DNA from: Enterococcaceae bacterium
GTDB lineage: Bacteria > Bacillota > Bacilli > Lactobacillales > Enterococcaceae
DNA length: 64,000 nucleotides
Assembly: GCA_022649665.1 (NCBI GenBank)
Contig: JALCOL010000003.1
Span: 124,001 to 188,000, forward strand
Direction: 5' to 3'
Position 1 is the first letter of the stretch; each line of letters starts with the position of its first letter. This document shows, piece by piece, positions 1-64,000 of the stretch. A model generated the notes under the pieces. The model ran no database searches. It was not told the DNA's origin and was given only the letters and a program-made list of their open reading frames with translations. The position numbers and the translations under genes are program-made.

Positions 1-242
1 AACGGCACTCTTTAACTGCTTTTAAGTGCTGACTTCTATAATAATCTGGTAGCTTTTTTTAGATTCTCCCAATGTACCTACATAAACGCCATTACACCAT
101 GATTTCAATTCTCGCACTGATATTTTCTAGCTAGTATGCTGATTCAAAAAATATTAAACTGTTTTTCTTTTTCAAATAGATAATAAGTTCTGATGCCCGC
201 ATCTGCATAGAGTATGTGTAAGATTGTTTTGGTCTTTATTCA
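1..242 (-). pseudogene. Decayed IS3-type transposase (OrfB) remnant, uncertain
   Basis: Read on the minus strand from about 239 downwards, one frame gives a peptide with the look of an IS3-family DDE transposase core: an ADAGIRTYYLF segment resembling the HSDQGxxYxS region, then KYQCEN, NHGVMAF and VHWENLKK, resembling the SRKGNCxDNAVMESFFGxLK region. At least four in-frame stops interrupt it and no start or inverted repeat is visible, so it cannot be functional. The match is by eye and the remnant runs off the left edge of the window. It could also be chance similarity in AT-rich sequence. Confidence 0.35.
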
Positions 243-253
243 TAAAAATGATT

Positions 254-317
254 TTCCTAATTTGATAGTGATATGGCTTAGAAAGCCAATATCACTTTAT
301 CATTTTAGGATTTTTTT
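254..317 (+). terminator. Long hairpin followed by T run
   Basis: The two arms TCCTAA...GTGATAT-GGCT and AGCC-A-ATATCAC...TTAGGA pair over about 25 positions with small bulges around a loop near 279-284, and seven T residues follow at 311-317. This is the form of a rho-independent terminator read on the plus strand, closing transcription that would enter from the left. The rest of 1-505 shows no gene that I can support. Confidence 0.55.
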
Positions 318-423
318 GTATAACGTGAAACTTTCATGAATCAGCCTAGATTAAGTTGTTTTCAAATTATAGTATTAATATCAATTATTTTGCATTTTCC
401 GCCTTAAAAATGTTTCCATTCAG

Positions 424-486
424 TTGACAATTCTCCTGAAAAGTAAACAATCACTCGCTTTACTCAAACAGAAATTCTGCTAGACT
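424..486 (+). promoter_or_regulatory. Promoter candidates upstream of the XRE regulator gene
   Basis: A perfect -35 hexamer TTGACA lies at 424-429 with a weak AACAAT at 446-451 (16 bp spacing). A second pair, TTTACT at 459-464 and TAGACT at 481-486 (16 bp spacing), lies closer but would start transcription almost inside the ribosome binding site. I favour the first pair. Neither is more than a sequence match. Confidence 0.35.
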
Positions 487-505
487 AAGGGTTGAGGTGA
501 GGCAG

Positions 506-1630
506 ATGAAAGTCAATCTGGGAGCGGTGATCGCGCAAAAGCGTAAAGAGTGCAAGGTGACTCAGCAGGAGCTGGCTGATTTTTTAGGTGTTTCGAAAGT
601 GTCAGTCTCCAAATGGGAAAACAAATTGTCTTATCCGGACATTACACTTTTACCGGCGATCGCGGCGTATTTTGATCTTACGATCGACTCATTGATGGAT
701 TATGAGCCGCAGCTTTCGCCGCTCGAGATCCAGCGCATTTATGTGCAGCTGCAAGATTCGTTAGCGACCCAGCCCGCTACGCAAGTTTTGCGGACGATCC
801 GCAGTTTGATCCGCCGCTATTATGCGTGCTATCCATTTCTTTTGGAGATGGGGCTCTTGCTGCTGAACCATTATGATCTTTTGCCGGGCACTTCAGCGGA
901 AGAAAAAGCCCAAAAGTATATCCCGGAGGCGAGAGAATTATTTGTGCGCGTGCGCACTGCTGCCAAAGATCATGAGCTGATCAATTATGCAGTGAATCTT
1001 GAAGCCTATACACTGCTGCTCGAGAGAAAGCCGGAAAGCGTTTTGAAGCGGCTCGGCAAATTCACTCCGGCGTATTTTCCGGCTGAGACATTGATCGCTG
1101 CCGCATACGCACAGGAAGGCAAAACAGCCGAAGAAGCAGCTACTTATCAAAGTGCGCTTTTTCAATATTTGACGGTCATGATGAGCTTGTTCAGCAATTA
1201 TCTGCAAGCACTCAAGAAGAAACCGCAAAAATTTTTAACGACGTACCAACGCGCGCAAACAATGATCGATACCTTTGATTTCGGTCAGCTGCACCCGATC
1301 AGCACGCTGAATTTCTATTTATCAGCGGCAACCGGTTTTGCGGACGCCGGCGATAAAGAAGCGACGCTGAATGTCTTGGAGAAATTTGCCGCGCTGTATG
1401 AAACTGTCAAATTTCCTGTTAAACTGCACGGCGATGCGGCTTTTGATCAGCTGGATGCTTGGTTCGACCAACTGGATCTTGGACGCAATATGCCGCGCGC
1501 ACCGCAACTGGTCGAGTCGCAGCTTCAAAAAATGGTGGTAGACAATCCGCTGTTCCAGCAATATGCCGCGGACGAGCGGCTGCAAGAAATCAATCAAAAG
1601 CTGAAGAAAGAAGGAAATCATCATGCATAA
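506..1630 (+). CDS. XRE-family transcriptional regulator with helical repeat C-terminus
   Basis: A 374-residue protein. Residues about 3-63 form an HTH_3/XRE DNA-binding domain (IAQKRKECKVTQQELADFLG, then SVSKWEN). The rest is all-helical and looks TPR-like, the plan of repeat-containing regulators that may bind a peptide or partner. ATG at 506 is chosen because GAGGTGAGG (494-502) sits just upstream; a GTG at 497 in the same frame overlaps that site. The stop overlaps the start of the next gene, and an ABC ATPase and permease follow, so it probably controls its own transport cassette. The ligand is unknown. It is not a standard Rgg protein: it is longer and its HTH is of another subtype. Confidence 0.8.
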   Translation: MKVNLGAVIAQKRKECKVTQQELADFLGVSKVSVSKWENKLSYPDITLLPAIAAYFDLTIDSLMDYEPQLSPLEIQRIYVQLQDSLATQPATQVLRTIRSLIRRYYACYPFLLEMGLLLLNHYDLLPGTSAEEKAQKYIPEARELFVRVRTAAKDHELINYAVNLEAYTLLLERKPESVLKRLGKFTPAYFPAETLIAAAYAQEGKTAEEAATYQSALFQYLTVMMSLFSNYLQALKKKPQKFLTTYQRAQTMIDTFDFGQLHPISTLNFYLSAATGFADAGDKEATLNVLEKFAALYETVKFPVKLHGDAAFDQLDAWFDQLDLGRNMPRAPQLVESQLQKMVVDNPLFQQYAADERLQEINQKLKKEGNHHA

Positions 1631-1835
1631 TACGCAATTTTTTTTAGATAATCTGCCGCTTTTTATTCCATTGATCCTTTTAGAAGTCGGACTGATGATC
1701 GCTGCCCTGGTCCATGTGCTGCGCCACCCGCATTACCGCTTCGGCAATCGTTTGATGTGGATCTTGATCGTTGTTTTGCTGCAGATCATTGGACCGATCA
1801 TCTATTTTGTTTTCGGCAGGGAGGATGAAAATTGA
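1623..1835 (+). CDS. Small membrane protein with PLDc_N-type domain
   Basis: A 70-residue protein with two hydrophobic segments (about 10-30 and 40-60) separated by RHPHYRFGNRLMW, and a charged FGREDEN tail. This matches the PLDc_N (phospholipase D N-terminal-like) family of two-TM proteins found alone beside ABC transporters in Firmicutes; no catalytic domain follows. It overlaps the upstream regulator by 8 bp and its stop overlaps the TTG start of the ABC ATPase by 4 bp, so translation is coupled. It may be an accessory or immunity-like part of the transporter, but nothing in the sequence shows its role. Confidence 0.75.
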   Translation: MHNTQFFLDNLPLFIPLILLEVGLMIAALVHVLRHPHYRFGNRLMWILIVVLLQIIGPIIYFVFGREDEN

Positions 1836-2758
1836 CGATTTTAACAGTCGAACATTTAGCGAAATCATTCGGCAGTAAAAAAGTGCTGAAAGATCTTTCT
1901 TTCAGCATACCCACCGGAACGATCTTTGGTTTTGTCGGTGAAAACGGCTCGGGGAAGACCACGACGATGAAGATCATTTTAGGACTGGAAAAAGCGGACA
2001 ATGGCGAGATCATGGTCTGCGGTAAAAAAGTTCATTTCGGAGCGACGGAAACGAACCGCGATATCGGCTATTTGCCGGATGTCCCGGAGTTTTACGGGTA
2101 TCTGACTCCTAGTGAATATCTCAAGCTCTGTGCGGAAATCACCGGGATAAAAAGTGGAACTGCTAAAAAAAAGATCCCGGAAATGCTGGAGATGGTTGGG
2201 CTTTCCGTGGCAGCCCACCGCAAGATCCGCGGATTTTCGCGCGGGATGAAGCAGCGTCTCGGGATCGCGCAAGCCCTGCTGAATGATCCGAAACTATTGA
2301 TCTGCGACGAGCCGACTTCAGCACTTGATCCGGCGGGTCGTCTGGAATTTTTGAATCTTCTGGCTTCGCTCCGCGGAAAAGTGACGGTCCTTTTTTCGAC
2401 CCATATCTTAAATGATGTCGAACGGATCAGCGATGAAGTCGGGATCTTGCATGACGGCAAACTGCAGGCATCCGGAACACTTTCCGCCCTGAAAAAGCAA
2501 TATGCGGCTCCAAAGATCGCGGTCGCACTTGAAACGGCTGCCGATAGTCAAAAGCTCGCCAGTCAACTGAAAAAGGCCGTTTTTGCGAAAGAAGTCGATG
2601 TCGTGCAAAACAGTTCGCTGCTTTTTTCTTACGATGGAAATTATGAAACGACGATGGCCGAGCTGCTCAGTCTCCTCCTTCAGCAGCATTTGACGCCCAC
2701 CATGCTCAAAAAGCAGGATCCAACGCTCGAAGAGATTTTTTTGGAGGTGATCAAATGA
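1832..2758 (+). CDS. ABC transporter ATP-binding protein
   Basis: A 308-residue ATPase. Walker A is GENGSGKT near residue 37, the signature is FSRGMKQRLG near 136, Walker B is LLICDEPTSALDP near 156, and the H-loop is STHI near 188. The C-terminal 90 residues form the extra domain common in exporters of the bacitracin/multidrug (CcmA-like) type. The start is TTG at 1832, overlapping the preceding stop, with GGGAGGATG as ribosome binding site. It overlaps the permease gene by 4 bp and should form a homodimer on that permease. The substrate is unknown; peptide, antibiotic or lipid export is plausible from the family. Confidence 0.9.
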   Translation: MTILTVEHLAKSFGSKKVLKDLSFSIPTGTIFGFVGENGSGKTTTMKIILGLEKADNGEIMVCGKKVHFGATETNRDIGYLPDVPEFYGYLTPSEYLKLCAEITGIKSGTAKKKIPEMLEMVGLSVAAHRKIRGFSRGMKQRLGIAQALLNDPKLLICDEPTSALDPAGRLEFLNLLASLRGKVTVLFSTHILNDVERISDEVGILHDGKLQASGTLSALKKQYAAPKIAVALETAADSQKLASQLKKAVFAKEVDVVQNSSLLFSYDGNYETTMAELLSLLLQQHLTPTMLKKQDPTLEEIFLEVIK

Positions 2759-3519
2759 GAGAGACCGCGATTTTTTTCAAAAAAGAAGTTTTGGAGAGTT
2801 GGCGAACGAAGCGTTTCTTGATCTTAGGAGTCGTTTTCTTGATTTTTGCGATCATGTCACCGCTCTTTGCGAAACTCACTCCCGAGATCATGAAAGCCGC
2901 GCTTGGACAAACAATGGCAGATCAGATCCCAACACCCACGTCTCTTGATTCATGGACGCAGTATTACAAAAATATCTCGCAGCTGGGGATCTTTGTTATC
3001 GTCATCATGTTCAGCGGCTCGCTCAGCGGAGAAGTCGCCAAAGGGACACTAGTCAATTTAGTCACGAAAGGCTTGCCGCGCTACGCCGTGATCCTTGGAA
3101 AATTTCTAAATCAGTTTTTGGAATGGACGATCCTGCTCGGCGCATCGTTTTTGATCACTTGGGGCTATACTGCTTATTATTTTCCGGATCATGCAAGCCC
3201 GCATATTTTTCTGGGGTTTGTGCCCTTGTTCGTGTTTGGCTTCTTTTTGCTCAGTGTGATCTTGTTCGGTTCGGCAATTGCACGCAATAATTATACTGGC
3301 TTGCTTTTGGCGGTCTTTGTTTATGCAGGACTGAATGTCGTTAATTTATTCAAAAAAGCTGTCGATTACAATCCGATCACGCTGATCAATAAAAACGTTG
3401 CGATCATTCAGTCCAAAAGCGTCTTCGGGCAAATCGGTCCGGCCCTTTGGATTTCGCTGGCGGCCGGCGTCTGCTTGATCTTTCTTGCGATCCGGATCTT
3501 CGATAAGAAGAAACTTTAG
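2755..3519 (+). CDS. ABC-2 type transporter permease
   Basis: A 254-residue membrane protein with about six hydrophobic segments, beginning with a cytoplasmic amphipathic stretch (FFKKEVLESWRTKRFL) and TM1 at about 24-42, then a large external loop to about 78. The SGSLSGEVAKGTLVNLVTKGLPRY region is the coupling segment typical of ABC-2 permeases. Its ATG overlaps the ATPase stop, and GGAGGTGATCAA precedes it. It probably forms the membrane part of the transporter with the preceding ATPase. This is the last gene of the cassette, since ppaC has its own promoter. Confidence 0.88.
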   Translation: MRETAIFFKKEVLESWRTKRFLILGVVFLIFAIMSPLFAKLTPEIMKAALGQTMADQIPTPTSLDSWTQYYKNISQLGIFVIVIMFSGSLSGEVAKGTLVNLVTKGLPRYAVILGKFLNQFLEWTILLGASFLITWGYTAYYFPDHASPHIFLGFVPLFVFGFFLLSVILFGSAIARNNYTGLLLAVFVYAGLNVVNLFKKAVDYNPITLINKNVAIIQSKSVFGQIGPALWISLAAGVCLIFLAIRIFDKKKL

Positions 3520-3536
3520 TACTTTTTCCTTTTTCA

Positions 3537-3564
3537 TTGTACTTTCAAGCATTTTTGGTATGAT
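3537..3564 (+). promoter_or_regulatory. Promoter of ppaC
   Basis: TTGTAC (3537-3542) and TATGAT (3559-3564) are separated by 16 bp and lie about 30 bp before the ppaC start. This separates ppaC from the ABC cassette. Confidence 0.55.
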
Positions 3565-3592
3565 TGATAGTAAAGATAAAGGAGTGGAACCC

Positions 3593-4522
3593 ATGGCAGA
3601 AATTTTAATTTTTGGACATCAGAATCCTGATACCGATGCGATTTGTGCGGCGATCGCTTTTGATCACCTGCAAAAAGCACTCGGCAACGATACCGAGGCA
3701 GTTGCTTTCAGCAAACCCAGCGAAGAAACGCAATATGCGCTCGATCATTTTCAAATGAAGGCTCCCCGCGTCGTTCAGACGGTAGCCAATGAAGTGGAAG
3801 AAGTGATGCTGGTCGATCACAATGAATTCCAGCAGTCCGCACCGGACATTCGCGAGGTCAAGATTTTAAGTGTCGTCGATCATCACCGCATCGCGAATTT
3901 TGAAACAGCGGATCCGTTGTATTACCGTGCGGAGCCGATCGGCTGTACATCAACGATCATTTATAAGCTGTATCAAGAACATCAAATCGAGATTCCGGAA
4001 AAGATCGCCGGTGTGATGCTTTCAGCGATCATCTCGGATACGCTGCTTTTCAAATCACCGACTTGCACGCCAGAAGACGTGGCGATCGCCAAGAAGCTTG
4101 CGGCAATCGCAAAAGTCGATTTGAATGAATATGGCTTGGCCCTTTTGAAAGCCGGCACCAATTTGAACAATAAATCGCCGGAAGTCCTGGTCGATCTGGA
4201 TGCTAAGACTTTTCCGATGGGCGGCTTTACCGTCCGGATCGCACAAGTCAATACAGTCGACGTCCCGGAAGTTTTAGAACGCAAAGCTGAACTGCAAGAC
4301 GCAATGACTGCTTCTTGTGAAAAAAACGGCTATGATTTGTTCCTGCTGGTGATCACGAACATTTTAGATAGCGATTCGACGCTTTTAGTAGTCGGCGAAC
4401 CGAAAGAAAAAGTCGAAGAAGCGTTCCAAATCACTTTGGATAATGATACAGCAGAACTCAAAGGCGTCGTTTCCCGGAAAAAACAAGTTGTTCCGCCGCT
4501 TACGACCGCTTTTGAAAAATAA
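3593..4522 (+). CDS. ppaC: Manganese-dependent inorganic pyrophosphatase (family II)
   Basis: A 309-residue cytoplasmic enzyme hydrolysing pyrophosphate to two phosphates, pulling biosynthetic reactions forward. The DHH-domain metal motifs are in order: GHQNPDTDAIC near residue 8, LVDHNE near 75 and VVDHHR near 97. The carboxy-terminal DHHA2 domain has the SRKKQ active-site segment near residue 296. The ATG at 3593 follows AAAGGAGTGG. The frame is open further upstream but lacks a ribosome binding site there. Length is standard. It is monocistronic, between its own promoter and a terminator. Confidence 0.97.
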   Translation: MAEILIFGHQNPDTDAICAAIAFDHLQKALGNDTEAVAFSKPSEETQYALDHFQMKAPRVVQTVANEVEEVMLVDHNEFQQSAPDIREVKILSVVDHHRIANFETADPLYYRAEPIGCTSTIIYKLYQEHQIEIPEKIAGVMLSAIISDTLLFKSPTCTPEDVAIAKKLAAIAKVDLNEYGLALLKAGTNLNNKSPEVLVDLDAKTFPMGGFTVRIAQVNTVDVPEVLERKAELQDAMTASCEKNGYDLFLLVITNILDSDSTLLVVGEPKEKVEEAFQITLDNDTAELKGVVSRKKQVVPPLTTAFEK

Positions 4523-4531
4523 ATAAAAAAC

Positions 4532-4567
4532 GAGGTGGGGAAAAGCGATTTTCGCCCCGCCTTTTTT
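4532..4567 (+). terminator. Rho-independent terminator after ppaC
   Basis: The arms AGGTGGGG and CCCCGCCT pair (one G-T) around a short loop and run into TTTTTT. It lies 10 bp after the ppaC stop. Confidence 0.8.
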
Positions 4568-4587
4568 ATTTGGAGAGGAAGATTCGC

Positions 4588-5238
4588 TTGAAAGATCCAC
4601 GATTGGATGATTTAGCGCGCTGGGCGCAAGAAAATTTTGGTCAGGAGCATACCGGCCATGATCTGGGGCACATCCGCCGAGTCGTGAGCAATACAGAAAA
4701 GATCATCAAAAAAGAAATATTGACGGAAGCGCAAGCACAGATCGTTCTTGCGGCCGCGTGGCTCCATGAAGCGCTCGACGACAAATTCTTTCCGGACACA
4801 GCCGCTGCACGAGTCTCTTTAAATGAGCTGCTGGAAGCTAGCGGATACTCAGCTGATGAACAAGAAGCGATCGAAGCGATCGTCCAAGATGTTTCTTTTC
4901 ATAAGCGTCAAAAAAAGGCTTACCCGCTCTTGACACGGATCGTTCAAGATGCCGATCTTTTGGAAGCGATCGGCGCGATCGGGATCGGCCGCGCCTTTTA
5001 TTTCGGCGGGGCGCATCATGAGCCGCTGGCAAGCACTCCGCTGCCGCAAGACCCGTGGAGTTCGCAAAATCCTAAAACTGTTTATCAGCACTTTTTTGAC
5101 AAATTGTTTCGGATCGATGAGCTGCTTTCGACTGCGGTCGGCCGCGAGATCGGCGAAAAGCGGACCCGCTTCATGAAAGAGTTTTTAACCGAGTTTACAA
5201 AGGAGTGGGAAGATGGATCTTTTGATTCCTTGGGATGA
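4588..5238 (+). CDS. HD-domain hydrolase (YedJ-like)
   Basis: A 216-residue HD-superfamily protein. The metal site is visible as H near residue 21 or 25 (HTGHDLGH), the HE/DD pair in WLHEALDD near residue 62, and the distal D in VQDADLLEAIGAIG near residue 122. This family hydrolyses phosphate bonds, often of nucleotides, but the substrate of this branch is not known. The start is TTG at 4588 with GGAGAGG at 4572-4578; an upstream in-frame TTG at 4570 has no such site. Its end overlaps the next gene by 26 bp, so the two are translationally coupled. Confidence 0.75.
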   Translation: MKDPRLDDLARWAQENFGQEHTGHDLGHIRRVVSNTEKIIKKEILTEAQAQIVLAAAWLHEALDDKFFPDTAAARVSLNELLEASGYSADEQEAIEAIVQDVSFHKRQKKAYPLLTRIVQDADLLEAIGAIGIGRAFYFGGAHHEPLASTPLPQDPWSSQNPKTVYQHFFDKLFRIDELLSTAVGREIGEKRTRFMKEFLTEFTKEWEDGSFDSLG

Positions 5239-6118
5239 ACTCGACCGCAAAAGACGAACAGTTCTAGCTGTTCCCTATGCCCGAGATCTTTTGGATCTTT
5301 TGCGGAAAGCGCCTGAAGCGCCGACGCTGCGCGCGCTGAAAAATGCTTTTCCAAAAGCGGACTCGTTTGATGAAACACTCGATAAAATGATTGCTTTCGG
5401 CTGGGTCCGCCGTGCTGCGCGCCGTTATGCTTCGACAGTTCCGGACTTTCCCTTTTTTGCCGAGGAAGTAAGCGCGCTTTCCTGGCCGCGTCTTTCGTTG
5501 GAAGCCCCCGGACAGGCGAGCCTTCTGATGACACTTTACGCCTTCAAACCGCCTGCTGCCGGACCGCTTTGGATCACCCCCGCGGCGAAAAAAGAACGCG
5601 CAGCGCTTTTTAGCCGGATCGCAGTTTTACCGGCTTCCGGAAGCTCCTTGATCAGTGTCGAGCGCGAAGGAGCACGCCGGACGATCGCTGATTACTTTTC
5701 ACTGGTCGCAAAAGACCTCCCGCTTGCTGGACTTTTGAAAAAAGTCTATGCTTTGGTTGGAGATGTATCCGCGGACTATTACTTGCCGCATATTTTCGCG
5801 CAGCTGATCCAAGCAGAAAGCGGATCGCTGAAAGCCCCGCGCCGTGATATTTTTACGCAAAGCTTATGTATCTTTGGTTTGCTGACGATCGGGGCCGATC
5901 GCTACGAGACCCGGCTGCCAGTCGTGAATGAGCAAGATTTCGCAGCGGCGCAAAAATCAGCAGCGATGATCCGCGCGCTTTGGGAGACTTTTTCCGTTAG
6001 CCTTCCGCCTGAGCTGGCGCTTGAAGGCTGGCGCGCTTTTTGCGACCAAGCGATCCGAAATTATTTGCCGCTGGAAACGAATCCGGATACGCTCCAATAT
6101 CTTTCATTAGGGAAATAA
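5213..6118 (+). CDS. Conserved hypothetical protein, possibly DUF1803-like
   Basis: A 301-residue soluble protein without signal peptide or membrane segment. The first 75 residues look like a small winged-helix (TLRALKNAF...LDKMIAFGWVRRAARRY), a layout I associate with DUF1803 proteins of Lactobacillales, but I cannot confirm it. The remainder is helical with no catalytic motif that I recognise. It starts with ATG inside the HD hydrolase gene behind AAGGAGTGG and is followed 13 bp later by a DUF915 hydrolase gene. Function is not known. Confidence 0.6.
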   Translation: MDLLIPWDELDRKRRTVLAVPYARDLLDLLRKAPEAPTLRALKNAFPKADSFDETLDKMIAFGWVRRAARRYASTVPDFPFFAEEVSALSWPRLSLEAPGQASLLMTLYAFKPPAAGPLWITPAAKKERAALFSRIAVLPASGSSLISVEREGARRTIADYFSLVAKDLPLAGLLKKVYALVGDVSADYYLPHIFAQLIQAESGSLKAPRRDIFTQSLCIFGLLTIGADRYETRLPVVNEQDFAAAQKSAAMIRALWETFSVSLPPELALEGWRAFCDQAIRNYLPLETNPDTLQYLSLGK

Positions 6119-6131
6119 GAAGGCGATTTGG

Positions 6132-7007
6132 ATGCGACGATTGCGCAGGATCGGAATTTATTTGCTGCTGCTCCTTTACTTAGCAGGGGGGACACTGATC
6201 AGCTTTGGGACCGTTACGCCGCTCGGACCTTTCGTTCAAAATCCGCAGCTGACCTATCAAAAGACACCGACGCTATTTGTTCACGGATACGGCGGCAGTA
6301 TATTGTCTTTTGGACCGATGCTGAACCGATTGCAATATGACAATGCCGGCCAAAAAAGCATGGTGATCTATGTAACGAAAACCGGCGAGCTGAAAGTGAT
6401 CGGTCATTTGAAAAATCGCGAAAATCCGCTGATCCAGCTGATTTTCTTGGATCCGTTCGCTGATGAAGTCGAACAGAGCCAGTGGATCGCGAATGCTTTG
6501 CGGTATTTGTATCGACATGGAGTCATGAAGCTGAATCTAGTAGGGCATTCGATGGGCGGCGTCTCGCTTTTGCGGGCTTTGACGATCTCACAGATCGAAA
6601 CGCAAAGCTATCCGGATATCAAAAAAATCGTCACGATCAGCTCGCCCTTTAACGATCTTGAGCTGGGAGAAGACGAAGAGAATGTATTTTCGACGCCGCT
6701 CTTAAAAAATGGTCCGGCCATGCAGATGCCGATCTACCGCAGATTCCGCTTGACGATCAAGCGGCTCGACCCGCAGATCAAGTGGCTGAATATCGCCGGG
6801 GATCTTGAAGACGGTACGAAGTCGGACGGATCAGTCTCTTATAACTCCGCTTTTGCACTGCGCTCGCTTTTAAAGCAGCATTTGGCGTATTATCATGAAG
6901 AGCTGGTGAGCGGCTGGCAGGGAAGCCACTATCTGCTGCATGAAAATCCGGCAGTCGATAAGCAGATCATCGATTTTTTGTGGGGTACGGGAGACAAGAA
7001 AGGGTGA
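6132..7007 (+). CDS. Membrane-anchored alpha/beta hydrolase (DUF915 type)
   Basis: A 291-residue protein with an N-terminal hydrophobic anchor (about 8-28) after a basic MRRLRR. The hydrolase fold follows: oxyanion HGYGG near residue 51, nucleophile elbow GHSMGG near 138, and a late catalytic His, likely in the GWQGSHYLLHENP segment. DUF915 hydrolases are usually surface-exposed in lactic acid bacteria, so it probably acts outside the membrane on an ester or lipid substrate that cannot be named. It follows the preceding gene closely and is 4 bp from the next, in one apparent operon from the HD hydrolase onward. Confidence 0.8.
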   Translation: MRRLRRIGIYLLLLLYLAGGTLISFGTVTPLGPFVQNPQLTYQKTPTLFVHGYGGSILSFGPMLNRLQYDNAGQKSMVIYVTKTGELKVIGHLKNRENPLIQLIFLDPFADEVEQSQWIANALRYLYRHGVMKLNLVGHSMGGVSLLRALTISQIETQSYPDIKKIVTISSPFNDLELGEDEENVFSTPLLKNGPAMQMPIYRRFRLTIKRLDPQIKWLNIAGDLEDGTKSDGSVSYNSAFALRSLLKQHLAYYHEELVSGWQGSHYLLHENPAVDKQIIDFLWGTGDKKG

Positions 7008-7011
7008 TGGG

Positions 7012-7596
7012 ATGTCTTTGATCGTATTGATCGGCGCGCAAGCAGTCGGCAAGATGGCGATCGGCCGCCAAATGGCGGGAAAGCTCGATGCGAAACTGCT
7101 TTACAATCATCAAACGATCGATTTTTTTGCGCAGTATCTCGGATACGGCCGAGAAGCATTTCGTCTGTCAGACGAAACGCGCCGGGAACTTTTTCGTGCT
7201 TTTGTAAATAATCGCGGAAAAAATCCGATCGAATCGATCATCTTCACGGTATTGATCGATTTCGGCGATCGGGCGGATCTTGCTTTTTTAAAGGATATCA
7301 GCAAGATTTTTTTGAAAGGCATGGAAGAAGTCTATTTTATCGAATTGACTGCCTCCTTAGCTGAACGACTGCACCGCAATAAAACATCCGAACGTTTGCA
7401 ATATAAGCCGGTGAAGCGCGATATCGCTTCAAGCGACCGGCAATTGATCGAATGGAACAAAAAGCTGCAGTTGGAAAGCCGCGGGAAACAGCTGGCAGAG
7501 ACTTTCCCGAAAGTCCACACATGGAAGCTCGATACGACGCTTTTGACGGTCACTGAAAGCGCGCAAATGATCATCGAACATTTTCATTTAAAATAA
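7012..7596 (+). CDS. P-loop kinase-like protein
   Basis: A 194-residue cytoplasmic protein with a P-loop GAQAVGKM near residue 8 and the general form of the shikimate/adenylate kinase fold (AAA_33-like): a lid-like region near residues 115-140 (LHRNKTSERLQYKP) and a C-terminal THWKLDT-like strand. The substrate is unknown. ATG at 7012 follows AAAGGGTGATGGG. It is last in its operon before a bidirectional terminator. It is annotated in relatives only as an ATPase or kinase, and nothing here narrows this. Confidence 0.7.
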   Translation: MSLIVLIGAQAVGKMAIGRQMAGKLDAKLLYNHQTIDFFAQYLGYGREAFRLSDETRRELFRAFVNNRGKNPIESIIFTVLIDFGDRADLAFLKDISKIFLKGMEEVYFIELTASLAERLHRNKTSERLQYKPVKRDIASSDRQLIEWNKKLQLESRGKQLAETFPKVHTWKLDTTLLTVTESAQMIIEHFHLK

Positions 7597-7628
7597 AAAA
7601 TCACGAAGCCTAGGCTTCGTGATTTTTT
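7595..7628. terminator. Bidirectional terminator, perfect palindrome
   Basis: The two 17-base arms AAAAAATCACGAAGCCT and its exact complement meet at 7611/7612 without a loop. A and T runs on the two sides allow it to end both the plus-strand operon and the minus-strand PBP gene, whose stop codon lies inside it. Confidence 0.85.
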
Positions 7629-10233
7629 ATCTTGAAGGGGTCGATTCGGCGCTGGCCGAAGTGCTGCTTGACGAATTCTCGGCAGTGCTTGAAGAGGAGG
7701 AAGAATCAGTGTCTTTTGGAATCGCGGGCTTTTTGGGGGCATCTTTGCGCAGCTGGACCAGTTCGGTACTTTTGTCTGTTTGGGCTTGGATCAGCTGCTC
7801 ATGCAGTGTCTGGCGGATCTCTTTTCGCTTCACCTTTTGCAAAAGCGCACTGGCCCGCTGGAAATAATCTTCAAAGATCGTCCAGTTATCGTTTTGTTCG
7901 GTGACCGTCAGCGGAAAGACTGCCAGCTTCGCGATCGCTTCTTGAGCCTCCTGCTCGCGCTGTTCTTCTTCCGCAAGGGTCAAGCCGTATTTCAGCCAGT
8001 AAGCATCGGCTTCATTGGCCTCTTTCAGCCACTGGCGGCTTTGCGTGCGGCGGTCCTTTTCCGCTTGCGTCTCCTGCTTGATCAAGGCACCTTCTTGCGA
8101 GGAACGGGTCACAAGGAGCCCGCCTTGATCACTGACGGTTTTCGGCTGCGGAAAGTCGACGGCTTCTTTGCCTTGCGTCAATTCATTCATGACGCCTGCA
8201 AAGATCTCGCGCGTCTTGGCGCCGATCGTGTTATTATCTTGTTCCGCCGGAGTGTCATCGCCGATCCAAACAGCCACCGAATAATACGGATTCGTCCCGA
8301 TCATCCACAAGTCTTTTGCTTGATCGGTCGTCCCGGTCTTCGCGGCAGTATAAGGATATTGCAGCTGACCGGCGATATCATGTGCCGTTCCTTCTGAGGA
8401 GGAGAGGACAGTTTTCATCGCGTCGAGTGTCAAATAGCTGGCATCGGCCGGATAAATATTGATGAAGTCCTGGTCGCTGCGTTCATATACTTTTTTATTC
8501 GTTTTTTTCTTGGTGATCGACTGGATATTGCCGGGAGTCCGGTAGTTGCCTTGATTGGTCAAAGTCGCCAGTGCAGCCGTCATGTCTTGATTCGTCAGTC
8601 CTAGTGTGAAACCGCCGACGGCAATGATCGGATTGTTGTCTTGCGGCATCAATCCGCGGAAGCTCATTTTTTGCAAAGGCTCCATATAATTGCCGTCTTG
8701 TTTGGCGGCATTTTCCGTGATCAAACGGTAAGGAACAACGTTTGAGGAGATCGTGAGCGCCTCGCGCAGCGTCAGCATCCCGCGCGACCCTTGATACACA
8801 TTGTTCGGATAATTATTATCAGCCCGTTCATCGGAAACTTTGCGGTTTTCAAGCGAACCATAGGCAAATGCCGGTGCATAGGAAACGAACGGCTTGATCG
8901 CGCTTCCGGGCTGCCGCAGCGCTGACAGCGCCCGGTTATACAGATTCCCTTTTTCGCCGCGTCCGCCGATTGAAGCTTTGACCATCCCAGTCGCGTTATC
9001 GATCACAGTGATCGCGACTTGTTTTTTGTAAAAGCCGGTGGTCGGATCCACTTCGGTGAAAGGCGCCATCGCCTGATCGCTCAAGGCTTGCAAGCGCTGC
9101 TCTAAATCCGGATCGATCACGGTTTTGATCTCATAGCCGCCGCGCAGGATCTTTTGATATGTTTTTTCATAAAGCTCGTTGAAGCGGGTCTCATAGGCTT
9201 TTTCATCGGCTTCATCGGTAAAAGCATGACGAAGCTGGAAGCCATCATCCTGCATCATCCAGCGCGTTGCTTCGTCCATCGCAACTAGCAAAGTCGGATC
9301 CGTAATACTATTGTCGATCGCTGAAGGATTATGTGTGGGATCGAGCTTTTCCTTTAACGCTTTTTGATACGTTTTTTCCGAGAGGTACTTTTGGTCGCGC
9401 ATGTTTTTCAGCACCAGATGCGTGCGTTTCGTCAGACGATCGAGATGCTGGGAAGGGTCATAGTAGCTTGGATTGTTCGTCAGTGCGATCAATGAGGCTT
9501 TTTGCGCCAGCGAGATCTCGGCGACCGGCTTTTGATAGTAAAGCTTGCTGGCCGAATTGATGCCGTAAGCTCCATGCCCAAAATAAACATTATTCAAATA
9601 AAATTCCAAGATCTGCTGTTTGCTGAATTTTTTTTCGAGGTTTTGCGCGATCACCATTTCTTCGATTTTCCGTGAAACCGTGACCTCATTCGACAAATAA
9701 ATATTTTTGACCAGCTGCTGCGTCAAAGTCGAGCCGCCGCGGGTCCCGTTACCGGTCATATAAGTCGCAAGAACGACGAAAAGCGCTTGCGTATCCACCC
9801 CGTGGTGTTCATAAAAACGCTTATCTTCGGTCGCGATCAGCGCATGCTGAGTATCTTTATCGATCTGAGCGAGCGGCAGGTAATCCTGCTGCTGCTCGAC
9901 AAATTCTTTGAGCGGCTGCCCATTTTGATCAAGAACTGTGGTTGATTTTTGCCGCAGGAAATCATCTTTTGTGATCTTGGCCGATTTCTGATAACCGGCT
10001 TGGATCGATTGCTTGACTGGTTGTGAATATTTTTGATAAGCCCAGATCCCGCCGCCCAGTGCACCGAAAAAGAGCAGGAAAAGAATACAAATGGAAATGA
10101 TCGTGCTGAGGCTGAAGCGCCGGTGGGAGCGGGTCGCATTGATGCTGTTTTTGCGTGTCAGTGCGCTGTTTTCTACGCTGGTGAGCGCTTCATGATTTTC
10201 GTTATTGGACTGTTTGGGAGTTTTTTTTCTCAA
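7627..10233 (-). CDS. Class A penicillin-binding protein (glycosyltransferase/transpeptidase)
   Basis: An 868-residue bifunctional peptidoglycan synthase. It has a cytoplasmic Ser/Asn-rich tail, one TM at about 41-66, a GT51 domain at about 90-265 (catalytic Glu136 in ATEDKRFYEHHG; GGSTLTQQLVKN), and a transpeptidase domain with SAIK at 444-447, SSN at 496-498 and KTGTT at 632-636. A long Glu/Gln-rich region and a low-complexity Ser/Thr tail end the protein. The start is TTG at 10233 behind GGAGGAGG. It is the non-PBP1A type; the PBP1A homologue lies at 37870-40122. A PBP1B/2A role is likely but the paralogue class is not certain. Confidence 0.92.
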   Translation of the reverse strand: MRKKTPKQSNNENHEALTSVENSALTRKNSINATRSHRRFSLSTIISICILFLLFFGALGGGIWAYQKYSQPVKQSIQAGYQKSAKITKDDFLRQKSTTVLDQNGQPLKEFVEQQQDYLPLAQIDKDTQHALIATEDKRFYEHHGVDTQALFVVLATYMTGNGTRGGSTLTQQLVKNIYLSNEVTVSRKIEEMVIAQNLEKKFSKQQILEFYLNNVYFGHGAYGINSASKLYYQKPVAEISLAQKASLIALTNNPSYYDPSQHLDRLTKRTHLVLKNMRDQKYLSEKTYQKALKEKLDPTHNPSAIDNSITDPTLLVAMDEATRWMMQDDGFQLRHAFTDEADEKAYETRFNELYEKTYQKILRGGYEIKTVIDPDLEQRLQALSDQAMAPFTEVDPTTGFYKKQVAITVIDNATGMVKASIGGRGEKGNLYNRALSALRQPGSAIKPFVSYAPAFAYGSLENRKVSDERADNNYPNNVYQGSRGMLTLREALTISSNVVPYRLITENAAKQDGNYMEPLQKMSFRGLMPQDNNPIIAVGGFTLGLTNQDMTAALATLTNQGNYRTPGNIQSITKKKTNKKVYERSDQDFINIYPADASYLTLDAMKTVLSSSEGTAHDIAGQLQYPYTAAKTGTTDQAKDLWMIGTNPYYSVAVWIGDDTPAEQDNNTIGAKTREIFAGVMNELTQGKEAVDFPQPKTVSDQGGLLVTRSSQEGALIKQETQAEKDRRTQSRQWLKEANEADAYWLKYGLTLAEEEQREQEAQEAIAKLAVFPLTVTEQNDNWTIFEDYFQRASALLQKVKRKEIRQTLHEQLIQAQTDKSTELVQLRKDAPKKPAIPKDTDSSSSSSTAENSSSSTSASAESTPSR

Positions 10234-10298
10234 GATGCCTCCTCCTTCTTCAAAAAGTTTATCATTTTATCTGAATGAAAGAAAGTAGCGGCGGGCGT

Positions 10299-10327
10299 TT
10301 TACAACGATCGCTTGATTCCTTATAAT
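10299..10327 (+). promoter_or_regulatory. Promoter of the 10374-13041 operon
   Basis: TTTACA (10299-10304), 17 bp spacing and a perfect TATAAT (10322-10327) lie 46 bp before the first gene. The divergent PBP gene starts at 10233, so the 140 bp between carries both promoters; I could not fix the minus-strand one. Confidence 0.65.
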
Positions 10328-10373
10328 GGAGAACAGACGCACCGCAATATGAAGAAGAAGGATACGTGCAAAC

Positions 10374-11327
10374 ATGAAGACAAAATACAAGTGGCTCCTT
10401 TTTTGGGGCGCTTTTCTGGGAATGATGCTGCTTGGCGGCATCATGCTTTTAACAGAACATTTTCCGCAAGTCAAAATTCCCTTTGAAACGATCGTACCGC
10501 CCGAAAAGGTGAAAAAGGTCCCCGAGCTGAAACAGCCGGCCGCACTGACACTGCCAAAAGATGACGATGTGCTGTTAACGAAAGCCGCGCAAGACACCGA
10601 GGCGCTCTTTCAAAGTCTGAAGAGTCTTTCGCTCGATGAGATCGTGAAAGAGGCTGAATTGAAAAATGGCTTCGCGCAAGTCTATGCAGTGCCGATCGGA
10701 TTTGATTGGCGGCCGCTAGTTCGTAATTTAATGGAAGCTTCCCAAGCTGAAGCGCCGCAATTTTTAGGGATCCGCCTGATCGGCTGCGGCGAGGAGCTGA
10801 TCGATGGGAAAACTGTTGAAATTTTGCGGCAGGAATGGCTTTTTCGTGACGGCTCCAATGAATATTTCGTCTTTCCAGTAAAATTGACTCATGACGGCGA
10901 ACGTTGGAGTTCGCTGACAGCGGGGGCGGCGGCGCATCAAGAATATACAACTGCCGCGCTCAGCCCTGATGATCCTTTTTTGGATCAGCATGCCGATTTC
11001 GTCAGCGAGCTGAATGAATGGAAACGTGATTTTACGGCGGGCGAACTGTATGATGACTTGAGCAAACAGTCGAAAAAAGAAGGCTTACAATCATTAAAAA
11101 AACATTTTTCACTTCCCAAAGTGTTGAGTGCCGATACTTTTTACCCGTTATTCATGGCGAGTGAAGGGGAGCTGAAGTATTGGACGATCACGGGTTTTGA
11201 GCTGATCAATACGCCGAAAGAGGGGCGGACCATGTATCAGGTCAGCATTCCGCAGCGCGGAAAAGATCCGCGGGTTTTCCAGCTCACTTTTGATCGTTTA
11301 GACGGGAGGATCGAACATGTCGAATAA
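10374..11327 (+). CDS. Anchored extracytoplasmic protein of unknown function
   Basis: A 317-residue protein with a short basic start and one TM or uncleaved signal at about 7-27 (LLFWGAFLGMMLLGGIMLL), followed by about 290 residues outside the membrane. A Pro/Lys-rich linker to about 60 precedes a mixed alpha/beta region with no enzyme motif that I recognise. There is no lipobox Cys. ATG at 10374 is preceded by AAGAAGAAGGA. It overlaps the next anchored gene by 11 bp, and the pair faces a class A PBP across a shared promoter region, which hints at an envelope role but does not prove it. Confidence 0.65.
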   Translation: MKTKYKWLLFWGAFLGMMLLGGIMLLTEHFPQVKIPFETIVPPEKVKKVPELKQPAALTLPKDDDVLLTKAAQDTEALFQSLKSLSLDEIVKEAELKNGFAQVYAVPIGFDWRPLVRNLMEASQAEAPQFLGIRLIGCGEELIDGKTVEILRQEWLFRDGSNEYFVFPVKLTHDGERWSSLTAGAAAHQEYTTAALSPDDPFLDQHADFVSELNEWKRDFTAGELYDDLSKQSKKEGLQSLKKHFSLPKVLSADTFYPLFMASEGELKYWTITGFELINTPKEGRTMYQVSIPQRGKDPRVFQLTFDRLDGRIEHVE

Positions 11328-12360
11328 AAATCTGCCAGATCACCCGCGCAGCGGAAAAAGACAGCGGTTCAAAAAAAATTTGCGGATCGGGATATTGCTG
11401 GCATTGTTCGCGGGACTGATGATCTTTCTTATCCCGCGCGGCTGGGAAGCCTTCCGCGCGCATCAAGAAAAAAATTGGCAGAGCCAAGCTGCCAGCATGT
11501 CAAAAGAGGTCAAACAGCTTTACGTAGATCCAAAAGGAAAATACTTCAAAGCGGATATTGAACGGAAGGACATCACCGCGCTGAAAAAAACGCTGAAAAG
11601 TAAAAATGAACAACCCTTTCAAACCGTCAAGACGGCGATCAACCAAGTACTAGATGACTACGCACTTCAACAGGAGATCAACGGTTTGTTTGAGAGTAAG
11701 GCGCTCGACGGTGCGGTACTAGATCCTGCTCCGGTATTGAAAGAGAAATCTTCTGCAGAAGAAATCAAAGGATTTCGGGAGAGCCTTGAGACGAATCACT
11801 ATGAAAATACCGCGTGGGGAAGCGACCTGGCGGCTCTGCTATCAGTCGCGATCGCTCAGCAGGCATTGAAGACAGATGCTGTCAATACGACCGCAGCTTT
11901 GTTTGAGAACAATAAAGTTCGCACAGCAGTCACACTCGATGCCTATACGACCGCGAAAGGAAAGGTGCTGCTTGTCAAAAATGCAGCGGTCAAAAACAAA
12001 CTGCTCGGAGACTTGAGTGAAGTCGAGAATTATTTGGGGCAGCAAGCCAAAAAACAGGATGAAGAATTTACCGCCAAAGTCGCAAAGGAAACAACAGAGT
12101 TGAATGAAAAAATCGACAAAGAAACAAAAGCACGCGAGCAAGCTGAAAAAGAACTGCGGGCATATGAAGAAAAGAAAGAGGCAGAAAAGCGCGCGCGTGA
12201 AGCAAAAGAAAAAGCGGATGAAGCAAAACGTTCCAGTGAAAGCGCGGAAAAACGCTCGCGGGAAAACTCCTCGAGCACTATGACACATTCTTCGACCAGC
12301 ACGAGCACTACGACAAGTTCCAGTGCTTCTTCTGAAAGTACAAATTCTGATCATCAGTAA
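11317..12360 (+). CDS. Single-pass membrane protein with MapZ-like extracellular segment
   Basis: A 347-residue protein: a cytoplasmic basic tail of about 23 residues, a TM at about 24-43, an extracellular region with a repeat-like layout (LYVDPKGKYFKADIERKDI ... INGLFESKALDG), a long charged coiled coil (about 245-315) rich in Glu, Lys and Ala, and a Ser/Thr-only tail. The LY.D...I...I...INGLFE pattern resembles the MapZ/LocZ extracellular domain as I remember it, but the long cytoplasmic FtsZ-binding part of true MapZ is missing. It overlaps the upstream gene and is likely an envelope or division-associated protein; this is inference. Confidence 0.6.
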   Translation: MSNKNLPDHPRSGKRQRFKKNLRIGILLALFAGLMIFLIPRGWEAFRAHQEKNWQSQAASMSKEVKQLYVDPKGKYFKADIERKDITALKKTLKSKNEQPFQTVKTAINQVLDDYALQQEINGLFESKALDGAVLDPAPVLKEKSSAEEIKGFRESLETNHYENTAWGSDLAALLSVAIAQQALKTDAVNTTAALFENNKVRTAVTLDAYTTAKGKVLLVKNAAVKNKLLGDLSEVENYLGQQAKKQDEEFTAKVAKETTELNEKIDKETKAREQAEKELRAYEEKKEAEKRAREAKEKADEAKRSSESAEKRSRENSSSTMTHSSTSTSTTTSSSASSESTNSDHQ

Positions 12361-12372
12361 GGGGAAAGAGAA

Positions 12373-13041
12373 TTGGGAAAATTTTATGCGATCAAACGCG
12401 GGAGAAAGCCCGGGATCTACACTTCTTGGGAGACAGCCAAGCGTCAAGTCGCCGGCTTTTCCGGTGCTGTCTATAAAGGGTTCAGTGACCGGGCAAGTGC
12501 CGAAGCATTTTTAGCCGGCAATCCGGCGGTCAAAACAGTGAAAACTGCCCCTCGTCAGAAGGCTGCGATCATCGTTTATACGGACGGCGGCTCGCGCAAC
12601 ACCGGAAACGTCAAAGGCGGAAATGTCCAAACGACTGATAAAGCCGCCTGGGCATACCGGATCCAAGCAGGCGCGAAAACTTATCAAGGAACAGCCGGGC
12701 AATACGGTGCAACGAATAACCAAATGGAAATGACTGCATTTTTGGAAGCATTGCGGCAGCTTTACAAATTGAAACTGAATGAACAAAGGATCCAGGTCAT
12801 CAGCGATTCGCGCTATCTGCTCGACAGCATCCAAAAGGGCTGGCTGAAAGGCTGGGCAGACAATGGCTGGCGCAAAAGCGACGGGGCCCCGGTCAAAAAT
12901 CAGGAATTGTGGCGGGCGATCTTGCAGGCGCTCGATTATTTTCCAAAACTCGAACTGATTTGGACAAAGGGCCATAATCAAGAAGAGGGAAATGAATTCG
13001 TCGATCATTTGCTGAACGAAACGATGGATCAAATGAAATGA
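12373..13041 (+). CDS. rnhA: Ribonuclease HI with N-terminal viroplasmin domain
   Basis: A 222-residue nuclease cutting RNA in RNA-DNA hybrids. Residues about 1-45 are a caulimovirus viroplasmin-type hybrid-binding domain (KFYAIKRGRKPGIYTSWETA ... FKGF-like end). The RNase H fold follows: TDGGS near 72 (Asp), NQMEMTA near 117 (Glu), ISDSRYLLD near 143 (Asp) and a late Asp in NEFVDHLL near 213. The start is TTG at 12373 behind GGGGAAAGAG, 12 bp after the preceding stop. A second, shorter RNase H lies at 45048-45446. Confidence 0.9.
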   Translation: MGKFYAIKRGRKPGIYTSWETAKRQVAGFSGAVYKGFSDRASAEAFLAGNPAVKTVKTAPRQKAAIIVYTDGGSRNTGNVKGGNVQTTDKAAWAYRIQAGAKTYQGTAGQYGATNNQMEMTAFLEALRQLYKLKLNEQRIQVISDSRYLLDSIQKGWLKGWADNGWRKSDGAPVKNQELWRAILQALDYFPKLELIWTKGHNQEEGNEFVDHLLNETMDQMK

Positions 13042-13075
13042 AAGGAAAGCCGTTTTTTGCGGCTTTCCTTTTTTT
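13042..13075 (+). terminator. Terminator after rnhA
   Basis: AAGGAAAGCCG and CGGCTTTCCTT pair around a T-rich loop and are followed by a T run. It lies directly after the rnhA stop. Confidence 0.85.
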
Positions 13076-13155
13076 GCACTAAGGAACATCATAGTTATTC
13101 AATAATCGATCATTTGTTATGTATATGCACGCAAAAGTGCAACGGATTATGAGAA

Positions 13156-13196
13156 AACACTTATAATGAAAGCGTATCACTTTCATTATAAGTGTT
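13156..13196. promoter_or_regulatory. 17-bp inverted repeat, probable operator
   Basis: Arm AACACTTATAATGAAAG (13156-13172) is repeated exactly in inverse at 13180-13196 with a 7-base spacer. The right arm covers TTTCAT at 13181-13186, which stands 17 bp before TATAAT at 13204-13209, so a protein bound here would sit on the -35 of the following gene. No T run follows, so it is not a normal terminator. Each arm also contains its own TATAAT. Confidence 0.55.
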
Positions 13197-13235
13197 ATAT
13201 AAATATAATAAAGTCATAATAAAGGGGGAATGGAG

Positions 13236-13463
13236 ATGAATAACGAGATCATCCAGATCGGGCAAGACTATCGCTGCAAACCTGTCGGCTTGAAAAATAC
13301 GATCGTGGGCGAGGTCATCAGCAAGTTGGAAAACTGTGTTGTGATGTATGTCAAAGAAAGCTGCTGCGAAGACGCGTTCAAAGTAATCGAAAAAGAAGCG
13401 AAGGTCGTTGCACGGTATGATGACATTCTGGAAGGCCCCACAGAAAAAGTTCATCCTACATAA
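13236..13463 (+). CDS. DUF2187 family small protein (YkvS-like)
   Basis: A 75-residue protein with a KOW/SH3-like layout: QIGQDYRCKPVGLKNTIVGEVIS, then a NCVVMYV strand, ending in a YDDILEG tail, as in DUF2187 proteins of Firmicutes. Function is not known. ATG at 13236 is preferred over ATG at 13230 because AAAGGGGG ends at 13228. It is monocistronic between a strong inverted repeat upstream and a bidirectional terminator downstream, so its expression is probably regulated on its own. Two Cys (CC, about residue 45) are unusual for the family. Confidence 0.7.
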   Translation: MNNEIIQIGQDYRCKPVGLKNTIVGEVISKLENCVVMYVKESCCEDAFKVIEKEAKVVARYDDILEGPTEKVHPT

Positions 13464-13473
13464 GGTGTGCGAC

Positions 13474-13516
13474 GATAGCAAAAAGACCGCGGAATTTTCC
13501 GCGGTTTTTTTGCTAT
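13474..13516. terminator. Bidirectional terminator
   Basis: GATAGCAAAAAGACCGCGGAA and its near-complement form a long stem with A/T runs near both ends, inner core CCGCGGAA/TTCCGCGG. It serves the DUF2187 gene and, on the minus strand, the nitroreductase gene. Confidence 0.8.
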
Positions 13517-13526
13517 CTGCCAGTGA

Positions 13527-14123
13527 TCAGTGAAACGTTTTGAAGCGGCTGCCGCGGTCCATGAACTCTTTCGGCTGCGCCTCAGCTTCAGTCGAGCCGA
13601 AGACCATTTGCGAGCGCAATTTCCAGTTGGCCGGCAATTTCCATTCAGCTGCGACATCTTCGTCAATCAATGGATTATAGTGCTGGATATTGGCGCCGAT
13701 CCCGGCCGTCGCAAGGGCGGTCCAAACATTGCTGGTCGTCAGACCCGAGGCTTGCTCCGACCAGATCGGGAAGTTGTCCGCATAAGTCGGGAATTTCTTT
13801 TGCAGTGCTTTCACGGTCTCCTGATCCTCGAAAAACAAGATCGTGCCATATGCGTCGCGGAAGCCTTTGATTTTGGCTTGGGTCGTCGGAAAACGATCAG
13901 CCGGCGTCACTTTTTTCAACTCTGCTTCAGTGAAGTCCCATACTTTTTCGTGTGCCTTGTCAAAAAGGATCACGACCCGCTGGGATTGCGAATTGAACGC
14001 AGTCGGACTCAGCTCAACGACCTCTTTGACCAACTCTTCGATCTCGTCTTGCGGCATTTTGACATTGCGGCCGAGCATGTAGATCGAGCGGCGTTTTTTC
14101 AAAGCTTCAATAAATTCATTCAT
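13527..14123 (-). CDS. Nitroreductase-family oxidoreductase
   Basis: A 198-residue FMN-dependent nitroreductase-like protein. The N-terminal FMN phosphate motif is KKRRSIY near residue 11, followed by SPTAFNSQSQRVVILF near 40; the central EQASGLTTSNVWTALATAGIG helix and the C-terminal FMDRGSRFKTF are typical of the Frm2/HBN1-like subgroup. It would reduce nitro or quinone-type compounds with NAD(P)H, in the cytoplasm; the natural substrate is unknown. ATG at 14123 lies 7 bp after AGGTGG; an in-frame GTG at 14135 overlaps that site and is less likely. It is divergent from the next plus-strand genes. Confidence 0.88.
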   Translation of the reverse strand: MNEFIEALKKRRSIYMLGRNVKMPQDEIEELVKEVVELSPTAFNSQSQRVVILFDKAHEKVWDFTEAELKKVTPADRFPTTQAKIKGFRDAYGTILFFEDQETVKALQKKFPTYADNFPIWSEQASGLTTSNVWTALATAGIGANIQHYNPLIDEDVAAEWKLPANWKLRSQMVFGSTEAEAQPKEFMDRGSRFKTFH

Positions 14124-14171
14124 ATTTTTTACCACCTTTCAATGATCAGGAGTGATTTTATCCTGTACCTT

Positions 14172-14223
14172 ATTATAGCGAAAAAAACATTTTCGCGTAC
14201 TATTTCGCTTTTTTTGCTATAAT
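14172..14223. promoter_or_regulatory. Divergent promoter region with inverted symmetry
   Basis: On the plus strand an extended -10, TGCTATAAT, ends at 14223. On the minus strand TATAAT is read from 14177 to 14172. Between them TATAGCGAAAAAAA and TTTTTTTGCTATA form an imperfect inverted repeat, so the two -10 elements are arranged symmetrically. The -35 elements are weak on both sides, which suggests help from an activator or the extended -10. Confidence 0.5.
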
Positions 14224-14261
14224 ACAATTTAGCTGGAAAGATGAATAAAGAAGGTGAAAAA

Positions 14262-14480
14262 ATGGAAAAACACGGCTTTCACTACAAACCGCCCTATTCC
14301 GATGAGTTCGCGCCTGAGATCGTCTGGGTCGAAACGGAAAAGGATGCAAAAGATAATTTAGTCGTTTATTGCTTGAAGGGGCACAAAACTAAATTCGATC
14401 TGGTTTCGGCCGGGCATGTTTGTCCGATCTGTCATGATAAATATATCGGACCGATGATCGATGAAAATGAGAACGATTGA
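14262..14480 (+). CDS. Small zinc-ribbon-like protein
   Basis: A 72-residue protein with a probable metal site: YCLKGH near residue 36 and HVCPICHD near 57 give a C-x-x-x-H/C-x-x-C-H arrangement. The N-terminus (KHGFHYKPPYSDEF) is aromatic and charged. I do not recognise the family. ATG at 14262 follows GAAGGTG by 6 bp; an in-frame ATG at 14241 with GGAAAG just before it is possible. It lies 27 bp before the signal peptidase gene and likely shares its transcript. Confidence 0.6.
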   Translation: MEKHGFHYKPPYSDEFAPEIVWVETEKDAKDNLVVYCLKGHKTKFDLVSAGHVCPICHDKYIGPMIDENEND

Positions 14481-14507
14481 TTTTGCGCTGAAACGGAGAT
14501 CTGTATC

Positions 14508-15050
14508 ATGAAAATGAAAGATTTTATTCAGCTCCTGATCTTGACAGTCGTCTTCAGCAGCGTATTGATCTTGCTGCGACTTTACGTGTTTATGCCGGTC
14601 ATCATCAAAGGACACAGCATGGACCCGACCTTAGTCCCGAACGAGCGGGTGATCGCCTTGAAAAAACAGCCTATCGAGCGTTTCGATATTGTGACATTCG
14701 CCGCGCCCGATCAGATCCGGACGAATTATGTCAAACGGGTGATCGGTCTGCCGGGAGATACAATCGTTTACAAGGGCGACCAGCTGTATGTGAACGGCAA
14801 AGCGGCCCGCGAACCGTATTTGGAAAAATATAAAAATACTTATCACGACGAAGATCTGCCGTTTACTGAAGATTTTTCGCTGGAGACGCTGTTCGGCACT
14901 GCGCGTGTGCCTCCTGGAAAAATTTTTGTACTGGGGGACAACCGCCGGATCTCAAAAGACAGCCGGCTTTTCGGTTTTATCGATGAAGCCGCGGTCTCTG
15001 GAAATGTCAAATTTGCCTTCTGGCCGCTTGAACGGATCGGGACTCCGTGA
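14508..15050 (+). CDS. lepB: Type I signal peptidase
   Basis: A 180-residue membrane-bound serine protease that removes signal peptides from secreted proteins outside the membrane. One TM lies at about 7-27. The catalytic Ser is in GHSMDPTL near residue 37 and the catalytic Lys is in YVKRVIGLPGD near 77; GDNR and SKDSR boxes follow near 144-154. Length is normal for Gram-positive single-TM Sip enzymes. ATG at 14508 is preceded by GGAG. It is the last gene before a terminator. Confidence 0.95.
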   Translation: MKMKDFIQLLILTVVFSSVLILLRLYVFMPVIIKGHSMDPTLVPNERVIALKKQPIERFDIVTFAAPDQIRTNYVKRVIGLPGDTIVYKGDQLYVNGKAAREPYLEKYKNTYHDEDLPFTEDFSLETLFGTARVPPGKIFVLGDNRRISKDSRLFGFIDEAAVSGNVKFAFWPLERIGTP

Positions 15051-15064
15051 TCATTTATTTAATC

Positions 15065-15106
15065 AAAAAAGACTGAAACCTTTTTTATGAGGTTTCAGTC
15101 TTTTTA
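15065..15106. terminator. Terminator after lepB
   Basis: AAAAAAGACTGAAACC and GGTTTCAGTCTTTTT pair around a T-rich loop. The A run on the left makes it able to act for the convergent gene at 15117 as well. Confidence 0.8.
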
Positions 15107-15116
15107 ATTGTCTGGA

Positions 15117-15392
15117 TCAAGCAGGGGTATCTTCTTCTTGGGTGATCGTTGCGACGACTTTTTGGAAGAAACGGTCTAAATCATTTTCTTCTTCGCGATA
15201 TTTTTCGTTGAATTTGCCGTCCGTAAAAATGAAATGGTTGTCGTTGTTTTCAAAAAGATAATAATCCTTTTCACCTTCAACGTGGAACGCATTTTCGTAT
15301 TGCGGAAAGTCGATATCCACATCGATCACGGTGATTCCGACGATTTTCGACGTTAAATAATCTTCAATATACTTTTCAGATAAACTTTTCAT
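15117..15392 (-). CDS. Acidic hypothetical protein
   Basis: A 91-residue acidic protein rich in Asp, Glu and aromatic residues (VDIDFPQYENAF, YYLFENNDNHFIF), with no signal peptide and no motif that I recognise. The composition suggests a compact alpha/beta protein. ATG at 15392 follows GGAAGGGATCC. A TATAAT is readable on the minus strand at about 15428-15423. It is convergent with lepB and stands alone. Function is unknown. Confidence 0.55.
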   Translation of the reverse strand: MKSLSEKYIEDYLTSKIVGITVIDVDIDFPQYENAFHVEGEKDYYLFENNDNHFIFTDGKFNEKYREEENDLDRFFQKVVATITQEEDTPA

Positions 15393-15475
15393 GAGGGATC
15401 CCTTCCTTACTTTGATAATCTCATTATAATGCATCTCGGACAAATAAGCTTGGATGAGCTATCCGAAAACGTTGA

Positions 15476-16864
15476 TTATTCGATACGCGAACGGTCGAGA
15501 TTTGTCATTTGAAAATAATCGACCCATTGATTGAACTGCTTTTCATTGAGCAGACCGCTTTTGAGCGCGGCGCTTTTGAGATCTTGCTGATTCTTCAGTG
15601 CATCCTGCGCGATTTTTGCGGCTTTTTCATAACCGATATGCGGGACAAGGGCAGTCACGCCCATCAGTGAATTTTCCAGTTTCACCAGCATTTTCTCTTT
15701 GTCGGCCACAAGTCCGGCGATCGATTTTTTGCTGAGTTGCCCGATCGTTTCGCGCAAAAGCGCGCAAGACTCCAAAAAAGCGTCGATGATCAGCGGTTTG
15801 GCGACATTCAATTCAAAATTGCCTTGCGCGTTGGCGATCGCAAGTGCGGTATCGTTGCCGATCGTCTTCAAACAGGCCATATTCAAAGCTTCGATCTGTG
15901 TCGGATTGACTTTGCCGGGCATGATCGATGAGCCTGGTTCATTTGCCGGCAGCGTCAGCTCCCCGTAGCCGCCGCGCGGACCGCTCGCCAAAAACCGCAA
16001 ATCGCTGCCGATTTTGTAAAGATCGCTCGCGAGAGTTTTGATCATGCCATGGGTCGCGATCAACGGAGCATGGGAGGCAAGACCAAAAAATTTATTTTCC
16101 ATTACTGTAAAAGGTCGGTCGTTTTGCTGATTGAGCTGTGCGACAACGGTTTCCGCAAAACCAGCAGGAGCATTCAAGCCTGTCCCGACCGCCGTTCCGC
16201 CGACCGGCAGCTCCTGCAGCGTCTGCGCGGCTTCTTGGAGCAGATGGAGGTCGTGCTTCAGTGCAGCGATCCAGCCGCTGATCTCTTGGCCGAATGTCAA
16301 AGGTGTTGCGTCCTGCAGGTGCGTCCGCCCGAGCTTCAGGGTGTTCCAGTAGTAAGTTTCTTTTTCACGCAGAGCGTGGATCAGCTCTTCGACAGCTGCG
16401 CTCAGCTCGGCAACCGCCCGGCCTGCGGCGATATGCATCGCAGCGGGGAAAAAGTCGTTGGAACTTTGAGCGCGGTTCACGTCGTCGTTCGGTGAAAGGG
16501 CTGTATCGGTCCGCATCTTTCCTAAATGAGCGATCACCTCATTCACATTCATGTTCGTTTGTGTTCCCGAGCCGGTCTGATAAACTTTCAGCGGGAAGTG
16601 CTCCCGCAGCTCAACGTCGGGCAGATTAAGCAGTTCATCTGCTGCCAGGACGATCGCCGCTGAGCGGTCTGTGGAAAGATTTGCTAGTTCAGTGTTCGCA
16701 AACGCGGCCGCTCGTTTCAATTCGATCAGGCTGCGGATGACCGCGAGCGGCATGAAACCGCCAGCGGTGAAATTTTGGCGGCTTCTTTCCGTCTGTGCTC
16801 CCCATAAAGCATTTCGCGGAACTTTGACTTCGCCGATAGAATCGCTTTCGATCCGGTATTCCAT
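15476..16864 (-). CDS. fumC: Class II fumarate hydratase
   Basis: A 462-residue enzyme interconverting fumarate and malate, as a homotetramer in the cytoplasm. Family motifs: TGSGTQTNMNVNEV near residue 97, GRTHLQDATP near 183, and the signature GSSIMPGKVNPTQ near 317, whose mobile loop carries the catalytic Ser. The PTQ ending of the signature separates fumarases from aspartate ammonia-lyases, which usually have PV. ATG at 16864 follows AGGAGGCGC. It is monocistronic and divergent from rexB. In lactic acid bacteria it usually serves a partial malate-to-succinate branch. Confidence 0.93.
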   Translation of the reverse strand: MEYRIESDSIGEVKVPRNALWGAQTERSRQNFTAGGFMPLAVIRSLIELKRAAAFANTELANLSTDRSAAIVLAADELLNLPDVELREHFPLKVYQTGSGTQTNMNVNEVIAHLGKMRTDTALSPNDDVNRAQSSNDFFPAAMHIAAGRAVAELSAAVEELIHALREKETYYWNTLKLGRTHLQDATPLTFGQEISGWIAALKHDLHLLQEAAQTLQELPVGGTAVGTGLNAPAGFAETVVAQLNQQNDRPFTVMENKFFGLASHAPLIATHGMIKTLASDLYKIGSDLRFLASGPRGGYGELTLPANEPGSSIMPGKVNPTQIEALNMACLKTIGNDTALAIANAQGNFELNVAKPLIIDAFLESCALLRETIGQLSKKSIAGLVADKEKMLVKLENSLMGVTALVPHIGYEKAAKIAQDALKNQQDLKSAALKSGLLNEKQFNQWVDYFQMTNLDRSRIE

Positions 16865-16942
16865 AATAGCGCCTCCTAGTGTTTTCACTAAGGATAACAT
16901 ATTTTTTTCAACGTTTTCAGCAAGAAAGATCGACGATCGATA

Positions 16943-16951
16943 TGGTATAAT
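16943..16951 (+). promoter_or_regulatory. Extended -10 promoter of rexBA
   Basis: TGGTATAAT gives a TGn-extended -10 with no good -35 upstream. Transcription would start near 16958, leaving about 44 bases of leader before the GTG start of rexB; this argues against an ATG at 16960 as the start. Confidence 0.55.
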
Positions 16952-17001
16952 GTGAACGTATGTTTGCGACTGTTAAAACAAAGAGAGTGAGGGAGTCTAT
17001 C

Positions 17002-20000
17002 GTGAGCTATTCATTGATTTTCGGCAACGGCTTTCAAAAAAACCAGGAGCGGCTGATCGACATCGCGGCAGAATGGCTGAGCCGCTCGCCGGAACACGAA
17101 GTCTACTGCTTGGTACCCAACTATTTAAAATTCGAACGGGAGCTTTCCCTGTTAAATGATCTGGCGAAGCGTTTTGGCGGACCGGCCAGCTTCCGCTTCC
17201 AAGTGTTCAGTTTTTCCCGCCTTGCCTGGTTTTTGCTGAAAGACACCGTCGCTTACCAAAAAGAAGCGCTGAGCGAGATCGGCAACAAAATGATGCTGCG
17301 CAAAATTTTATCCGCGCAGCAGGATGAGCTGCATGTTTATGCCCGGCAAGCTGGGAAAGCGGGATTCGTCACACAAGTCGAACAGCTCTTGGACGAGTGT
17401 GCACAAAATGATGTGACAGCTGCTGAATTATCGGCAGCCGCAGAAAAAGAAACAGGCGAGTTAGCACAAAAATTACAAGATCTCGCGACCCTTTATGCAT
17501 CTTATCAAGATGCACTCGCAACCGAAAAAATGCGCTCAGGGGATGTGTTAGGGCTGCTGAGTGAAAAGCTCGCTTCGCTCGATCTTTCAAAAGTACTGTT
17601 TCTCGCGCTTGATTTTGACGTGTTGAATGCTGCGGAGATCAATGTTTTTGAAGCGATCATCCAAGCGAACGGCTCGCTCGCTGTCAGTCTGCTGCTGGAC
17701 CGGGTCTACATCGATCATCTGCCGGAAGCTTATGATCTATATGCTGAAAGCGGCAAATTGTTCTATCAGCTGTATCATTTAGGAAAAAGCGCCGGGCGAA
17801 GCGTCACGCTTGAACGGCTGCTCGACGAGAAGCAGCAAAAATACCAGCAGCCCGCTTCACCGTTTGCGAACTTAGCGGAATACTGGCAAACGAGTTTGAC
17901 AGCGCAACCGGCACGGCAATGGCCGTCTGCGCCGCTCGATCAGCACCTCGCGTGCTGGCGCGCTGGCGACCGTTATCAAGAGGTGCTGGCCGCCGCTTCC
18001 GAGATCCGCCGCTTAAGCGTTGAAGAAGGAGTCCGCTTTGAAGACATCACGCTCTTTATCCGCGACGATGCAACGTATCTGGAGTTGATCCGGCAAGTGT
18101 TTCCAAAGCTCGGGATCGCTTATTCGCTGACGATGCCCGAGCGGATGGATCGCCATCCGCTTTCGATCTGGATCCAGACCCTGTTTGATATCGACACGTA
18201 CCATTTCCGTTACGCGGATATGCTGCAATTTTTAAAAACCCAGCTTTTTTGGCCGGAAGATGCACTTGAAGCGCGCGACCCTGCAGCTTGGCGCGCGCAC
18301 TATCTGCCGCAGATCGATGAGCTGGAGAACTTTGTGCTGGCGCACGGCATCGAAGGAAGCGACTGGGAACGCGACCCCGCGGATCCGCATTCGATCTGGC
18401 AAGGTTTTGCGCCGGAATTAATAAAAAAAATGAGCGAAACAGAACAAAAAACGCTTCAGCAGATCCAGCATTTCGCGGCTTTGGTCCGTGAGACTGTCGT
18501 GCCTTTTTTTCGCAAGATCAAAAAAGCACAGAGCGGCCGAGAAGCAGCGGAAACGTTTTACCGCTTTCTGCTCGAGTGCCGCGTCGAGGAGCTGCTGATC
18601 AGCTGGCGCGATGAGCTGATCGCAGCTGGTGAACTCGCACAAGCAAAACGCCAGGAACAAACTTGGCAGACGCTGCTGCAGATCTTGGATGAATTCGTGC
18701 TGGTTTTTGGCAAAGAGCCGTTTGATTTTGAGTTGTTCAAAGAAGCCCTCACGACGGGTCTTGAGGAGACGACCTATCTGCAGATCCCGCAAAGCATCGA
18801 CCAAGTCCAAGTGCTTTCGCTCGACGTCGTCCGCCCGCAGCAGAATCAATACGTCTTTGCGCTGGGATTGAATGAAAATACGCTGCCAAAAAAATATGAG
18901 AACCGGACGCTGCTTTCTGATGAGGAACGGCGGCGTCTGGCAGCGATCGAAGTCGAGTTTGCCTATTCGAGTCTTGCGACGATGAATGATGAGCCTTTTT
19001 TGGCTTATCGTCTTTTGATCAGTGCCGAGCGTCAGCTTTATTTGTCTTACGCCGCATCGGTCGATGATGCGCCGCAGAAGCAGTCACCATTCGTTGCCCG
19101 GATCCAGGAAGCTTTTCATCTGCCGCTCGCAGAAAAAAACGCGCTGCTTGCCTGTGAAAACGATCAAGCGACGCTGGCCCGCATCGCCAGCAAACGCCAA
19201 TTGATCAGCGATTTAGTCCTGGTCTCGCGCCTGGAAAGAGAAGGCGGCCGTCTCAACGCACTGTGGCAGGAGGGCCGGCGTTATATTTTGGCAGATGAAA
19301 AATGGCGCAGCTTTGCTGGGCATGTTTTTGAAAGCGAGCATTACTCAAATCGGCCGGAAGCGATCGCTGCTTCCCAAGTCGCAGCCCTTTACGGCGACCG
19401 CTTGAATGTTTCCGTGTCGCAGATGGAGAACTTTTATTTGTGCGAATACCGCTATTTTCTGACATACGGCCTTCATTTGCGCGAACGAGAAGTTTTCGGG
19501 ATCACGCCGCTCGACATGGGGAATATTTTCCATGCCGGGATGGATGGGATCGTCAAATTGCTGCTCACGCAGACCGATCGGCTGGAAGCACTCAGCGAGG
19601 CTGAATTTTCCAGCTTGATCGATCAAGCGCTGGCATTGCTGTTCGATTCGGCGCAGCTGCGCTTTTTGGACCGTAATGCACGGATGAGCTATATCCGCCG
19701 CAAGATCCGCGAGATCTTGCTGCAGACGTCCAATCAGCTATACCAGCAAAGCCGCTGGACCGCGAATAAACCGCTCGCGACCGAAATCCCGTTCGGCTTT
19801 ACGACAGCAGCCGATGAGCTGAAGGGGCTGGAATTGACGCTGGCGGCGGATCGCAAATTATTCGTGCGCGGCAAGATCGACCGCATCGATTGGCTGGAAG
19901 CCGCCACCGCTGATTATTTTTCCGTGGTCGACTATAAATCGAGCCGCCACCGCTTTGATTTGACGGATGCCTTTGAAGGGCTGTCGCTTCAAATGCTGAC

Positions 20001-20556
20001 TTATCTGCAGATCTTGCTGGAAAACCAGCAGCATCCGCTCTTAAAGCGATCGAACAAGCCGTTTCATGCCGGCGGTGCCTATTATTTGCAGCTTCAAAAC
20101 CCATTTCTTTCGGAGAAAACGATTGATCCTGAGCGCAAACTGCTCGAAAAGTTCAAATATGACGGGATCACGGTCGCCTATCCGGAATTTTTAGCCGGAT
20201 TGGATGAGTCGGATGATGACCGTTCGCTCATTTATCCCATCAGAAAAGCAAAAGACGGGATCAAAATCACAAACAACAGCGGACTCGCACCGCAAGAGCT
20301 TGAACTGCTGCTTGCGAATAACCGCGAGCGTTTTACAGCAGCTGGCGAAGAGATCCTTGCCGGGAAGATCCAGCTGAATCCGGTCCGCCGCGAAAACGGC
20401 GAATCGGCTTGCAGCCATTGCGATTTTCGCGGGGTCTGCCAATTCGATCCGTGGATCAAAGGCAACCGTTACCGGCGGATCAAAAAGCTGCCGCCGGAAG
20501 AAATTTTCCAGCTGCTCGGAAAAAGTGCGGAAGGGGCGTCGCAAAATGAAGATTAA
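17002..20556 (+). CDS. rexB: ATP-dependent exonuclease RexB (AddB)
   Basis: An 1184-residue subunit of the RexAB (AddAB) helicase-nuclease that processes double-strand breaks for RecA. The N-terminus lacks a full Walker A (FGNGFQKN), as usual for RexB. The carboxy-terminal RecB-type nuclease has VVDYKSS near residue 980. Cysteines for an iron-sulfur cluster are seen as YLCEYRYF (about 815) and CSHCDFRGVC (about 1137-1146), the AddB pattern. The start is GTG at 17002 with GAGGGAG at 16989-16995. The stop lies inside the start of rexA (11 bp overlap), which couples the two subunits. Confidence 0.93.
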   Translation: MSYSLIFGNGFQKNQERLIDIAAEWLSRSPEHEVYCLVPNYLKFERELSLLNDLAKRFGGPASFRFQVFSFSRLAWFLLKDTVAYQKEALSEIGNKMMLRKILSAQQDELHVYARQAGKAGFVTQVEQLLDECAQNDVTAAELSAAAEKETGELAQKLQDLATLYASYQDALATEKMRSGDVLGLLSEKLASLDLSKVLFLALDFDVLNAAEINVFEAIIQANGSLAVSLLLDRVYIDHLPEAYDLYAESGKLFYQLYHLGKSAGRSVTLERLLDEKQQKYQQPASPFANLAEYWQTSLTAQPARQWPSAPLDQHLACWRAGDRYQEVLAAASEIRRLSVEEGVRFEDITLFIRDDATYLELIRQVFPKLGIAYSLTMPERMDRHPLSIWIQTLFDIDTYHFRYADMLQFLKTQLFWPEDALEARDPAAWRAHYLPQIDELENFVLAHGIEGSDWERDPADPHSIWQGFAPELIKKMSETEQKTLQQIQHFAALVRETVVPFFRKIKKAQSGREAAETFYRFLLECRVEELLISWRDELIAAGELAQAKRQEQTWQTLLQILDEFVLVFGKEPFDFELFKEALTTGLEETTYLQIPQSIDQVQVLSLDVVRPQQNQYVFALGLNENTLPKKYENRTLLSDEERRRLAAIEVEFAYSSLATMNDEPFLAYRLLISAERQLYLSYAASVDDAPQKQSPFVARIQEAFHLPLAEKNALLACENDQATLARIASKRQLISDLVLVSRLEREGGRLNALWQEGRRYILADEKWRSFAGHVFESEHYSNRPEAIAASQVAALYGDRLNVSVSQMENFYLCEYRYFLTYGLHLREREVFGITPLDMGNIFHAGMDGIVKLLLTQTDRLEALSEAEFSSLIDQALALLFDSAQLRFLDRNARMSYIRRKIREILLQTSNQLYQQSRWTANKPLATEIPFGFTTAADELKGLELTLAADRKLFVRGKIDRIDWLEAATADYFSVVDYKSSRHRFDLTDAFEGLSLQMLTYLQILLENQQHPLLKRSNKPFHAGGAYYLQLQNPFLSEKTIDPERKLLEKFKYDGITVAYPEFLAGLDESDDDRSLIYPIRKAKDGIKITNNSGLAPQELELLLANNRERFTAAGEEILAGKIQLNPVRRENGESACSHCDFRGVCQFDPWIKGNRYRRIKKLPPEEIFQLLGKSAEGASQNED

Positions 20557-23500
20557 ACCAGCTAATTCTCCTTATACAAATGATCAATGGCAGGCGATCC
20601 ATCAGACGGGGCGTGATCTTTTGCTTTCGGCATCGGCCGGGAGCGGAAAAACGATGGTCTTGGTCCAGCGGATCTTGACACAACTCTTGAGCGGGGCGAG
20701 CATCGACCGTTTTCTAGTCGTAACGTTTACCGAAGCGGCCGCTAAAGAAATGAAGGAACGCTTGACCAGCGGGATCCAAAAAGCCATCGCTCAGGAAACG
20801 GACTTCGAGCTGCGCCAGCATCTTTTGCGGCAGCTCACCCTGATCCCGAGTGCAAATATCAGTACGCTCCATGCGTTTTGTTTGAAAGTGATCCAGCAAT
20901 ACAGCTATCTGATCGAGCTCAATCCGGTTTTCCGGCTGATGGCGGATGAAACAGAGAACGAACTCTTGATGGAAGATGTTTTTGCCGAGGTTCGCGAAAA
21001 CTTTTATCAAGAAGGCCCGAAAACATTTGTCCGGCTGGTCGATAATTTTTCAAACGACCGGACCGATGACGCTTTTCAAGCGACTTGTTTTGAACTATTT
21101 CAATTTATGCGGAGCGCTCCTGAGCCGTTTGCGTGGCTGAAAGAAAGTTTCCGCTGGTATGAGGCTGGGGAGATCGATCCACTGTATCAGCAGCAGCTGG
21201 CGCCGCTGGTCAGTGATTTTTTGCAGGAAGCGCGGCAAATGTATCAAGAGCTGATCCGGCAAACTGAGCCCTTTATGGAAATGGACAAGATCCGCCTGCT
21301 GTTGCAGACGGAAGCTGATTATTTAGACGGCGCACTGGCAGCCGGATCTGCCAGTTATGAAAAGAGCCGTTTGCTGCTGCAGGAAATGGAATTTCCGCGC
21401 TTTCCGCAGCTGCGCAAAAAGACCGATTCGGAAGAAGCAAAAGAATTGGCCAAAGCACTTTCGAAAGCACGCGCGGCGATCAAAAAAGATTATCAGGCGA
21501 TGCTTGCTGATTATTTTTCTTATCCAGCCGCCGAGCTGAGCGACTACAACAAAAAAGCTGCGCCGCTTCTAGCGACGCTGACAGAGTTCATGGAAACTTT
21601 TGCAGCGGCACTTGCGGCGCGCAAAGCCAAAAAAAATGTACTTGATTTCAATGATCTGGAACATTTTGCGCTGGAAATCTTGCGGACCAAAGCTGAGAAT
21701 GGGCAGTTCAGCCCCTCAGCCGCCAGTCTGGCCTTTCGCGAACAGTTCACTGAAGTGCTGGTCGATGAATATCAGGATCTTAATCAGCTGCAAGAAGCGA
21801 TCCTCTACTGGCTGCGCCGCGTTCCGGAAACAAATGAGGCACCCGGCAATTATTTTATGGTGGGAGATGTCAAGCAATCGATCTATGGGTTTCGCCGCGC
21901 GGATCCCGAACTTTTTATCAACAAGTTCCACGCCTTCGAAAATCATCAAGGCGGGGAACGGATCATTTTGGCAGAAAATTTCCGTTCGCGCCCGGAAGTC
22001 TTGAATTTCACGAATCTGGTTTTTCAGCAGCTGATGGATGCTTCTGTGGGTCAGATCGATTATGATCAGGAAGCTTTTTTAAAGCTCGGCAATAAAAACT
22101 TTCCCGAAAGTCCGAATTTCACGCCGGAAGTCCTTATTTACGAGAAGAAATCGGTGATCGATCCCGAAAAAGCTCCGCTTGATTTTGAGGATCGCTCAGA
22201 AGGCGAGCTTTCAGCGATCCTCTTGAAAATCCGCGAACTTGTCGAAAGCGGTTTTGAGATCTACGACAAGCAGGCGGAAGCCAACCGGCCGATTCGCTTC
22301 AGCGACATCGTTCTTTTGTCTTCAACGCGCAAGTTCCACTTAAAAGCTGTCGAACTTTTTGAACAGTTTCAAGTGCCGCTCGTCGTGCAGCAAGCTGAAA
22401 ATTATTTTCAAGCGATGGAAGTTCGTCAAATGCTGGCACTGCTCGAAGTGATCGACAATCCTAAACAGGATATTGCGCTCGCGACGGTCTTGAAAAGCCC
22501 GCTTGTCGGCCTTTCGGAGAATGAACTGGTCAAGATCCGGACAAGTGCTCCGCAGAGCGATTTTTATACCGCGTTTGAAACTTATCTAGGGCAGCCGAAA
22601 GAGCGCACACCCGAGCGCCTGCAGGCCGAATTGTTTGCTGAACGGCTGGCACGCTGGCGGCGGATCAACGGTCAGCTGAACTTAGTCGAGCTGATTTGGG
22701 ATATCTACGAAACGACCGGCTTTCTGGACTATGTCGGCGGATTGCCAGCCGGGGCCCAGCGGCAGGCGAATCTGCATGCGCTTTATCAGCGGGCGAGTCA
22801 ATATGAAGCGACCAGCTACCGCGGACTATTCGCCTTTGTCCGGTTCATCCGCAAAATGCAGGAAAAAGACAAAGATCTGAGCGAACCGGCTGTTCTTGAA
22901 AAGGAGAACGCCGTTCGGCTGATGACGATCCACGGTTCGAAAGGCTTGGAGTTTCCGGTTGTGTTCTTGTTTGATCTTTCGCATCAGTTCAACTTAGGCG
23001 AGTTGAAAAAAAGAATGATCATGGATGCCCATGCCGGTGTCGGTATGAAACTTCTTCTTTCCGCAACGCGCGAAGTCGTCCCGACGTTCGCTTATATCGT
23101 TTTAAAAGCGCGCAAAAAACAAGTCCTTTTGGCTGAAGAGATCCGCAAACTGTATGTCGCACTGACGCGTGCTGAACAAAAACTGTATCTTGTCGGTTCC
23201 TATGATAATGAGCCGCAGCTCTGGAATGATTGGGAACGCGGAGCCGTTGAAAAAGAGGAGCCGCGGCTTTCGGCAACTTTGCGCCTTGGGGCAGCGAACT
23301 TTATGAGCTGGATCGGCTACACACTGATCCGCCATCCGAAAAGCCTCAAGTACGCACCGACTGCCGGAAATACATTAGCCGCACTTGCTTCTTACGGCAC
23401 TTATGAACTTCATTTCTATTCAAAAGAAGTGCTGGCGCGGGAATTGAACCGCTTGAGCACACATTCCGAAGAAACACCGACACTTGCAAGCGGAGCAGCT

Positions 23501-24298
23501 GCCGCACTTTGGCCGCGTGCGAAAGAAAGACTTGAGGCCCGTTATCCGTTTGAAAAAGCGACGATCACGACAAGCTATCAAAGTGTGAGCGAGCTGAAGC
23601 GGCGGTATGAGGATCCTGATGCCGGCAATATGAATGATCTTTCAGATATGCCGGAAGCGCGCAAGCTCGAGGCGCGCGGCTATCGGCCGCGTTTTGCGGA
23701 AGAGTCGCTCGGCACTCCGCGTTTTTTGGAAGAAGATCATCAGCCGGCCGCGACTGAGATCGGTACAGCGACTCATTTCTTCCTGCAGCGGCTGCCGCTC
23801 GGCGGCGAATACGATTTGGCAAAACTGCAGCGATTTGCGGCTTCCTTAGTTCAAGAAGGGGTACTGGAAGAAGCTCTTGCCAAACGGATCCCATATGACA
23901 AGATCCTCCATTTCTTCCATGACACGGCTTTCGGCCGCGAAATGCTGCAGGCCAAAAGCGTTCAGCGCGAGCGCACGTTTGCGATGCTCCTGCCGGCAGT
24001 CGAGATCTTTGCCGGCTACCCCGAGGCCCCGCAAACGCGTCAAGACAAAGTGCTGATCCACGGGATCTTGGACGGCTATTTTGCTGGGCCGGGGGCGATC
24101 ATGCTGTTTGATTACAAGACAGATCACTTGCCGCAACGCGGCAGTGCCGAAGAAGTCGGAAAGTTGAAAACGCGCTACGGCGGCCAGCTGCGGCTCTACC
24201 GCGAAGCATTGGCGAGTGAATTCCCGCAGCAAGCGATCCGCATGTTTTTGATCGCCCTTGATGCAGATGATCCGGTGATCGAATTAAGCGGGAGTTGA
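20546..24298 (+). CDS. rexA: ATP-dependent helicase/nuclease RexA (AddA)
   Basis: A 1250-residue UvrD-type helicase with a C-terminal nuclease, partner of RexB in break repair. Walker A is SASAGSGKT near residue 29, motif Ia is VVTFTEAAAKEMKERL near 57, motif II is LVDEYQDLNQLQ near 405, motif III is MVGDVKQSIYGFRRADP near 440, and motif V/VI are MTIHGSKGLEFPVVF near 800 and YVALTRAEQ near 870. The nuclease motif LFDYKTDH is near 1190. ATG at 20546 follows AAGGGG within rexB. All catalytic motifs look intact. Confidence 0.95.
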   Translation: MKIKPANSPYTNDQWQAIHQTGRDLLLSASAGSGKTMVLVQRILTQLLSGASIDRFLVVTFTEAAAKEMKERLTSGIQKAIAQETDFELRQHLLRQLTLIPSANISTLHAFCLKVIQQYSYLIELNPVFRLMADETENELLMEDVFAEVRENFYQEGPKTFVRLVDNFSNDRTDDAFQATCFELFQFMRSAPEPFAWLKESFRWYEAGEIDPLYQQQLAPLVSDFLQEARQMYQELIRQTEPFMEMDKIRLLLQTEADYLDGALAAGSASYEKSRLLLQEMEFPRFPQLRKKTDSEEAKELAKALSKARAAIKKDYQAMLADYFSYPAAELSDYNKKAAPLLATLTEFMETFAAALAARKAKKNVLDFNDLEHFALEILRTKAENGQFSPSAASLAFREQFTEVLVDEYQDLNQLQEAILYWLRRVPETNEAPGNYFMVGDVKQSIYGFRRADPELFINKFHAFENHQGGERIILAENFRSRPEVLNFTNLVFQQLMDASVGQIDYDQEAFLKLGNKNFPESPNFTPEVLIYEKKSVIDPEKAPLDFEDRSEGELSAILLKIRELVESGFEIYDKQAEANRPIRFSDIVLLSSTRKFHLKAVELFEQFQVPLVVQQAENYFQAMEVRQMLALLEVIDNPKQDIALATVLKSPLVGLSENELVKIRTSAPQSDFYTAFETYLGQPKERTPERLQAELFAERLARWRRINGQLNLVELIWDIYETTGFLDYVGGLPAGAQRQANLHALYQRASQYEATSYRGLFAFVRFIRKMQEKDKDLSEPAVLEKENAVRLMTIHGSKGLEFPVVFLFDLSHQFNLGELKKRMIMDAHAGVGMKLLLSATREVVPTFAYIVLKARKKQVLLAEEIRKLYVALTRAEQKLYLVGSYDNEPQLWNDWERGAVEKEEPRLSATLRLGAANFMSWIGYTLIRHPKSLKYAPTAGNTLAALASYGTYELHFYSKEVLARELNRLSTHSEETPTLASGAAAALWPRAKERLEARYPFEKATITTSYQSVSELKRRYEDPDAGNMNDLSDMPEARKLEARGYRPRFAEESLGTPRFLEEDHQPAATEIGTATHFFLQRLPLGGEYDLAKLQRFAASLVQEGVLEEALAKRIPYDKILHFFHDTAFGREMLQAKSVQRERTFAMLLPAVEIFAGYPEAPQTRQDKVLIHGILDGYFAGPGAIMLFDYKTDHLPQRGSAEEVGKLKTRYGGQLRLYREALASEFPQQAIRMFLIALDADDPVIELSGS

Positions 24299-24323
24299 CG
24301 AAAACGACTTTCTTGAGTACACT
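24295..24323 (+). promoter_or_regulatory. Promoter of the pheST operon
   Basis: TTGACG (24295-24300) overlaps the rexA stop, and TACACT (24318-24323) follows after 17 bp. It lies directly before the T-box leader. Confidence 0.6.
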
Positions 24324-24327
24324 GTGA

Positions 24328-24548
24328 AAGTACAAGGCAATGAAAGAAAAGAGTAGTTTTGCCAAAGTTGTCAGGGAGTCTCAGCCATAGACTGCAAGCT
24401 GAGGTCAGCCGCGCAAAATGAAGTTCACTTCTTTCGCCTGCGTAAGCCGGTGGCACCGTTATCGCCGGAAGAGTGCGGCAGAAAGATTCTGCCGAATTAG
24501 GATGGTACCGCGAGACTTCGTTCCTTTGTGAACGAAGTCTCTTTTTGT
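24328..24548 (+). promoter_or_regulatory. T-box leader, phenylalanine specific
   Basis: The conserved T-box sequence AGGATGGTACCGCG (consensus AGGGTGGTACCGCG) is at 24499-24512, followed by a terminator stem (AGACTTCGTTC/GAACGAAGTCT) and TTTTT at 24513-24547. Upstream are stem I features: AAGAGTAG (loop E-type AGTA) near 24350 and a candidate specifier TTC (Phe) at 24424-24426 in an AAGTTCAC context. Uncharged tRNA-Phe would favour the antiterminator and switch on pheST. Specifier identity agrees with the downstream genes. Confidence 0.9.
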
Positions 24549-24575
24549 GTTGAGAATCAAGAATGGAGGATGGAT

Positions 24576-25622
24576 ATGTCGTTAAGAGAACAGCTGGAAG
24601 CATTGCGCAAGGACACACTGGACGCAATCGATAATGTCAAAGACATCAACGGGTTGGAAGCGATCCGTGTCAATATTTTAGGAAAGAAAGGGCCGATCAC
24701 TGAAGTCCTGCGGGGCATGAAAGATCTTGCGCCTGAAGAGCGGCCGAAAGTCGGCAGTTTTGCCAACGAGATCCGCGATCATCTGCAAACGGCGATCGCC
24801 GAACGCAAAGAACTGCTGGAAAGCGAGAAACTTGCGCAAAGTCTCGAAAAAGAAACGATCGATGTTACATTGCCGGGCAAGCCGATGCGGCAAGGGGCAC
24901 GCCATATTTTGACGCAGATCAAAACCGAGATCGAAGATATCTTTATCGGCATGGGTTATCAAGTCGTTGAAGGGTATGAAGTCGAAAGCGATCACTACAA
25001 CTTTGAACGGATGAATCTGCCAAAAGGCCATCCGGCACGCGATATGCAAGATACATTTTATATTTCGGATGATATTTTAGTGCGGACGCATACTTCGCCT
25101 GTCCAGGCGCGGACGATGGAAAAACATGATTTTTCCAAGGGTCCGCTGCGCATGATCAGCCCCGGGAAAGTCTTCCGCCGCGATACCGATGACGCGACCC
25201 ACTCCCATCAATTCCAGCAGATCGAAGGGCTGGTCGTCGACAAGGGCGTCACGATGGCCGACTTGAAGGGGACGCTTGAGCTGATGATCCAAAAGATGTT
25301 CGGCGCGGAGCGTTCGATCCGTTTGCGTCCAAGTTATTTTCCGTTTACAGAACCAAGTGTCGAAGTCGATGTTTCCTGTTTCAAATGCGGCGGCAAAGGC
25401 TGCAATGTCTGCAAGCACACCGGCTGGATCGAGATTTTGGGCGCCGGAATGGTACACCCGGATGTCCTGAAGATGAGCGGGATCGACCCGGACGTATACA
25501 GCGGTTTCGCTTTCGGGATCGGGATCGAACGCGTTGCGATGCTTAGATACGGGATCAATGATATCCGCAATTTCTATTTGAATGATCTGCGTTTCTTGGA
25601 ACAATTCAAGGTAAAGGAGTAA
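24576..25622 (+). CDS. pheS: Phenylalanyl-tRNA synthetase alpha subunit
   Basis: A 348-residue catalytic subunit of the alpha2beta2 class II synthetase that charges tRNA-Phe. An N-terminal coiled coil (about 1-85) is followed by the catalytic core: motif 1 ([12 protein letters not shown] near 154), motif 2 ([18 protein letters not shown] near 203) and motif 3 ([17 protein letters not shown] near 312). [13 protein letters not shown] zinc-like segment near 270 is usual in Firmicutes. ATG at 24576 follows GGAGGATG. It is 4 bp before pheT and under T-box control. Confidence 0.97.
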
Positions 25623-25626
25623 TCAC

Positions 25627-28044
25627 ATGCTAGTTTCTTATGATTGGTTGAAAGAATATATCGATTTAGACAATGTCGCACCGCATGATTTGGCGGACCA
25701 AATGTCCTTGACCGGGATCGAAGTCGAAGGAATCGAAGTGCCGGGGGACGGCTTAAAGAAAATCGTGATCGGAGAAGTCAAAGAATGCGTCCCGCATCCA
25801 GACAGCGATCACTTAAAGATCTGCCAAGTCGATGTGGGTGAAGAAGAACCGCTGCAGATCATCTGCGGCGCTCCAAATGTCGCAGAAGGTCAAAAAGTGA
25901 TCACCGCGCTCGTTGGTGCAAGGATCGGCGACAATGTCAAGATCAAACGCGGCAAGATCCGCGGGATCGTCTCGAACGGAATGTTCTGTGCGCTTCAAGA
26001 ATTAGGGATTTCCGACAGTGTGACACCGAAAGAATACAGTGATGGGATCTACATTCTGCCGAAAACTGCGATCGTCGGCGATTCGGCGATCGAATATTTG
26101 GGTTTGAACGACTCGATCATCGAGCTTTCGATCACCCCGAACCGCGCTGATGCCCTCAGCATGCACGGCGTCGCCTATGAAGTCGGTGCGATCTACTCGC
26201 AAGTGCCTTCCTTCCCGGCGATCCAACTGACGGAAGATCCAAAACAGACCGCTGCAGAAATGATCACCGCAGCTGTTGAAGACAAAGAAGCAGTTTTGGA
26301 TTATCATTTGCGCTTGATCGAAGATGTTGTGATCAAAGATAGTCCGTTCTGGCTGCAGATGCGTCTGATGAAAGAAGGGATCCGCCCGATCAACAATGTC
26401 GTCGATGCGACGAACTATATCCTGCTCGATTATGGTCAGCCGCTCCACGCGTTCGACTATGAAAAACTGCAAACGAAAAAAATCGTCGTTCGTTTTGCAC
26501 AAGCCGGCGAAACTTTGACGACTCTGGACGGTGAAGAGCGCGAACTCACACCGGATGACTTGGTGATCACCAATGGCGAAGTTCCAGTAGCCCTCGCCGG
26601 AGTGATGGGCGGACTTGATTCGGAGATCACGGAGGAAACGACGACGGTCGCGTTGGAAGCCGCAATGTTTGAAGGCGTTCATGTCCGCAAAACCTCGCAG
26701 CGCTTCAACTTGCGCTCAGAGTCTTCCGCGCGTTTTGAAAAAGGGATCGATCAAGGAATGATCTTGGCGGCGCTCGATGCTTGTGCTGCCATGATCGCTG
26801 AACTTTCCGGCGGACATGTCTTGTCCGGTGTCGTCACTGCAGCTGAAACACCAGCCAAAGAAGCGGTAGTTTCGATCACTTTGGAGAAGCTGAATGCCGC
26901 CCTTGGAACAAAACTGGCTGAAGAAGAAGTGACAACGATCTTTTCGCGGCTGGGCTTCCGTACGAAAGTCGCTCACGGAGAATTCACCGTGACGATCCCG
27001 ACACACCGCTGGGACATCCATATTCCCGCTGATTTGGTCGAAGAAGTGGCGCGGATCTACGGTTATGACCGCTTGCCGACGACCTTGCCGACCGGCCAGA
27101 CAAATGGCGGCCTGACGACGCGCCAAAAGAAAATGCGCCGCATCAAAGAGTTGCTGGAAGGCAGCGGTGTGGATGAAGCGATCTCGTATGCGATCACGAC
27201 GGCTGAAAAAGCTGCGCAGTTCACTTGGGAAAAGAGCAATTTGACGCAGCTGGCTTGGCCGATGTCGGAAGAACGGACGACGCTCCGTTTGAACGTTGCG
27301 AGCGGCCTTTTGGATGATCTGGCCTATAATATCGCGCGCAAAAATACCGATATCGCGCTTTTTGAAACCGGCAAAGTCTTCCATCAAGAGCATGATCCGA
27401 AAAAAGAGCTGCCAGTCGAAAAAGAACACTTGGCTTTGGCACTTTCCGGCAATTGGCAAAGAAAAACATGGGAAGATCCAGCAGAAAAAACCGACTTCTT
27501 TACCTTAAAAGGTCTTCTTGAAAAAATATTCAACGAACTTGGGATCAAAGACGGGATCACTTTTGCACGAACGACAGCGCATCCCGAACTGCACCCGGGC
27601 CGCGGCGCCGATATTTATTATCAAGGCGAAATGATCGGCTTGATCGGCCAGATCCACCCAAGTTTGGCAAAAGGTCTGGATATCAATGAAACTTTTGCCG
27701 CGGAACTTGACTTGGAAAAACTGCTGGTCGCTGATGAACCTTTCGTTTATCAAGCCGTTTCAAAATTCCCGCAGATTTCCCGCGACATCGCGCTGTTAGT
27801 CGATCGTGAAGTTTCGCACGGCCAATTGGTCGCAGCGATCCAAGCCCACGGCGGCAAACACTTGCAAAAAATCGAACTTTTCGATCTGTACCAAGGCAAG
27901 AATTTAGCCAGCGGCAAAAAGTCGCTCGCATATCACTTGACGTTTGCTGATCCGAATGCCACATTAAAAGACGAAGCGATCAATCATGCCATGGAAAAAA
28001 TCACGAAAAACTTGGAGGAAACTTTCCACGTGGAAGTTCGATAA
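25627..28044 (+). CDS. pheT: Phenylalanyl-tRNA synthetase beta subunit
   Basis: An 805-residue subunit. The order is: EMAP-type tRNA-binding domain at about 40-150 ([15 protein letters not shown]), B3/B4 editing domain at about 210-390 ([20 protein letters not shown] is its entry), B5 domain at about 405-475, catalytic-like core, and a C-terminal ferredoxin-fold anticodon domain ([19 protein letters not shown] near 715). All parts appear complete, so Tyr editing should be intact. AAAGGAGTAATCAC precedes the ATG. It is followed by murI with a 2 bp gap, suggesting read-through into cell-wall genes. Confidence 0.97.
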
Positions 28045-28046
28045 AA

Positions 28047-28883
28047 ATGAGTAAAATGAAAGAAATCAAACCAATCAACGAGTCTCCGATCGGTTTTATC
28101 GATTCCGGCGTCGGCGGTTTGACGGTCGTCAAAGAAGCGATGAAACAGCTCCCCAATGAACGGGTCTTATACTTGGGCGATACGGCACGCTGTCCTTATG
28201 GTCCGCGGCCGGCTGAACAGGTGATCCGCTTTACGGAAGAGATGACGGCTTTTCTTTTGAAAAAGGGGATCAAAATGCTGGTGATCGCTTGCAATACAGC
28301 GACTTCAGTTGCTCTGGAAGTGATCCGCGGCAAAGTCGATATCCCGGTCGTCGGCGTGATTTTGCCGGGAAGCCGCGCGGCTCTCAGGGCTACTAAAAAT
28401 AAGATCATCGGGATCATCGGCACCACCGGCACGATCAAAAGCGGCGCTTATGAAAAGACGCTGAAGAAAAAAGATCCCGCGATCCATACGATCAGTCTGG
28501 CTTGTCCGCGTTTCGTGGCAGTCGTTGAAAGCAACGAATACCGCTCGCCGGTGGCCAAAAAAGTTGTTGCTGAATCACTGCGGCCGCTTTTGCCGCCGAA
28601 AATGGATACTTTGATCATGGGATGCACGCATTATCCGCTTTTGCGGCCGTTGATCCAAAATGTGATGGGACCGAAAGTCAAATTGATCGACAGCGGCGTC
28701 GAAACGATCAGTGAAGTTTCCGCACTGCTCGACTATTTTGCGATCGCCGCGCCTTTTGAACGCACACATCCGCCGCATGAATTTTATACGACCGGCTCAG
28801 CCCGCCTATTCAGCGATCTGGCAGAAGGCTGGCTTGGAAGAAGCGATTTGCAGGTCACCCATATCGAACTTGGAAGGGACTGA
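28047..28883 (+). CDS. murI: Glutamate racemase
   Basis: A 278-residue enzyme making D-glutamate for peptidoglycan. The substrate motif [15 protein letters not shown] is near residue 13. The two catalytic Cys lie in ACNTATS near 76 and MGCTHYPLL near 192; [11 protein letters not shown] lies between near 44. The ATG at 28047 begins 2 bp after the pheT stop; a second ATG three codons on is possible. The order murI, rdgB, yfcE, cbpB is a known Lactobacillales arrangement. Nothing unusual is seen in the catalytic residues. Confidence 0.95.
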
Positions 28884-28887
28884 ACGT

Positions 28888-30171
28888 ATGCGCAAAGATG
28901 GCCGAAATCCAGATGAACTGCTGCCGATCCGCTTGAAAACCGAGATCTATGATCGCCGGACGGCCGTCGTAGTGATCGATTGGGGAAAAACGCATTTGAT
29001 CTGCCGCATGCGCGTGCTCCCGGCAAAAGAAGCGAGCGGCATCAACGTCTGTTTCGCTTTGACGGAAGATTGTCCAGCAAAAGAGCAGTACGCTGCCCTG
29101 GCTGAAAAAGTGGCGGAAGATTTGGGAAAAACCTTGGCACAGCCAGCCAAGTATGGTTTTGCGGCGGTTTTTTTTCCGCTTGCAACCGAAACGCCGCTCT
29201 ATGCACCGAGCCTTACCGGCGGCTGGGCGGCGCTGCGGCTGTTAACGAATCTGGTGCGCGGTCCGGAAGACTTGGATCTCTTGCAAACGCAAGTGGCTGC
29301 ATTCCGCGTCGCAGCAGCGGATGGCGCACTCCTGCTCGATCCGACAGCTCAAGAGAGCGCGGACGCGGACTTCAACGTTGATCTCGCAGTGAATGAATTC
29401 GGCGAGTTTTTGCGGCTGGAGATCATTTCAGGAGCGCAGGCAGTCAATGAAGCCGAAGTTTACGGGGCGCTTCAAATGCTCCAAGGCAAAGGAGAATACT
29501 TGATGGATCTGCAAAAACAAGCGGCCGGCGTGCAGCCGGCCGAAGAACAACAAGCGATCGTGATCGCGACCCGCAATGCCGGCAAAGCGCGCGAATTCAA
29601 AACACTTTTTGGCAAAGCGGGATATCGCGTCGAAACGCTGCTCGACTATCCGGATCTTCCCGAAGTCGAGGAGACCGGCTCGACGTTTGCAGAAAACGCC
29701 CGCTTGAAAGCCGAAACGATCGCACGCTTATTGGACCGTCCGGTGTTGGCGGACGATTCGGGACTTTCGGTCGATGCGCTGGACGGACTTCCCGGGATCT
29801 ATTCGGCGCGTTTTGCCGGTAGCGGACACAATGATGCGGCCAACAACGCGAAGCTTTTGGCAATGATGGCACCTTTTAAAGGTGAAAAGCGGCACGCGGT
29901 TTTCCACTGTACTTTGGCTTTTGCCGCACCGCATAAAAAAACACTCGTGGTCTCTGCCGATTGGACCGGACAAATCGCGACCGTTCCGCAGGGAAATGAC
30001 GGTTTCGGCTATGATCCGCTGTTTTTTCTGCCGGAGTATAATTGTACGGCGGCCCAACTGCCGCCGGAACAAAAAAATCGCATCAGCCACCGCGCGCTAG
30101 CGGTCCGCAAACTGGAAAAAGTTTGGCAGGCCTGGCTGACAAACAAGAACGAGCTGGAGGATGAAAGATGA
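28888..30171 (+). CDS. RNase PH-like domain fused to XTP/dITP pyrophosphatase (RdgB)
   Basis: A 427-residue two-part protein. Residues 1-212 align by eye with RNase PH: MRKDGRNPDELLPIRL at the start and LLLDPTAQESADADFNVDLAV near 148-168, but the stretch with the phosphate-binding arginines and the tRNA-contact region is shortened, so phosphorolysis is doubtful. Residues about 224-427 are an intact HAM1/RdgB pyrophosphatase (IVIATRNAGKAREF, STFAENARLKAE, VLADDSGLSVDALDG), which removes ITP, dITP and XTP. ATG at 28888 follows GGAAGGGAC. It overlaps yfcE by 4 bp. Confidence 0.9.
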   Translation: MRKDGRNPDELLPIRLKTEIYDRRTAVVVIDWGKTHLICRMRVLPAKEASGINVCFALTEDCPAKEQYAALAEKVAEDLGKTLAQPAKYGFAAVFFPLATETPLYAPSLTGGWAALRLLTNLVRGPEDLDLLQTQVAAFRVAAADGALLLDPTAQESADADFNVDLAVNEFGEFLRLEIISGAQAVNEAEVYGALQMLQGKGEYLMDLQKQAAGVQPAEEQQAIVIATRNAGKAREFKTLFGKAGYRVETLLDYPDLPEVEETGSTFAENARLKAETIARLLDRPVLADDSGLSVDALDGLPGIYSARFAGSGHNDAANNAKLLAMMAPFKGEKRHAVFHCTLAFAAPHKKTLVVSADWTGQIATVPQGNDGFGYDPLFFLPEYNCTAAQLPPEQKNRISHRALAVRKLEKVWQAWLTNKNELEDER

Positions 30172-30695
30172 AAGTATTAGTGGTAAGCGACAGTCATCAT
30201 GATGAAAAAATATTAAATGATCTGATCGAAAGATATCGCGATGAGGTTGATGCGATGATCCATTTGGGCGACTCGGAGCTTTCAGCCGATGATCCGATCT
30301 GGCAGGCCTTTACCGTTAAAATCGCCGGTAATTGCGACTTTGGGTTGGGATTTCCTTCGCATGCCCTGCTGCAGCTGGGGGATCAAAAAATCTATTGCGT
30401 CCATGGACATCACAGCAGTTTGAAATACGGCTTGGATCAATTGACCAATGAAGCGGATGAAGCCGGCTGCACGATCGTTTTGTTCGGCCACACGCACGAA
30501 GCGTTCTGCAAAGAAGAGAATAATCTCTTATTCGTCAATCCTGGCAGTATCGTCCAACCGCGCGGCGAACTTTTAGAACCATCGTATGTCTTGTTAGACT
30601 GGGACGATCAGCATTATCATGTCGATTTTTACAACCGGGCCCAGCGTGCGATCCCGGGCTGGCAGTTTACCTTGAAAAAAATCGTGAATGGTTAA
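30168..30695 (+). CDS. yfcE: Metallophosphoesterase, YfcE/MJ0936 family
   Basis: A 175-residue phosphodiesterase. Metal motifs are SDSHHD near residue 8, HLGDSE near 36, the GNCD box near 59, VHGHH near 79, and GHTHEA near 108, all present. The physiological substrate is unknown; family members hydrolyse phosphodiesters in vitro. Its ATG overlaps the RdgB fusion stop (ATGA), so the two are co-translated. Confidence 0.9.
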   Translation: MKVLVVSDSHHDEKILNDLIERYRDEVDAMIHLGDSELSADDPIWQAFTVKIAGNCDFGLGFPSHALLQLGDQKIYCVHGHHSSLKYGLDQLTNEADEAGCTIVLFGHTHEAFCKEENNLLFVNPGSIVQPRGELLEPSYVLLDWDDQHYHVDFYNRAQRAIPGWQFTLKKIVNG

Positions 30696-30796
30696 ATTAA
30701 TTTTAATGTTCAGTCTTTATAATCCTTCGAGTAAGAGAACGCTTCCTCTTTAGTGTACAATGAAAGAGTAGAACGAATAGAATGGAGGATATTTGC

Positions 30797-31294
30797 ATGA
30801 TCGGACCAGTATGCGAAGAAATATTATTAAGAAAAAAAGAGGATTTTTTGATCCCTGCCGAAAAGATCGCGAATGTGATGGACATCAATCCGCTAAGTCA
30901 CGCTTTTTTAGTCTTGAGCAAAGTCAAATATTCGAAGATCCCGGTTTTGGACCGCGAGGAAAAGATCGTCGGTTTGATCGGTTTGTCAGAGATCGTTGAT
31001 CAGATGTTTGATTTGGACGCGATCGATCCTGATAATTTAAATGATAAAACCGTCGCTGATGTGATGGAAACCGATTTTGTGACGGTCGACGAATCGAATA
31101 CGCTGGAAGATTTGCTGCATTTGGCGATCGACCATGCTTTTTTGCCGGTCGTCGGGAAAGACCGTCACTTTGTCGGGATCATCACCCGCCGCGAGCTCTT
31201 AAAAGCGGTCAACCGGCTCGTTCACGATCTGGAGCAGGAGAACTTGATCATTTCAAAAAAAGATCTCTCGAAAACTAAAATAGAAGTCGGTTAG
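30797..31294 (+). CDS. cbpB: CBS-domain c-di-AMP-binding protein
   Basis: A 165-residue protein made almost entirely of a CBS pair: CBS1 about 15-85 ([30 protein letters not shown] is its core) and CBS2 about 85-150 ([22 protein letters not shown]). It matches CbpB/DarB, which binds cyclic di-AMP and regulates partners such as the Rel (p)ppGpp synthetase. ATG at 30797 follows ATGGAGG; an ATG at 30782 is part of that site. A TACAAT at 30756-30761 may give it its own promoter. It is 11 bp before the dap gene. Confidence 0.85.
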
Positions 31295-31305
31295 GAGTTG
31301 TTTCA

Positions 31306-32019
31306 TTGAACGCTGAAGAAATCATCCGCTATATCGGAGATGCCAAGAAAAAAACCCCGGTGAAAGTGTATCTGAAAGGGGATTTTTCACAAGTTGAATT
31401 TCCTAAAGATGTGAAAGTTTTTGCTGAAGAGCATACAGCCGTGCTTTTCGGGGATTGGGAAATTATCGCAGGCTTTTTAGCCGACCACGCTTCATCGATC
31501 ACCGATCAAGTGATCGAAAATGATTGCCGCTATTCAGCGATCCCGCTGCTTGATCTTTTAGCAGTCAATGCACGAATCGAGCCGGGCGCGATCATTCGCG
31601 ACCAAGTCGAGATCGGCAGCAATGCGGTCGTCATGATGGGAGCGGTGATCAATATTGGTGCTAAGATCGGCGAAGGGACGATGATCGACATGAACGCTGT
31701 GTTAGGCGGGCGTGCGACCGTTGGAAAAAATTGCCATGTCGGCGCCGGTGCAGTCTTAGCTGGTGTGATCGAGCCACCCAGCGCCGATCCGGTCACGATC
31801 GAAGACAATGTCTTGATCGGGGCGAATGCAGTGATCTTGGAAGGCGTCCGGATCGGCCAAGGAGCCGTTGTTGCCGCTGGTGCGATCGTTGTAGACGATG
31901 TCGCACCGCTGACGGTCGTTGCCGGGGTGCCGGCACGTGTGATCAAAACGATCGATGAAAAAACCAAGGGCAAGACCAGTTTGATGGCTGCGCTGCGGAA
32001 ATTAAATCCTGATCATTAA
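31306..32019 (+). CDS. dapH: Tetrahydrodipicolinate N-acetyltransferase
   Basis: A 237-residue enzyme of the acetyl branch of diaminopimelate/lysine synthesis, acetylating tetrahydrodipicolinate with acetyl-CoA. An N-terminal DapH_N domain (about 1-85) is followed by a left-handed beta helix of hexapeptide repeats (about 95-215: [20 protein letters not shown], then [20 protein letters not shown]). The start is TTG at 31306 behind TAGGAG. It works before DapL, which lies 147 bp downstream. The aminotransferase, dapA and dapB are not in this window. Confidence 0.93.
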
Positions 32020-32029
32020 TAAAATAATG

Positions 32030-32145
32030 TACAAGCGAGGCGGTGACAAAAGTGCTCTTGCGCTTCATCCTAAGAAGCTGCTTTTGAAGCACCGCTTATT
32101 CAGATATCGGGACCTTGACAAAATATATGTCACGGTCCCTTTCCA
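32030..32145 (+). promoter_or_regulatory. Structured leader before dapL
   Basis: The 147 bp between dapH and dapL can fold. GGCGGTG (about 32039) can pair with CACCGCT (about 32089), enclosing a small AAGTGC/GCGCTT hairpin. Then GGGACC-T-TGACA (32109-32120) pairs with TGTCA-C-GGTCCC (32128-32139), followed by only three T residues. The last hairpin could slow or partly terminate transcription. It does not match the lysine (L-box) riboswitch or a T-box. Structure is inferred by eye. Confidence 0.35.
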
Positions 32146-32166
32146 TTATCAAAAGGAGGGATCGTT

Positions 32167-33294
32167 TTGCCACTTGATCCATTTATCCAGATCCGCCGCG
32201 AACTGCATCAAATACCCGAGATCGGCTTGAAAGAAACCGCGACCCAAGCGTATTTGCTGAACACGATCCGCAAACTGGGGATCACTGAGCCGCAGATCAA
32301 ACGCTGGAGAACCGGGATCCTCGTGAAGCTGCCCGGGACTTCACCTGAAAAGATCGTCGCTTGGCGGACTGATATCGACGGCTTGCCGGTCGAGGAAGAA
32401 ACCGGTGCTGCTTTTCACTCGCTTCATCCCGGGCAGATGCATGCTTGCGGACATGATTTCCATATGGCGATCGCTCTTGGATTATTAAGATATTTCACTT
32501 TGCATCCGCCAAAAGATGATCTCTTGTTTCTTTTTCAGCCGGCAGAAGAAAATGAAGCTGGCGGGATGCTGTTTTATCAGGATCACGGCTTCGGCGAAGA
32601 GCTGCCCGATGAGATTTATGCACTGCACGTCAATCCCGAGCTTCCGGCGGGTGTCATCAGTACGCACATTGGAACGATGTGCGCCGGGACTTGCGAAGTC
32701 AAGATCCGCTTCACAGGGCGCGAAGGACACGCCGCTTATCCCCATTTGGCAAATGATATGATCGTTGCGGCTTCAGCTTTCATCCAGCAGGTCCAAACGA
32801 TCGTTTCACGCAACGTCGATCCGCTCAAATCCGCAGTCGTCACTTTCGGCAGTTTGCATGCCGGAAAGACGAATAATGTCATTTCGGGGACGGCTGAGCT
32901 TTTCGGTACGATCCGCACGCTTGATGATCAGACGAATCAGCTGACGCAAAAGCGAGTCCAAGAGATCGCTCGCGGCGTCGCAGAAAGTTTCGCTTGCGAG
33001 GTTGAAATCGATTTGAAACAGCAAGGCTATCTTCCAGTCACGAATGATCCGGCAACAACCCAAGCCTTTTTGACTTTTTTACAAGCACATCCGGAGATCC
33101 CGTTTCAAGATGTGCCGCCGACGATGACTGGCGAAGACTTCGGTTATCTTCTTCATCAGATTCCTGGGACCTTTTTCTGGTTAGGCGTCGATAGTCCCTA
33201 TCCGCTCCATTCAGCGCACTTTGCCCCGAAAGAAGCCGCGATCCCGCAAGCACTCAGAGTCTTCTCACAATTTTTGACGACGCGGGCGAACTGA
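32167..33294 (+). CDS. dapL: N-acetyldiaminopimelate deacetylase
   Basis: A 375-residue M20-family amidohydrolase. Metal motifs: AWRTDIDGLPVEE near 66, HACGHDFHM near 95, PAEENEAGG near 128, the dimerisation domain at about 180-295, and the final His in MTGEDFGYLLHQIPGTFFWLG near 320. It removes acetate to give LL-diaminopimelate for peptidoglycan and lysine. The start is TTG at 32167 with a strong AAAAGGAGGG. It pairs functionally with dapH upstream and is followed by a strong terminator. Confidence 0.92.
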   Translation: MPLDPFIQIRRELHQIPEIGLKETATQAYLLNTIRKLGITEPQIKRWRTGILVKLPGTSPEKIVAWRTDIDGLPVEEETGAAFHSLHPGQMHACGHDFHMAIALGLLRYFTLHPPKDDLLFLFQPAEENEAGGMLFYQDHGFGEELPDEIYALHVNPELPAGVISTHIGTMCAGTCEVKIRFTGREGHAAYPHLANDMIVAASAFIQQVQTIVSRNVDPLKSAVVTFGSLHAGKTNNVISGTAELFGTIRTLDDQTNQLTQKRVQEIARGVAESFACEVEIDLKQQGYLPVTNDPATTQAFLTFLQAHPEIPFQDVPPTMTGEDFGYLLHQIPGTFFWLGVDSPYPLHSAHFAPKEAAIPQALRVFSQFLTTRAN

Positions 33295-33370
33295 GAGCAA
33301 CAGCAGCGGGCAGCAAAGAGAACTGAAAAAGAGCTGCATCCGCAGCAAAAAACCGAAAAAATCAAAAAAT

Positions 33371-33415
33371 AAACAGACACGCCGCGAAGTTTTTTTCTTC
33401 GCGGCGTGTCTGTTT
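33371..33415. terminator. Strong bidirectional terminator
   Basis: A 19-bp perfect stem (arm AAACAGACACGCCGCGAAG) with a T7 loop lies between dapL and the convergent membrane-protein gene. Confidence 0.8.
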
Positions 33416-33429
33416 GGATATCGAACAGA

Positions 33430-33912
33430 TTATTTTTTTTGATCTTCCTCATGCAATTTTCGCTCGATCCTTTTCTGCCCCGCTTTATTCAATGCATAAA
33501 AAACGGCAAAAACTGCAGCGAGAAAAATCACAGAAGAGATAAAAGTCACGATGATCGTCGCTATAAAATGCCAATCAAACACTCCGGTATATTTCGCGTG
33601 ATACAGTGAGTAGTTTTTGACCGCAATCATGATGCTGCTTGCCAGACTGCCGAGCAGAATAAAGGCGGCACTGATCCGTTTGACAAATTTCTCATTATTC
33701 ATCATATCCACCCCGCGCATCATACTTCGGACGGCGACATAAAGGATCGAGACTAAAATGACCACAAGCTCCGTCGCGTAAGAGGCGGCGGGCAGATCCA
33801 AGACGTATGATTTGATCAAGATCGAAGTCGTCGCCAAAAAAAGAACGAGATAATAAGCTTCGCTGTTGATCTTGTTTTCTTCACGGACGATGCGTTCATC
33901 TTTGATTTTCAT
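33430..33912 (-). CDS. Four-TM membrane protein (DUF6773-like)
   Basis: A 160-residue membrane protein with four hydrophobic segments (about 22-42, 48-65, 84-104, 118-142) and charged ends (KIKDERIVREENKINSEAYY; KRIERKLHEEDQKK). It resembles the small DUF6773/DUF2178 partner proteins found behind XRE regulators in Firmicutes. ATG at 33912 follows GGGAGG, and its first bases overlap the stop of the upstream regulator (ATGA). Probably it is controlled by, or modulates, that regulator. No transport motif is visible. Confidence 0.7.
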   Translation of the reverse strand: MKIKDERIVREENKINSEAYYLVLFLATTSILIKSYVLDLPAASYATELVVILVSILYVAVRSMMRGVDMMNNEKFVKRISAAFILLGSLASSIMIAVKNYSLYHAKYTGVFDWHFIATIIVTFISSVIFLAAVFAVFYALNKAGQKRIERKLHEEDQKK

Positions 33913-34109
33913 GATGATTCCTCCCAAAATAAATCATTCAAGGTTTTTCCTAATGTTTTGCAGATCGCGATGCAGAGTTTCAGTGTCGGATTGTAATTTC
34001 CTGATTCGATCAATCCGATCGTCTGCCGCGTCACGCCGACAGCTTTTGCCAGATCTTCTTGACTCAGATCGGCTTCGGCGCGGGCCGCTTTGAGCTTTAT
34101 ATTTTTCAA
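33909..34109 (-). CDS. Small XRE-family regulator (Cro/CI-like)
   Basis: A 66-residue single-domain repressor, little more than an HTH: LKAARAEADLSQEDLAKAVG, then TRQTIGLIESGNYNPTLKLC and a C-terminal LGKTLNDLFW. It is of the YozG/YgzD type. The start is TTG at 34109 behind AGGAGG; upstream in-frame codons have no ribosome binding site. It overlaps the membrane-protein gene by 4 bp. It likely autoregulates the pair. Confidence 0.85.
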   Translation of the reverse strand: MKNIKLKAARAEADLSQEDLAKAVGVTRQTIGLIESGNYNPTLKLCIAICKTLGKTLNDLFWEESS

Positions 34110-34224
34110 ATCGTCTGCCTCCTTTCTGGCTCGCAAATCAAATATACGATATAAATTGCTATATGTCAAATATATATGTCTTTTAGAGTGATATAGTTTA
34201 CTTTAAGCAGTTGCATCAAAAAAA

Positions 34225-34354
34225 GAGGCTGGTACAAAACTAAAAATCCAGTCTTTCTTAACACATTTTTCAATTAAAAAAGAGCCTAAAATTAACGTTT
34301 TCAAAAACGAATTTTAGGCTCTTTTTCTATTTAGGCTACTTTTGTCTCAGCCTC
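34225..34354. repeat. 130-bp inverted-repeat element (MITE- or hairpin-like)
   Basis: Outer ends GAGGCTGGTACAAAA (34225-34239) and TTTTGTCTCAGCCTC (34340-34354) are inverted copies with two mismatches. Nested inside is a second stem, AAAAAGAGCCTAAAATT (34276-34292) and its complement (34310-34326), ending in a T run that could also terminate transcription. The outer ends resemble the AGGCTGGGACAAAA motif that I recall from intergenic hairpins of many Lactobacillales. No coding frame is inside. Confidence 0.55.
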
Positions 34355-34417
34355 CCGATATCCGAAAGAGCGACCGAAAGCCGCGGCTATTTCAGATGGA
34401 AGCTCCCTTGAAAGGGA

Positions 34418-35344
34418 TCATTTCATGGGAATGATCGGTGTATGGGGGATCGTAAAGCCGTTCGCGGTAAGCGCGGTGACATAGTCAGCAAGAAATTGTT
34501 CTTTCAAAGCGTATTGCCGCGAATTTTCAGTATACATCGTAACGCGGATCGCGTAATTGCTGTTGCCGAGGTCGACAAGGCCGAAAATCGTCGGTCCGCT
34601 TTTGATCTCATTTCGGAACTCGTTAGCGAGTTTTTGCGTCTGCTGGTCGATGACATGATAGATTTTTTCATAGCCTTCTGCCAGCTCGATCCGGACATCG
34701 ATCATCACCAGCATGTCGCTTCGGGAAAGGTTGCTGATCGTCGTGATATTGCGGTTCGGCACATAGTGGAGCGTCCCGTCGACGCCGCGCAGCTGGGTCG
34801 TGCGGATCCCGACCGCCATCACGGTTCCTTCGATATTGATATTCAAAAGTTTGACGTAATCGCCGACATCAAGCTGCTTTTCGCCGATGATGAACATCCC
34901 GGTGATGATATCGTTCATAAATCCTTGGGCGCCTAAACTGATCGTCAAGCCGGCGATCCCAGCTCCTGCCAAAAGCGAGCTGACCGGCACGCCCAAAATC
35001 GTCAGGATGCTGTAAATATAAAAGAAGACTAATGTATACTGAACGATATTATGGACGAGCGTCTTGATCGTCCGTTGACGTTGCGGATTCAAACCGCTTT
35101 TTTCCATTTTTTCGATCTGTTTGCAGTAGCCTTTGTCGACGAGATGCAAAAAAATCTTGCGCATCACAAGAAAAAGGACGGTCATCAAAAGGATGTATAG
35201 CACTTTGGTGATCGTCCAGGCCAATACTTTATCCCAATCGATCGAGTCGAGAAAACGCTGAAAAGCATTCAGCTGTTTGGTTGCCTGGTGGGTCACTTCC
35301 TCGCTTAAGGGACGCGTGGAAGAGATGGTTGAGTCGCTGGTCAT
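34418..35344 (-). CDS. mscS: Small-conductance mechanosensitive channel (MscS family)
   Basis: A 308-residue membrane protein that opens under membrane tension to release solutes. After a cytoplasmic/helical N-terminus come TMs at about 48-70, 100-122 and the pore helix TM3 near 125-155 (Ala/Gly-rich SLLAGAGIAGLTISLGAQGF). The beta domain follows (GDYVKLLNINIEGTVMAVGI, then LRGVDGTLHYVPN), ending in the alpha/beta vestibule. ATG at 35344 is chosen; AAGGAG lies rather far upstream (about 15 bp), so the start is not certain. It is divergent from metA. Confidence 0.9.
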   Translation of the reverse strand: MTSDSTISSTRPLSEEVTHQATKQLNAFQRFLDSIDWDKVLAWTITKVLYILLMTVLFLVMRKIFLHLVDKGYCKQIEKMEKSGLNPQRQRTIKTLVHNIVQYTLVFFYIYSILTILGVPVSSLLAGAGIAGLTISLGAQGFMNDIITGMFIIGEKQLDVGDYVKLLNINIEGTVMAVGIRTTQLRGVDGTLHYVPNRNITTISNLSRSDMLVMIDVRIELAEGYEKIYHVIDQQTQKLANEFRNEIKSGPTIFGLVDLGNSNYAIRVTMYTENSRQYALKEQFLADYVTALTANGFTIPHTPIIPMK

Positions 35345-35424
35345 TGTCGTTGGAGGACTCCTTTTACTGATTTTCTTCAAGCATAGCATAAAAGCGCTCG
35401 ATTGAACATTTGCTCTTTGCGTAC

Positions 35425-35453
35425 GTGACATTCCTGTGTGATTCGGCTAGAAT
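35425..35453 (+). promoter_or_regulatory. Promoter of metA
   Basis: GTGACA (35425-35430) and TAGAAT (35448-35453) with 17 bp spacing lie 33 bp before the metA start. The space to the divergent mscS gene is too short for a SAM riboswitch, and none is seen. Confidence 0.5.
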
Positions 35454-35486
35454 AGAAACGAATTGCGTGAAAAGGAGTTGAGCTTT

Positions 35487-36422
35487 ATGCCGGTAAATGT
35501 GAATAAAGAATTACCTGCGATCCAAGCACTTGAAAGAGAAAATATTTTCGTCATGGATAAAAGCCGGGCGATGACACAAGATATCCGTCCGCTGGAGATC
35601 TTAGTCGTTAATTTGATGCCTAAAAAAAGCGAAACGGAAGTTCAGCTCTTGCGGTTGTTGGGGAACACACCGCTTCAAATCAACGTGTATTTCCTGCATA
35701 TGGGCACTCATCAAGCAAAGAATACGAAAAAAGAACACCTAACCAAGTTTTATCATACTTTTGCCGAGGTCAAAGATCATTATTTTGACGGTTTGATCGT
35801 GACCGGCGCTCCCGTCGAAAAAATGCCCTTTGAAGAAGTTGACTATTGGGAGGAACTGACGGAAATTTTTGACTGGAAAAAGACGCATGTTTTCAGTACG
35901 CTCAATATCTGCTGGGGAGCGCAAGCGGCACTTTATTATGATCACGGAATCGATAAGGTGCGGCTGCCTGAGAAGCTGACGGGGATTTTTCAGCAAACTG
36001 TTTTGCGGCCGCTCGAACCGCTTTTCCGCGGGTTTGATGATCGTTTTTGGGCACCGCATTCCCGTTATACCGGGCTTGATGAAAGCCAGATCGATGATGA
36101 TCCGGCGCTTGAAGTCTGGGCGACTTCTGCCAAAGCCGGCTCCTCAGTGATCGCTGATACGCATTCACGCGCTTTTTATCTGCTCGGCCATTTGGAATAT
36201 GACCGGAACACGTTGAAAGAAGAGTATTTGCGCGATTTGGGCAAAGGCATCGCACCGCTTGTCCCCGAGAATTATTTTCCGCATGATGATCCAGAGCAAA
36301 TTCCGGCGGTCCGCTGGCACATGGCGGCATCGCTCTTGTTTTCCAACTGGATCAACTATACTGTTTATCAAGATACGCCGTACGACTTGTCAACGCTTGG
36401 AACTGTCGCGGCGGAAGAATGA
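35487..36422 (+). CDS. metAA: Homoserine O-acetyltransferase (MetA type)
   Basis: A 311-residue enzyme activating homoserine for methionine synthesis. The nucleophile is Cys142 in LNICWGAQAALYY, with His near 235 and Glu near 237 in the C-terminal part. Residue 111 is Glu (TGAPVE). In this family Glu111 is the residue linked to acetyl-CoA use, whereas Gly111 gives succinyl-CoA use, so this is called an acetyltransferase despite the MetA name. ATG at 35487 follows AAAAGGAG. It is followed by dnaD 13 bp later. Confidence 0.93.
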   Translation: MPVNVNKELPAIQALERENIFVMDKSRAMTQDIRPLEILVVNLMPKKSETEVQLLRLLGNTPLQINVYFLHMGTHQAKNTKKEHLTKFYHTFAEVKDHYFDGLIVTGAPVEKMPFEEVDYWEELTEIFDWKKTHVFSTLNICWGAQAALYYDHGIDKVRLPEKLTGIFQQTVLRPLEPLFRGFDDRFWAPHSRYTGLDESQIDDDPALEVWATSAKAGSSVIADTHSRAFYLLGHLEYDRNTLKEEYLRDLGKGIAPLVPENYFPHDDPEQIPAVRWHMAASLLFSNWINYTVYQDTPYDLSTLGTVAAEE

Positions 36423-36435
36423 GGGGGAGTGTGTG

Positions 36436-37149
36436 ATGTTTTCATTAAAAGATTTTTTAGCAGCCGGGACCCTCAATGTGTCGAATCTATTATTTGATTC
36501 TTATGCAAAATTAGGCCTGAACGCCGAAGAGTTTTTGTTGTGGCTCGAATTATCGCGGTACCGCCAAAAAGGGATCTTTTTCCCGGAAGCGGCTGATTTA
36601 GGAGAAGCAATGGGTTTTTCAACGGAAAAGATCTACCTGCTGCTTGAGAAGCTGACCGCAAAAAAAGCCGTCAAAATCGATACGAAACGCACGAAACAGG
36701 GGATCAGCTATGATGTATTCAATTTAGATCCGCTGTATGAAAAATTAGAAAAACTGCTGCAGGAAGAAGCGCAGCAGCCGAAAAAAGTTTCGCAAAGTAC
36801 ACTCAAACGGCTGCTCGAACTTTTTCAAAGCGAATTCGGCCGCGTTCTCTCGCCGATGGAAATCGAGACGGTCCAATTTTGGCTGCAAGAAGGCTATTCC
36901 AGTGAACTGATCCGTTTGGCGCTGAAAGAGGCGGTATTGAATCAAGCCTATAGTTTGAAATATATCGACCGCATTTTGATCAGCTGGGAGAAAAAGAACC
37001 TCGCCTCGGCGGAAGAGGTCGAAGCTGACCAAAAAAAACATCAAAGCTACCGGGAAAAGACCCAAGCGCAGCCTGAACCGAAAAAAGTCCTGCCGAAGAT
37101 CAGTCTGGTCAATCTGCTTGAAGAAGAAAAAGGGGAGAAAACCAAGTGA
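36436..37149 (+). CDS. dnaD: DNA replication protein DnaD
   Basis: A 237-residue primosome protein that helps load the helicase at origins and restart sites. A winged-helix N-terminal domain (about 1-110; LGEAMGFSTEKIYLLLEKL) is followed by the DnaB_2 domain (about 125-200; LLELFQSEFGRVLSPMEIE ... YSLKYIDRILISWEKKN) and a charged tail. ATG at 36436 follows GAGGGGGAG. It overlaps nth by 4 bp, the standard Gram-positive dnaD-nth pair. Confidence 0.94.
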   Translation: MFSLKDFLAAGTLNVSNLLFDSYAKLGLNAEEFLLWLELSRYRQKGIFFPEAADLGEAMGFSTEKIYLLLEKLTAKKAVKIDTKRTKQGISYDVFNLDPLYEKLEKLLQEEAQQPKKVSQSTLKRLLELFQSEFGRVLSPMEIETVQFWLQEGYSSELIRLALKEAVLNQAYSLKYIDRILISWEKKNLASAEEVEADQKKHQSYREKTQAQPEPKKVLPKISLVNLLEEEKGEKTK

Positions 37150-37817
37150 CATTATCCAAAGAAAAAACACGCGCGGTTTTGGAAAAAATCGGTGAAATGT
37201 ATCCGGACGCGCAGCGTGAATTAAGTGCGCGCTCACCGTTTCAGATCTTAGTTGCGGTCATTTTAAGCGCACAGGCGACCGATGTCTCCGTCAATAAAGT
37301 GACGCCAGAACTCTTCAAGCGCTTTCCTGATCCGAAAGCATTGGCGAACGCAGCGATTCCGGAGATCGAAAGCGTGATCCGCACGATCGGTCTTTACCAT
37401 AATAAAGCGAAGAATTTGAAGGCTTGTGCACAAAAGCTGGTCATGGAATTCGGCAGCGTCGTCCCCAAGACACGTGAAGAGCTGATGAGTCTGCCGGGAG
37501 TCGGCCGCAAAACAGCGAACGTTGTGATGGGCGATGCGTTCGGCGAACCGGCGATCGCGGTCGATACACATTTGGACCGTGTGACAAAACGCCTCGGGAT
37601 CGCAAAAGAAAGCGACAGTGTCCGCCAAGTCGAACAAGCACTGATGGATAAGCTTCCTGAAAAAGATTGGGTCAAAGATCACCATCGCCTGATCTTTTTC
37701 GGCCGCTACTTTTGTACTGCCCGAAATCCGCACTGTGCGGAATGTCCATTTTTGGATTTTTGCTTGTACGGCTATAAATATTTAGAAGAACAGTCGCTGA
37801 AAAAAAAGAAAAAGTAA
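37146..37817 (+). CDS. nth: Endonuclease III
   Basis: A 223-residue DNA glycosylase/AP lyase removing oxidised pyrimidines. The helix-hairpin-helix LPGVGRKTANVVMGDAFG near residue 116 includes the catalytic Lys, and the catalytic Asp is in VDTHLDRV near 140. The iron-sulfur loop is complete with C-x6-C-x2-C-x5-C near 188-204. The start is GTG at 37146 overlapping dnaD. A poly-Lys tail follows. It is closed by a hairpin shared with the convergent PBP1A gene. Confidence 0.95.
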   Translation: MTLSKEKTRAVLEKIGEMYPDAQRELSARSPFQILVAVILSAQATDVSVNKVTPELFKRFPDPKALANAAIPEIESVIRTIGLYHNKAKNLKACAQKLVMEFGSVVPKTREELMSLPGVGRKTANVVMGDAFGEPAIAVDTHLDRVTKRLGIAKESDSVRQVEQALMDKLPEKDWVKDHHRLIFFGRYFCTARNPHCAECPFLDFCLYGYKYLEEQSLKKKKK

Positions 37818-37821
37818 ACAA

Positions 37822-37865
37822 AAAGATCCGCCCGAAACTACCTGAAGGTGATTTCGAGCGGATCT
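37822..37865. terminator. Convergent terminator between nth and pbp1A
   Basis: AAGATCCGC-C-CGAAA pairs with TTTCG-A-GCGGATCTT around a loop. A and T stretches on the sides are short but present. Confidence 0.65.
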
Positions 37866-37869
37866 TGCT

Positions 37870-40122
37870 TTAGTTGCCGCTTCCGGAGTAAGCTGGTGAC
37901 TGCTGGACACTGGAAGACGGTGTCGGGGCAGGCGCGGGTGCAGTGCTGGAAGAAGGTGCAGTCTCCGAACTTTGCGCGCTCGTAGAAGGTTCCGTGGCGC
38001 TGGTCTCGCTAGAGAAGCTTGTGCTTGCCGGTTCACTCGAACTTTGCGGCAGACTGCTTGAAGTCATCGATTGCGTACTGGAGATGCTTTGGTTCGTGGA
38101 GGCTTTCTCAGTTTGCTTGGTAGTCGTCTTGCCGTTGCTCAAGTACAACTCGCCGCCGGAGCGGTAAACATTATCAGGCATCTTCCAATCTTTATTCTCG
38201 TGATTGTTGGTGACGTACTGCATCAGCTCGCGGTAGATCGTTGATGCGATCATCGTGTCATTTTCACTGACCGCATGGAAATAATCTTCGTAGCCGGTCC
38301 ACACCGAAAGTGTGAAGTCGGGAGTATAGCCGACAAATGTGATATCGGGGTAGCCGTTGGCGTCGCCTTTGACTTTGCTCAAGTCGGCTTCCAGATAATT
38401 GGAAGTCCCGGTTTTGCCGGCTTGCGGCAGGCCGCTGATCGCGGCATTTTGGCCGGTCCCGCGGCGGATCACGTCTTTCAGCATGTCAGTGACCATATAA
38501 GCTGTTGAGGCTTGGGCGACTTTTTTGCCGTCTGAAGAATATTCATGGACCTGACCGTCTTGTTCAACGACTTTATTGACATAAGTCGGCTCATAATACG
38601 TTCCGCCGTTGGCATAAACAGCGTAAGCCGCTGCAAGCTGCAATGAGGAGATCGAAGCCGAGATCGCATTGGCCGCTTGCACACCGTCTTTGAAGGTGAT
38701 CCCCATTTTTTTCAGATAAGCCGCTGACTTATCCAAACCGACCGCTTGGAGCGTCTTGACTGCCGGGATATTGCGGGAGTCGACGAGCGCCTCGCGCATC
38801 GTCAAGGCGCCGCGGTATGAATTGTCATAATCATGGACCGCTGTGTTCGTCCCAGGAAAATCATACGGCTCATCGAGCAGGATCTTGGCAGTCGGCCAGC
38901 GCAGATATTCGATCGCTGGGCCATAATCGATCAACGGCTTGATCGTCGAACCGACGTCGCGTTTGGCGGTCACGGCCAAGTTGTCGGCAAATTGGACTTT
39001 TTGATTTCGACGGCCGATCTGTGCCAGAACGGCGCCGCTGTTTGGATCGATCAAGGTAGCCGCCGTCTGCATCTCGTCATCAGAAAAACCGACTGCAGCG
39101 CCGCTGTTGGCGATCTCGTATAGTTTTTTCTGTGCCCCGTCATCCATATTCGTATAGATGCTCAGCCCATCGGTGAACGGATCTTTGCCGGTTTTTTTCT
39201 TGACCTCTTTGATCACTTCCGTGAGATAGTTGTCATAAACCAATTCATTATTCTCTTTCAGTGTCTGTTTCGGCTGCAGACCTTCATTGATCGGGGTATT
39301 GACGGCTTCATCGTGCTGCGTCTGCGAGATTTTTTTATTTTCCAGCATCGCTTGAAGCACGATATCGCGCCGCTGTTTGCAAGCTTCCGGGTGATCATAC
39401 GGATCAAAAGCACTCGGAGCATTCGGCAGACCGGCGAGCATCGCCGTCTGTTCAAGCGAAAGTTCGCTCAACTTTTTGCCATAATATGTTTCGCTTGCCG
39501 TCTCAAACCCGTAAATACCATTTGACATGTAGACCTTGTTCAAATAATACGTCAGGATCTCCTGTTTAGAAGCGCGCCGCTCAAGTTTTAACGCGAGCCA
39601 AGCTTCTTGCGCTTTGCGCTTCAATGTTTGATCGCTTGCTTTCGTGGAGAAATAAGAAAGCTTGATCAGCTGCTGGGTCAGCGTTGAACCGCCGCCTGTG
39701 ATCGCCCCGCTTTTGACATTGCCGACCAACGAGCCGACGATCCGGATCGGATCGACTCCGATATGGCGGTAGAAGCGTTTGTCTTCGACTGATACGACAG
39801 CATCATTCAAGGTCTGCGGGATCTCACTGGCTTTCAGAAGCGTCCGCTTTTCACTCCCCAGCTCATCCAGCAAGTTTCCGCCGGCGTCATAGATTTTTGA
39901 AGCGACGGCCGCTTCGAGTTTTTTTTCAGAGAGCTTCGGCGCGGTGGCCGCATAATAAGCAAAAAGCACAAAGCCGATGAGAAACAGCGCACCGATCAGC
40001 AGCAAAAAAGCCCGCAAGAGGCGGCAGAAACCGGAAGAATTTTTCTTGTTTTTGATTTTTTTGTTTTTTCCTTGATGCCGTTTGACACGGCTCATATTCG
40101 GATCATTTCGGCGATTAGCCAT
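37870..40122 (-). CDS. ponA: Penicillin-binding protein 1A
   Basis: A 750-residue bifunctional peptidoglycan synthase. A basic cytoplasmic tail (to about 33) and TM (about 36-58) lead to the GT51 domain (catalytic Glu113 in SVEDKRFYRHIG; GGGSTLTQQLIK) and the transpeptidase domain with STIK at 392-395, SRN at 449-451 and KTGTS at 570-574. The last 80 residues are a Ser/Thr/Pro-rich low-complexity tail. It overlaps recU by 8 bp, the standard recU-ponA pair of Firmicutes, linking wall growth with chromosome segregation. Confidence 0.95.
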   Translation of the reverse strand: MANRRNDPNMSRVKRHQGKNKKIKNKKNSSGFCRLLRAFLLLIGALFLIGFVLFAYYAATAPKLSEKKLEAAVASKIYDAGGNLLDELGSEKRTLLKASEIPQTLNDAVVSVEDKRFYRHIGVDPIRIVGSLVGNVKSGAITGGGSTLTQQLIKLSYFSTKASDQTLKRKAQEAWLALKLERRASKQEILTYYLNKVYMSNGIYGFETASETYYGKKLSELSLEQTAMLAGLPNAPSAFDPYDHPEACKQRRDIVLQAMLENKKISQTQHDEAVNTPINEGLQPKQTLKENNELVYDNYLTEVIKEVKKKTGKDPFTDGLSIYTNMDDGAQKKLYEIANSGAAVGFSDDEMQTAATLIDPNSGAVLAQIGRRNQKVQFADNLAVTAKRDVGSTIKPLIDYGPAIEYLRWPTAKILLDEPYDFPGTNTAVHDYDNSYRGALTMREALVDSRNIPAVKTLQAVGLDKSAAYLKKMGITFKDGVQAANAISASISSLQLAAAYAVYANGGTYYEPTYVNKVVEQDGQVHEYSSDGKKVAQASTAYMVTDMLKDVIRRGTGQNAAISGLPQAGKTGTSNYLEADLSKVKGDANGYPDITFVGYTPDFTLSVWTGYEDYFHAVSENDTMIASTIYRELMQYVTNNHENKDWKMPDNVYRSGGELYLSNGKTTTKQTEKASTNQSISSTQSMTSSSLPQSSSEPASTSFSSETSATEPSTSAQSSETAPSSSTAPAPAPTPSSSVQQSPAYSGSGN

Positions 40123-40726
40123 CGTGCGTCTCCTTTCGGATCAGTTTGTCGACCCCCGCAAGGTAGGGGATCCTTGGGGCGATCCCGAGCGTGAGTTCGA
40201 TCCCGTTTTTTTCGATCGTTTTGAGCGGGATCGATTTGCGGCCGGCTGCCTGATTTCGCCAAGCCATGATCAAGTCATGTGCATCGAGCAGAAAACAGCG
40301 CTGTAAAGTGGCAAACCACAAGATCGCAAAGCAGATACCGCTTTGCGCCAAACAATTCTCAAAGTGGCGGATCTGATGCTCATGAAAATTTTTCAGCGGG
40401 AAAGAGGTCTTGTTCTTGGTTTCTTTCGCCTCAAAATCCAAATAATATCCTTGATAGACGCCGTTGTAGTCTGTCGTTGACGCTTGCGTGAAATAGGCTT
40501 CTTTGATTTTAGCAGCACTTCGTTTGGGATATTCGACGTGTACGATCTGGATCGGAGTCGGTTTTTTATGGACCACCGCCAGCTGATGCGTCAAATAATA
40601 TTGGTTGCTCTCATTGAGCGCCTCTTCCAGCCGCATCCCGCGATTGCTGAACGTGTTCGCTTGAATTTTCGGCAAATTTTGCGCACAATAGGAAGAGCGC
40701 GTACCGTTTGGATAATGAATCGTCAT
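40115..40726 (-). CDS. recU: Holliday junction resolvase RecU
   Basis: A 203-residue nuclease resolving four-way junctions. The signature NRGMRLEEALNESNQYYL near residue 28 gives the first acidic residues; the core YQGYYLDFEAKETKNK near 92 carries the D-x-E-x-K-type catalytic set; FPLKNFHEHQI follows. ATG at 40726 follows AAGGAG on the minus strand. It is divergent from ypsA. Confidence 0.95.
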   Translation of the reverse strand: MTIHYPNGTRSSYCAQNLPKIQANTFSNRGMRLEEALNESNQYYLTHQLAVVHKKPTPIQIVHVEYPKRSAAKIKEAYFTQASTTDYNGVYQGYYLDFEAKETKNKTSFPLKNFHEHQIRHFENCLAQSGICFAILWFATLQRCFLLDAHDLIMAWRNQAAGRKSIPLKTIEKNGIELTLGIAPRIPYLAGVDKLIRKETHDG

Positions 40727-40792
40727 TTTTAATCAACTCCTTGGGCTATTATAGCAAATTCTCAGGGAGGGAAAAACAGGAGCTGAAAAGAA

Positions 40793-41335
40793 TTGGGCAA
40801 AAGATTGCTATTTAGCGGCTACCGCAGCTATGAATTAGGAATTTTTAAAGAATCAGATCCAAAAGTAGCAGTGATCAAAAAACTGCTCAAAAGCGTATTT
40901 ACCGGATATTTAGAAGAAGGCTATACATGGCTTTTGATCACTGGGAACCTCGGCAGCGAGTTGTGGGGAGCCCAAGTTTGGACAGCGCTGAAAGCGGAAT
41001 ACCCGGAAGCGCGCTTAGCACTGATGTTTCCTTATGAAGGCTTCGGCGAGAAGTGGAATGAAAACAATCAAGAAATTTTGCAGCGCATTGTGTTTTCAGC
41101 AGATTTTACTGAACCGACCAGCCATAAACCGTATGAAACGCCGCAGCAGCTCAAAGATCATGACCGCTTCATGGTCGAACACTCAGACAGTGCTCTCTTA
41201 TTATATGACCGGGAATTTGAAGGAAAGCCGGAATTTTTATATCAGCGGATCGAAAACTATGCCGCAGATCATCCTTATGAATATCGGCTTTTGAGCATGG
41301 AAGATCTGCAAGAAGCGGCAACGCCGCAAAATTAA
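40793..41335 (+). CDS. ypsA: YpsA family (DUF1273, SLOG superfamily) protein
   Basis: A 180-residue Rossmann-like protein: LLFSGYRSYELGIF at the N-terminus, WLLITGNLGSELWGAQVW near 45 with the Gly-rich nucleotide-type loop, and ALMFPYEGFGEKWN near 77. B. subtilis YpsA is linked to division and cell shape, and the gene sits beside gpsB as usual. The start is TTG at 40793 with GGAGCTGAAAAG upstream. The ligand is unknown; SLOG proteins bind nucleotide-derived molecules. Confidence 0.88.
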   Translation: MGKRLLFSGYRSYELGIFKESDPKVAVIKKLLKSVFTGYLEEGYTWLLITGNLGSELWGAQVWTALKAEYPEARLALMFPYEGFGEKWNENNQEILQRIVFSADFTEPTSHKPYETPQQLKDHDRFMVEHSDSALLLYDREFEGKPEFLYQRIENYAADHPYEYRLLSMEDLQEAATPQN

Positions 41336-41381
41336 AGATTTTTAAGAAAGACTACAATTAGTTTTTTTTTAAACGATTATC

Positions 41382-41390
41382 TGATACAAT
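41382..41390 (+). promoter_or_regulatory. Extended -10 promoter before gpsB-rnpB
   Basis: TGATACAAT is a TGn-extended -10 about 39 bp before the gpsB start, with only a T-rich stretch in place of a -35. rnpB has no separate promoter that I can see in the few bases after gpsB, so this one may serve both, or the rnpB promoter lies within gpsB. Confidence 0.5.
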
Positions 41391-41428
41391 AAATTCAGCA
41401 ATTTTAAAAACTAACTGAGGTGAACAGG

Positions 41429-41911
41429 ATGCCTGAATATAATTATACAGCCCGCGATATTCTGCAAAAAGAGTTCAAAACGAAAATGCGCGGTTACGAT
41501 CCAGAAGACGTGGACGAATATTTAGACAATGTGATCAAAGATTATGAAACTTTCAATAAAGTGATTTACAAACTCCAAGAAGAAAATCAAAAATTGGAAC
41601 GGCGAGTCGATCAGCTTTCGCAGCAGCATACCAGTCAAGCACGTGCACAAAGCATGGCACCAAAAGCGGCAGCGGTCACGAACTTCGATATTTTAAAACG
41701 CCTCAGCAATTTAGAGCGCGAAGTCTTCGGCAAAAAGCTCAATCGCGAGTTGAATGTCGATGAGATGAAAGCGCAAAGCAAGCTGCAGGAAGAGCGCGCG
41801 AACGATACGCCGCCGGTCGAAAATCGGCTGCAGCGTACGCAGCGGCTGGATTCGCTGAGCCAAAGCACACCGGCGGATGATTTAGAAAAAACAAAACAAT
41901 TTAAAAAATAA
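41429..41911 (+). CDS. gpsB: Cell division adaptor GpsB
   Basis: A 160-residue DivIVA-family protein. The N-terminal membrane- and PBP-binding domain is YTARDILQKEFKTKMRGYD then PEDVDEYLDNVIKDYE (about 5-45), followed by a coiled coil to about 70, a linker, and a C-terminal helix (about 85-105: NFDILKRLSNLEREVFG). It links class A PBPs such as the PBP1A encoded 1.3 kb away to the division machinery. ATG at 41429 follows GAGGTGAACAGG. The C-terminal linker is longer than in B. subtilis GpsB. Confidence 0.93.
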   Translation: MPEYNYTARDILQKEFKTKMRGYDPEDVDEYLDNVIKDYETFNKVIYKLQEENQKLERRVDQLSQQHTSQARAQSMAPKAAAVTNFDILKRLSNLEREVFGKKLNRELNVDEMKAQSKLQEERANDTPPVENRLQRTQRLDSLSQSTPADDLEKTKQFKK

Positions 41912-41914
41912 TGA

Positions 41915-42307
41915 TTTGCTGCGGTTGTCGGGAAATCGCGCGGCTTCGGCCGTGAGGAAAGTCCATGCTCTCACAAGCTGCGATTTGCTTGTAGTGTTCG
42001 TGCTTAGTGAAACCATAAGCTAAGGGATCTGAAAAGATTACGGCAGAAAAACGCGCTAAGGTCCTTTGGGCGATGCGCAAGTATTCTTGAAAGTGCCACA
42101 GTGACGAAACAGCTTGAGAAATCAAGCTGGTGGAACGCGGTAAACCCCACGAGAGAGCAACCCAAACTACGGTAGGGGCGCTTTTCGATCGGAATTGAAC
42201 GAAAGAAAAGCTGGCAGTGATAACTGCCAGAGATAGATGATTGCCCTTGGAGAAATGTGCCTGCATTTTTTCAAGACAAAACATGGCTTATAGACCTCCG
42301 CAGCATC
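41915..42307 (+). ncRNA. rnpB: RNase P RNA, class B
   Basis: The catalytic RNA of RNase P, which trims tRNA 5' ends. Conserved stretches are visible: GAGGAAAGTCCATGCTC near 41954, the central AACCCAAA-type region with GTAGGGGCG near 42172, and a 3' ACATGGCTTATAGA near 42281. Ends TGCTGCGG (41917-41924) and CCGCAGCA (42298-42305) pair to close P1. It starts just after the gpsB stop and is followed by a terminator. Placement between gpsB and the ypsC-type methyltransferase gene is standard. Confidence 0.95.
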
Positions 42308-42313
42308 CAGGCG

Positions 42314-42346
42314 AATCCTTCCACTTTTTGTGTGAAGGATTTTTTC
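42314..42346 (+). terminator. Terminator of rnpB
   Basis: AATCCTTC and GAAGGATT pair around a short loop and end in TTTTTT. Confidence 0.8.
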
Positions 42347-42390
42347 TTAAAAAATTTTTGAAACTTTACGAATCCAGAATGGAGAACAGC

Positions 42391-43536
42391 ATGAAAGAAT
42401 TTGATTTGATAGCGACCGCGGCAAGCGGCATCGAAGCCCTCGTCGGCAAAGAACTGCGTGAAATGAAGATCGACTGTACCGTTGAAAACGGCCGCGTACA
42501 TTTTAAAGGAGACGTGGCGACGATCGCCAAAACCAATTTATGGCTCCGAACTGCCGACCGCGTCAAGATCGTCGTCGGCGAGTTCAAAGCGCTGACGTTT
42601 GACGAATTGTTTGAAAATGTCAAAGCACTGCCGTGGGAAGAATTCCTGCCGTTTGATGCGGAGTTTCCGGTGGCTGGGCGCAGCCATAAGTCGAAATTGT
42701 TCAGCACGCCGGACGTGCAGGCGATCACTAAAAAAGCGATCGTCGAAAAATTGAAAATGATCTATCACCGGCCGGCACGGGTCCCGCTGCCCGAGACCGG
42801 AGCGTTCTTCCAAATCGAAGTTGCTTTATTGAAAGACAAAGCGATGCTCACGATCGATACGACCGGTCCGAGTCTTTTCAAACGCGGCTACCGTTTGGAA
42901 AAAGGCGGCGCGCCACTGAAAGAAAACATGGCGGCGGCGCTCGTTCTTTTGACGAACTGGCGCAAAGACCGGCCGTTTTATGATCCGGTCTGCGGGAGCG
43001 GTACGATCTGCATCGAAGCGGCTTTGATCGGCATGAACATCGCTCCGGGTTTCAACCGCGAATTTGCTTGTGAAAAATGGCCATGGGTCTCAGCTGATAT
43101 TTTCAAAGCGGCGCGCGATGAGGCGGATGCCGCGGCAGATTACGACGTTGAACTCGATATTCTGGGGACAGATATCGATACAAAAATGATCGCGATCGCT
43201 AAAGCAAATGCGCTGGAAGCAGGGCTCGGCGATGTGATCGCTTTCAAACAGATGCAGCTTAAAGACTTCCGGACCGAAAAAGAAAACGGCGTGATCGTTG
43301 CCAACCCGCCATATGGCGAACGGTTGGGCGATGCGGAAATCGTGCATGAATTGTACCGTGAGATGGGCGAGTGCTACCGCGCGCTTACGACATGGAGCAA
43401 ATATATTTTGACGAGCGATTTGGATTTCGAACAATATTACGGGGCGCGCGCGACGAAAAAACGCAAGCTGTACAATGGAGCCTTGCGTACGGACTTGTTC
43501 CAATACTGGGGCAAGCGGCCGCGCAAAACCAGCTGA
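42391..43536 (+). CDS. rlmL: THUMP-domain 23S rRNA N2-guanine methyltransferase (RlmL/YpsC type)
   Basis: A 381-residue SAM-dependent methyltransferase. A THUMP domain (about 1-155; ATAASGIEALVGKELREM) is followed by the Rossmann domain: FYDPVCGSGTICIEAALIG near 195, an acidic ILGTDID near 255, and the catalytic NPPYGERLG near 308. It corresponds to the RlmL half of the E. coli RlmKL fusion (m2G2445); YpsC is the B. subtilis name. ATG at 42391 follows GGAGAAC. It is 16 bp before the carboxypeptidase gene. Confidence 0.88.
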   Translation: MKEFDLIATAASGIEALVGKELREMKIDCTVENGRVHFKGDVATIAKTNLWLRTADRVKIVVGEFKALTFDELFENVKALPWEEFLPFDAEFPVAGRSHKSKLFSTPDVQAITKKAIVEKLKMIYHRPARVPLPETGAFFQIEVALLKDKAMLTIDTTGPSLFKRGYRLEKGGAPLKENMAAALVLLTNWRKDRPFYDPVCGSGTICIEAALIGMNIAPGFNREFACEKWPWVSADIFKAARDEADAAADYDVELDILGTDIDTKMIAIAKANALEAGLGDVIAFKQMQLKDFRTEKENGVIVANPPYGERLGDAEIVHELYREMGECYRALTTWSKYILTSDLDFEQYYGARATKKRKLYNGALRTDLFQYWGKRPRKTS

Positions 43537-43552
43537 CAGGGAGGGCTGCCGC

Positions 43553-45058
43553 ATGACGGCCAGAGAACAATTGATGAAGCAAGCCAAAGAAATCAGTCTG
43601 CTCACTAGCAATTTCAATCTTTTGGATTGGGATCAGCAGACGGGGATGCCGGAAAAATCCGCGGCTTTTCGCGGCGAGTTATCGGGTTATATCCAAGAAA
43701 TGCTCTTTGAAAAATCGACGGGCGCCGCGATGAAAGAAATTTTGCAGCAAGTCGCAAGCAGCCGTGAAACGTTGAACGATGTCGAAGACGGGACGTACCG
43801 CTATCTGAAAAAGGAGTTTGACCGCAATGAATTGATCCCGCCAGCCGAATTCGCAGTCTACCAGCGCGACATTTCACTTGCTTACGTAAAATGGAAAGCA
43901 GCGCGCACTGCCAACGATTACCAAGTGTTCGCGCCTTCGCTCGAAAAGCTGGTCGCGCATACGCGCCGCTTTATTCCGCTCTGGAAAAAAAACAAGGATC
44001 AGACGCCTTATGATGTTCTGCTGGATCAATATGAGCCGGGGATGACCGTGGCGAAGCTTGATCCGATCTTTGAAGAGATCAAGGGCGGCCTGCAAGAGAT
44101 CCGGCAAACGATCGCTGCACGCGGAACGGCACCGGCGCAAGACTTTTTATCGCGTTTCGTTGCGAAAGAAGCGCAGCGGCGATTTGCTGAAGAAGTCGTG
44201 ACACAACTGGGGTTTGATTTTTCAAAAGGGCGCCTTGACGATACGATCCATCCCTTTATGACAGGGATCAATCGCGACGATACACGCATCACGACCCGCT
44301 GGAATGAACATGATTTTTCAATGGCCGTCTTCGGGATCATGCATGAAGCCGGTCACGGGATGTATGAACAGAATATCGCCGCAAAGTTCGACTACACGCC
44401 GCTTTCGCAAGGGACGAGCATGGGGATCCACGAGTCGCAATCGCTGTTCAATGAAGTGTTCGTCGGCAGCAATCCGGCATTTTGGCAGCAAGTATATCCG
44501 CGTTTTCAAGCAATCACCGGCGAAACATTTGCTGATATTCCGCTGGATGCTTTTTACCGGAGCTTGCGGGCGGTCAAAAATACGCTGATCCGGATCGAAG
44601 CCGATCCATTGACGTATCCGCTGCATATCATTATCCGCTATGAGATCGAAAAAAAGCTCTTCAACGAAGGGCTTTCAACAGAAGCGCTGCCGGAGATCTG
44701 GCGCGCGAAGTATCAAGAGTATCTGGGGATCGCGCCAAGTGATGACTTGAGCGGTGTTTTGCAAGACGTTCACTGGGCAGGCGCCAGTTTCGGTTATTTT
44801 CCGTCTTATGCGCTAGGCTATCTTTATGCGGCGCAGTTTTATCATGCGATGGGACAAACTGTCGACATCGACCGTGAACTGGCGCAAACGGACAAAACCG
44901 CCCTGCTGGCCTGGAATCGGGAACATATCCATCGTTTCGGCGCCAGCAAAACACCGAGCGAACTCTTGGAAGCAGCGACCGGCGAGCCGCTGAACCCGCA
45001 ATATCTGCTTGATTTTCTGCGAGAGCTGTATTACCGGGTTTACCGGATCAAGGACTGA
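43553..45058 (+). CDS. M32 family metallocarboxypeptidase
   Basis: A 501-residue cytoplasmic zinc carboxypeptidase (Taq/Pfu type) removing C-terminal residues from peptides. The zinc motif HEAGH is in FGIMHEAGHGMYEQ near 263, with the downstream Glu in GIHESQSLFNEVF near 293. The N-terminal hinge region LTSNFNLLDWDQQTGMP is typical. GGGAGGG precedes the ATG. It likely serves peptide use in a peptide-dependent organism. It overlaps the convergent RNase H gene by 11 bp at the 3' end. Confidence 0.92.
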   Translation: MTAREQLMKQAKEISLLTSNFNLLDWDQQTGMPEKSAAFRGELSGYIQEMLFEKSTGAAMKEILQQVASSRETLNDVEDGTYRYLKKEFDRNELIPPAEFAVYQRDISLAYVKWKAARTANDYQVFAPSLEKLVAHTRRFIPLWKKNKDQTPYDVLLDQYEPGMTVAKLDPIFEEIKGGLQEIRQTIAARGTAPAQDFLSRFVAKEAQRRFAEEVVTQLGFDFSKGRLDDTIHPFMTGINRDDTRITTRWNEHDFSMAVFGIMHEAGHGMYEQNIAAKFDYTPLSQGTSMGIHESQSLFNEVFVGSNPAFWQQVYPRFQAITGETFADIPLDAFYRSLRAVKNTLIRIEADPLTYPLHIIIRYEIEKKLFNEGLSTEALPEIWRAKYQEYLGIAPSDDLSGVLQDVHWAGASFGYFPSYALGYLYAAQFYHAMGQTVDIDRELAQTDKTALLAWNREHIHRFGASKTPSELLEAATGEPLNPQYLLDFLRELYYRVYRIKD

Positions 45059-45446
45059 TCGCATGCAGTTTCTGGCGTGCCAGCTGATCGGCGCCGCGAT
45101 TTTGTTTTTCGGGGATCCACTGGAACAGGACCAGCGGCCAAGCACTGGTTTTTTGCTGGATCTTATCGAGCAGTGCCTGCCGCTGGGGGTCGCGGCTGTA
45201 ATTTTTGTCGATCGCTTGGATCGCCGCTTTTGAATCGCTGTGAACAAGGACCGCTGCGCCTTGAAGGCCCTTTTCTTCGATGGTTTCCAGGCCGGCCAAA
45301 ATCGCCGCAAGTTCAGCGGTGTGATTATCCATTACGCCGAGTACGCGGCTCAGCTGCAGATGGATCCCGTTGCCGGTGATCAAGATGCCGCAAGCAGCCG
45401 GACCCGGATTGCCTTTTACCGCGGCATCGGTGTATAATTTTACCAT
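45048..45446 (-). CDS. RNase H-like protein (YpdQ/YpeP type)
   Basis: A 132-residue RNase HI fold protein. The four acidic catalytic positions are present: Asp in LYTDAAVKGN (7), Glu in NHTAELAAI (45), Asp in VHSDSKAAI (70) and a late Asp in NRGADQLAR (about 118). It lacks the basic handle and any hybrid-binding domain. It is a second RNase H in addition to 12373-13041. Activity seems possible from residues, but some members of this branch are inactive. Stop overlaps the M32 gene end. Confidence 0.82.
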   Translation of the reverse strand: MVKLYTDAAVKGNPGPAACGILITGNGIHLQLSRVLGVMDNHTAELAAILAGLETIEEKGLQGAAVLVHSDSKAAIQAIDKNYSRDPQRQALLDKIQQKTSAWPLVLFQWIPEKQNRGADQLARQKLHAISP

Positions 45447-45483
45447 TGGTCATGCTCCTTAATAAATGAAGTAGGTGGGAAAA

Positions 45484-45930
45484 GTGAAGTCGGTGAAGGA
45501 AAAACAGATTCGGTGGCAGCCGGAACTCGCAACGAGCATTATTTACTGGTCGCTTACCTTAGGGATCTTTTTTGTGTCTTTGATATTTACTTTGGAAAAA
45601 ACACATATTTACTGGCTTTCGCTGGTACTGTTCTGCCTATTCGCATTTTTTGTCTGGTTGGGGGCACAGCGGACGATCCGCTGGCTGGCTGCCGATAGTT
45701 TTTTGATCAATCCTATTTTAAAACGAAATCGCAAAATAATCCACGCTTCACAGCTCGAACAGATCCTAGTCGGCCCCCACGGGATCTCGCTTGCTTTTTG
45801 CCGCGGCGAAAAGCTCGTTTTATTGATGACGAAAAAAAACAAAGTGCGCTTTCTGGCAAAGTTGCGGCAGAACCCGCAGCTGAAGGCGAAAATCACCAGC
45901 AGTTCCTCAATCGAACACTTCTTTGAATGA
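45484..45930 (+). CDS. ebsA: EbsA family membrane protein
   Basis: A 148-residue protein with two TMs (about 20-40 and 46-66) after a basic N-terminus, then a cytoplasmic PH-like region ([20 protein letters not shown] ... [10 protein letters not shown]). It matches EbsA of enterococci and lactobacilli, first reported near aggregation/surface genes and often labelled pore-forming; the role remains unclear. GTG at 45484 follows AGGTGGG; a GTG at 45475 overlaps that site. Its stop directly precedes the fhs operator. Confidence 0.75.
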
Positions 45931-45931
45931 A

Positions 45932-45982
45932 ATGGACAAAATGCAAATGTATTTTGTCCATTTGTCTGTTTTGCGGTACAAT
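45932..45982 (+). promoter_or_regulatory. fhs promoter with overlapping palindromic operator
   Basis: ATGGACAAAAT (45932-45942) and ATTTTGTCCAT (45951-45961) are perfect inverted arms with an 8-base spacer. The right arm contains TTGTCC (45954-45959), which stands exactly 17 bp before TACAAT (45977-45982). The arrangement is that of an operator covering the -35. It does not match the PurR PurBox. A terminator role for ebsA is less likely since no T run follows. Confidence 0.6.
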
Positions 45983-46022
45983 AAATGAATGTGAAGACAG
46001 GGAACGAGGAGGAATTCGTTGG

Positions 46023-47693
46023 ATGAAAACCGATATTGAAATCGCTCAAGAAAGCGCAATGAAACCGATCCAAGTGATCGCTGAAAAACTTGGGTTTACG
46101 CTGGATGATTTGGAATTGTACGGAAAATATAAAGCAAAAGTCACCTTCCCGGCGATGGAAAGAATGCAGGATCGGCCGCTGGGAAAATTACTGCTGGTGA
46201 CGTCGATCAATCCGACACCGGCTGGCGAAGGAAAGTCGACGATCACGATCGGTTTGGCAGATAGTCTGCGCGCGATCGGTAAAAATGCCGCGATCGCGCT
46301 GCGCGAACCTTCGCTCGGTCCGGTGATGGGGATCAAGGGCGGCGCGACTGGCGGCGGCTACGCGCAAGTATTGCCGATGGAAGACATCAATCTTCATTTT
46401 ACCGGGGATATCCACGCGATCACAACGGCGAATAATGCGCTTTCGGCGTTGATCGACAATCATCTCCAACAAGGCAACGCGCTGGCGATCGATTCGCGTC
46501 GTATTACTTGGAAGCGGGTCGTTGATCTGAACGACCGCGCGCTGCGCCATGTCGTTTTAGGTTTGGGCGGACCGATGCAGGGGATCCCGCGCGAAGATGG
46601 GTTTGATATCACGGTCGCCAGCGAGATCATGGCGATCCTTTGTTTGGCTGAAAATATCCACGATCTGAAAGCTCGTCTGCAGCGGATCGTGCTCGGCCGC
46701 AATACCAAAAAGGAACCGGTGACCGTCGGGGACTTGCATGCACAAGGCGCCTTGGCGCTTCTTTTGAAAGACGCGATCAAGCCGAATCTGGTGCAAACGA
46801 TCTACGGGACTCCGGCCTTTATCCACGGCGGGCCCTTCGCGAATATCGCACACGGCTGCAACAGCATCCTGGCAACGCGCTTAGCGCTTCATACGGCAGA
46901 TATCGTGCTGACGGAAGCCGGTTTCGGCGCAGATCTGGGCGGCGAAAAGTTTTTGGATATCGCTTCGCCGGCACTCGGAAAAACGCCAGACGGCATCGTG
47001 ATCGTAGCGACAGTCCGTGCGCTGAAGATGCACGGCGGCTTGGCAAAAGACCAGCTGACAGAAGAAAATCTGCCGGCTTTGCGGAATGGTTTTGCCAATT
47101 TGCAAAAGCATATCGCGAATATGCGCGCATATGGTGTGCCGGTGATCGTCGCCGTCAACAAATTTGCGCAGGATTCTGCGGCTGAAGTCGCAGTACTTGT
47201 TGAAATGTGCGAAGCAGAAGGGGTCCGCTGCGTGCCGGCAGATGTTTGGGGCGCAGGACCGCGCGGCGGGAAAGCACTTGCCGAAGCGGCAGCTGAGATG
47301 CTGGACAAAGGCGCCGCAAAATTCCATTCGCCGCTAGCGGGCGCGGCTGGGATCCAAGACGAAATCGAACGGATCGCGACCTTGATCTACGGTGCACAAA
47401 AAGTCAGCTATTCGGACAAGGCAAAAAAACAGCTGAAAGATTTCGAAAAACAAGGCTGGGATGCGCTGCCGGTCTGCATGGCAAAAACGCAATACTCGCT
47501 TTCCGATGATCCCCAGCTGCTCGGCGCGCCACGCGGGTTCACGCTTCATATTCGCGAATTGGTACCGAAACTTGGCGCTGGTTTTATCGTTGTCTTGACC
47601 GGCAATGTAATGACGATGCCGGGGCTGCCGAAGAAACCGGCAGCACTCAACATGGATCTGACCGATGATGGCCGCGCAGTTGGCTTATTTTAG
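46023..47693 (+). CDS. fhs: Formate-tetrahydrofolate ligase
   Basis: A 556-residue homotetrameric enzyme making 10-formyl-THF from formate, THF and ATP, for purine and fMet-tRNA synthesis. The P-loop is TPAGEGKST near 65, followed by the family-typical [20 protein letters not shown] near 98 and [10 protein letters not shown] near 131; the C-terminal end has [16 protein letters not shown] near 523. ATG at 46023 follows GAGGAGGAATT. Own promoter and operator upstream; no folate riboswitch seen. Confidence 0.96.
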
Positions 47694-47730
47694 CGGATGC
47701 TTTCAAAATTGATGGAAAGGAGACCCGGCG

Positions 47731-48129
47731 ATGAAAGTTTCATTCATTCGAAATACTGGCGCTTTCGGCAAAGGGACTCCGCTTGAGATCTATCAAAACG
47801 GCATTAAAGTCGCTGTCCTCGAAAGCGATCAGGCGATCACGCTCGAGATGGAGATCTCAAGTACATTTCAAGTGAAAAGCGGCTGGCTCGAGTCAGCACC
47901 CTTTCTTGTCAGAAAGCGGCTGGGGCATGCGTTTTACGAAGTAGCGGTCAATCCGACGATCGTGCTGGATTACGGGGTCTCGCTTTTGGTTTTCCCTTTC
48001 TTAGGGCTATTGTCGCAGCCATGGTTCGTCGACTGTTTCATCCTGCTGCCGGTCGGCATTTTTCTTTTGAAAACCTCCAAGCAGGGATACTTGATCAAGG
48101 AGTTGAGCGGAGATGGGTCAAAGAGCTGA
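47731..48129 (+). CDS. Hypothetical membrane protein
   Basis: A 132-residue protein. The first 70 residues look like a beta-rich soluble domain (FIRNTGAFGKGTPLEIYQNG ... VKSGWLESAPFLVRKR). Two hydrophobic segments follow at about 76-93 and 97-113, then a charged end. I do not recognise the family. ATG at 47731 follows AAGGAGACCCGG. It overlaps the HEPN-CBS gene by 17 bp, so the two are probably made together and may act together, which is inference from layout only. Confidence 0.6.
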   Translation: MKVSFIRNTGAFGKGTPLEIYQNGIKVAVLESDQAITLEMEISSTFQVKSGWLESAPFLVRKRLGHAFYEVAVNPTIVLDYGVSLLVFPFLGLLSQPWFVDCFILLPVGIFLLKTSKQGYLIKELSGDGSKS

Positions 48130-48823
48130 ACAATTTCTGAACAGTTTCAACCGCATCGAAAAATGGATCAGGATGACTTTGGAAGCATCGGCGACGATGG
48201 GTTTCAGCGAAATGACGCGTCGCCTCGCCAAACGCAATCCGCAAGTCGCACAATACGAAGAGGATCTGCTGCAATTTGCGCAGCTGCGCAATGCGATCGT
48301 CCATGAGAAGATCGGGAATGATTTTGTGATCGCCGAGCCGAATGAGTGGGCGATCAACCGCATCCAAAAGATCGAGCATGAACTGTTGGAGCCGGAAAAA
48401 GTCCTGCCGAAATATGCCAAAAAGGTGACCGGCTTTGAAATGGATCTGCCGATGCTCGAACTGTTCAAGATCGTTGCCAGCAAACGCTATTCGCAGTTTC
48501 CGATCTATGACCGCGGGACCTTCAAAGGCTTGATCACGATCCGCGGCATCGGTTTGTGGGCAGCGATCGAGTCGCTCAAAGGACCGATCCACTCCGAACA
48601 TCGGCAAGCTCGCGAACTTTTGCTCGGCAATCAGAAAAAAATAAATTACCGTTTTGTTTCCAAGGACGCTTATGTCTACGAGATCCGCGAATATTTCCGC
48701 AAGCAGCCGACATTGGAAGCCGTTTTGATCACGAAAGACGGCTCGCCGGATGGAAATCTTTTGGGGATCGTGCGTCCGCGGGATATCCAAGAAGAAATCG
48801 AAGAGGTAAAGGAGCCGCTTTGA
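48113..48823 (+). CDS. HEPN-like domain fused to a CBS pair
   Basis: A 236-residue soluble protein. The N-terminal all-helical part (about 1-105) contains QLRNAIVHEK with R59-N60-x3-H64, the R-x4-H motif of HEPN ribonucleases with the usual polar residue after Arg. The rest (about 110-230) is a CBS pair (IVASKRYSQFPIYDRGTFKG, then FVSKDAYVYEIREYFRKQP and TKDGSPDGNLLGIVRPRD), which normally binds adenine nucleotides or c-di-AMP. A nucleotide-controlled RNA-binding or RNase role is a reasonable guess. It overlaps the preceding membrane-protein gene and precedes lspA by 15 bp. Confidence 0.7.
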   Translation: MGQRAEQFLNSFNRIEKWIRMTLEASATMGFSEMTRRLAKRNPQVAQYEEDLLQFAQLRNAIVHEKIGNDFVIAEPNEWAINRIQKIEHELLEPEKVLPKYAKKVTGFEMDLPMLELFKIVASKRYSQFPIYDRGTFKGLITIRGIGLWAAIESLKGPIHSEHRQARELLLGNQKKINYRFVSKDAYVYEIREYFRKQPTLEAVLITKDGSPDGNLLGIVRPRDIQEEIEEVKEPL

Positions 48824-48838
48824 GAAAGGAATAGTAGC

Positions 48839-49297
48839 ATGTGGATCTATGCACTGATTTGTATCGCGATCGTCGGCCTCGACCAGTGGAGCAAGTTCGA
48901 AGTCGTCCGGACGATCCCGCTCGGCGGAGAAGTCCCATTTATCCCGCACGTCTTGTCGTTCACTCATATCCGCAACAGCGGCGCGGCTTGGAGCATTTTA
49001 GAAGGGAAGCGCTGGTTTTTTGCGGTGATCACGGTGATCGCGATCGTGGGTGTCTTGTATCTTTTTCGCGAATATCGCGGGAAAAGCCGAGTGTTGTCTT
49101 GCGGCCTTGCGCTTATTTTGGCCGGGGCTCTCGGCAATTTGATCGACCGCGTTCGCCAAGGATATGTCGTCGATATGATCCGGCTTGATTTTATCAATTT
49201 TCCGATCTTCAACATCGCGGATATGTCGCTTGTGATCGGGGTCGCACTCACTTTTATCGCTTTATGGAAACTGGAGGACAAGCGGGCATGGAAATAG
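48839..49297 (+). CDS. lspA: Lipoprotein signal peptidase (signal peptidase II)
   Basis: A 152-residue membrane aspartyl protease cleaving prolipoproteins after lipid attachment. Four TMs are visible. Family motifs: DQWSKF near 16, NSGAAWSIL near 44, GNLIDRVRQGYVVDMI near 100 with the first catalytic Asp, and FNIADMSLVIG near 123 with the second. AAAGGAATAGTAGC precedes the ATG. It overlaps the pseudouridine synthase gene by 10 bp, the usual lspA-rluD pair. Confidence 0.95.
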   Translation: MWIYALICIAIVGLDQWSKFEVVRTIPLGGEVPFIPHVLSFTHIRNSGAAWSILEGKRWFFAVITVIAIVGVLYLFREYRGKSRVLSCGLALILAGALGNLIDRVRQGYVVDMIRLDFINFPIFNIADMSLVIGVALTFIALWKLEDKRAWK

Positions 49298-50184
49298 GGG
49301 GAATCATTAAAGAAAACGGCAGAGTCGACAAAGTATTAGCGGCCGAAACTGCTTATACGCGCTCGCAATTGCAGCGCTGGCTGAAAGAAGGACGTATAAA
49401 AATCGCTGGAAAAGTCCCGAAAGTCAATCAAAAAGTCGCGCGCGGCGAACACTATCTGATCGATATTCCCGAAGTGAAAGAACTTGAACTCAAACCGGAA
49501 GACTTGCCGCTTGAGATCGTTTATGAAGATAATGATGTAGCCGTCGTGAACAAGCCTCAAGGAATGGTCGTTCATCCGGCCGCTGGTCATCCCGACCATA
49601 CGCTTGTCAATGCGCTCTTATTTAAAATCAAAGATCTTTCCGGCATCAACGGCATCATCCGTCCGGGGATCGTTCACCGGATCGACAAAGATACATCTGG
49701 ACTTTTGATGGTCGCCAAAAATGATTTTGCGCATCAATCACTGGCGGCACAATTGAAAGAAAAGAGCACCCAGCGAAAATATGTTGCGATCGTCCATGGT
49801 CATTTGCCAAATGAAAAAGGGGTGATCGAAGCACCGATCGGCCGCTCGAAAAAAGACCGCAAACAGCAAGCGGTCGTGGCAGATGGCCGCCCAGCGGTCA
49901 CCCATTTTAAAGTTTTAGAAGAATATCCTGATTATTCGCTGGTCGAGCTTCAGCTTGAAACCGGCCGGACCCATCAGATCCGCGTCCATATGGCATATAT
50001 CGGCCACCCGGTCGCGGGCGACCCGCTGTATGGTCCGAAAAAGACGCTCAAAGGCCATGGCCAATTTTTGCACGCGCGTCTGCTCGGCTTCCGCCAGCCG
50101 CATACAGGCGAGATTTTAGTCTTTGAAGCGCCGGTCCCGCCGATTTTCGCTGAAACGCTAAAAAGATTACGGAAAAAGAGTTGA
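49288..50184 (+). CDS. rluD: RluD-family pseudouridine synthase
   Basis: A 298-residue enzyme turning uridine to pseudouridine in rRNA, B. subtilis YlyB type. An S4 RNA-binding domain lies at about 12-70 (VDKVLAAETAYTRSQLQRWL). The catalytic Asp is in HRIDKDTSGLL near 133, and RTHQIRVHMAYIGHPVAGDPLYG is near 229. ATG at 49288 follows CTGGAGGAC within the lspA end. It directly precedes the pyr operon; the pyr promoter overlaps its stop. Confidence 0.92.
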   Translation: MEIGGIIKENGRVDKVLAAETAYTRSQLQRWLKEGRIKIAGKVPKVNQKVARGEHYLIDIPEVKELELKPEDLPLEIVYEDNDVAVVNKPQGMVVHPAAGHPDHTLVNALLFKIKDLSGINGIIRPGIVHRIDKDTSGLLMVAKNDFAHQSLAAQLKEKSTQRKYVAIVHGHLPNEKGVIEAPIGRSKKDRKQQAVVADGRPAVTHFKVLEEYPDYSLVELQLETGRTHQIRVHMAYIGHPVAGDPLYGPKKTLKGHGQFLHARLLGFRQPHTGEILVFEAPVPPIFAETLKRLRKKS

Positions 50185-50209
50185 TTTTTTTCGGCTGCTT
50201 CTGTATAGT
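50181..50209 (+). promoter_or_regulatory. Promoter of the pyr operon
   Basis: TTGATT (50181-50186), 17 bp, TATAGT (50204-50209). It overlaps the rluD stop codon. Confidence 0.65.
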
Positions 50210-50216
50210 TTGTGGT

Positions 50217-50911
<695 letters not shown>

Positions 50912-50940
50912 CGTATCTAGGGGAAAACAGGAGGCAAAAA

Positions 50941-51870
50941 ATGATCATTCAATCGGAACGAATTTCGCTCAAACACTTATTGACTGTCGAATCATTATCC
51001 AACCAAGAAGTCATGGGATTGATCCGGCGCGGACAAGAATTCAAAAACGGCGAGCGCCCGCAGCTCGACAAAGAGTATTTTGCGGCAAATTTGTTTTTTG
51101 AAAATAGTACGCGGACCCATAAAAGTTTTGAAGTTGCCGAAAAGAAGCTCGGCATGCAGGTGATCGAGTTCGATGCCTCCACCAGTTCCGTGCAAAAGGG
51201 CGAAACGCTGTACGATACGGTCTTGACGATGTCGGCAATCGGTGTCGATGTCGTTGTGATCCGCCACTCAATGGAAGAGTATTACAATCAGCTGATCGAA
51301 TCGAAAACGATCACCAGCTCAGTGATCAACGGCGGCGATGGTTCCGGACAGCATCCGAGCCAATGTCTCTTGGACCTGATGACGATCTATGAAGAATTCG
51401 GCCATTTTGATAATCTGAAGATCGCGATCGTAGGCGATATCACGCATTCGCGGGTCGCGAAATCCAATATGCAGCTATTGAAGCGTTTCGGCGCACAAAT
51501 CTTTTTCTCTGGTCCGCAAAAATGGTATGACAGCAGTTTTGAAGCATACGGCCACTGGCTGCCGATCGATGAACTGGTTGAAAAGGTCGATGTGGTCATG
51601 ATGCTTCGCGTTCAGCATGAACGTCATACGGATGAAGAAGGAAAAGCATTCTCGAAAGAGAAATATCATCAAACATACGGCTTGACCGTCGAACGCGCCA
51701 AACGCATGAAAGAGCATGCGATCATCATGCATCCGGCACCGGTCAATCGGGATGTCGAATTAGCCGACTCGCTGGTCGAAGGCGTCCAGTCACGAATCGT
51801 CCGCCAAATGACCAACGGCATGTTCGTGCGGATGGCGATCTTAGAAGCGATCCTTGCCGGCCGACCATAA
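50941..51870 (+). CDS. pyrB: Aspartate carbamoyltransferase catalytic subunit
   Basis: A 309-residue enzyme joining carbamoyl phosphate and aspartate. The carbamoyl phosphate site [17 protein letters not shown] near 58 is normal for Gram-positive forms; [20 protein letters not shown] near 138 and [18 protein letters not shown] near 260 complete the active site. No regulatory PyrI is present, as expected for Firmicutes. AACAGGAGGC precedes the ATG. All catalytic residues appear intact, so carbamoyl phosphate is still needed here. Confidence 0.97.
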
Positions 51871-51884
51871 AAGGAGGAAACGAG

Positions 51885-53156
51885 ATGGATACACTGATCA
51901 AAAACGGCGTCTTTGCGCTCCGCGATGAGCTCGTTTCCGGCGATCTGAGGATCGAAGCAGGCGTGATCCAGGACTTGGGGCGCGCGATCACCCCTAAGCC
52001 GGGCCAGAAAGTGTTCGATGCCCGCGGCGCGTTGATCGCTCCCGGCCTGGTCGATATTCACGTGCATTTGCGCGAACCGGGTTTTACTGCGAAAGAAACG
52101 ATCAAAAGCGGTTCGCTTGCGGCAGCCCGCGGCGGTTTTACGACGATCTGCGCGATGCCGAATCTTTCGCCGGCACCGGAAACACCGGCGCTTTTCAAAG
52201 AACAAACGATGCGCAATCAAAAAGACGGCATCGTTCATGTGTTGCAATATGCGCCGATCACGCTTGGTCTGCGCAGCGAAGAGCTGACAGAAATGCCTGC
52301 ACTGGCACAAGCCGGCGCATTTGCGTTTACGAATGACGGTGTCGGCGTGCAGACGGCAGGTGTGATGTATCAAGCCATGAAGCGTGCTGCAGCACTCGGC
52401 AAAGCGATCGTTGCTCATACTGAAGACGATTCGCTTTTGTTCGGCGTCATGCATGAAGGCCAGAAAAACAAAGTGCTGGGCCTTCCGGGGATCTTGAGTG
52501 TCGCCGAGTCTTCGCAGATCGCCCGGGATGTTTTGCTGGCAGAAGCGACCGGCGTGCATTATCACGTATGCCACGTCTCCGCCAAAGAAAGCGTCGCGGT
52601 GATCCGCGCAGCTAAGCAAGCCGGGATCCGTGTCACGGCGGAAGTCACGCCGCATCACCTTCTGCTCAATGAAGAAGATATTCCGCGTGATCACGGCTTT
52701 TGGAAAATGAATCCGCCGCTTCGCGGAAAAGCTGATCAAGAAGCACTGATCGCCGGTCTTTTGGATGGTACGATCGACTGCATCGCGACCGATCACGCGC
52801 CGCACACGGCTGCCGAAAAAGAACAAAGCATGCGCAAAGCAGCCTTTGGGATCGTCGGCAGCGAAACGGCCTTCAGTCTGCTGTATACAAAATTCGTAAA
52901 AACGAAGATCTTCACATTGGGACAGCTGCTCCATTGGTTGAGCAGCGCACCGAGTGATTTGTTCGGACTTGATCGCGGCCGGCTTGTTTTGGGAAAACCA
53001 GCCGACCTGGCAGTCTTTGATTTAGCGCAGGAAGATACGATCGATCCGGCAAAGTTTTTATCGAAAGGGCGCAATACGCCATTTGGCGGCAAAGCGGTCT
53101 ACGGCCGGACGCTGGCGACTTTTGTCGGCGGCCGGCAGGTATACGGGGGTGAGTAG
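51885..53156 (+). CDS. pyrC: Dihydroorotase
   Basis: A 423-residue zinc amidohydrolase closing carbamoyl aspartate to dihydroorotate. Metal ligands: DIHVHLREPGFTAKET near 57, a VAHTED His near 178, HVCHVSAKESV near 226 and the catalytic Asp in CIATDHAPHTAAEKE near 301. It is the type I class found in Gram-positives. AAAGGAGG precedes the ATG. The next gene begins one base after its stop. Confidence 0.96.
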   Translation: MDTLIKNGVFALRDELVSGDLRIEAGVIQDLGRAITPKPGQKVFDARGALIAPGLVDIHVHLREPGFTAKETIKSGSLAAARGGFTTICAMPNLSPAPETPALFKEQTMRNQKDGIVHVLQYAPITLGLRSEELTEMPALAQAGAFAFTNDGVGVQTAGVMYQAMKRAAALGKAIVAHTEDDSLLFGVMHEGQKNKVLGLPGILSVAESSQIARDVLLAEATGVHYHVCHVSAKESVAVIRAAKQAGIRVTAEVTPHHLLLNEEDIPRDHGFWKMNPPLRGKADQEALIAGLLDGTIDCIATDHAPHTAAEKEQSMRKAAFGIVGSETAFSLLYTKFVKTKIFTLGQLLHWLSSAPSDLFGLDRGRLVLGKPADLAVFDLAQEDTIDPAKFLSKGRNTPFGGKAVYGRTLATFVGGRQVYGGE

Positions 53157-54257
53157 TTGAAACGTCTTTTGATATTAGAAGATGGTACCGTTTTTGAGGG
53201 AACTACTTTCGGCGCTGAGATCACGGTTGCCGGCGAGATCGTAATGACCAGCAGTATGACCGGCTACCAGGAGATCATTACGGATCCCAGCTACCACGGG
53301 CAGATCATTGCCTTTACAAATCCCTCGATCGGCAATACCGGCGTGAATCGCGACGATTACGAATCGATCGCCCCGATCTGCAAAGGGATCGTCGTGCAGG
53401 AAGTTTCCGAGTATTTTAACGGCCGCCGTGAATCACTGACACTCGATCAATATTTGAAGCATCAAGGGATCCCTGGGATCAAAAATGTCGATATGCGGAT
53501 GCTGCGGCGCAAATTGCGCGAAAAAGGCACGATGAAAGCCAGCATCGTCAATCCTGATGATGAGTTCCAGCATTCTTATGATCAGCTGCGGGCTACGGTA
53601 TTGCCGGGAAATCAAGTCGCTTCCGTCTCGACGATGAAAGCTTATCCTTCACCGGGAACCGGGATGATCGTCGTTGTGATCGACATGGGGGTCAAACACA
53701 GCATTTTGCGTGAGCTTTCCAAGCGAAAATGCAATGTGATCGTGCTGCCGTACAACGTAGAAGCAAAGCAAGTTTTGGCGCTCCAGCCGGACGGGATCCT
53801 GCTTTCCAACGGACCCGGCAATCCGAATCTTTTGAACGGTACGATCGAAATGGTCCGCGAAGTCGAAAAAAAAGTCCCGCTGTTCGGGATCGGTCTGGGG
53901 CATCAGATCTTCTGCCTGGCAAACGGCGCGAAAGTCCGCAAAATGCTCGACGGGCACCACGGCAGCAATTATCCGGTCGAAGAAGTCGCGACCGGCCGCG
54001 TCTGGTCGACCGCCCAAAACCATAATTATGTCGTTGAAAAAACTTCACTGGCCGGTTCGGATTTGATATTGACGTATTCCGAACTCAATGACCGCTCGGT
54101 TGAAGGTGTACAGCACAAAAAGGTCCCAGGCTTTTCCGTCCAGTTCGAACCGGAAGCGGCTCCGGGGCCGCAGGAAAGTCTGGAGATCTTTGATGCTTTT
54201 ATCGAGTTGATGGATGCAGAAAAGGAGAAGCGAAATGTCCTCAGAGAAAACGCGTAA
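53157..54257 (+). CDS. carA: Carbamoyl phosphate synthetase small subunit lacking catalytic Cys and His
   Basis: A 366-residue class I glutamine amidotransferase-type subunit. The N-terminal CarA domain (about 1-150; ITDPSYHGQIIAFTNPSIGNTGVNRDDYES) and the GATase fold are complete, but the nucleophile elbow reads FGIGLGHQ: Gly246 (codon GGT at 53892-53894) stands where Cys is needed. The C-terminal HPE box reads FEPEAAPGPQE, with Glu331 (GAA at 54147-54149) in place of the catalytic His; Glu333 is kept. Glutamine hydrolysis should therefore be lost. The frame is open and tightly placed (TTG start at 53157, 23 bp overlap with carB), so the gene is maintained and not a simple pseudogene. Confidence 0.93.
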   Translation: MKRLLILEDGTVFEGTTFGAEITVAGEIVMTSSMTGYQEIITDPSYHGQIIAFTNPSIGNTGVNRDDYESIAPICKGIVVQEVSEYFNGRRESLTLDQYLKHQGIPGIKNVDMRMLRRKLREKGTMKASIVNPDDEFQHSYDQLRATVLPGNQVASVSTMKAYPSPGTGMIVVVIDMGVKHSILRELSKRKCNVIVLPYNVEAKQVLALQPDGILLSNGPGNPNLLNGTIEMVREVEKKVPLFGIGLGHQIFCLANGAKVRKMLDGHHGSNYPVEEVATGRVWSTAQNHNYVVEKTSLAGSDLILTYSELNDRSVEGVQHKKVPGFSVQFEPEAAPGPQESLEIFDAFIELMDAEKEKRNVLRENA

Positions 54258-57200
54258 AATACTAGTGATCGGCTCCGGACCGACTGTGATCGGCCAAGGG
54301 GCAGAATTTGATTATGCCGGCATCCAAGCTTGTCTTGCACTCAAAGAGCTGCAATATGAAGTTGTCCTGATCAACTCGAACCCAGCCTCGCTGATGACCG
54401 ATCCGATGGTCGCCGATAAAGTATATATCGAGCCGCTCACGATCGGTTTTGTCTCAAGGATCTTGCGCAAAGAGCGTCCTGACGGTTTGCTGGCGACCTT
54501 TGGCGGTGATGCGGGGATCCGGTTGGCCAATGAACTCGAAAAGTCGAATCTGCTCCGTGAACTGGATGTAGAGCTTCTCGGGACTCCGCTGAAAAACGTC
54601 GCACTCTATAATGACCGTGAGAAACTGAAAGAGTTTCTCAAAAGCATCGATGAGCGGCTCTTGCGTTCTGCGGTTGTGACGGGCGAAGCCGAGGCGCTGG
54701 CCGCTGCGCGCAAGATCGCTTATCCAGTGATCATCCGCCCCGCACAGACCGCGGAAGGCAGCGGCAGCTTTATCTGCAGCAACGAGCTTGAGCTCAAAAA
54801 GAATTTTCATCAAGTCCTTTTCCGTTCGCCGATCCGCAAATGTATGATCGAAAAATCGATCGCGGGCTTCAAAGAGATCGAGCTTGAAGGAATGCGCGAC
54901 AAAAACGGCCACGAGATCATCGTCTGCAGCATGGAGAATTTCGACCCGGTCGGGATCCATCAGGGGGATTCGATCGTGATCGTTCCTTGCCAAACGCTGA
55001 CCGACAAAACATATCAGCTGCTGCGCAACACAGTGCTCGGGATCATGGAGACGCTTGAAGTTGTCGGCTGCTGCAGCGTGAAATTCGCGATCCACCCGCT
55101 GACTGCAGAATTCTACGTCCTCGAGATCAATCCGTTTATGAACCGTTCAGCAGCTTTGGCATCGAAAACGAGCGGCTATCCGATCGGTAAGATCGCCGCG
55201 AAACTCGCGACCGGGGTGCTTTTGACCGAGCTTGCCAATCCGATCGCTCCTAAGATCGGGGCGTTGTTCGAGCCGGTGATGGATTATATAGCTGTCAAGA
55301 TCCCGCGCTGGGCGAGCGATCGCTTTCAAAACCAGTCGCGCCAGCTTGGCACTGAAATGAAAGCGACCGGTGAAGTCGTGGGGTTCGGCCGTAATTTTGA
55401 AATGGCATTTTTAAAAGCTTTCCGCTCGCTGAATGTCGGGACGCTTCATCCGGAGGCAATCGCCGACAGCGGCAGCCATGAGATTTTCAAGCACGTCGTC
55501 AAAGCGCAAGATGACCGTCTGCTTTATTTGATGGAGGCATTGCGGCAAGGCTACACACTGGAGGATCTATATGAACTGACGAAAATCGAAGAGTTTTTCT
55601 TGGGAAAACTGCGCCATATCGTTGAGCTTGAAAAAACGCTGGCAACGCATCCTGATGACCTTGCGCTTTTGAAAACAGCCAAACGCTACGGCTTTTCTGA
55701 TGAATATATTGCCGAAAGCTGGCACACGACGCCGGACTTGATCCGCAAGTCGCGACTGGAAGCCGGGATCAGCGCGATCTTTAAGGCAGTCGATTCTTGT
55801 GCAGGGGAATACCCAGCGGCTTATCCATACTATTACAGCTGCTATGAAAAAGAGGAAGAGAGCATCAGCCGCGATTTGCCGAAAGTATTGATCATCGGGG
55901 CGGGACCGAATCAAATCGGTCAAGGAATCGAATTCGACTATACCACGATCCATGCCGTCAAAGCGGTCCAAAATGCCGGCTTTCAGGCAATCGTGCTCAA
56001 CAATAATCCCGAAGCACTCAGTACTGATTTTTGTGCGGTCGACAAATTATATTTCGGAGCGATCACGATCGAAGAGATTTTGAACATCATTGCGCTTGAA
56101 AAGCCGCACGGCGTGATCTTGCAATTCGGCGGACAAACGACGCTGAATCTAGGGCAGCATCTCTTGCGGCTCGGGATAAAGGTCTTAGGAACAACGATCA
56201 TCCCGCCGCGGCGCGGAGAGTCGCCGGATGTGATCGAAGAAGCACTAAGCGAACTGGCGATCCCGCATCCGATGGGAGGCGGCGCTGATACGTGCGAAGA
56301 GGCGCTCGCGATCGCGGAACGCCTCGGCTTTCCGGTGATTGTTCGTCCCCAGCAAGTTTTGGGCGGCAAAGGGCTGGAAGTCCTGTCTTCCAAAGAAGAT
56401 CTCGCACACTATGTGGCCGCTTATCCGATTTCGGCTACTGCCCCGGTCTTCGTTAATCGCTTCCTATCCGGTTATGAAGCGGAGCTGGAGCTGATCAGCG
56501 ACGGCGAGCACGTCATGATCCCGGGGATCCTTGAGCATATCGAGCGTGCAAGTGTCCATTCAGGCGACTCGATCGCGGTTTACCCGGCACAGACGATCAC
56601 TGAAGCTCAGCAGCAGAAAATGTGCGAATATGCAACCCGACTCGCTAAAAAGATCCGCTATGTCGGGATCATGAATATCCAATTCGTCAAACAAGGCGAC
56701 GAGATCCAAGTAATGGAAGTCAACACGCGCGCCAACCGGACGGTGCCGTTTCTTTCCAAAGTCACTGGGCTGCCGCTGGTCGCGATCGCGACACGGGTGA
56801 TCCTCGGCGAGAAATTAAAAGACATGGGGTACCGCGAAGGGTTGTATCCGCACGGCAAAATGGTTTACGTCAAAGCACCGGTCTTCTCATTTTTGCGCCT
56901 GGAAGCATTCAGCTCGCCTTTGGGTCTGCAAATGAAATCGACTGGTGAAGTGATGGGGTCCGATTATACGATCGACAAAGCGCTTTACAAAGCCTTTGAA
57001 GCGAGCGGCCTTCATTTGCCGAGTTTCGGGACGGCGCTCTTTACGATCTCAGACGACGATAAAGCAAACGCGCTGGAGATCGCGCGCCGCTTTTCGCAGA
57101 TCGGTTTTACGATCGTTGCGACTCCCGGGACCGCCGATTATTTTACGGCGCACGGCTTGATCACTAAGCCGCTGACGAAAGAAACGGATCCCAAAAATCA

Positions 57201-57408
57201 AGCCAAAAGTGTGATCCACGCAGTTCAAGAGCATCAAGCGCAGATCGTGATCAATACCGACAGCACGATGATCTCAAGCATGGAAGACGGGACTTATATC
57301 CGCCGGGCCGCCCTTGAAAACGGGATCCCGCTTTTTACTTCGCTCGACACCGCTTCTGCAGTTTTGAATGTGTTAGAAGCGCGCGCTTTTGCGACCGAAG
57401 CAATTTAA
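54235..57408 (+). CDS. carB: Carbamoyl phosphate synthetase large subunit, divergent N-terminal half
   Basis: A 1057-residue protein with two ATP-grasp halves and a C-terminal MGS-like allosteric domain (about 930-1057). In the first (carboxyphosphate) half the Gly-rich loop reads QTAEGSGSF (171-179) instead of the usual TxGGTGGG. The metal-ligand Gln is Lys283 (SVKFAIHP) and NPR is NPF (299-301); Arg168, Glu297 and Asn299 remain. In the second (carbamate-phosphorylating) half Q816, E828 and N830 and the VLGGKG loop are kept, though NPR is NTR. ATG at 54235 follows AAAAGGAG. Residue comparison is with E. coli and B. subtilis CarB from memory. Confidence 0.95.
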   Translation: MSSEKTRKILVIGSGPTVIGQGAEFDYAGIQACLALKELQYEVVLINSNPASLMTDPMVADKVYIEPLTIGFVSRILRKERPDGLLATFGGDAGIRLANELEKSNLLRELDVELLGTPLKNVALYNDREKLKEFLKSIDERLLRSAVVTGEAEALAAARKIAYPVIIRPAQTAEGSGSFICSNELELKKNFHQVLFRSPIRKCMIEKSIAGFKEIELEGMRDKNGHEIIVCSMENFDPVGIHQGDSIVIVPCQTLTDKTYQLLRNTVLGIMETLEVVGCCSVKFAIHPLTAEFYVLEINPFMNRSAALASKTSGYPIGKIAAKLATGVLLTELANPIAPKIGALFEPVMDYIAVKIPRWASDRFQNQSRQLGTEMKATGEVVGFGRNFEMAFLKAFRSLNVGTLHPEAIADSGSHEIFKHVVKAQDDRLLYLMEALRQGYTLEDLYELTKIEEFFLGKLRHIVELEKTLATHPDDLALLKTAKRYGFSDEYIAESWHTTPDLIRKSRLEAGISAIFKAVDSCAGEYPAAYPYYYSCYEKEEESISRDLPKVLIIGAGPNQIGQGIEFDYTTIHAVKAVQNAGFQAIVLNNNPEALSTDFCAVDKLYFGAITIEEILNIIALEKPHGVILQFGGQTTLNLGQHLLRLGIKVLGTTIIPPRRGESPDVIEEALSELAIPHPMGGGADTCEEALAIAERLGFPVIVRPQQVLGGKGLEVLSSKEDLAHYVAAYPISATAPVFVNRFLSGYEAELELISDGEHVMIPGILEHIERASVHSGDSIAVYPAQTITEAQQQKMCEYATRLAKKIRYVGIMNIQFVKQGDEIQVMEVNTRANRTVPFLSKVTGLPLVAIATRVILGEKLKDMGYREGLYPHGKMVYVKAPVFSFLRLEAFSSPLGLQMKSTGEVMGSDYTIDKALYKAFEASGLHLPSFGTALFTISDDDKANALEIARRFSQIGFTIVATPGTADYFTAHGLITKPLTKETDPKNQAKSVIHAVQEHQAQIVINTDSTMISSMEDGTYIRRAALENGIPLFTSLDTASAVLNVLEARAFATEAI

Positions 57409-57427
57409 ATTCAGGAGTGAAAAAAAT

Positions 57428-59124
<1,697 letters not shown>

Positions 59125-59136
59125 GGAGAGATGTTT

Positions 59137-59853
59137 ATGTACCCGCCGATCATTGCCTTGGATGTACCTAATCAAACCGCATTATGGGGGCTCTTAGATC
59201 AATTTGATCCGCAAGAAAAATTATTCGTGAAAGTCGGGATGGAGCTTTTTTACAGCGAAGGCCCGCAGATCATCCGCGCATTGAAAGGCAAAGGCCATCG
59301 CATCTTTTTGGATTTGAAGCTGCATGACATCCCGATGACGGTCAAACGCGCGATGACTGTCTTAGCGGCGCTCGGTGTCGATATCGTGAATGTCCATGCG
59401 GCAGGCGGCCGCGAAATGATGCGCGCCGCAAAAGCGGGACTCGTCGCGGGGACCCCAGCAGGCGAAAAAGTGCCGCAACTGTTTGCGGTGACTCAGCTGA
59501 CCTCGACTTCGACTGCGCAAATGAACGAAGAGCAAGGGATTCCGGGGACCGTGACGGAAAGCGTGCTGCGTTACGCTAAATCAGCTGAAATGAGCGGTTT
59601 GGACGGTGTTGTCTGTTCAGCACTCGAAGCCCAGCAGATCCATCAGGCGACCAGCGCGAACTTTTTGACCTTGACGCCGGGGATCCGGCCAGCCGGTACG
59701 GCGGTGAATGATCAAAAGCGGGTCGTGACGCCGGCAAGGGCTGTTGAGCTGACGAGCGACATGATCGTCGTCGGCCGTCCGATCACTCAAGCGCGCGATC
59801 CTTACCAAGCATATCTGAATATCAAAAACGAATGGAGCCGATTACATGAATGA
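59137..59853 (+). CDS. pyrF: Orotidine 5'-phosphate decarboxylase
   Basis: A 238-residue TIM-barrel enzyme converting OMP to UMP. The catalytic tetrad region [16 protein letters not shown] is near 59-74 (Asp-Lys-Asp), VKVGMELFY near 32, and TPGIRPAG near 183 with the phosphate-binding IVVGRPIT near 212. ATG at 59137 lies 9 bp after AAGGAG; an ATG at 59131 is too close to that site. It overlaps pyrE by 8 bp. Confidence 0.96.
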
Positions 59854-60499
59854 TGCTGAAAAAATTGCAGAAGACTTATTAAAAATCAAGGCGGTCAGCC
59901 TGAGCCCGCAAAAACCCTTTACGTGGGCGAGCGGTCTTCATACTCCGATCTATTGCGACAATCGGATGATCATGAGTTTTCCGGAAGTCCGTGATGAAGT
60001 CGAGGGGCTTTTCGCAAAAAAAATCGGCGAGATCTATCCGGAAGTTGAAGTGATCGCCGGCACCGCAACAGCCGGCATCCCGCATGCGGCTTTTATCGCT
60101 GAGCGTCTCCACCTGCCGATGATCTACATCCGCAGCAAACCGAAAGACCATGGGCAAGGCAATCAAATCGAAGGCCAGCTGCTTCCCGGTCAAAAAATCG
60201 TGATCATTGAAGATTTGATCTCGACCGGCGGCAGTGTTCTCCAAGCCGCCGCCGCTGCTCAAAAAGCCGGTGCCGAAGTTTTGGGCGTTTTAGCGATCTT
60301 CACTTATGAGCTCGCGCAAAGCGTAAAAAACTTCACGGAAAAAGGAATGCCGCTTTACGCATTGACAGATTATTCGACATTGATCGAAGTTGCCGCGCAG
60401 ACCGGATATATTGAAAAAAATCAGCTGGCCATGTTGAAAGACTGGAAGACTGATCCAACTGCTTGGTCAAAAGCGCACGCGCAAGAAGCTGACAAGTAG
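59846..60499 (+). CDS. pyrE: Orotate phosphoribosyltransferase
   Basis: A 217-residue PRTase forming OMP from orotate and PRPP. Motifs: [16 protein letters not shown] near 27, [18 protein letters not shown] near 72, [17 protein letters not shown] near 94 (the flexible catalytic loop) and the PRPP motif [17 protein letters not shown] near 119. Length and residues are typical. It is the last pyr gene; a LysR-type regulator follows after 23 bp with no terminator between. Confidence 0.96.
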
Positions 60500-60522
60500 C
60501 ATCAGCGAAGGGAGGGAACGCG

Positions 60523-61416
60523 ATGAACCTGCAGCAAATGCGATATGCGGTTGCGATCGCGAACAGTTCAAGCTTCCGTGAAGCGGCCCAAAAATTATAT
60601 ACAACGCAGCCTTCGCTTTCTCAAGGGATCAAAGACTTGGAAGAAGAGCTTGGAGTCCAGCTTTTTCTGCGCAGCTCAAAAGGCGTTCAACTGACTCCTG
60701 AAGGCGCACTTTTTGTCGAACATGCGGAAAGTATTTTGAATGACGCAGATCATTTAGTCGACCGCTTTCAAAATGCTCACTCAAAAAAGCGTTTTTCCGT
60801 TTCCACACAGCACTATGATTTTCTTTCGCAGATCATGATCAAGATCATGGAAGAATTCAAGGAGCAATATGATGAATTCCGGCTTTTTGAATCGACGACG
60901 CTTTCAGCGATCAAAGAAGTCGCCGATGATACGAGCGAGATCGGGATCCTTTATCAAAATGAAGAGAACCGCAAAGTCCTGCAGCGCTATTTGAATAAAA
61001 ATCATCTTGTATTCCATCCGCTCGGGACTTTTGAAACCCATATTTTTGTCGGCAAGCATCATCCGCTGGCCAAAGAAGCAGCGATCGAACTTTCGATGCT
61101 CGAACCGTTTCCGCAGATCCGCTTTACGCAAGAAGCGGCCGACAGCAATTTTTTTGCCGAAGATATTTTAGCGGTCCCCCAGAGCAAAAGTGTCGTCTTC
61201 ACGAATGACCGCTCGACGCTGATGAATTTTTTGACACAGACGAATGCTTACGCATCCGGCTCCGGGATCGTGACCGGTTTTACCAAAAAAGAGATTCGCT
61301 TGATCCCGCTCAAAGGCGCGCCAATCAACACGATGGGCGCGATCGCAAAAAAAGATCATGAGTTTACCCCGATCGCTGAGCGCTTTCTGGAACTTGCTCA
61401 ACGGATCATTCATTAG
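60523..61416 (+). CDS. LysR-family transcriptional regulator
   Basis: A 297-residue regulator. The N-terminal winged HTH (about 1-60: MRYAVAIANSSSFREAAQKL, then QPSLSQGIKDLEEELGVQLF) is followed by a helical linker and a periplasmic-binding-like effector domain (about 90-295). The effector is unknown. GGGAGGG precedes the ATG. It sits on the end of the pyr transcript but before a terminator. A T-N11-A palindrome at 61563-61578, upstream of the peptidase-transporter genes, is a candidate target. Confidence 0.85.
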   Translation: MNLQQMRYAVAIANSSSFREAAQKLYTTQPSLSQGIKDLEEELGVQLFLRSSKGVQLTPEGALFVEHAESILNDADHLVDRFQNAHSKKRFSVSTQHYDFLSQIMIKIMEEFKEQYDEFRLFESTTLSAIKEVADDTSEIGILYQNEENRKVLQRYLNKNHLVFHPLGTFETHIFVGKHHPLAKEAAIELSMLEPFPQIRFTQEAADSNFFAEDILAVPQSKSVVFTNDRSTLMNFLTQTNAYASGSGIVTGFTKKEIRLIPLKGAPINTMGAIAKKDHEFTPIAERFLELAQRIIH

Positions 61417-61428
61417 GAAAAACAGCTG

Positions 61429-61476
61429 AACCCGTCTGAAATGAACGACTTCGTTCACTTCAGACGGGTTTTTTGC
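61429..61476 (+). terminator. Terminator after the LysR gene
   Basis: AACCCGTCTGAA (61429-61440) pairs with TTCAGACGGGTT (61459-61470), with an inner GAACGA/TCGTTC hairpin and a T run. It ends the pyr-LysR transcription unit. Confidence 0.88.
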
Positions 61477-61562
61477 TTTTTTATTATCAAAGAAACAGCC
61501 GGCTTAAATCATTTCATTAAATTGAAATTATTTGTGTATTTAGCCGCATGATAGCGGTTATA

Positions 61563-61614
61563 TTTCATAATTATGAAAAAAACGCTTGCTATTGTTTTGA
61601 ACCTGTAATATGAT
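61563..61614 (+). promoter_or_regulatory. Promoter and palindromic site of the peptidase-transporter operon
   Basis: TTGCTA (61586-61591), 17 bp, TATGAT (61609-61614). A perfect 16-bp palindrome TTTCATAATTATGAAA (61563-61578) lies 7 bp upstream of the -35, the position of an activator site, and fits the T-N11-A form of LysR boxes. The rest of 61477-61691 is AT-rich with no gene. Confidence 0.5.
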
Positions 61615-61691
61615 TTAATCATCAAATGCATGTAACCGGTTTCGAATATCTACAAAATTGGCTGCAAATATCTTGGAAAGAAGTGTAAAAA

Positions 61692-62771
61692 GTGAGCAAA
61701 TTGAAAAAAGTACAAGAAAGAATGATTGCTGATGGATACGATGCTCTCGTGATCTGTGATGGCGCTGATATCAAATATCTCACTGGCTTTTCTGGAGAAT
61801 ACGGGGTAAGTACGGTGGTTATTTCAAAAGACAAGTTTTATTTGATTACCGACGGCCGTTTTGAATTTCAAGCCAAAGAAGAAGTTCCAGAGTGCGAAGT
61901 TTTGATTATGAATGGTCAGCAGCGCGATTATTATGTCGCGACTGGAGACTTGCTTAAAGAATTGAATGTGAAAGCAGTACTGATCCAAACGGATAAAATC
62001 TTCCACCGCGATTATTTGAGTGTAAAAAATAGCTGTGAAAGCGCTGAACTCAGAGCTGCCCCACCATATATCGAAGAATTGCGCCAGGTGAAAACGTCCG
62101 AAGAGATCACGCTGATCCGCGAGGCATGCCGAATCTCTGAGCGTTCTTTTTATGCCCTTTTGGACTTTATAAAGCCAGGAGTGACCGAAATCGATATCGC
62201 TAACGAGCTTGAATATCAATTCAGAAGCCGCGGCGGATCTGGTTTTTGTTTTGAGACGATCGTCGCATCTGGTCCGATCAATGGCGCTAACTGTCACGCG
62301 ACCCCTTCAGACCGGAAGATCGAAGCAGGAGATTTCATTACGTTGGATTTTGGAACTGCATACAAAGGCTATTGTTCAGATATGACCCGGACTGTTGCAG
62401 TCGGACGGCCGCATAATGAAGAAATGCTGAAAATCTATGAAACGGTCAAAGTTGCCAAAAAAGCGGGCGCTGCGATTTTGCAAGCGGGATTACCGATCGC
62501 TGAAGTCGATCAAACGATCCGCAAGATCATTGGGGAAGCCGGCTATACCGTTCCGCATGGTCTAGGACACAGTTTCGGGTTATATATCCATGAAGATCCA
62601 TTTATCAGTGCAAAAAACCCCAATAAATTTAAAAAAAATGCAATAACGACCATCGAACCCGGAATCTATGTTCCAGGAGTCTGCGGTGTGCGGATCGAAG
62701 ATGATTATTTGATCGGTGAAAGTAGTGCAGAGCGTTTGCAGCAATCGACGAATGAACTGATTATTTTATAA
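61692..62771 (+). CDS. Xaa-Pro peptidase (M24B family)
   Basis: A 359-residue cytoplasmic metallopeptidase cleaving beside proline. A creatinase-type N-domain (about 1-130) precedes the pita-bread domain with the five metal ligands: Asp in ITLDFGTAY near 219, Asp in SDMTRT near 230, His in GLGHSFGLYIHEDP near 295, Glu in TIEPGIY near 324 and Glu in RIEDDY near 338. Start is GTG at 61692. It precedes a peptide transporter gene by 32 bp, so peptide uptake and proline-peptide breakdown are joined. PepP (aminopeptidase) or PepQ (dipeptidase) cannot be told apart with certainty; the DUF-free length suits either. Confidence 0.9.
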   Translation: MSKLKKVQERMIADGYDALVICDGADIKYLTGFSGEYGVSTVVISKDKFYLITDGRFEFQAKEEVPECEVLIMNGQQRDYYVATGDLLKELNVKAVLIQTDKIFHRDYLSVKNSCESAELRAAPPYIEELRQVKTSEEITLIREACRISERSFYALLDFIKPGVTEIDIANELEYQFRSRGGSGFCFETIVASGPINGANCHATPSDRKIEAGDFITLDFGTAYKGYCSDMTRTVAVGRPHNEEMLKIYETVKVAKKAGAAILQAGLPIAEVDQTIRKIIGEAGYTVPHGLGHSFGLYIHEDPFISAKNPNKFKKNAITTIEPGIYVPGVCGVRIEDDYLIGESSAERLQQSTNELIIL

Positions 62772-62803
62772 AAAAGGGCAAGCAAAAAGTGGAGGTATTG
62801 GAA

Positions 62804-64000
62804 ATGGGAGACTCATTACCAACTGCAATCAAAATGGAAGAGAGAAATGAAGTGTTGCGGCACGGACGTTCTTTTCTGGGACAGCCGCGCGGGATCGGCG
62901 TACTGAGTTTTATGCAACTTTGCAACTCATTTGCCAACTACGGCATGAGTGCTGTATTGATTTATTATCTTTATACTGGAGCCCCCAGCGGGCTGGGCTT
63001 TTCAAAAGCAGATGCGGCGCAGCTGATCTCTCTTTATACTGGGATGATCGCTTTGACGGGGATCGTTGGAAGCTATGTCTGCGACCGGGTGCTAGGATGC
63101 AAAAAATCGTTATATGTTTCACGAGTCTTCAGTCTGATTGGTTTTACGTGCTTATCACTGCCGCTCGGAGTTGCCGGATATGCTGCTGCCATGGCCTGTC
63201 TAGCGGTTGGACCGATGTTCGGCGGACGCTGCCAAGATGCGCTCCTCGGAAAGTTTTATGATGAAAATGACAATCGCCGCGATAGCGCATATACGATTAC
63301 TTATGTCATTTCCAACATAGGCGCTGCTGCACCGATCCTCTCGGGGATCATTGCGGCATCGCTGGGATATCATTCGGCTTTTATGGCTTGCGCCGTATTG
63401 ACACTTGCCAGTTTGATCCTTTATTCACTAACTTATAAACCATTTTTCGGAACGATCGGCACTTTGCCGGACGATCCATTGCCAGCTGATAAGAAGCGTT
63501 CCTTTATTTTCAAACTCGCGATCGTTTTAGTGGTTTCGATTGCTGCTTTAGCCATTTTGTTTGTGAGCGGCACACTGACGATCCCATCTTTTGCCAATTT
63601 CGTCAGTACCGCTTCGATCATTATTCCGATTGCTTACTTGACCTATATTTACCGCAGCCGCAAAACGACTAAGACCGAGAAAAGAAAACTGTTGGCATTG
63701 ACTCCGGCTTTTTTCTGCAACGCAATCACCCTTTTGATTTGGACACAAACGATTTCTATTTTAGCCATTTTTTATGAAGAGAAAGTCGATCGTGTCATTT
63801 TTGGAATGGAAATATCAGCGGCTTCTTTCCAGTCGCTGCCGGCGATTTTAGCAATTTTCATCGGAAGCTTGCTGACGATCTTGTGGACGAAACTCGGCAA
63901 AAAGCAGCCAATCGGTACCACAAAAATGGGGATCGGTACTGTCTTGTGGGGATTAGGAGCGGTCATCATCGCCATGCTGTATATTCTATTTCCGGGAAAT
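62804..64000 (+). CDS. POT/PTR2 family peptide transporter, 3' truncated by window end
   Basis: The first 399 residues of a proton-dependent oligopeptide (POT) family transporter. Family marks: FANYGMSAVLIYYLY near 43-57 (TM1), GSYVCDRVLGCKKSLYVSR near 87 (the A-to-B loop), and FYDENDNRRDSAYTITYVISNIGAAAPILSG near 148-178, the PTR2 signature region. About ten TMs are visible. The ExxERF motif of TM1, used for proton coupling, is replaced by Q38-L-C-N41-S42-F43. ATG at 62804 follows GGAGG by 8 bp. The gene is open to the last base, so the real end lies outside. Confidence 0.9.
   Translation, partial: MGDSLPTAIKMEERNEVLRHGRSFLGQPRGIGVLSFMQLCNSFANYGMSAVLIYYLYTGAPSGLGFSKADAAQLISLYTGMIALTGIVGSYVCDRVLGCKKSLYVSRVFSLIGFTCLSLPLGVAGYAAAMACLAVGPMFGGRCQDALLGKFYDENDNRRDSAYTITYVISNIGAAAPILSGIIAASLGYHSAFMACAVLTLASLILYSLTYKPFFGTIGTLPDDPLPADKKRSFIFKLAIVLVVSIAALAILFVSGTLTIPSFANFVSTASIIIPIAYLTYIYRSRKTTKTEKRKLLALTPAFFCNAITLLIWTQTISILAIFYEEKVDRVIFGMEISAASFQSLPAILAIFIGSLLTILWTKLGKKQPIGTTKMGIGTVLWGLGAVIIAMLYILFPGN

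Follow-up and report, generated by a model that had tools for sequence, protein, structure and literature searches.

A carbamoyl phosphate synthase pair with altered glutaminase and bicarbonate-site residues in a pyr operon of an Enterococcaceae bacterium: a possible pseudoenzyme beside an arginine deiminase route

A pyr operon from an Enterococcaceae bacterium encodes a carbamoyl phosphate synthase (CPS) whose two subunits, CarA and CarB, are readily recognised as members of their families and yet have lost residues on which the activity of such enzymes depends. This raises the question of how carbamoyl phosphate reaches the aspartate carbamoyltransferase of the same operon and why the pair is kept. 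We have examined the operon within a 64,000-nucleotide stretch of DNA, referred to as a whole as the window, together with the rest of the genome and a collection of related loci.

The small subunit gene, carA (pyrAa; 53157-54257, + strand), begins with TTG directly 3' of pyrC and encodes 366 amino acids. Its product scores 418.7 bits against TIGR01368 (cut-off 307.35), which places it in the CPS small subunit family, and 455.4 bits against the curated model NF009475 (cut-off 221). A glutamine-hydrolysing CPS carries a nucleophilic Cys in the GICLGHQ elbow and a catalytic His in an HPE or HPD box, and the window CarA has neither. In a HMMER alignment to E. coli CarA (chain 1c30_B, which carries the C269S mutation), Gly246 (codon GGT, 53892-53894, + strand) falls at residue 269, the position of the nucleophile Cys269, and the window's svqfepea is set against sfqghpea, so that Glu331 (GAA, 54147-54149, + strand) takes the place of the catalytic His353. 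Both substitutions, C246G and H331E in window numbering, are thus clean codons in an undamaged frame, as a preliminary description of this DNA had reported. Its further claim of an intact fold is borne out by an AlphaFold2 model built from 23 sequences (mean pLDDT 90.4, pTM 0.89), whose closest PDB structure is 1jdb_C (TM 0.93). The G+C content by codon position is close to that of the neighbouring pyr genes. A sequencing error, already doubted in that description, is rejected: the Cys is missing from 60 other distinct CarAs in our collection (61 of 141 with the window's own), and the His from 59 of those 60. From these residues, the loss of glutamine hydrolysis is very likely. Two other substitutions recur alongside the loss of the Cys: R268H (window CarA numbering) in the window, genus g15, genus g4 and the Cys-less clade of the Lactobacillaceae, and H272Y in the window, g15 and Siminovitchia. 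E. coli CarA itself has His at window position 268.

The pyr operon around carA, tightly coupled as first described, is intact and has the order leader, pyrR, pyrB, pyrC, carA, carB, pyrK, pyrD, pyrF, pyrE, all on the + strand. The PyrR-binding leader (attenuator) lies at 50228-50362 (Rfam RF00515, 54.6 bits, gathering score 54) and is followed by pyrR (50381-50911; NCBIfam NF003548), by pyrB (50941-51870; NF002032 and TIGR00670), an open frame for the aspartate carbamoyltransferase that consumes carbamoyl phosphate, and by the dihydroorotase gene pyrC (51885-53156; NF006837). Downstream of the carAB pair are pyrK (57389-58201; NF000799), pyrD (58198-59124; NF005574), pyrF (59131-59853; NF001273 and TIGR01740) and pyrE (59846-60499; TIGR00336). 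Each of these protein-coding genes scores over the cut-off of the models named.

The large subunit gene, carB (pyrAb; 54235-57408, + strand), overlaps the 3' end of carA; its frame opens at 54214 and we take the start to be at 54235. The full-length product belongs to the CPS large subunit family (TIGR01369, 1191.1 bits, cut-off 1027; NF003671, 1210.9 bits, curated cut-off 599). As both proteins exceed curated cut-offs, automatic annotation would label the pair a glutamine-hydrolysing CPS, and metabolic models would then credit the organism with a reaction that is probably absent. Of 288 columns that are invariant, in the sense of being shared by 98.5% or more of 57 canonical CarBs, 64 are changed in the window CarB; the leave-one-out maximum among the canonical proteins is 6. 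The N half accounts for 36 of these changes (of 145 columns) and the C half for 25 (of 114); the oligomerisation domain has 3 (of 18) and the allosteric domain none (of 11).

We also scored 25 CarB positions that we take, from E. coli work, to be catalytic, in E. coli numbering checked against PDB alignments. The bicarbonate half keeps eight of its 12 (R129, R169, G176, E215, H243, E299, N301 and R306) and carries G175E (Glu174 of the window protein, 54754-54756, + strand), N283S and Q285K (Ser281 and Lys283, 55075-55083, + strand), and R303F (Phe301, 55135-55137, + strand), and so lacks a canonical bicarbonate-phosphorylating site; Gln285 is a metal ligand. The lost Arg303 aligns to position 718 of human CPS1. 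Arg721 of the human enzyme was rejected as its counterpart, as it aligns to E. coli R306, which the window retains. The carbamate half keeps 11 of 13 positions (R715, G721, G722, E761, H788, N827, Q829, E841, N843, R845 and R848), with R675P and D753N changed and, outside the scored set, S717Q and Y718Q. The asymmetry between the halves is not significant, either at the scored positions (4/12 against 2/13, p 0.38) or at the invariant columns (36/145 against 25/114, p 0.66). The predicted model retains the fold (pLDDT 81.0; TM 0.94 to 1bxr_A), and its structure matches are to CPS and ATP-grasp proteins, so that CarB is not a carbamate kinase (ArcC) of the amino-acid kinase fold. Judged by its residues, CarB has likely lost bicarbonate activation; its capacity for carbamate phosphorylation is uncertain.

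Compared with E. coli CarAB, a glutamine-hydrolysing CPS II, the window pair shows full-length homology, the same pairing of genes and the same predicted fold (TM 0.93 and 0.94), but is without the glutaminase Cys and His and has changed bicarbonate-site residues. The preliminary description had also noted that vertebrate CPS I lacks this Cys; human CPS1 indeed has an inactive glutaminase-like domain in which Ser294 replaces it (PMC4655335). The window CarA resembles that domain, but CPS I functions as a synthase and possesses two phosphorylation sites, whereas the bicarbonate site of the window CarB is altered.

No further CPS was found in the genome (2.37 Mb, 26 contigs, 95% complete), in which one carA and one carB score over the family cut-offs. 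The preliminary description had suggested looking for a second carAB of the arginine type; none was found with the family profiles in this 95% complete assembly, and rescue by a second CPS is rejected on that footing. Carbamate kinase is likewise rejected as the source, with no ArcC match over cut-off in the same assembly. A second CPS or an arcC could be missing from the portion not assembled. Two carbamoyltransferases are present, PyrB and an ornithine carbamoyltransferase encoded directly behind an arginine deiminase. These last two genes, named arcA and arcB by their context, are adjacent on contig 11 (L180:9174-11431; TIGR01078 and TIGR00658 over cut-off), and an argR gene (TIGR01529 over cut-off) lies beside them on the opposite strand, within L180:9174-11938. 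It is plausible, from this gene content, that the genome has a route from arginine to carbamoyl phosphate with PyrB as its consumer.

The reading that we prefer, and to which we give about an even chance, is that the window CarAB is a CPS pseudoenzyme: it would make little or no carbamoyl phosphate, which PyrB would instead receive from arginine, through ArcA and then, plausibly, phosphorolysis of citrulline by the ornithine carbamoyltransferase ArcB, and the complex may be kept in the pyr operon for a non-catalytic role, at a guess binding, scaffolding or sensing. That last element is suggested by how strongly Cys-less CarA is conserved in other genera. For this reading speak the residue losses, the status of the pair as sole CPS, the specific acceleration of carA and carB set out below, the presence of arcA and arcB next to each other in the genome and the association with ArcA; against it stand the 11 of 13 carbamate-half positions retained, the frequency of ArcA in the family, a relative with ArcA whose pyrB is interrupted and the incompleteness of the assembly. 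Both ingredients are already known separately, inactive glutaminase domains from CPS I (PMC4655335) and arginine-derived carbamoyl phosphate from two organisms: Thermococcus kodakarensis, where it is used in pyrimidine synthesis (PMC13260591), and Eggerthella lenta, where 13C-arginine label reaches orotate and pyrimidines (PMC10234575). In T. kodakarensis the arginine route likewise feeds pyrimidines in place of CPS, but that organism has no CPS genes and its route begins with ArcE, whereas the window keeps a CPS-like pair and its first enzyme would be ArcA. In a literature that we covered in part, we found no report of a Cys-less bacterial CarA, nor of a bacterial CPS that has lost both glutaminase and synthase residues and is kept as the only CPS.

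The relatives with which the locus was compared were ranked by similarity to the window CarA, so the counts that follow are not prevalences. They comprise 167 CarA places, 163 of them with a neighbouring CarB (pairs were made by adjacency), and 141 distinct CarAs including the window's, of which 79 retain both Cys and His, 61 are Cys-less and one is unreadable. In the 61, the Cys is replaced by Gly in 58 and by Ala in three, and the His is retained in one (L131). Every Cys/His CarA with a complete full-length CarB (57 of 57) has a CarB that is canonical at all 25 positions; in 17 more the CarB is cut by the end of the stretch and its N-half positions are canonical, one (L077) has a CarB frame of 562 amino acids with a canonical N half, and four have no CarB, or too short a piece of one, in view. 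Beside the 61 Cys-less CarAs, CarB is altered in 54 (the window included), fully canonical in six (three Siminovitchia, one row titled Bacillus sp. and two of genus g4) and out of view in one. The notion that all Cys-less CarAs accompany an inactive N half and a working C half was rejected, as the C half is lost in the g15 and Lactobacillaceae sets, and is contradicted also by the six canonical CarBs.

The Cys-less state has changed at least five times on each of two CarA trees, both of which leave out the very divergent L138. In both, the window CarA joins the Cys-less clade of the Lactobacillaceae (98/95 and 95/89), which may be long-branch attraction between two long branches; a clade of the window CarA with its own family is not rejected (AU p 0.335). 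The family of the window, f1, is probably not the Lactobacillaceae, as it is the relatives of family f9 that group with rows of Weissella, Leuconostoc and Lactobacillus. A single origin shared with Siminovitchia, which has the same GIGLGHQ and FEPE, is not supported, Siminovitchia grouping with Bacillaceae rows in the trees.

Of the 13 genomes whose sole CarA is Cys-less and stands with an altered CarB, 12 have ArcA (G000, that of the window, G014, G121, G122, G123, G124, G126, G037, G052, G044, G134 and G136), against none of five with a Cys-less CarA and a canonical CarB (Fisher p 0.0007; by lineage 5/5 against 0/2, p 0.048; both post hoc), 'sole' being judged by CarA alone in all but the window genome, the one in which the number of CarBs was checked. 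In the family as a whole ArcA is common (58 of 105 genomes), and its excess in those with an altered CarB is weak (7/8 against 51/97, p 0.07). The exception among the 13, G027, has neither ArcA nor a second carbamoyltransferase, and its pyrB is split over two frames; in G014 pyrB is interrupted by an in-frame stop despite the presence of ArcA, which therefore does not always accompany a working pyr pathway. Both split pyrB genes (loci L122 of G014 and L126 of G027) lie beside a Cys-less carA and an altered carB. Of seven Lactobacillaceae genomes in which the inactive pair coexists with a normal CPS, two have ArcA (G135 and G138); it was not found in G131, G137, G139, G140 or G141.

A wider version of the pseudoenzyme reading, which we regard as possible but rather unlikely, is that CPS in several lineages of the Bacilli has repeatedly given up catalysis to regulate or scaffold the PyrR/pyrimidine circuit after ArcA-ArcB had taken over the supply of carbamoyl phosphate from arginine, the window pair being a full-length intermediate; in a bolder form, confined to this genome, the surviving carbamate half of CarB would be the carbamate kinase missing from the arcA-arcB pathway. 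If true, a textbook enzyme of central metabolism would have been replaced several times in the Bacilli by the arginine route with its inactive proteins kept, and the pseudoenzyme would have arisen stepwise, with the glutaminase lost first (g4 and Siminovitchia, whose CarBs are canonical) and the synthase later (g15 and the window).

The two subunits have diverged far more than the products of the other pyr genes compared. Mean identity of the window CarA to 21 canonical family members is 0.59, against 0.83 among those members, and for CarB the figures are 0.53 and 0.84. The same comparison gives 0.63/0.73 for pyrC, 0.50/0.62 for pyrK and 0.66/0.78 for pyrD (21 rows each), 0.60/0.65 for pyrF (20 rows) and 0.60/0.70 for pyrE (6 rows); pyrB, with one full row only, was left out. 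The acceleration is thus specific to carA and carB. Within CarB the drop is greatest in the N ATP-grasp domain (0.51/0.92), whereas the oligomerisation and allosteric domains have fallen least (0.50/0.69 and 0.51/0.69, respectively).

In other genera, selection on the altered proteins was estimated as NG86 dN/dS from 43 pairwise species comparisons, in which many synonymous distances are saturated and the ratios accordingly rough; the window organism has no congener in the sample. Cys-less CarA gives 0.007-0.061 wherever computable in the sets with altered CarB, 0.026-0.037 in Siminovitchia and 0.091 in g4, and the constraint is stronger than on the adjacent rluD or pyrR in several sets. Across five loci of the Lactiplantibacillus type, identity is 95-98% for Cys-less CarA and 81-92% for rluD, and Cys-less CarA is therefore not drifting there. 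Altered CarB gives 0.019-0.092 in Lactobacillaceae and 0.114-0.200 in g15, where it is mostly above the pyr neighbours. The altered CarAs of these other genera are under strong purifying selection.

Rapid change concentrated in catalytic domains, the relatively high dN/dS of carB in g15 and the split pyrB genes of G014 and G027 could also come from a decaying relic, in which supply from arginine has relaxed selection and CarAB is drifting, its frames still open, with no retained function. We consider this unlikely, given that the window frames stay open over 366 and 1057 codons after a long divergence with normal codon-position composition, that invariant columns are little changed in the allosteric (0/11) and oligomerisation (3/18) domains, and that the Cys-less CarA of other genera is so strongly constrained, in several sets more than the rluD or pyrR beside it.

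It is more doubtful that the carbamate half of CarB still works, either phosphorylating carbamate that arises non-enzymatically from ammonia and CO2 or running in reverse and yielding ATP from carbamoyl phosphate in place of ArcC, with the glutaminase and the bicarbonate half dispensable. Such activity would agree with the 11 residues kept in the C half against four of 12 changed in the N half, and with the lack of a carbamate kinase over cut-off in a genome that has arcA and arcB; in genus g15, where the C-half residues of CarB are largely lost, ArcC is present in all seven genomes with an altered CarB. A review also states that CPS can be replaced in vivo by carbamate kinase (PMC6022934). 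The C half is itself damaged, however, with R675P, D753N, S717Q, Y718Q and 25 of its 114 invariant columns changed, and the N/C difference is not significant (p 0.38 and p 0.66).

The least probable account is the one advanced in the preliminary description, that CarA is inactive and CarB uses free ammonia. In its favour, Cys-to-Gly is the type of CarA change after which the E. coli enzyme can still use ammonia, the window CarB has its full length and an intact predicted fold, and relatives with a Cys-less CarA and a canonical CarB exist. A CPS can use ammonia only with both ATP-grasp halves of CarB, however, and in the window the bicarbonate half is altered (N283, Q285, R303 and G175 lost; 36/145 invariant columns changed), ArcA is absent from five such relatives and present in the window genome, and no ammonium transporter matched in the genome. 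Of that description's 'structural or regulatory scaffold for an ammonia-dependent enzyme', the loss of the glutaminase residues and the retained fold stand, the ammonia-dependent synthase is not supported at this locus, and the scaffold passes into the pseudoenzyme reading that we prefer.

The ammonia scenario does fit, by residue content, the relatives with a canonical CarB. The CarA of Siminovitchia shares C246G/H331E with that of the window, and both lie in pyr operons, but the CarBs of Siminovitchia, of Bacillus sp. L006 and of genus g4 are canonical at all 25 positions and the five genomes tested have no ArcA. In each of three Siminovitchia genomes both the pyrimidine-type CarA (L005, L007, L073) and the arginine-type CarA (L213, L214, L215) lack the Cys, the arginine-type retaining the His, beside canonical CarBs, making these CarABs plausible candidates for an ammonia-dependent bacterial CPS. 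Genus g4 belongs to the same family as the window; its only CarA carries Ala and Gln for Cys and His, and both genomes in which CarB was read have a canonical one (L120:3781-8039 and L125:2950-7295). An ammonia-type CPS is plausible here too, as in Siminovitchia and the nearby Bacillus sp. A second carbamoyltransferase of 309-310 amino acids is encoded elsewhere in the g4 genomes.

A different arrangement recurs in the Lactobacillaceae, one that combines rluD with a Cys-less carA and a short carB (L014, L016, L046, L052, L065 and others). As in the window, a CarA without Cys and His stands next to an altered CarB, but these CarBs have 828-882 amino acids (complete rows), a piece of the carbamate ATP-grasp and the allosteric columns are missing, and the pair is often a paralogue beside a normal CPS. 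In the 11 such loci displayed, rluD is nearby in all and pyrR directly precedes carA in seven; in the Limosilactobacillus vaginalis and reuteri genomes read, the CarA of this locus was the only one found. The order pyrR-pyrB-carA-carB occurs in two genomes from another family (L131:4819-7646 and L134:3135-5992), with CarBs of only 583-585 amino acids, in whose N half S283, K285 and F303 occur as in the window.

Some isolated observations complete the survey. In G043 a very divergent second carA-carB lies beside rluD (L138:2750-6973); it departs from the invariant columns at 32 of 69 in CarA and at 167 of 288 in CarB. In G058 a Cys/His CarA (L124:3406-4503) has no adjacent CarB frame that we could find. 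Within the window, a LysR-type regulator (60523-61416; no specific model over cut-off) is encoded directly 3' of pyrE on the same strand, and an ordinary RNase P RNA of bacterial class B lies at 41924-42295.
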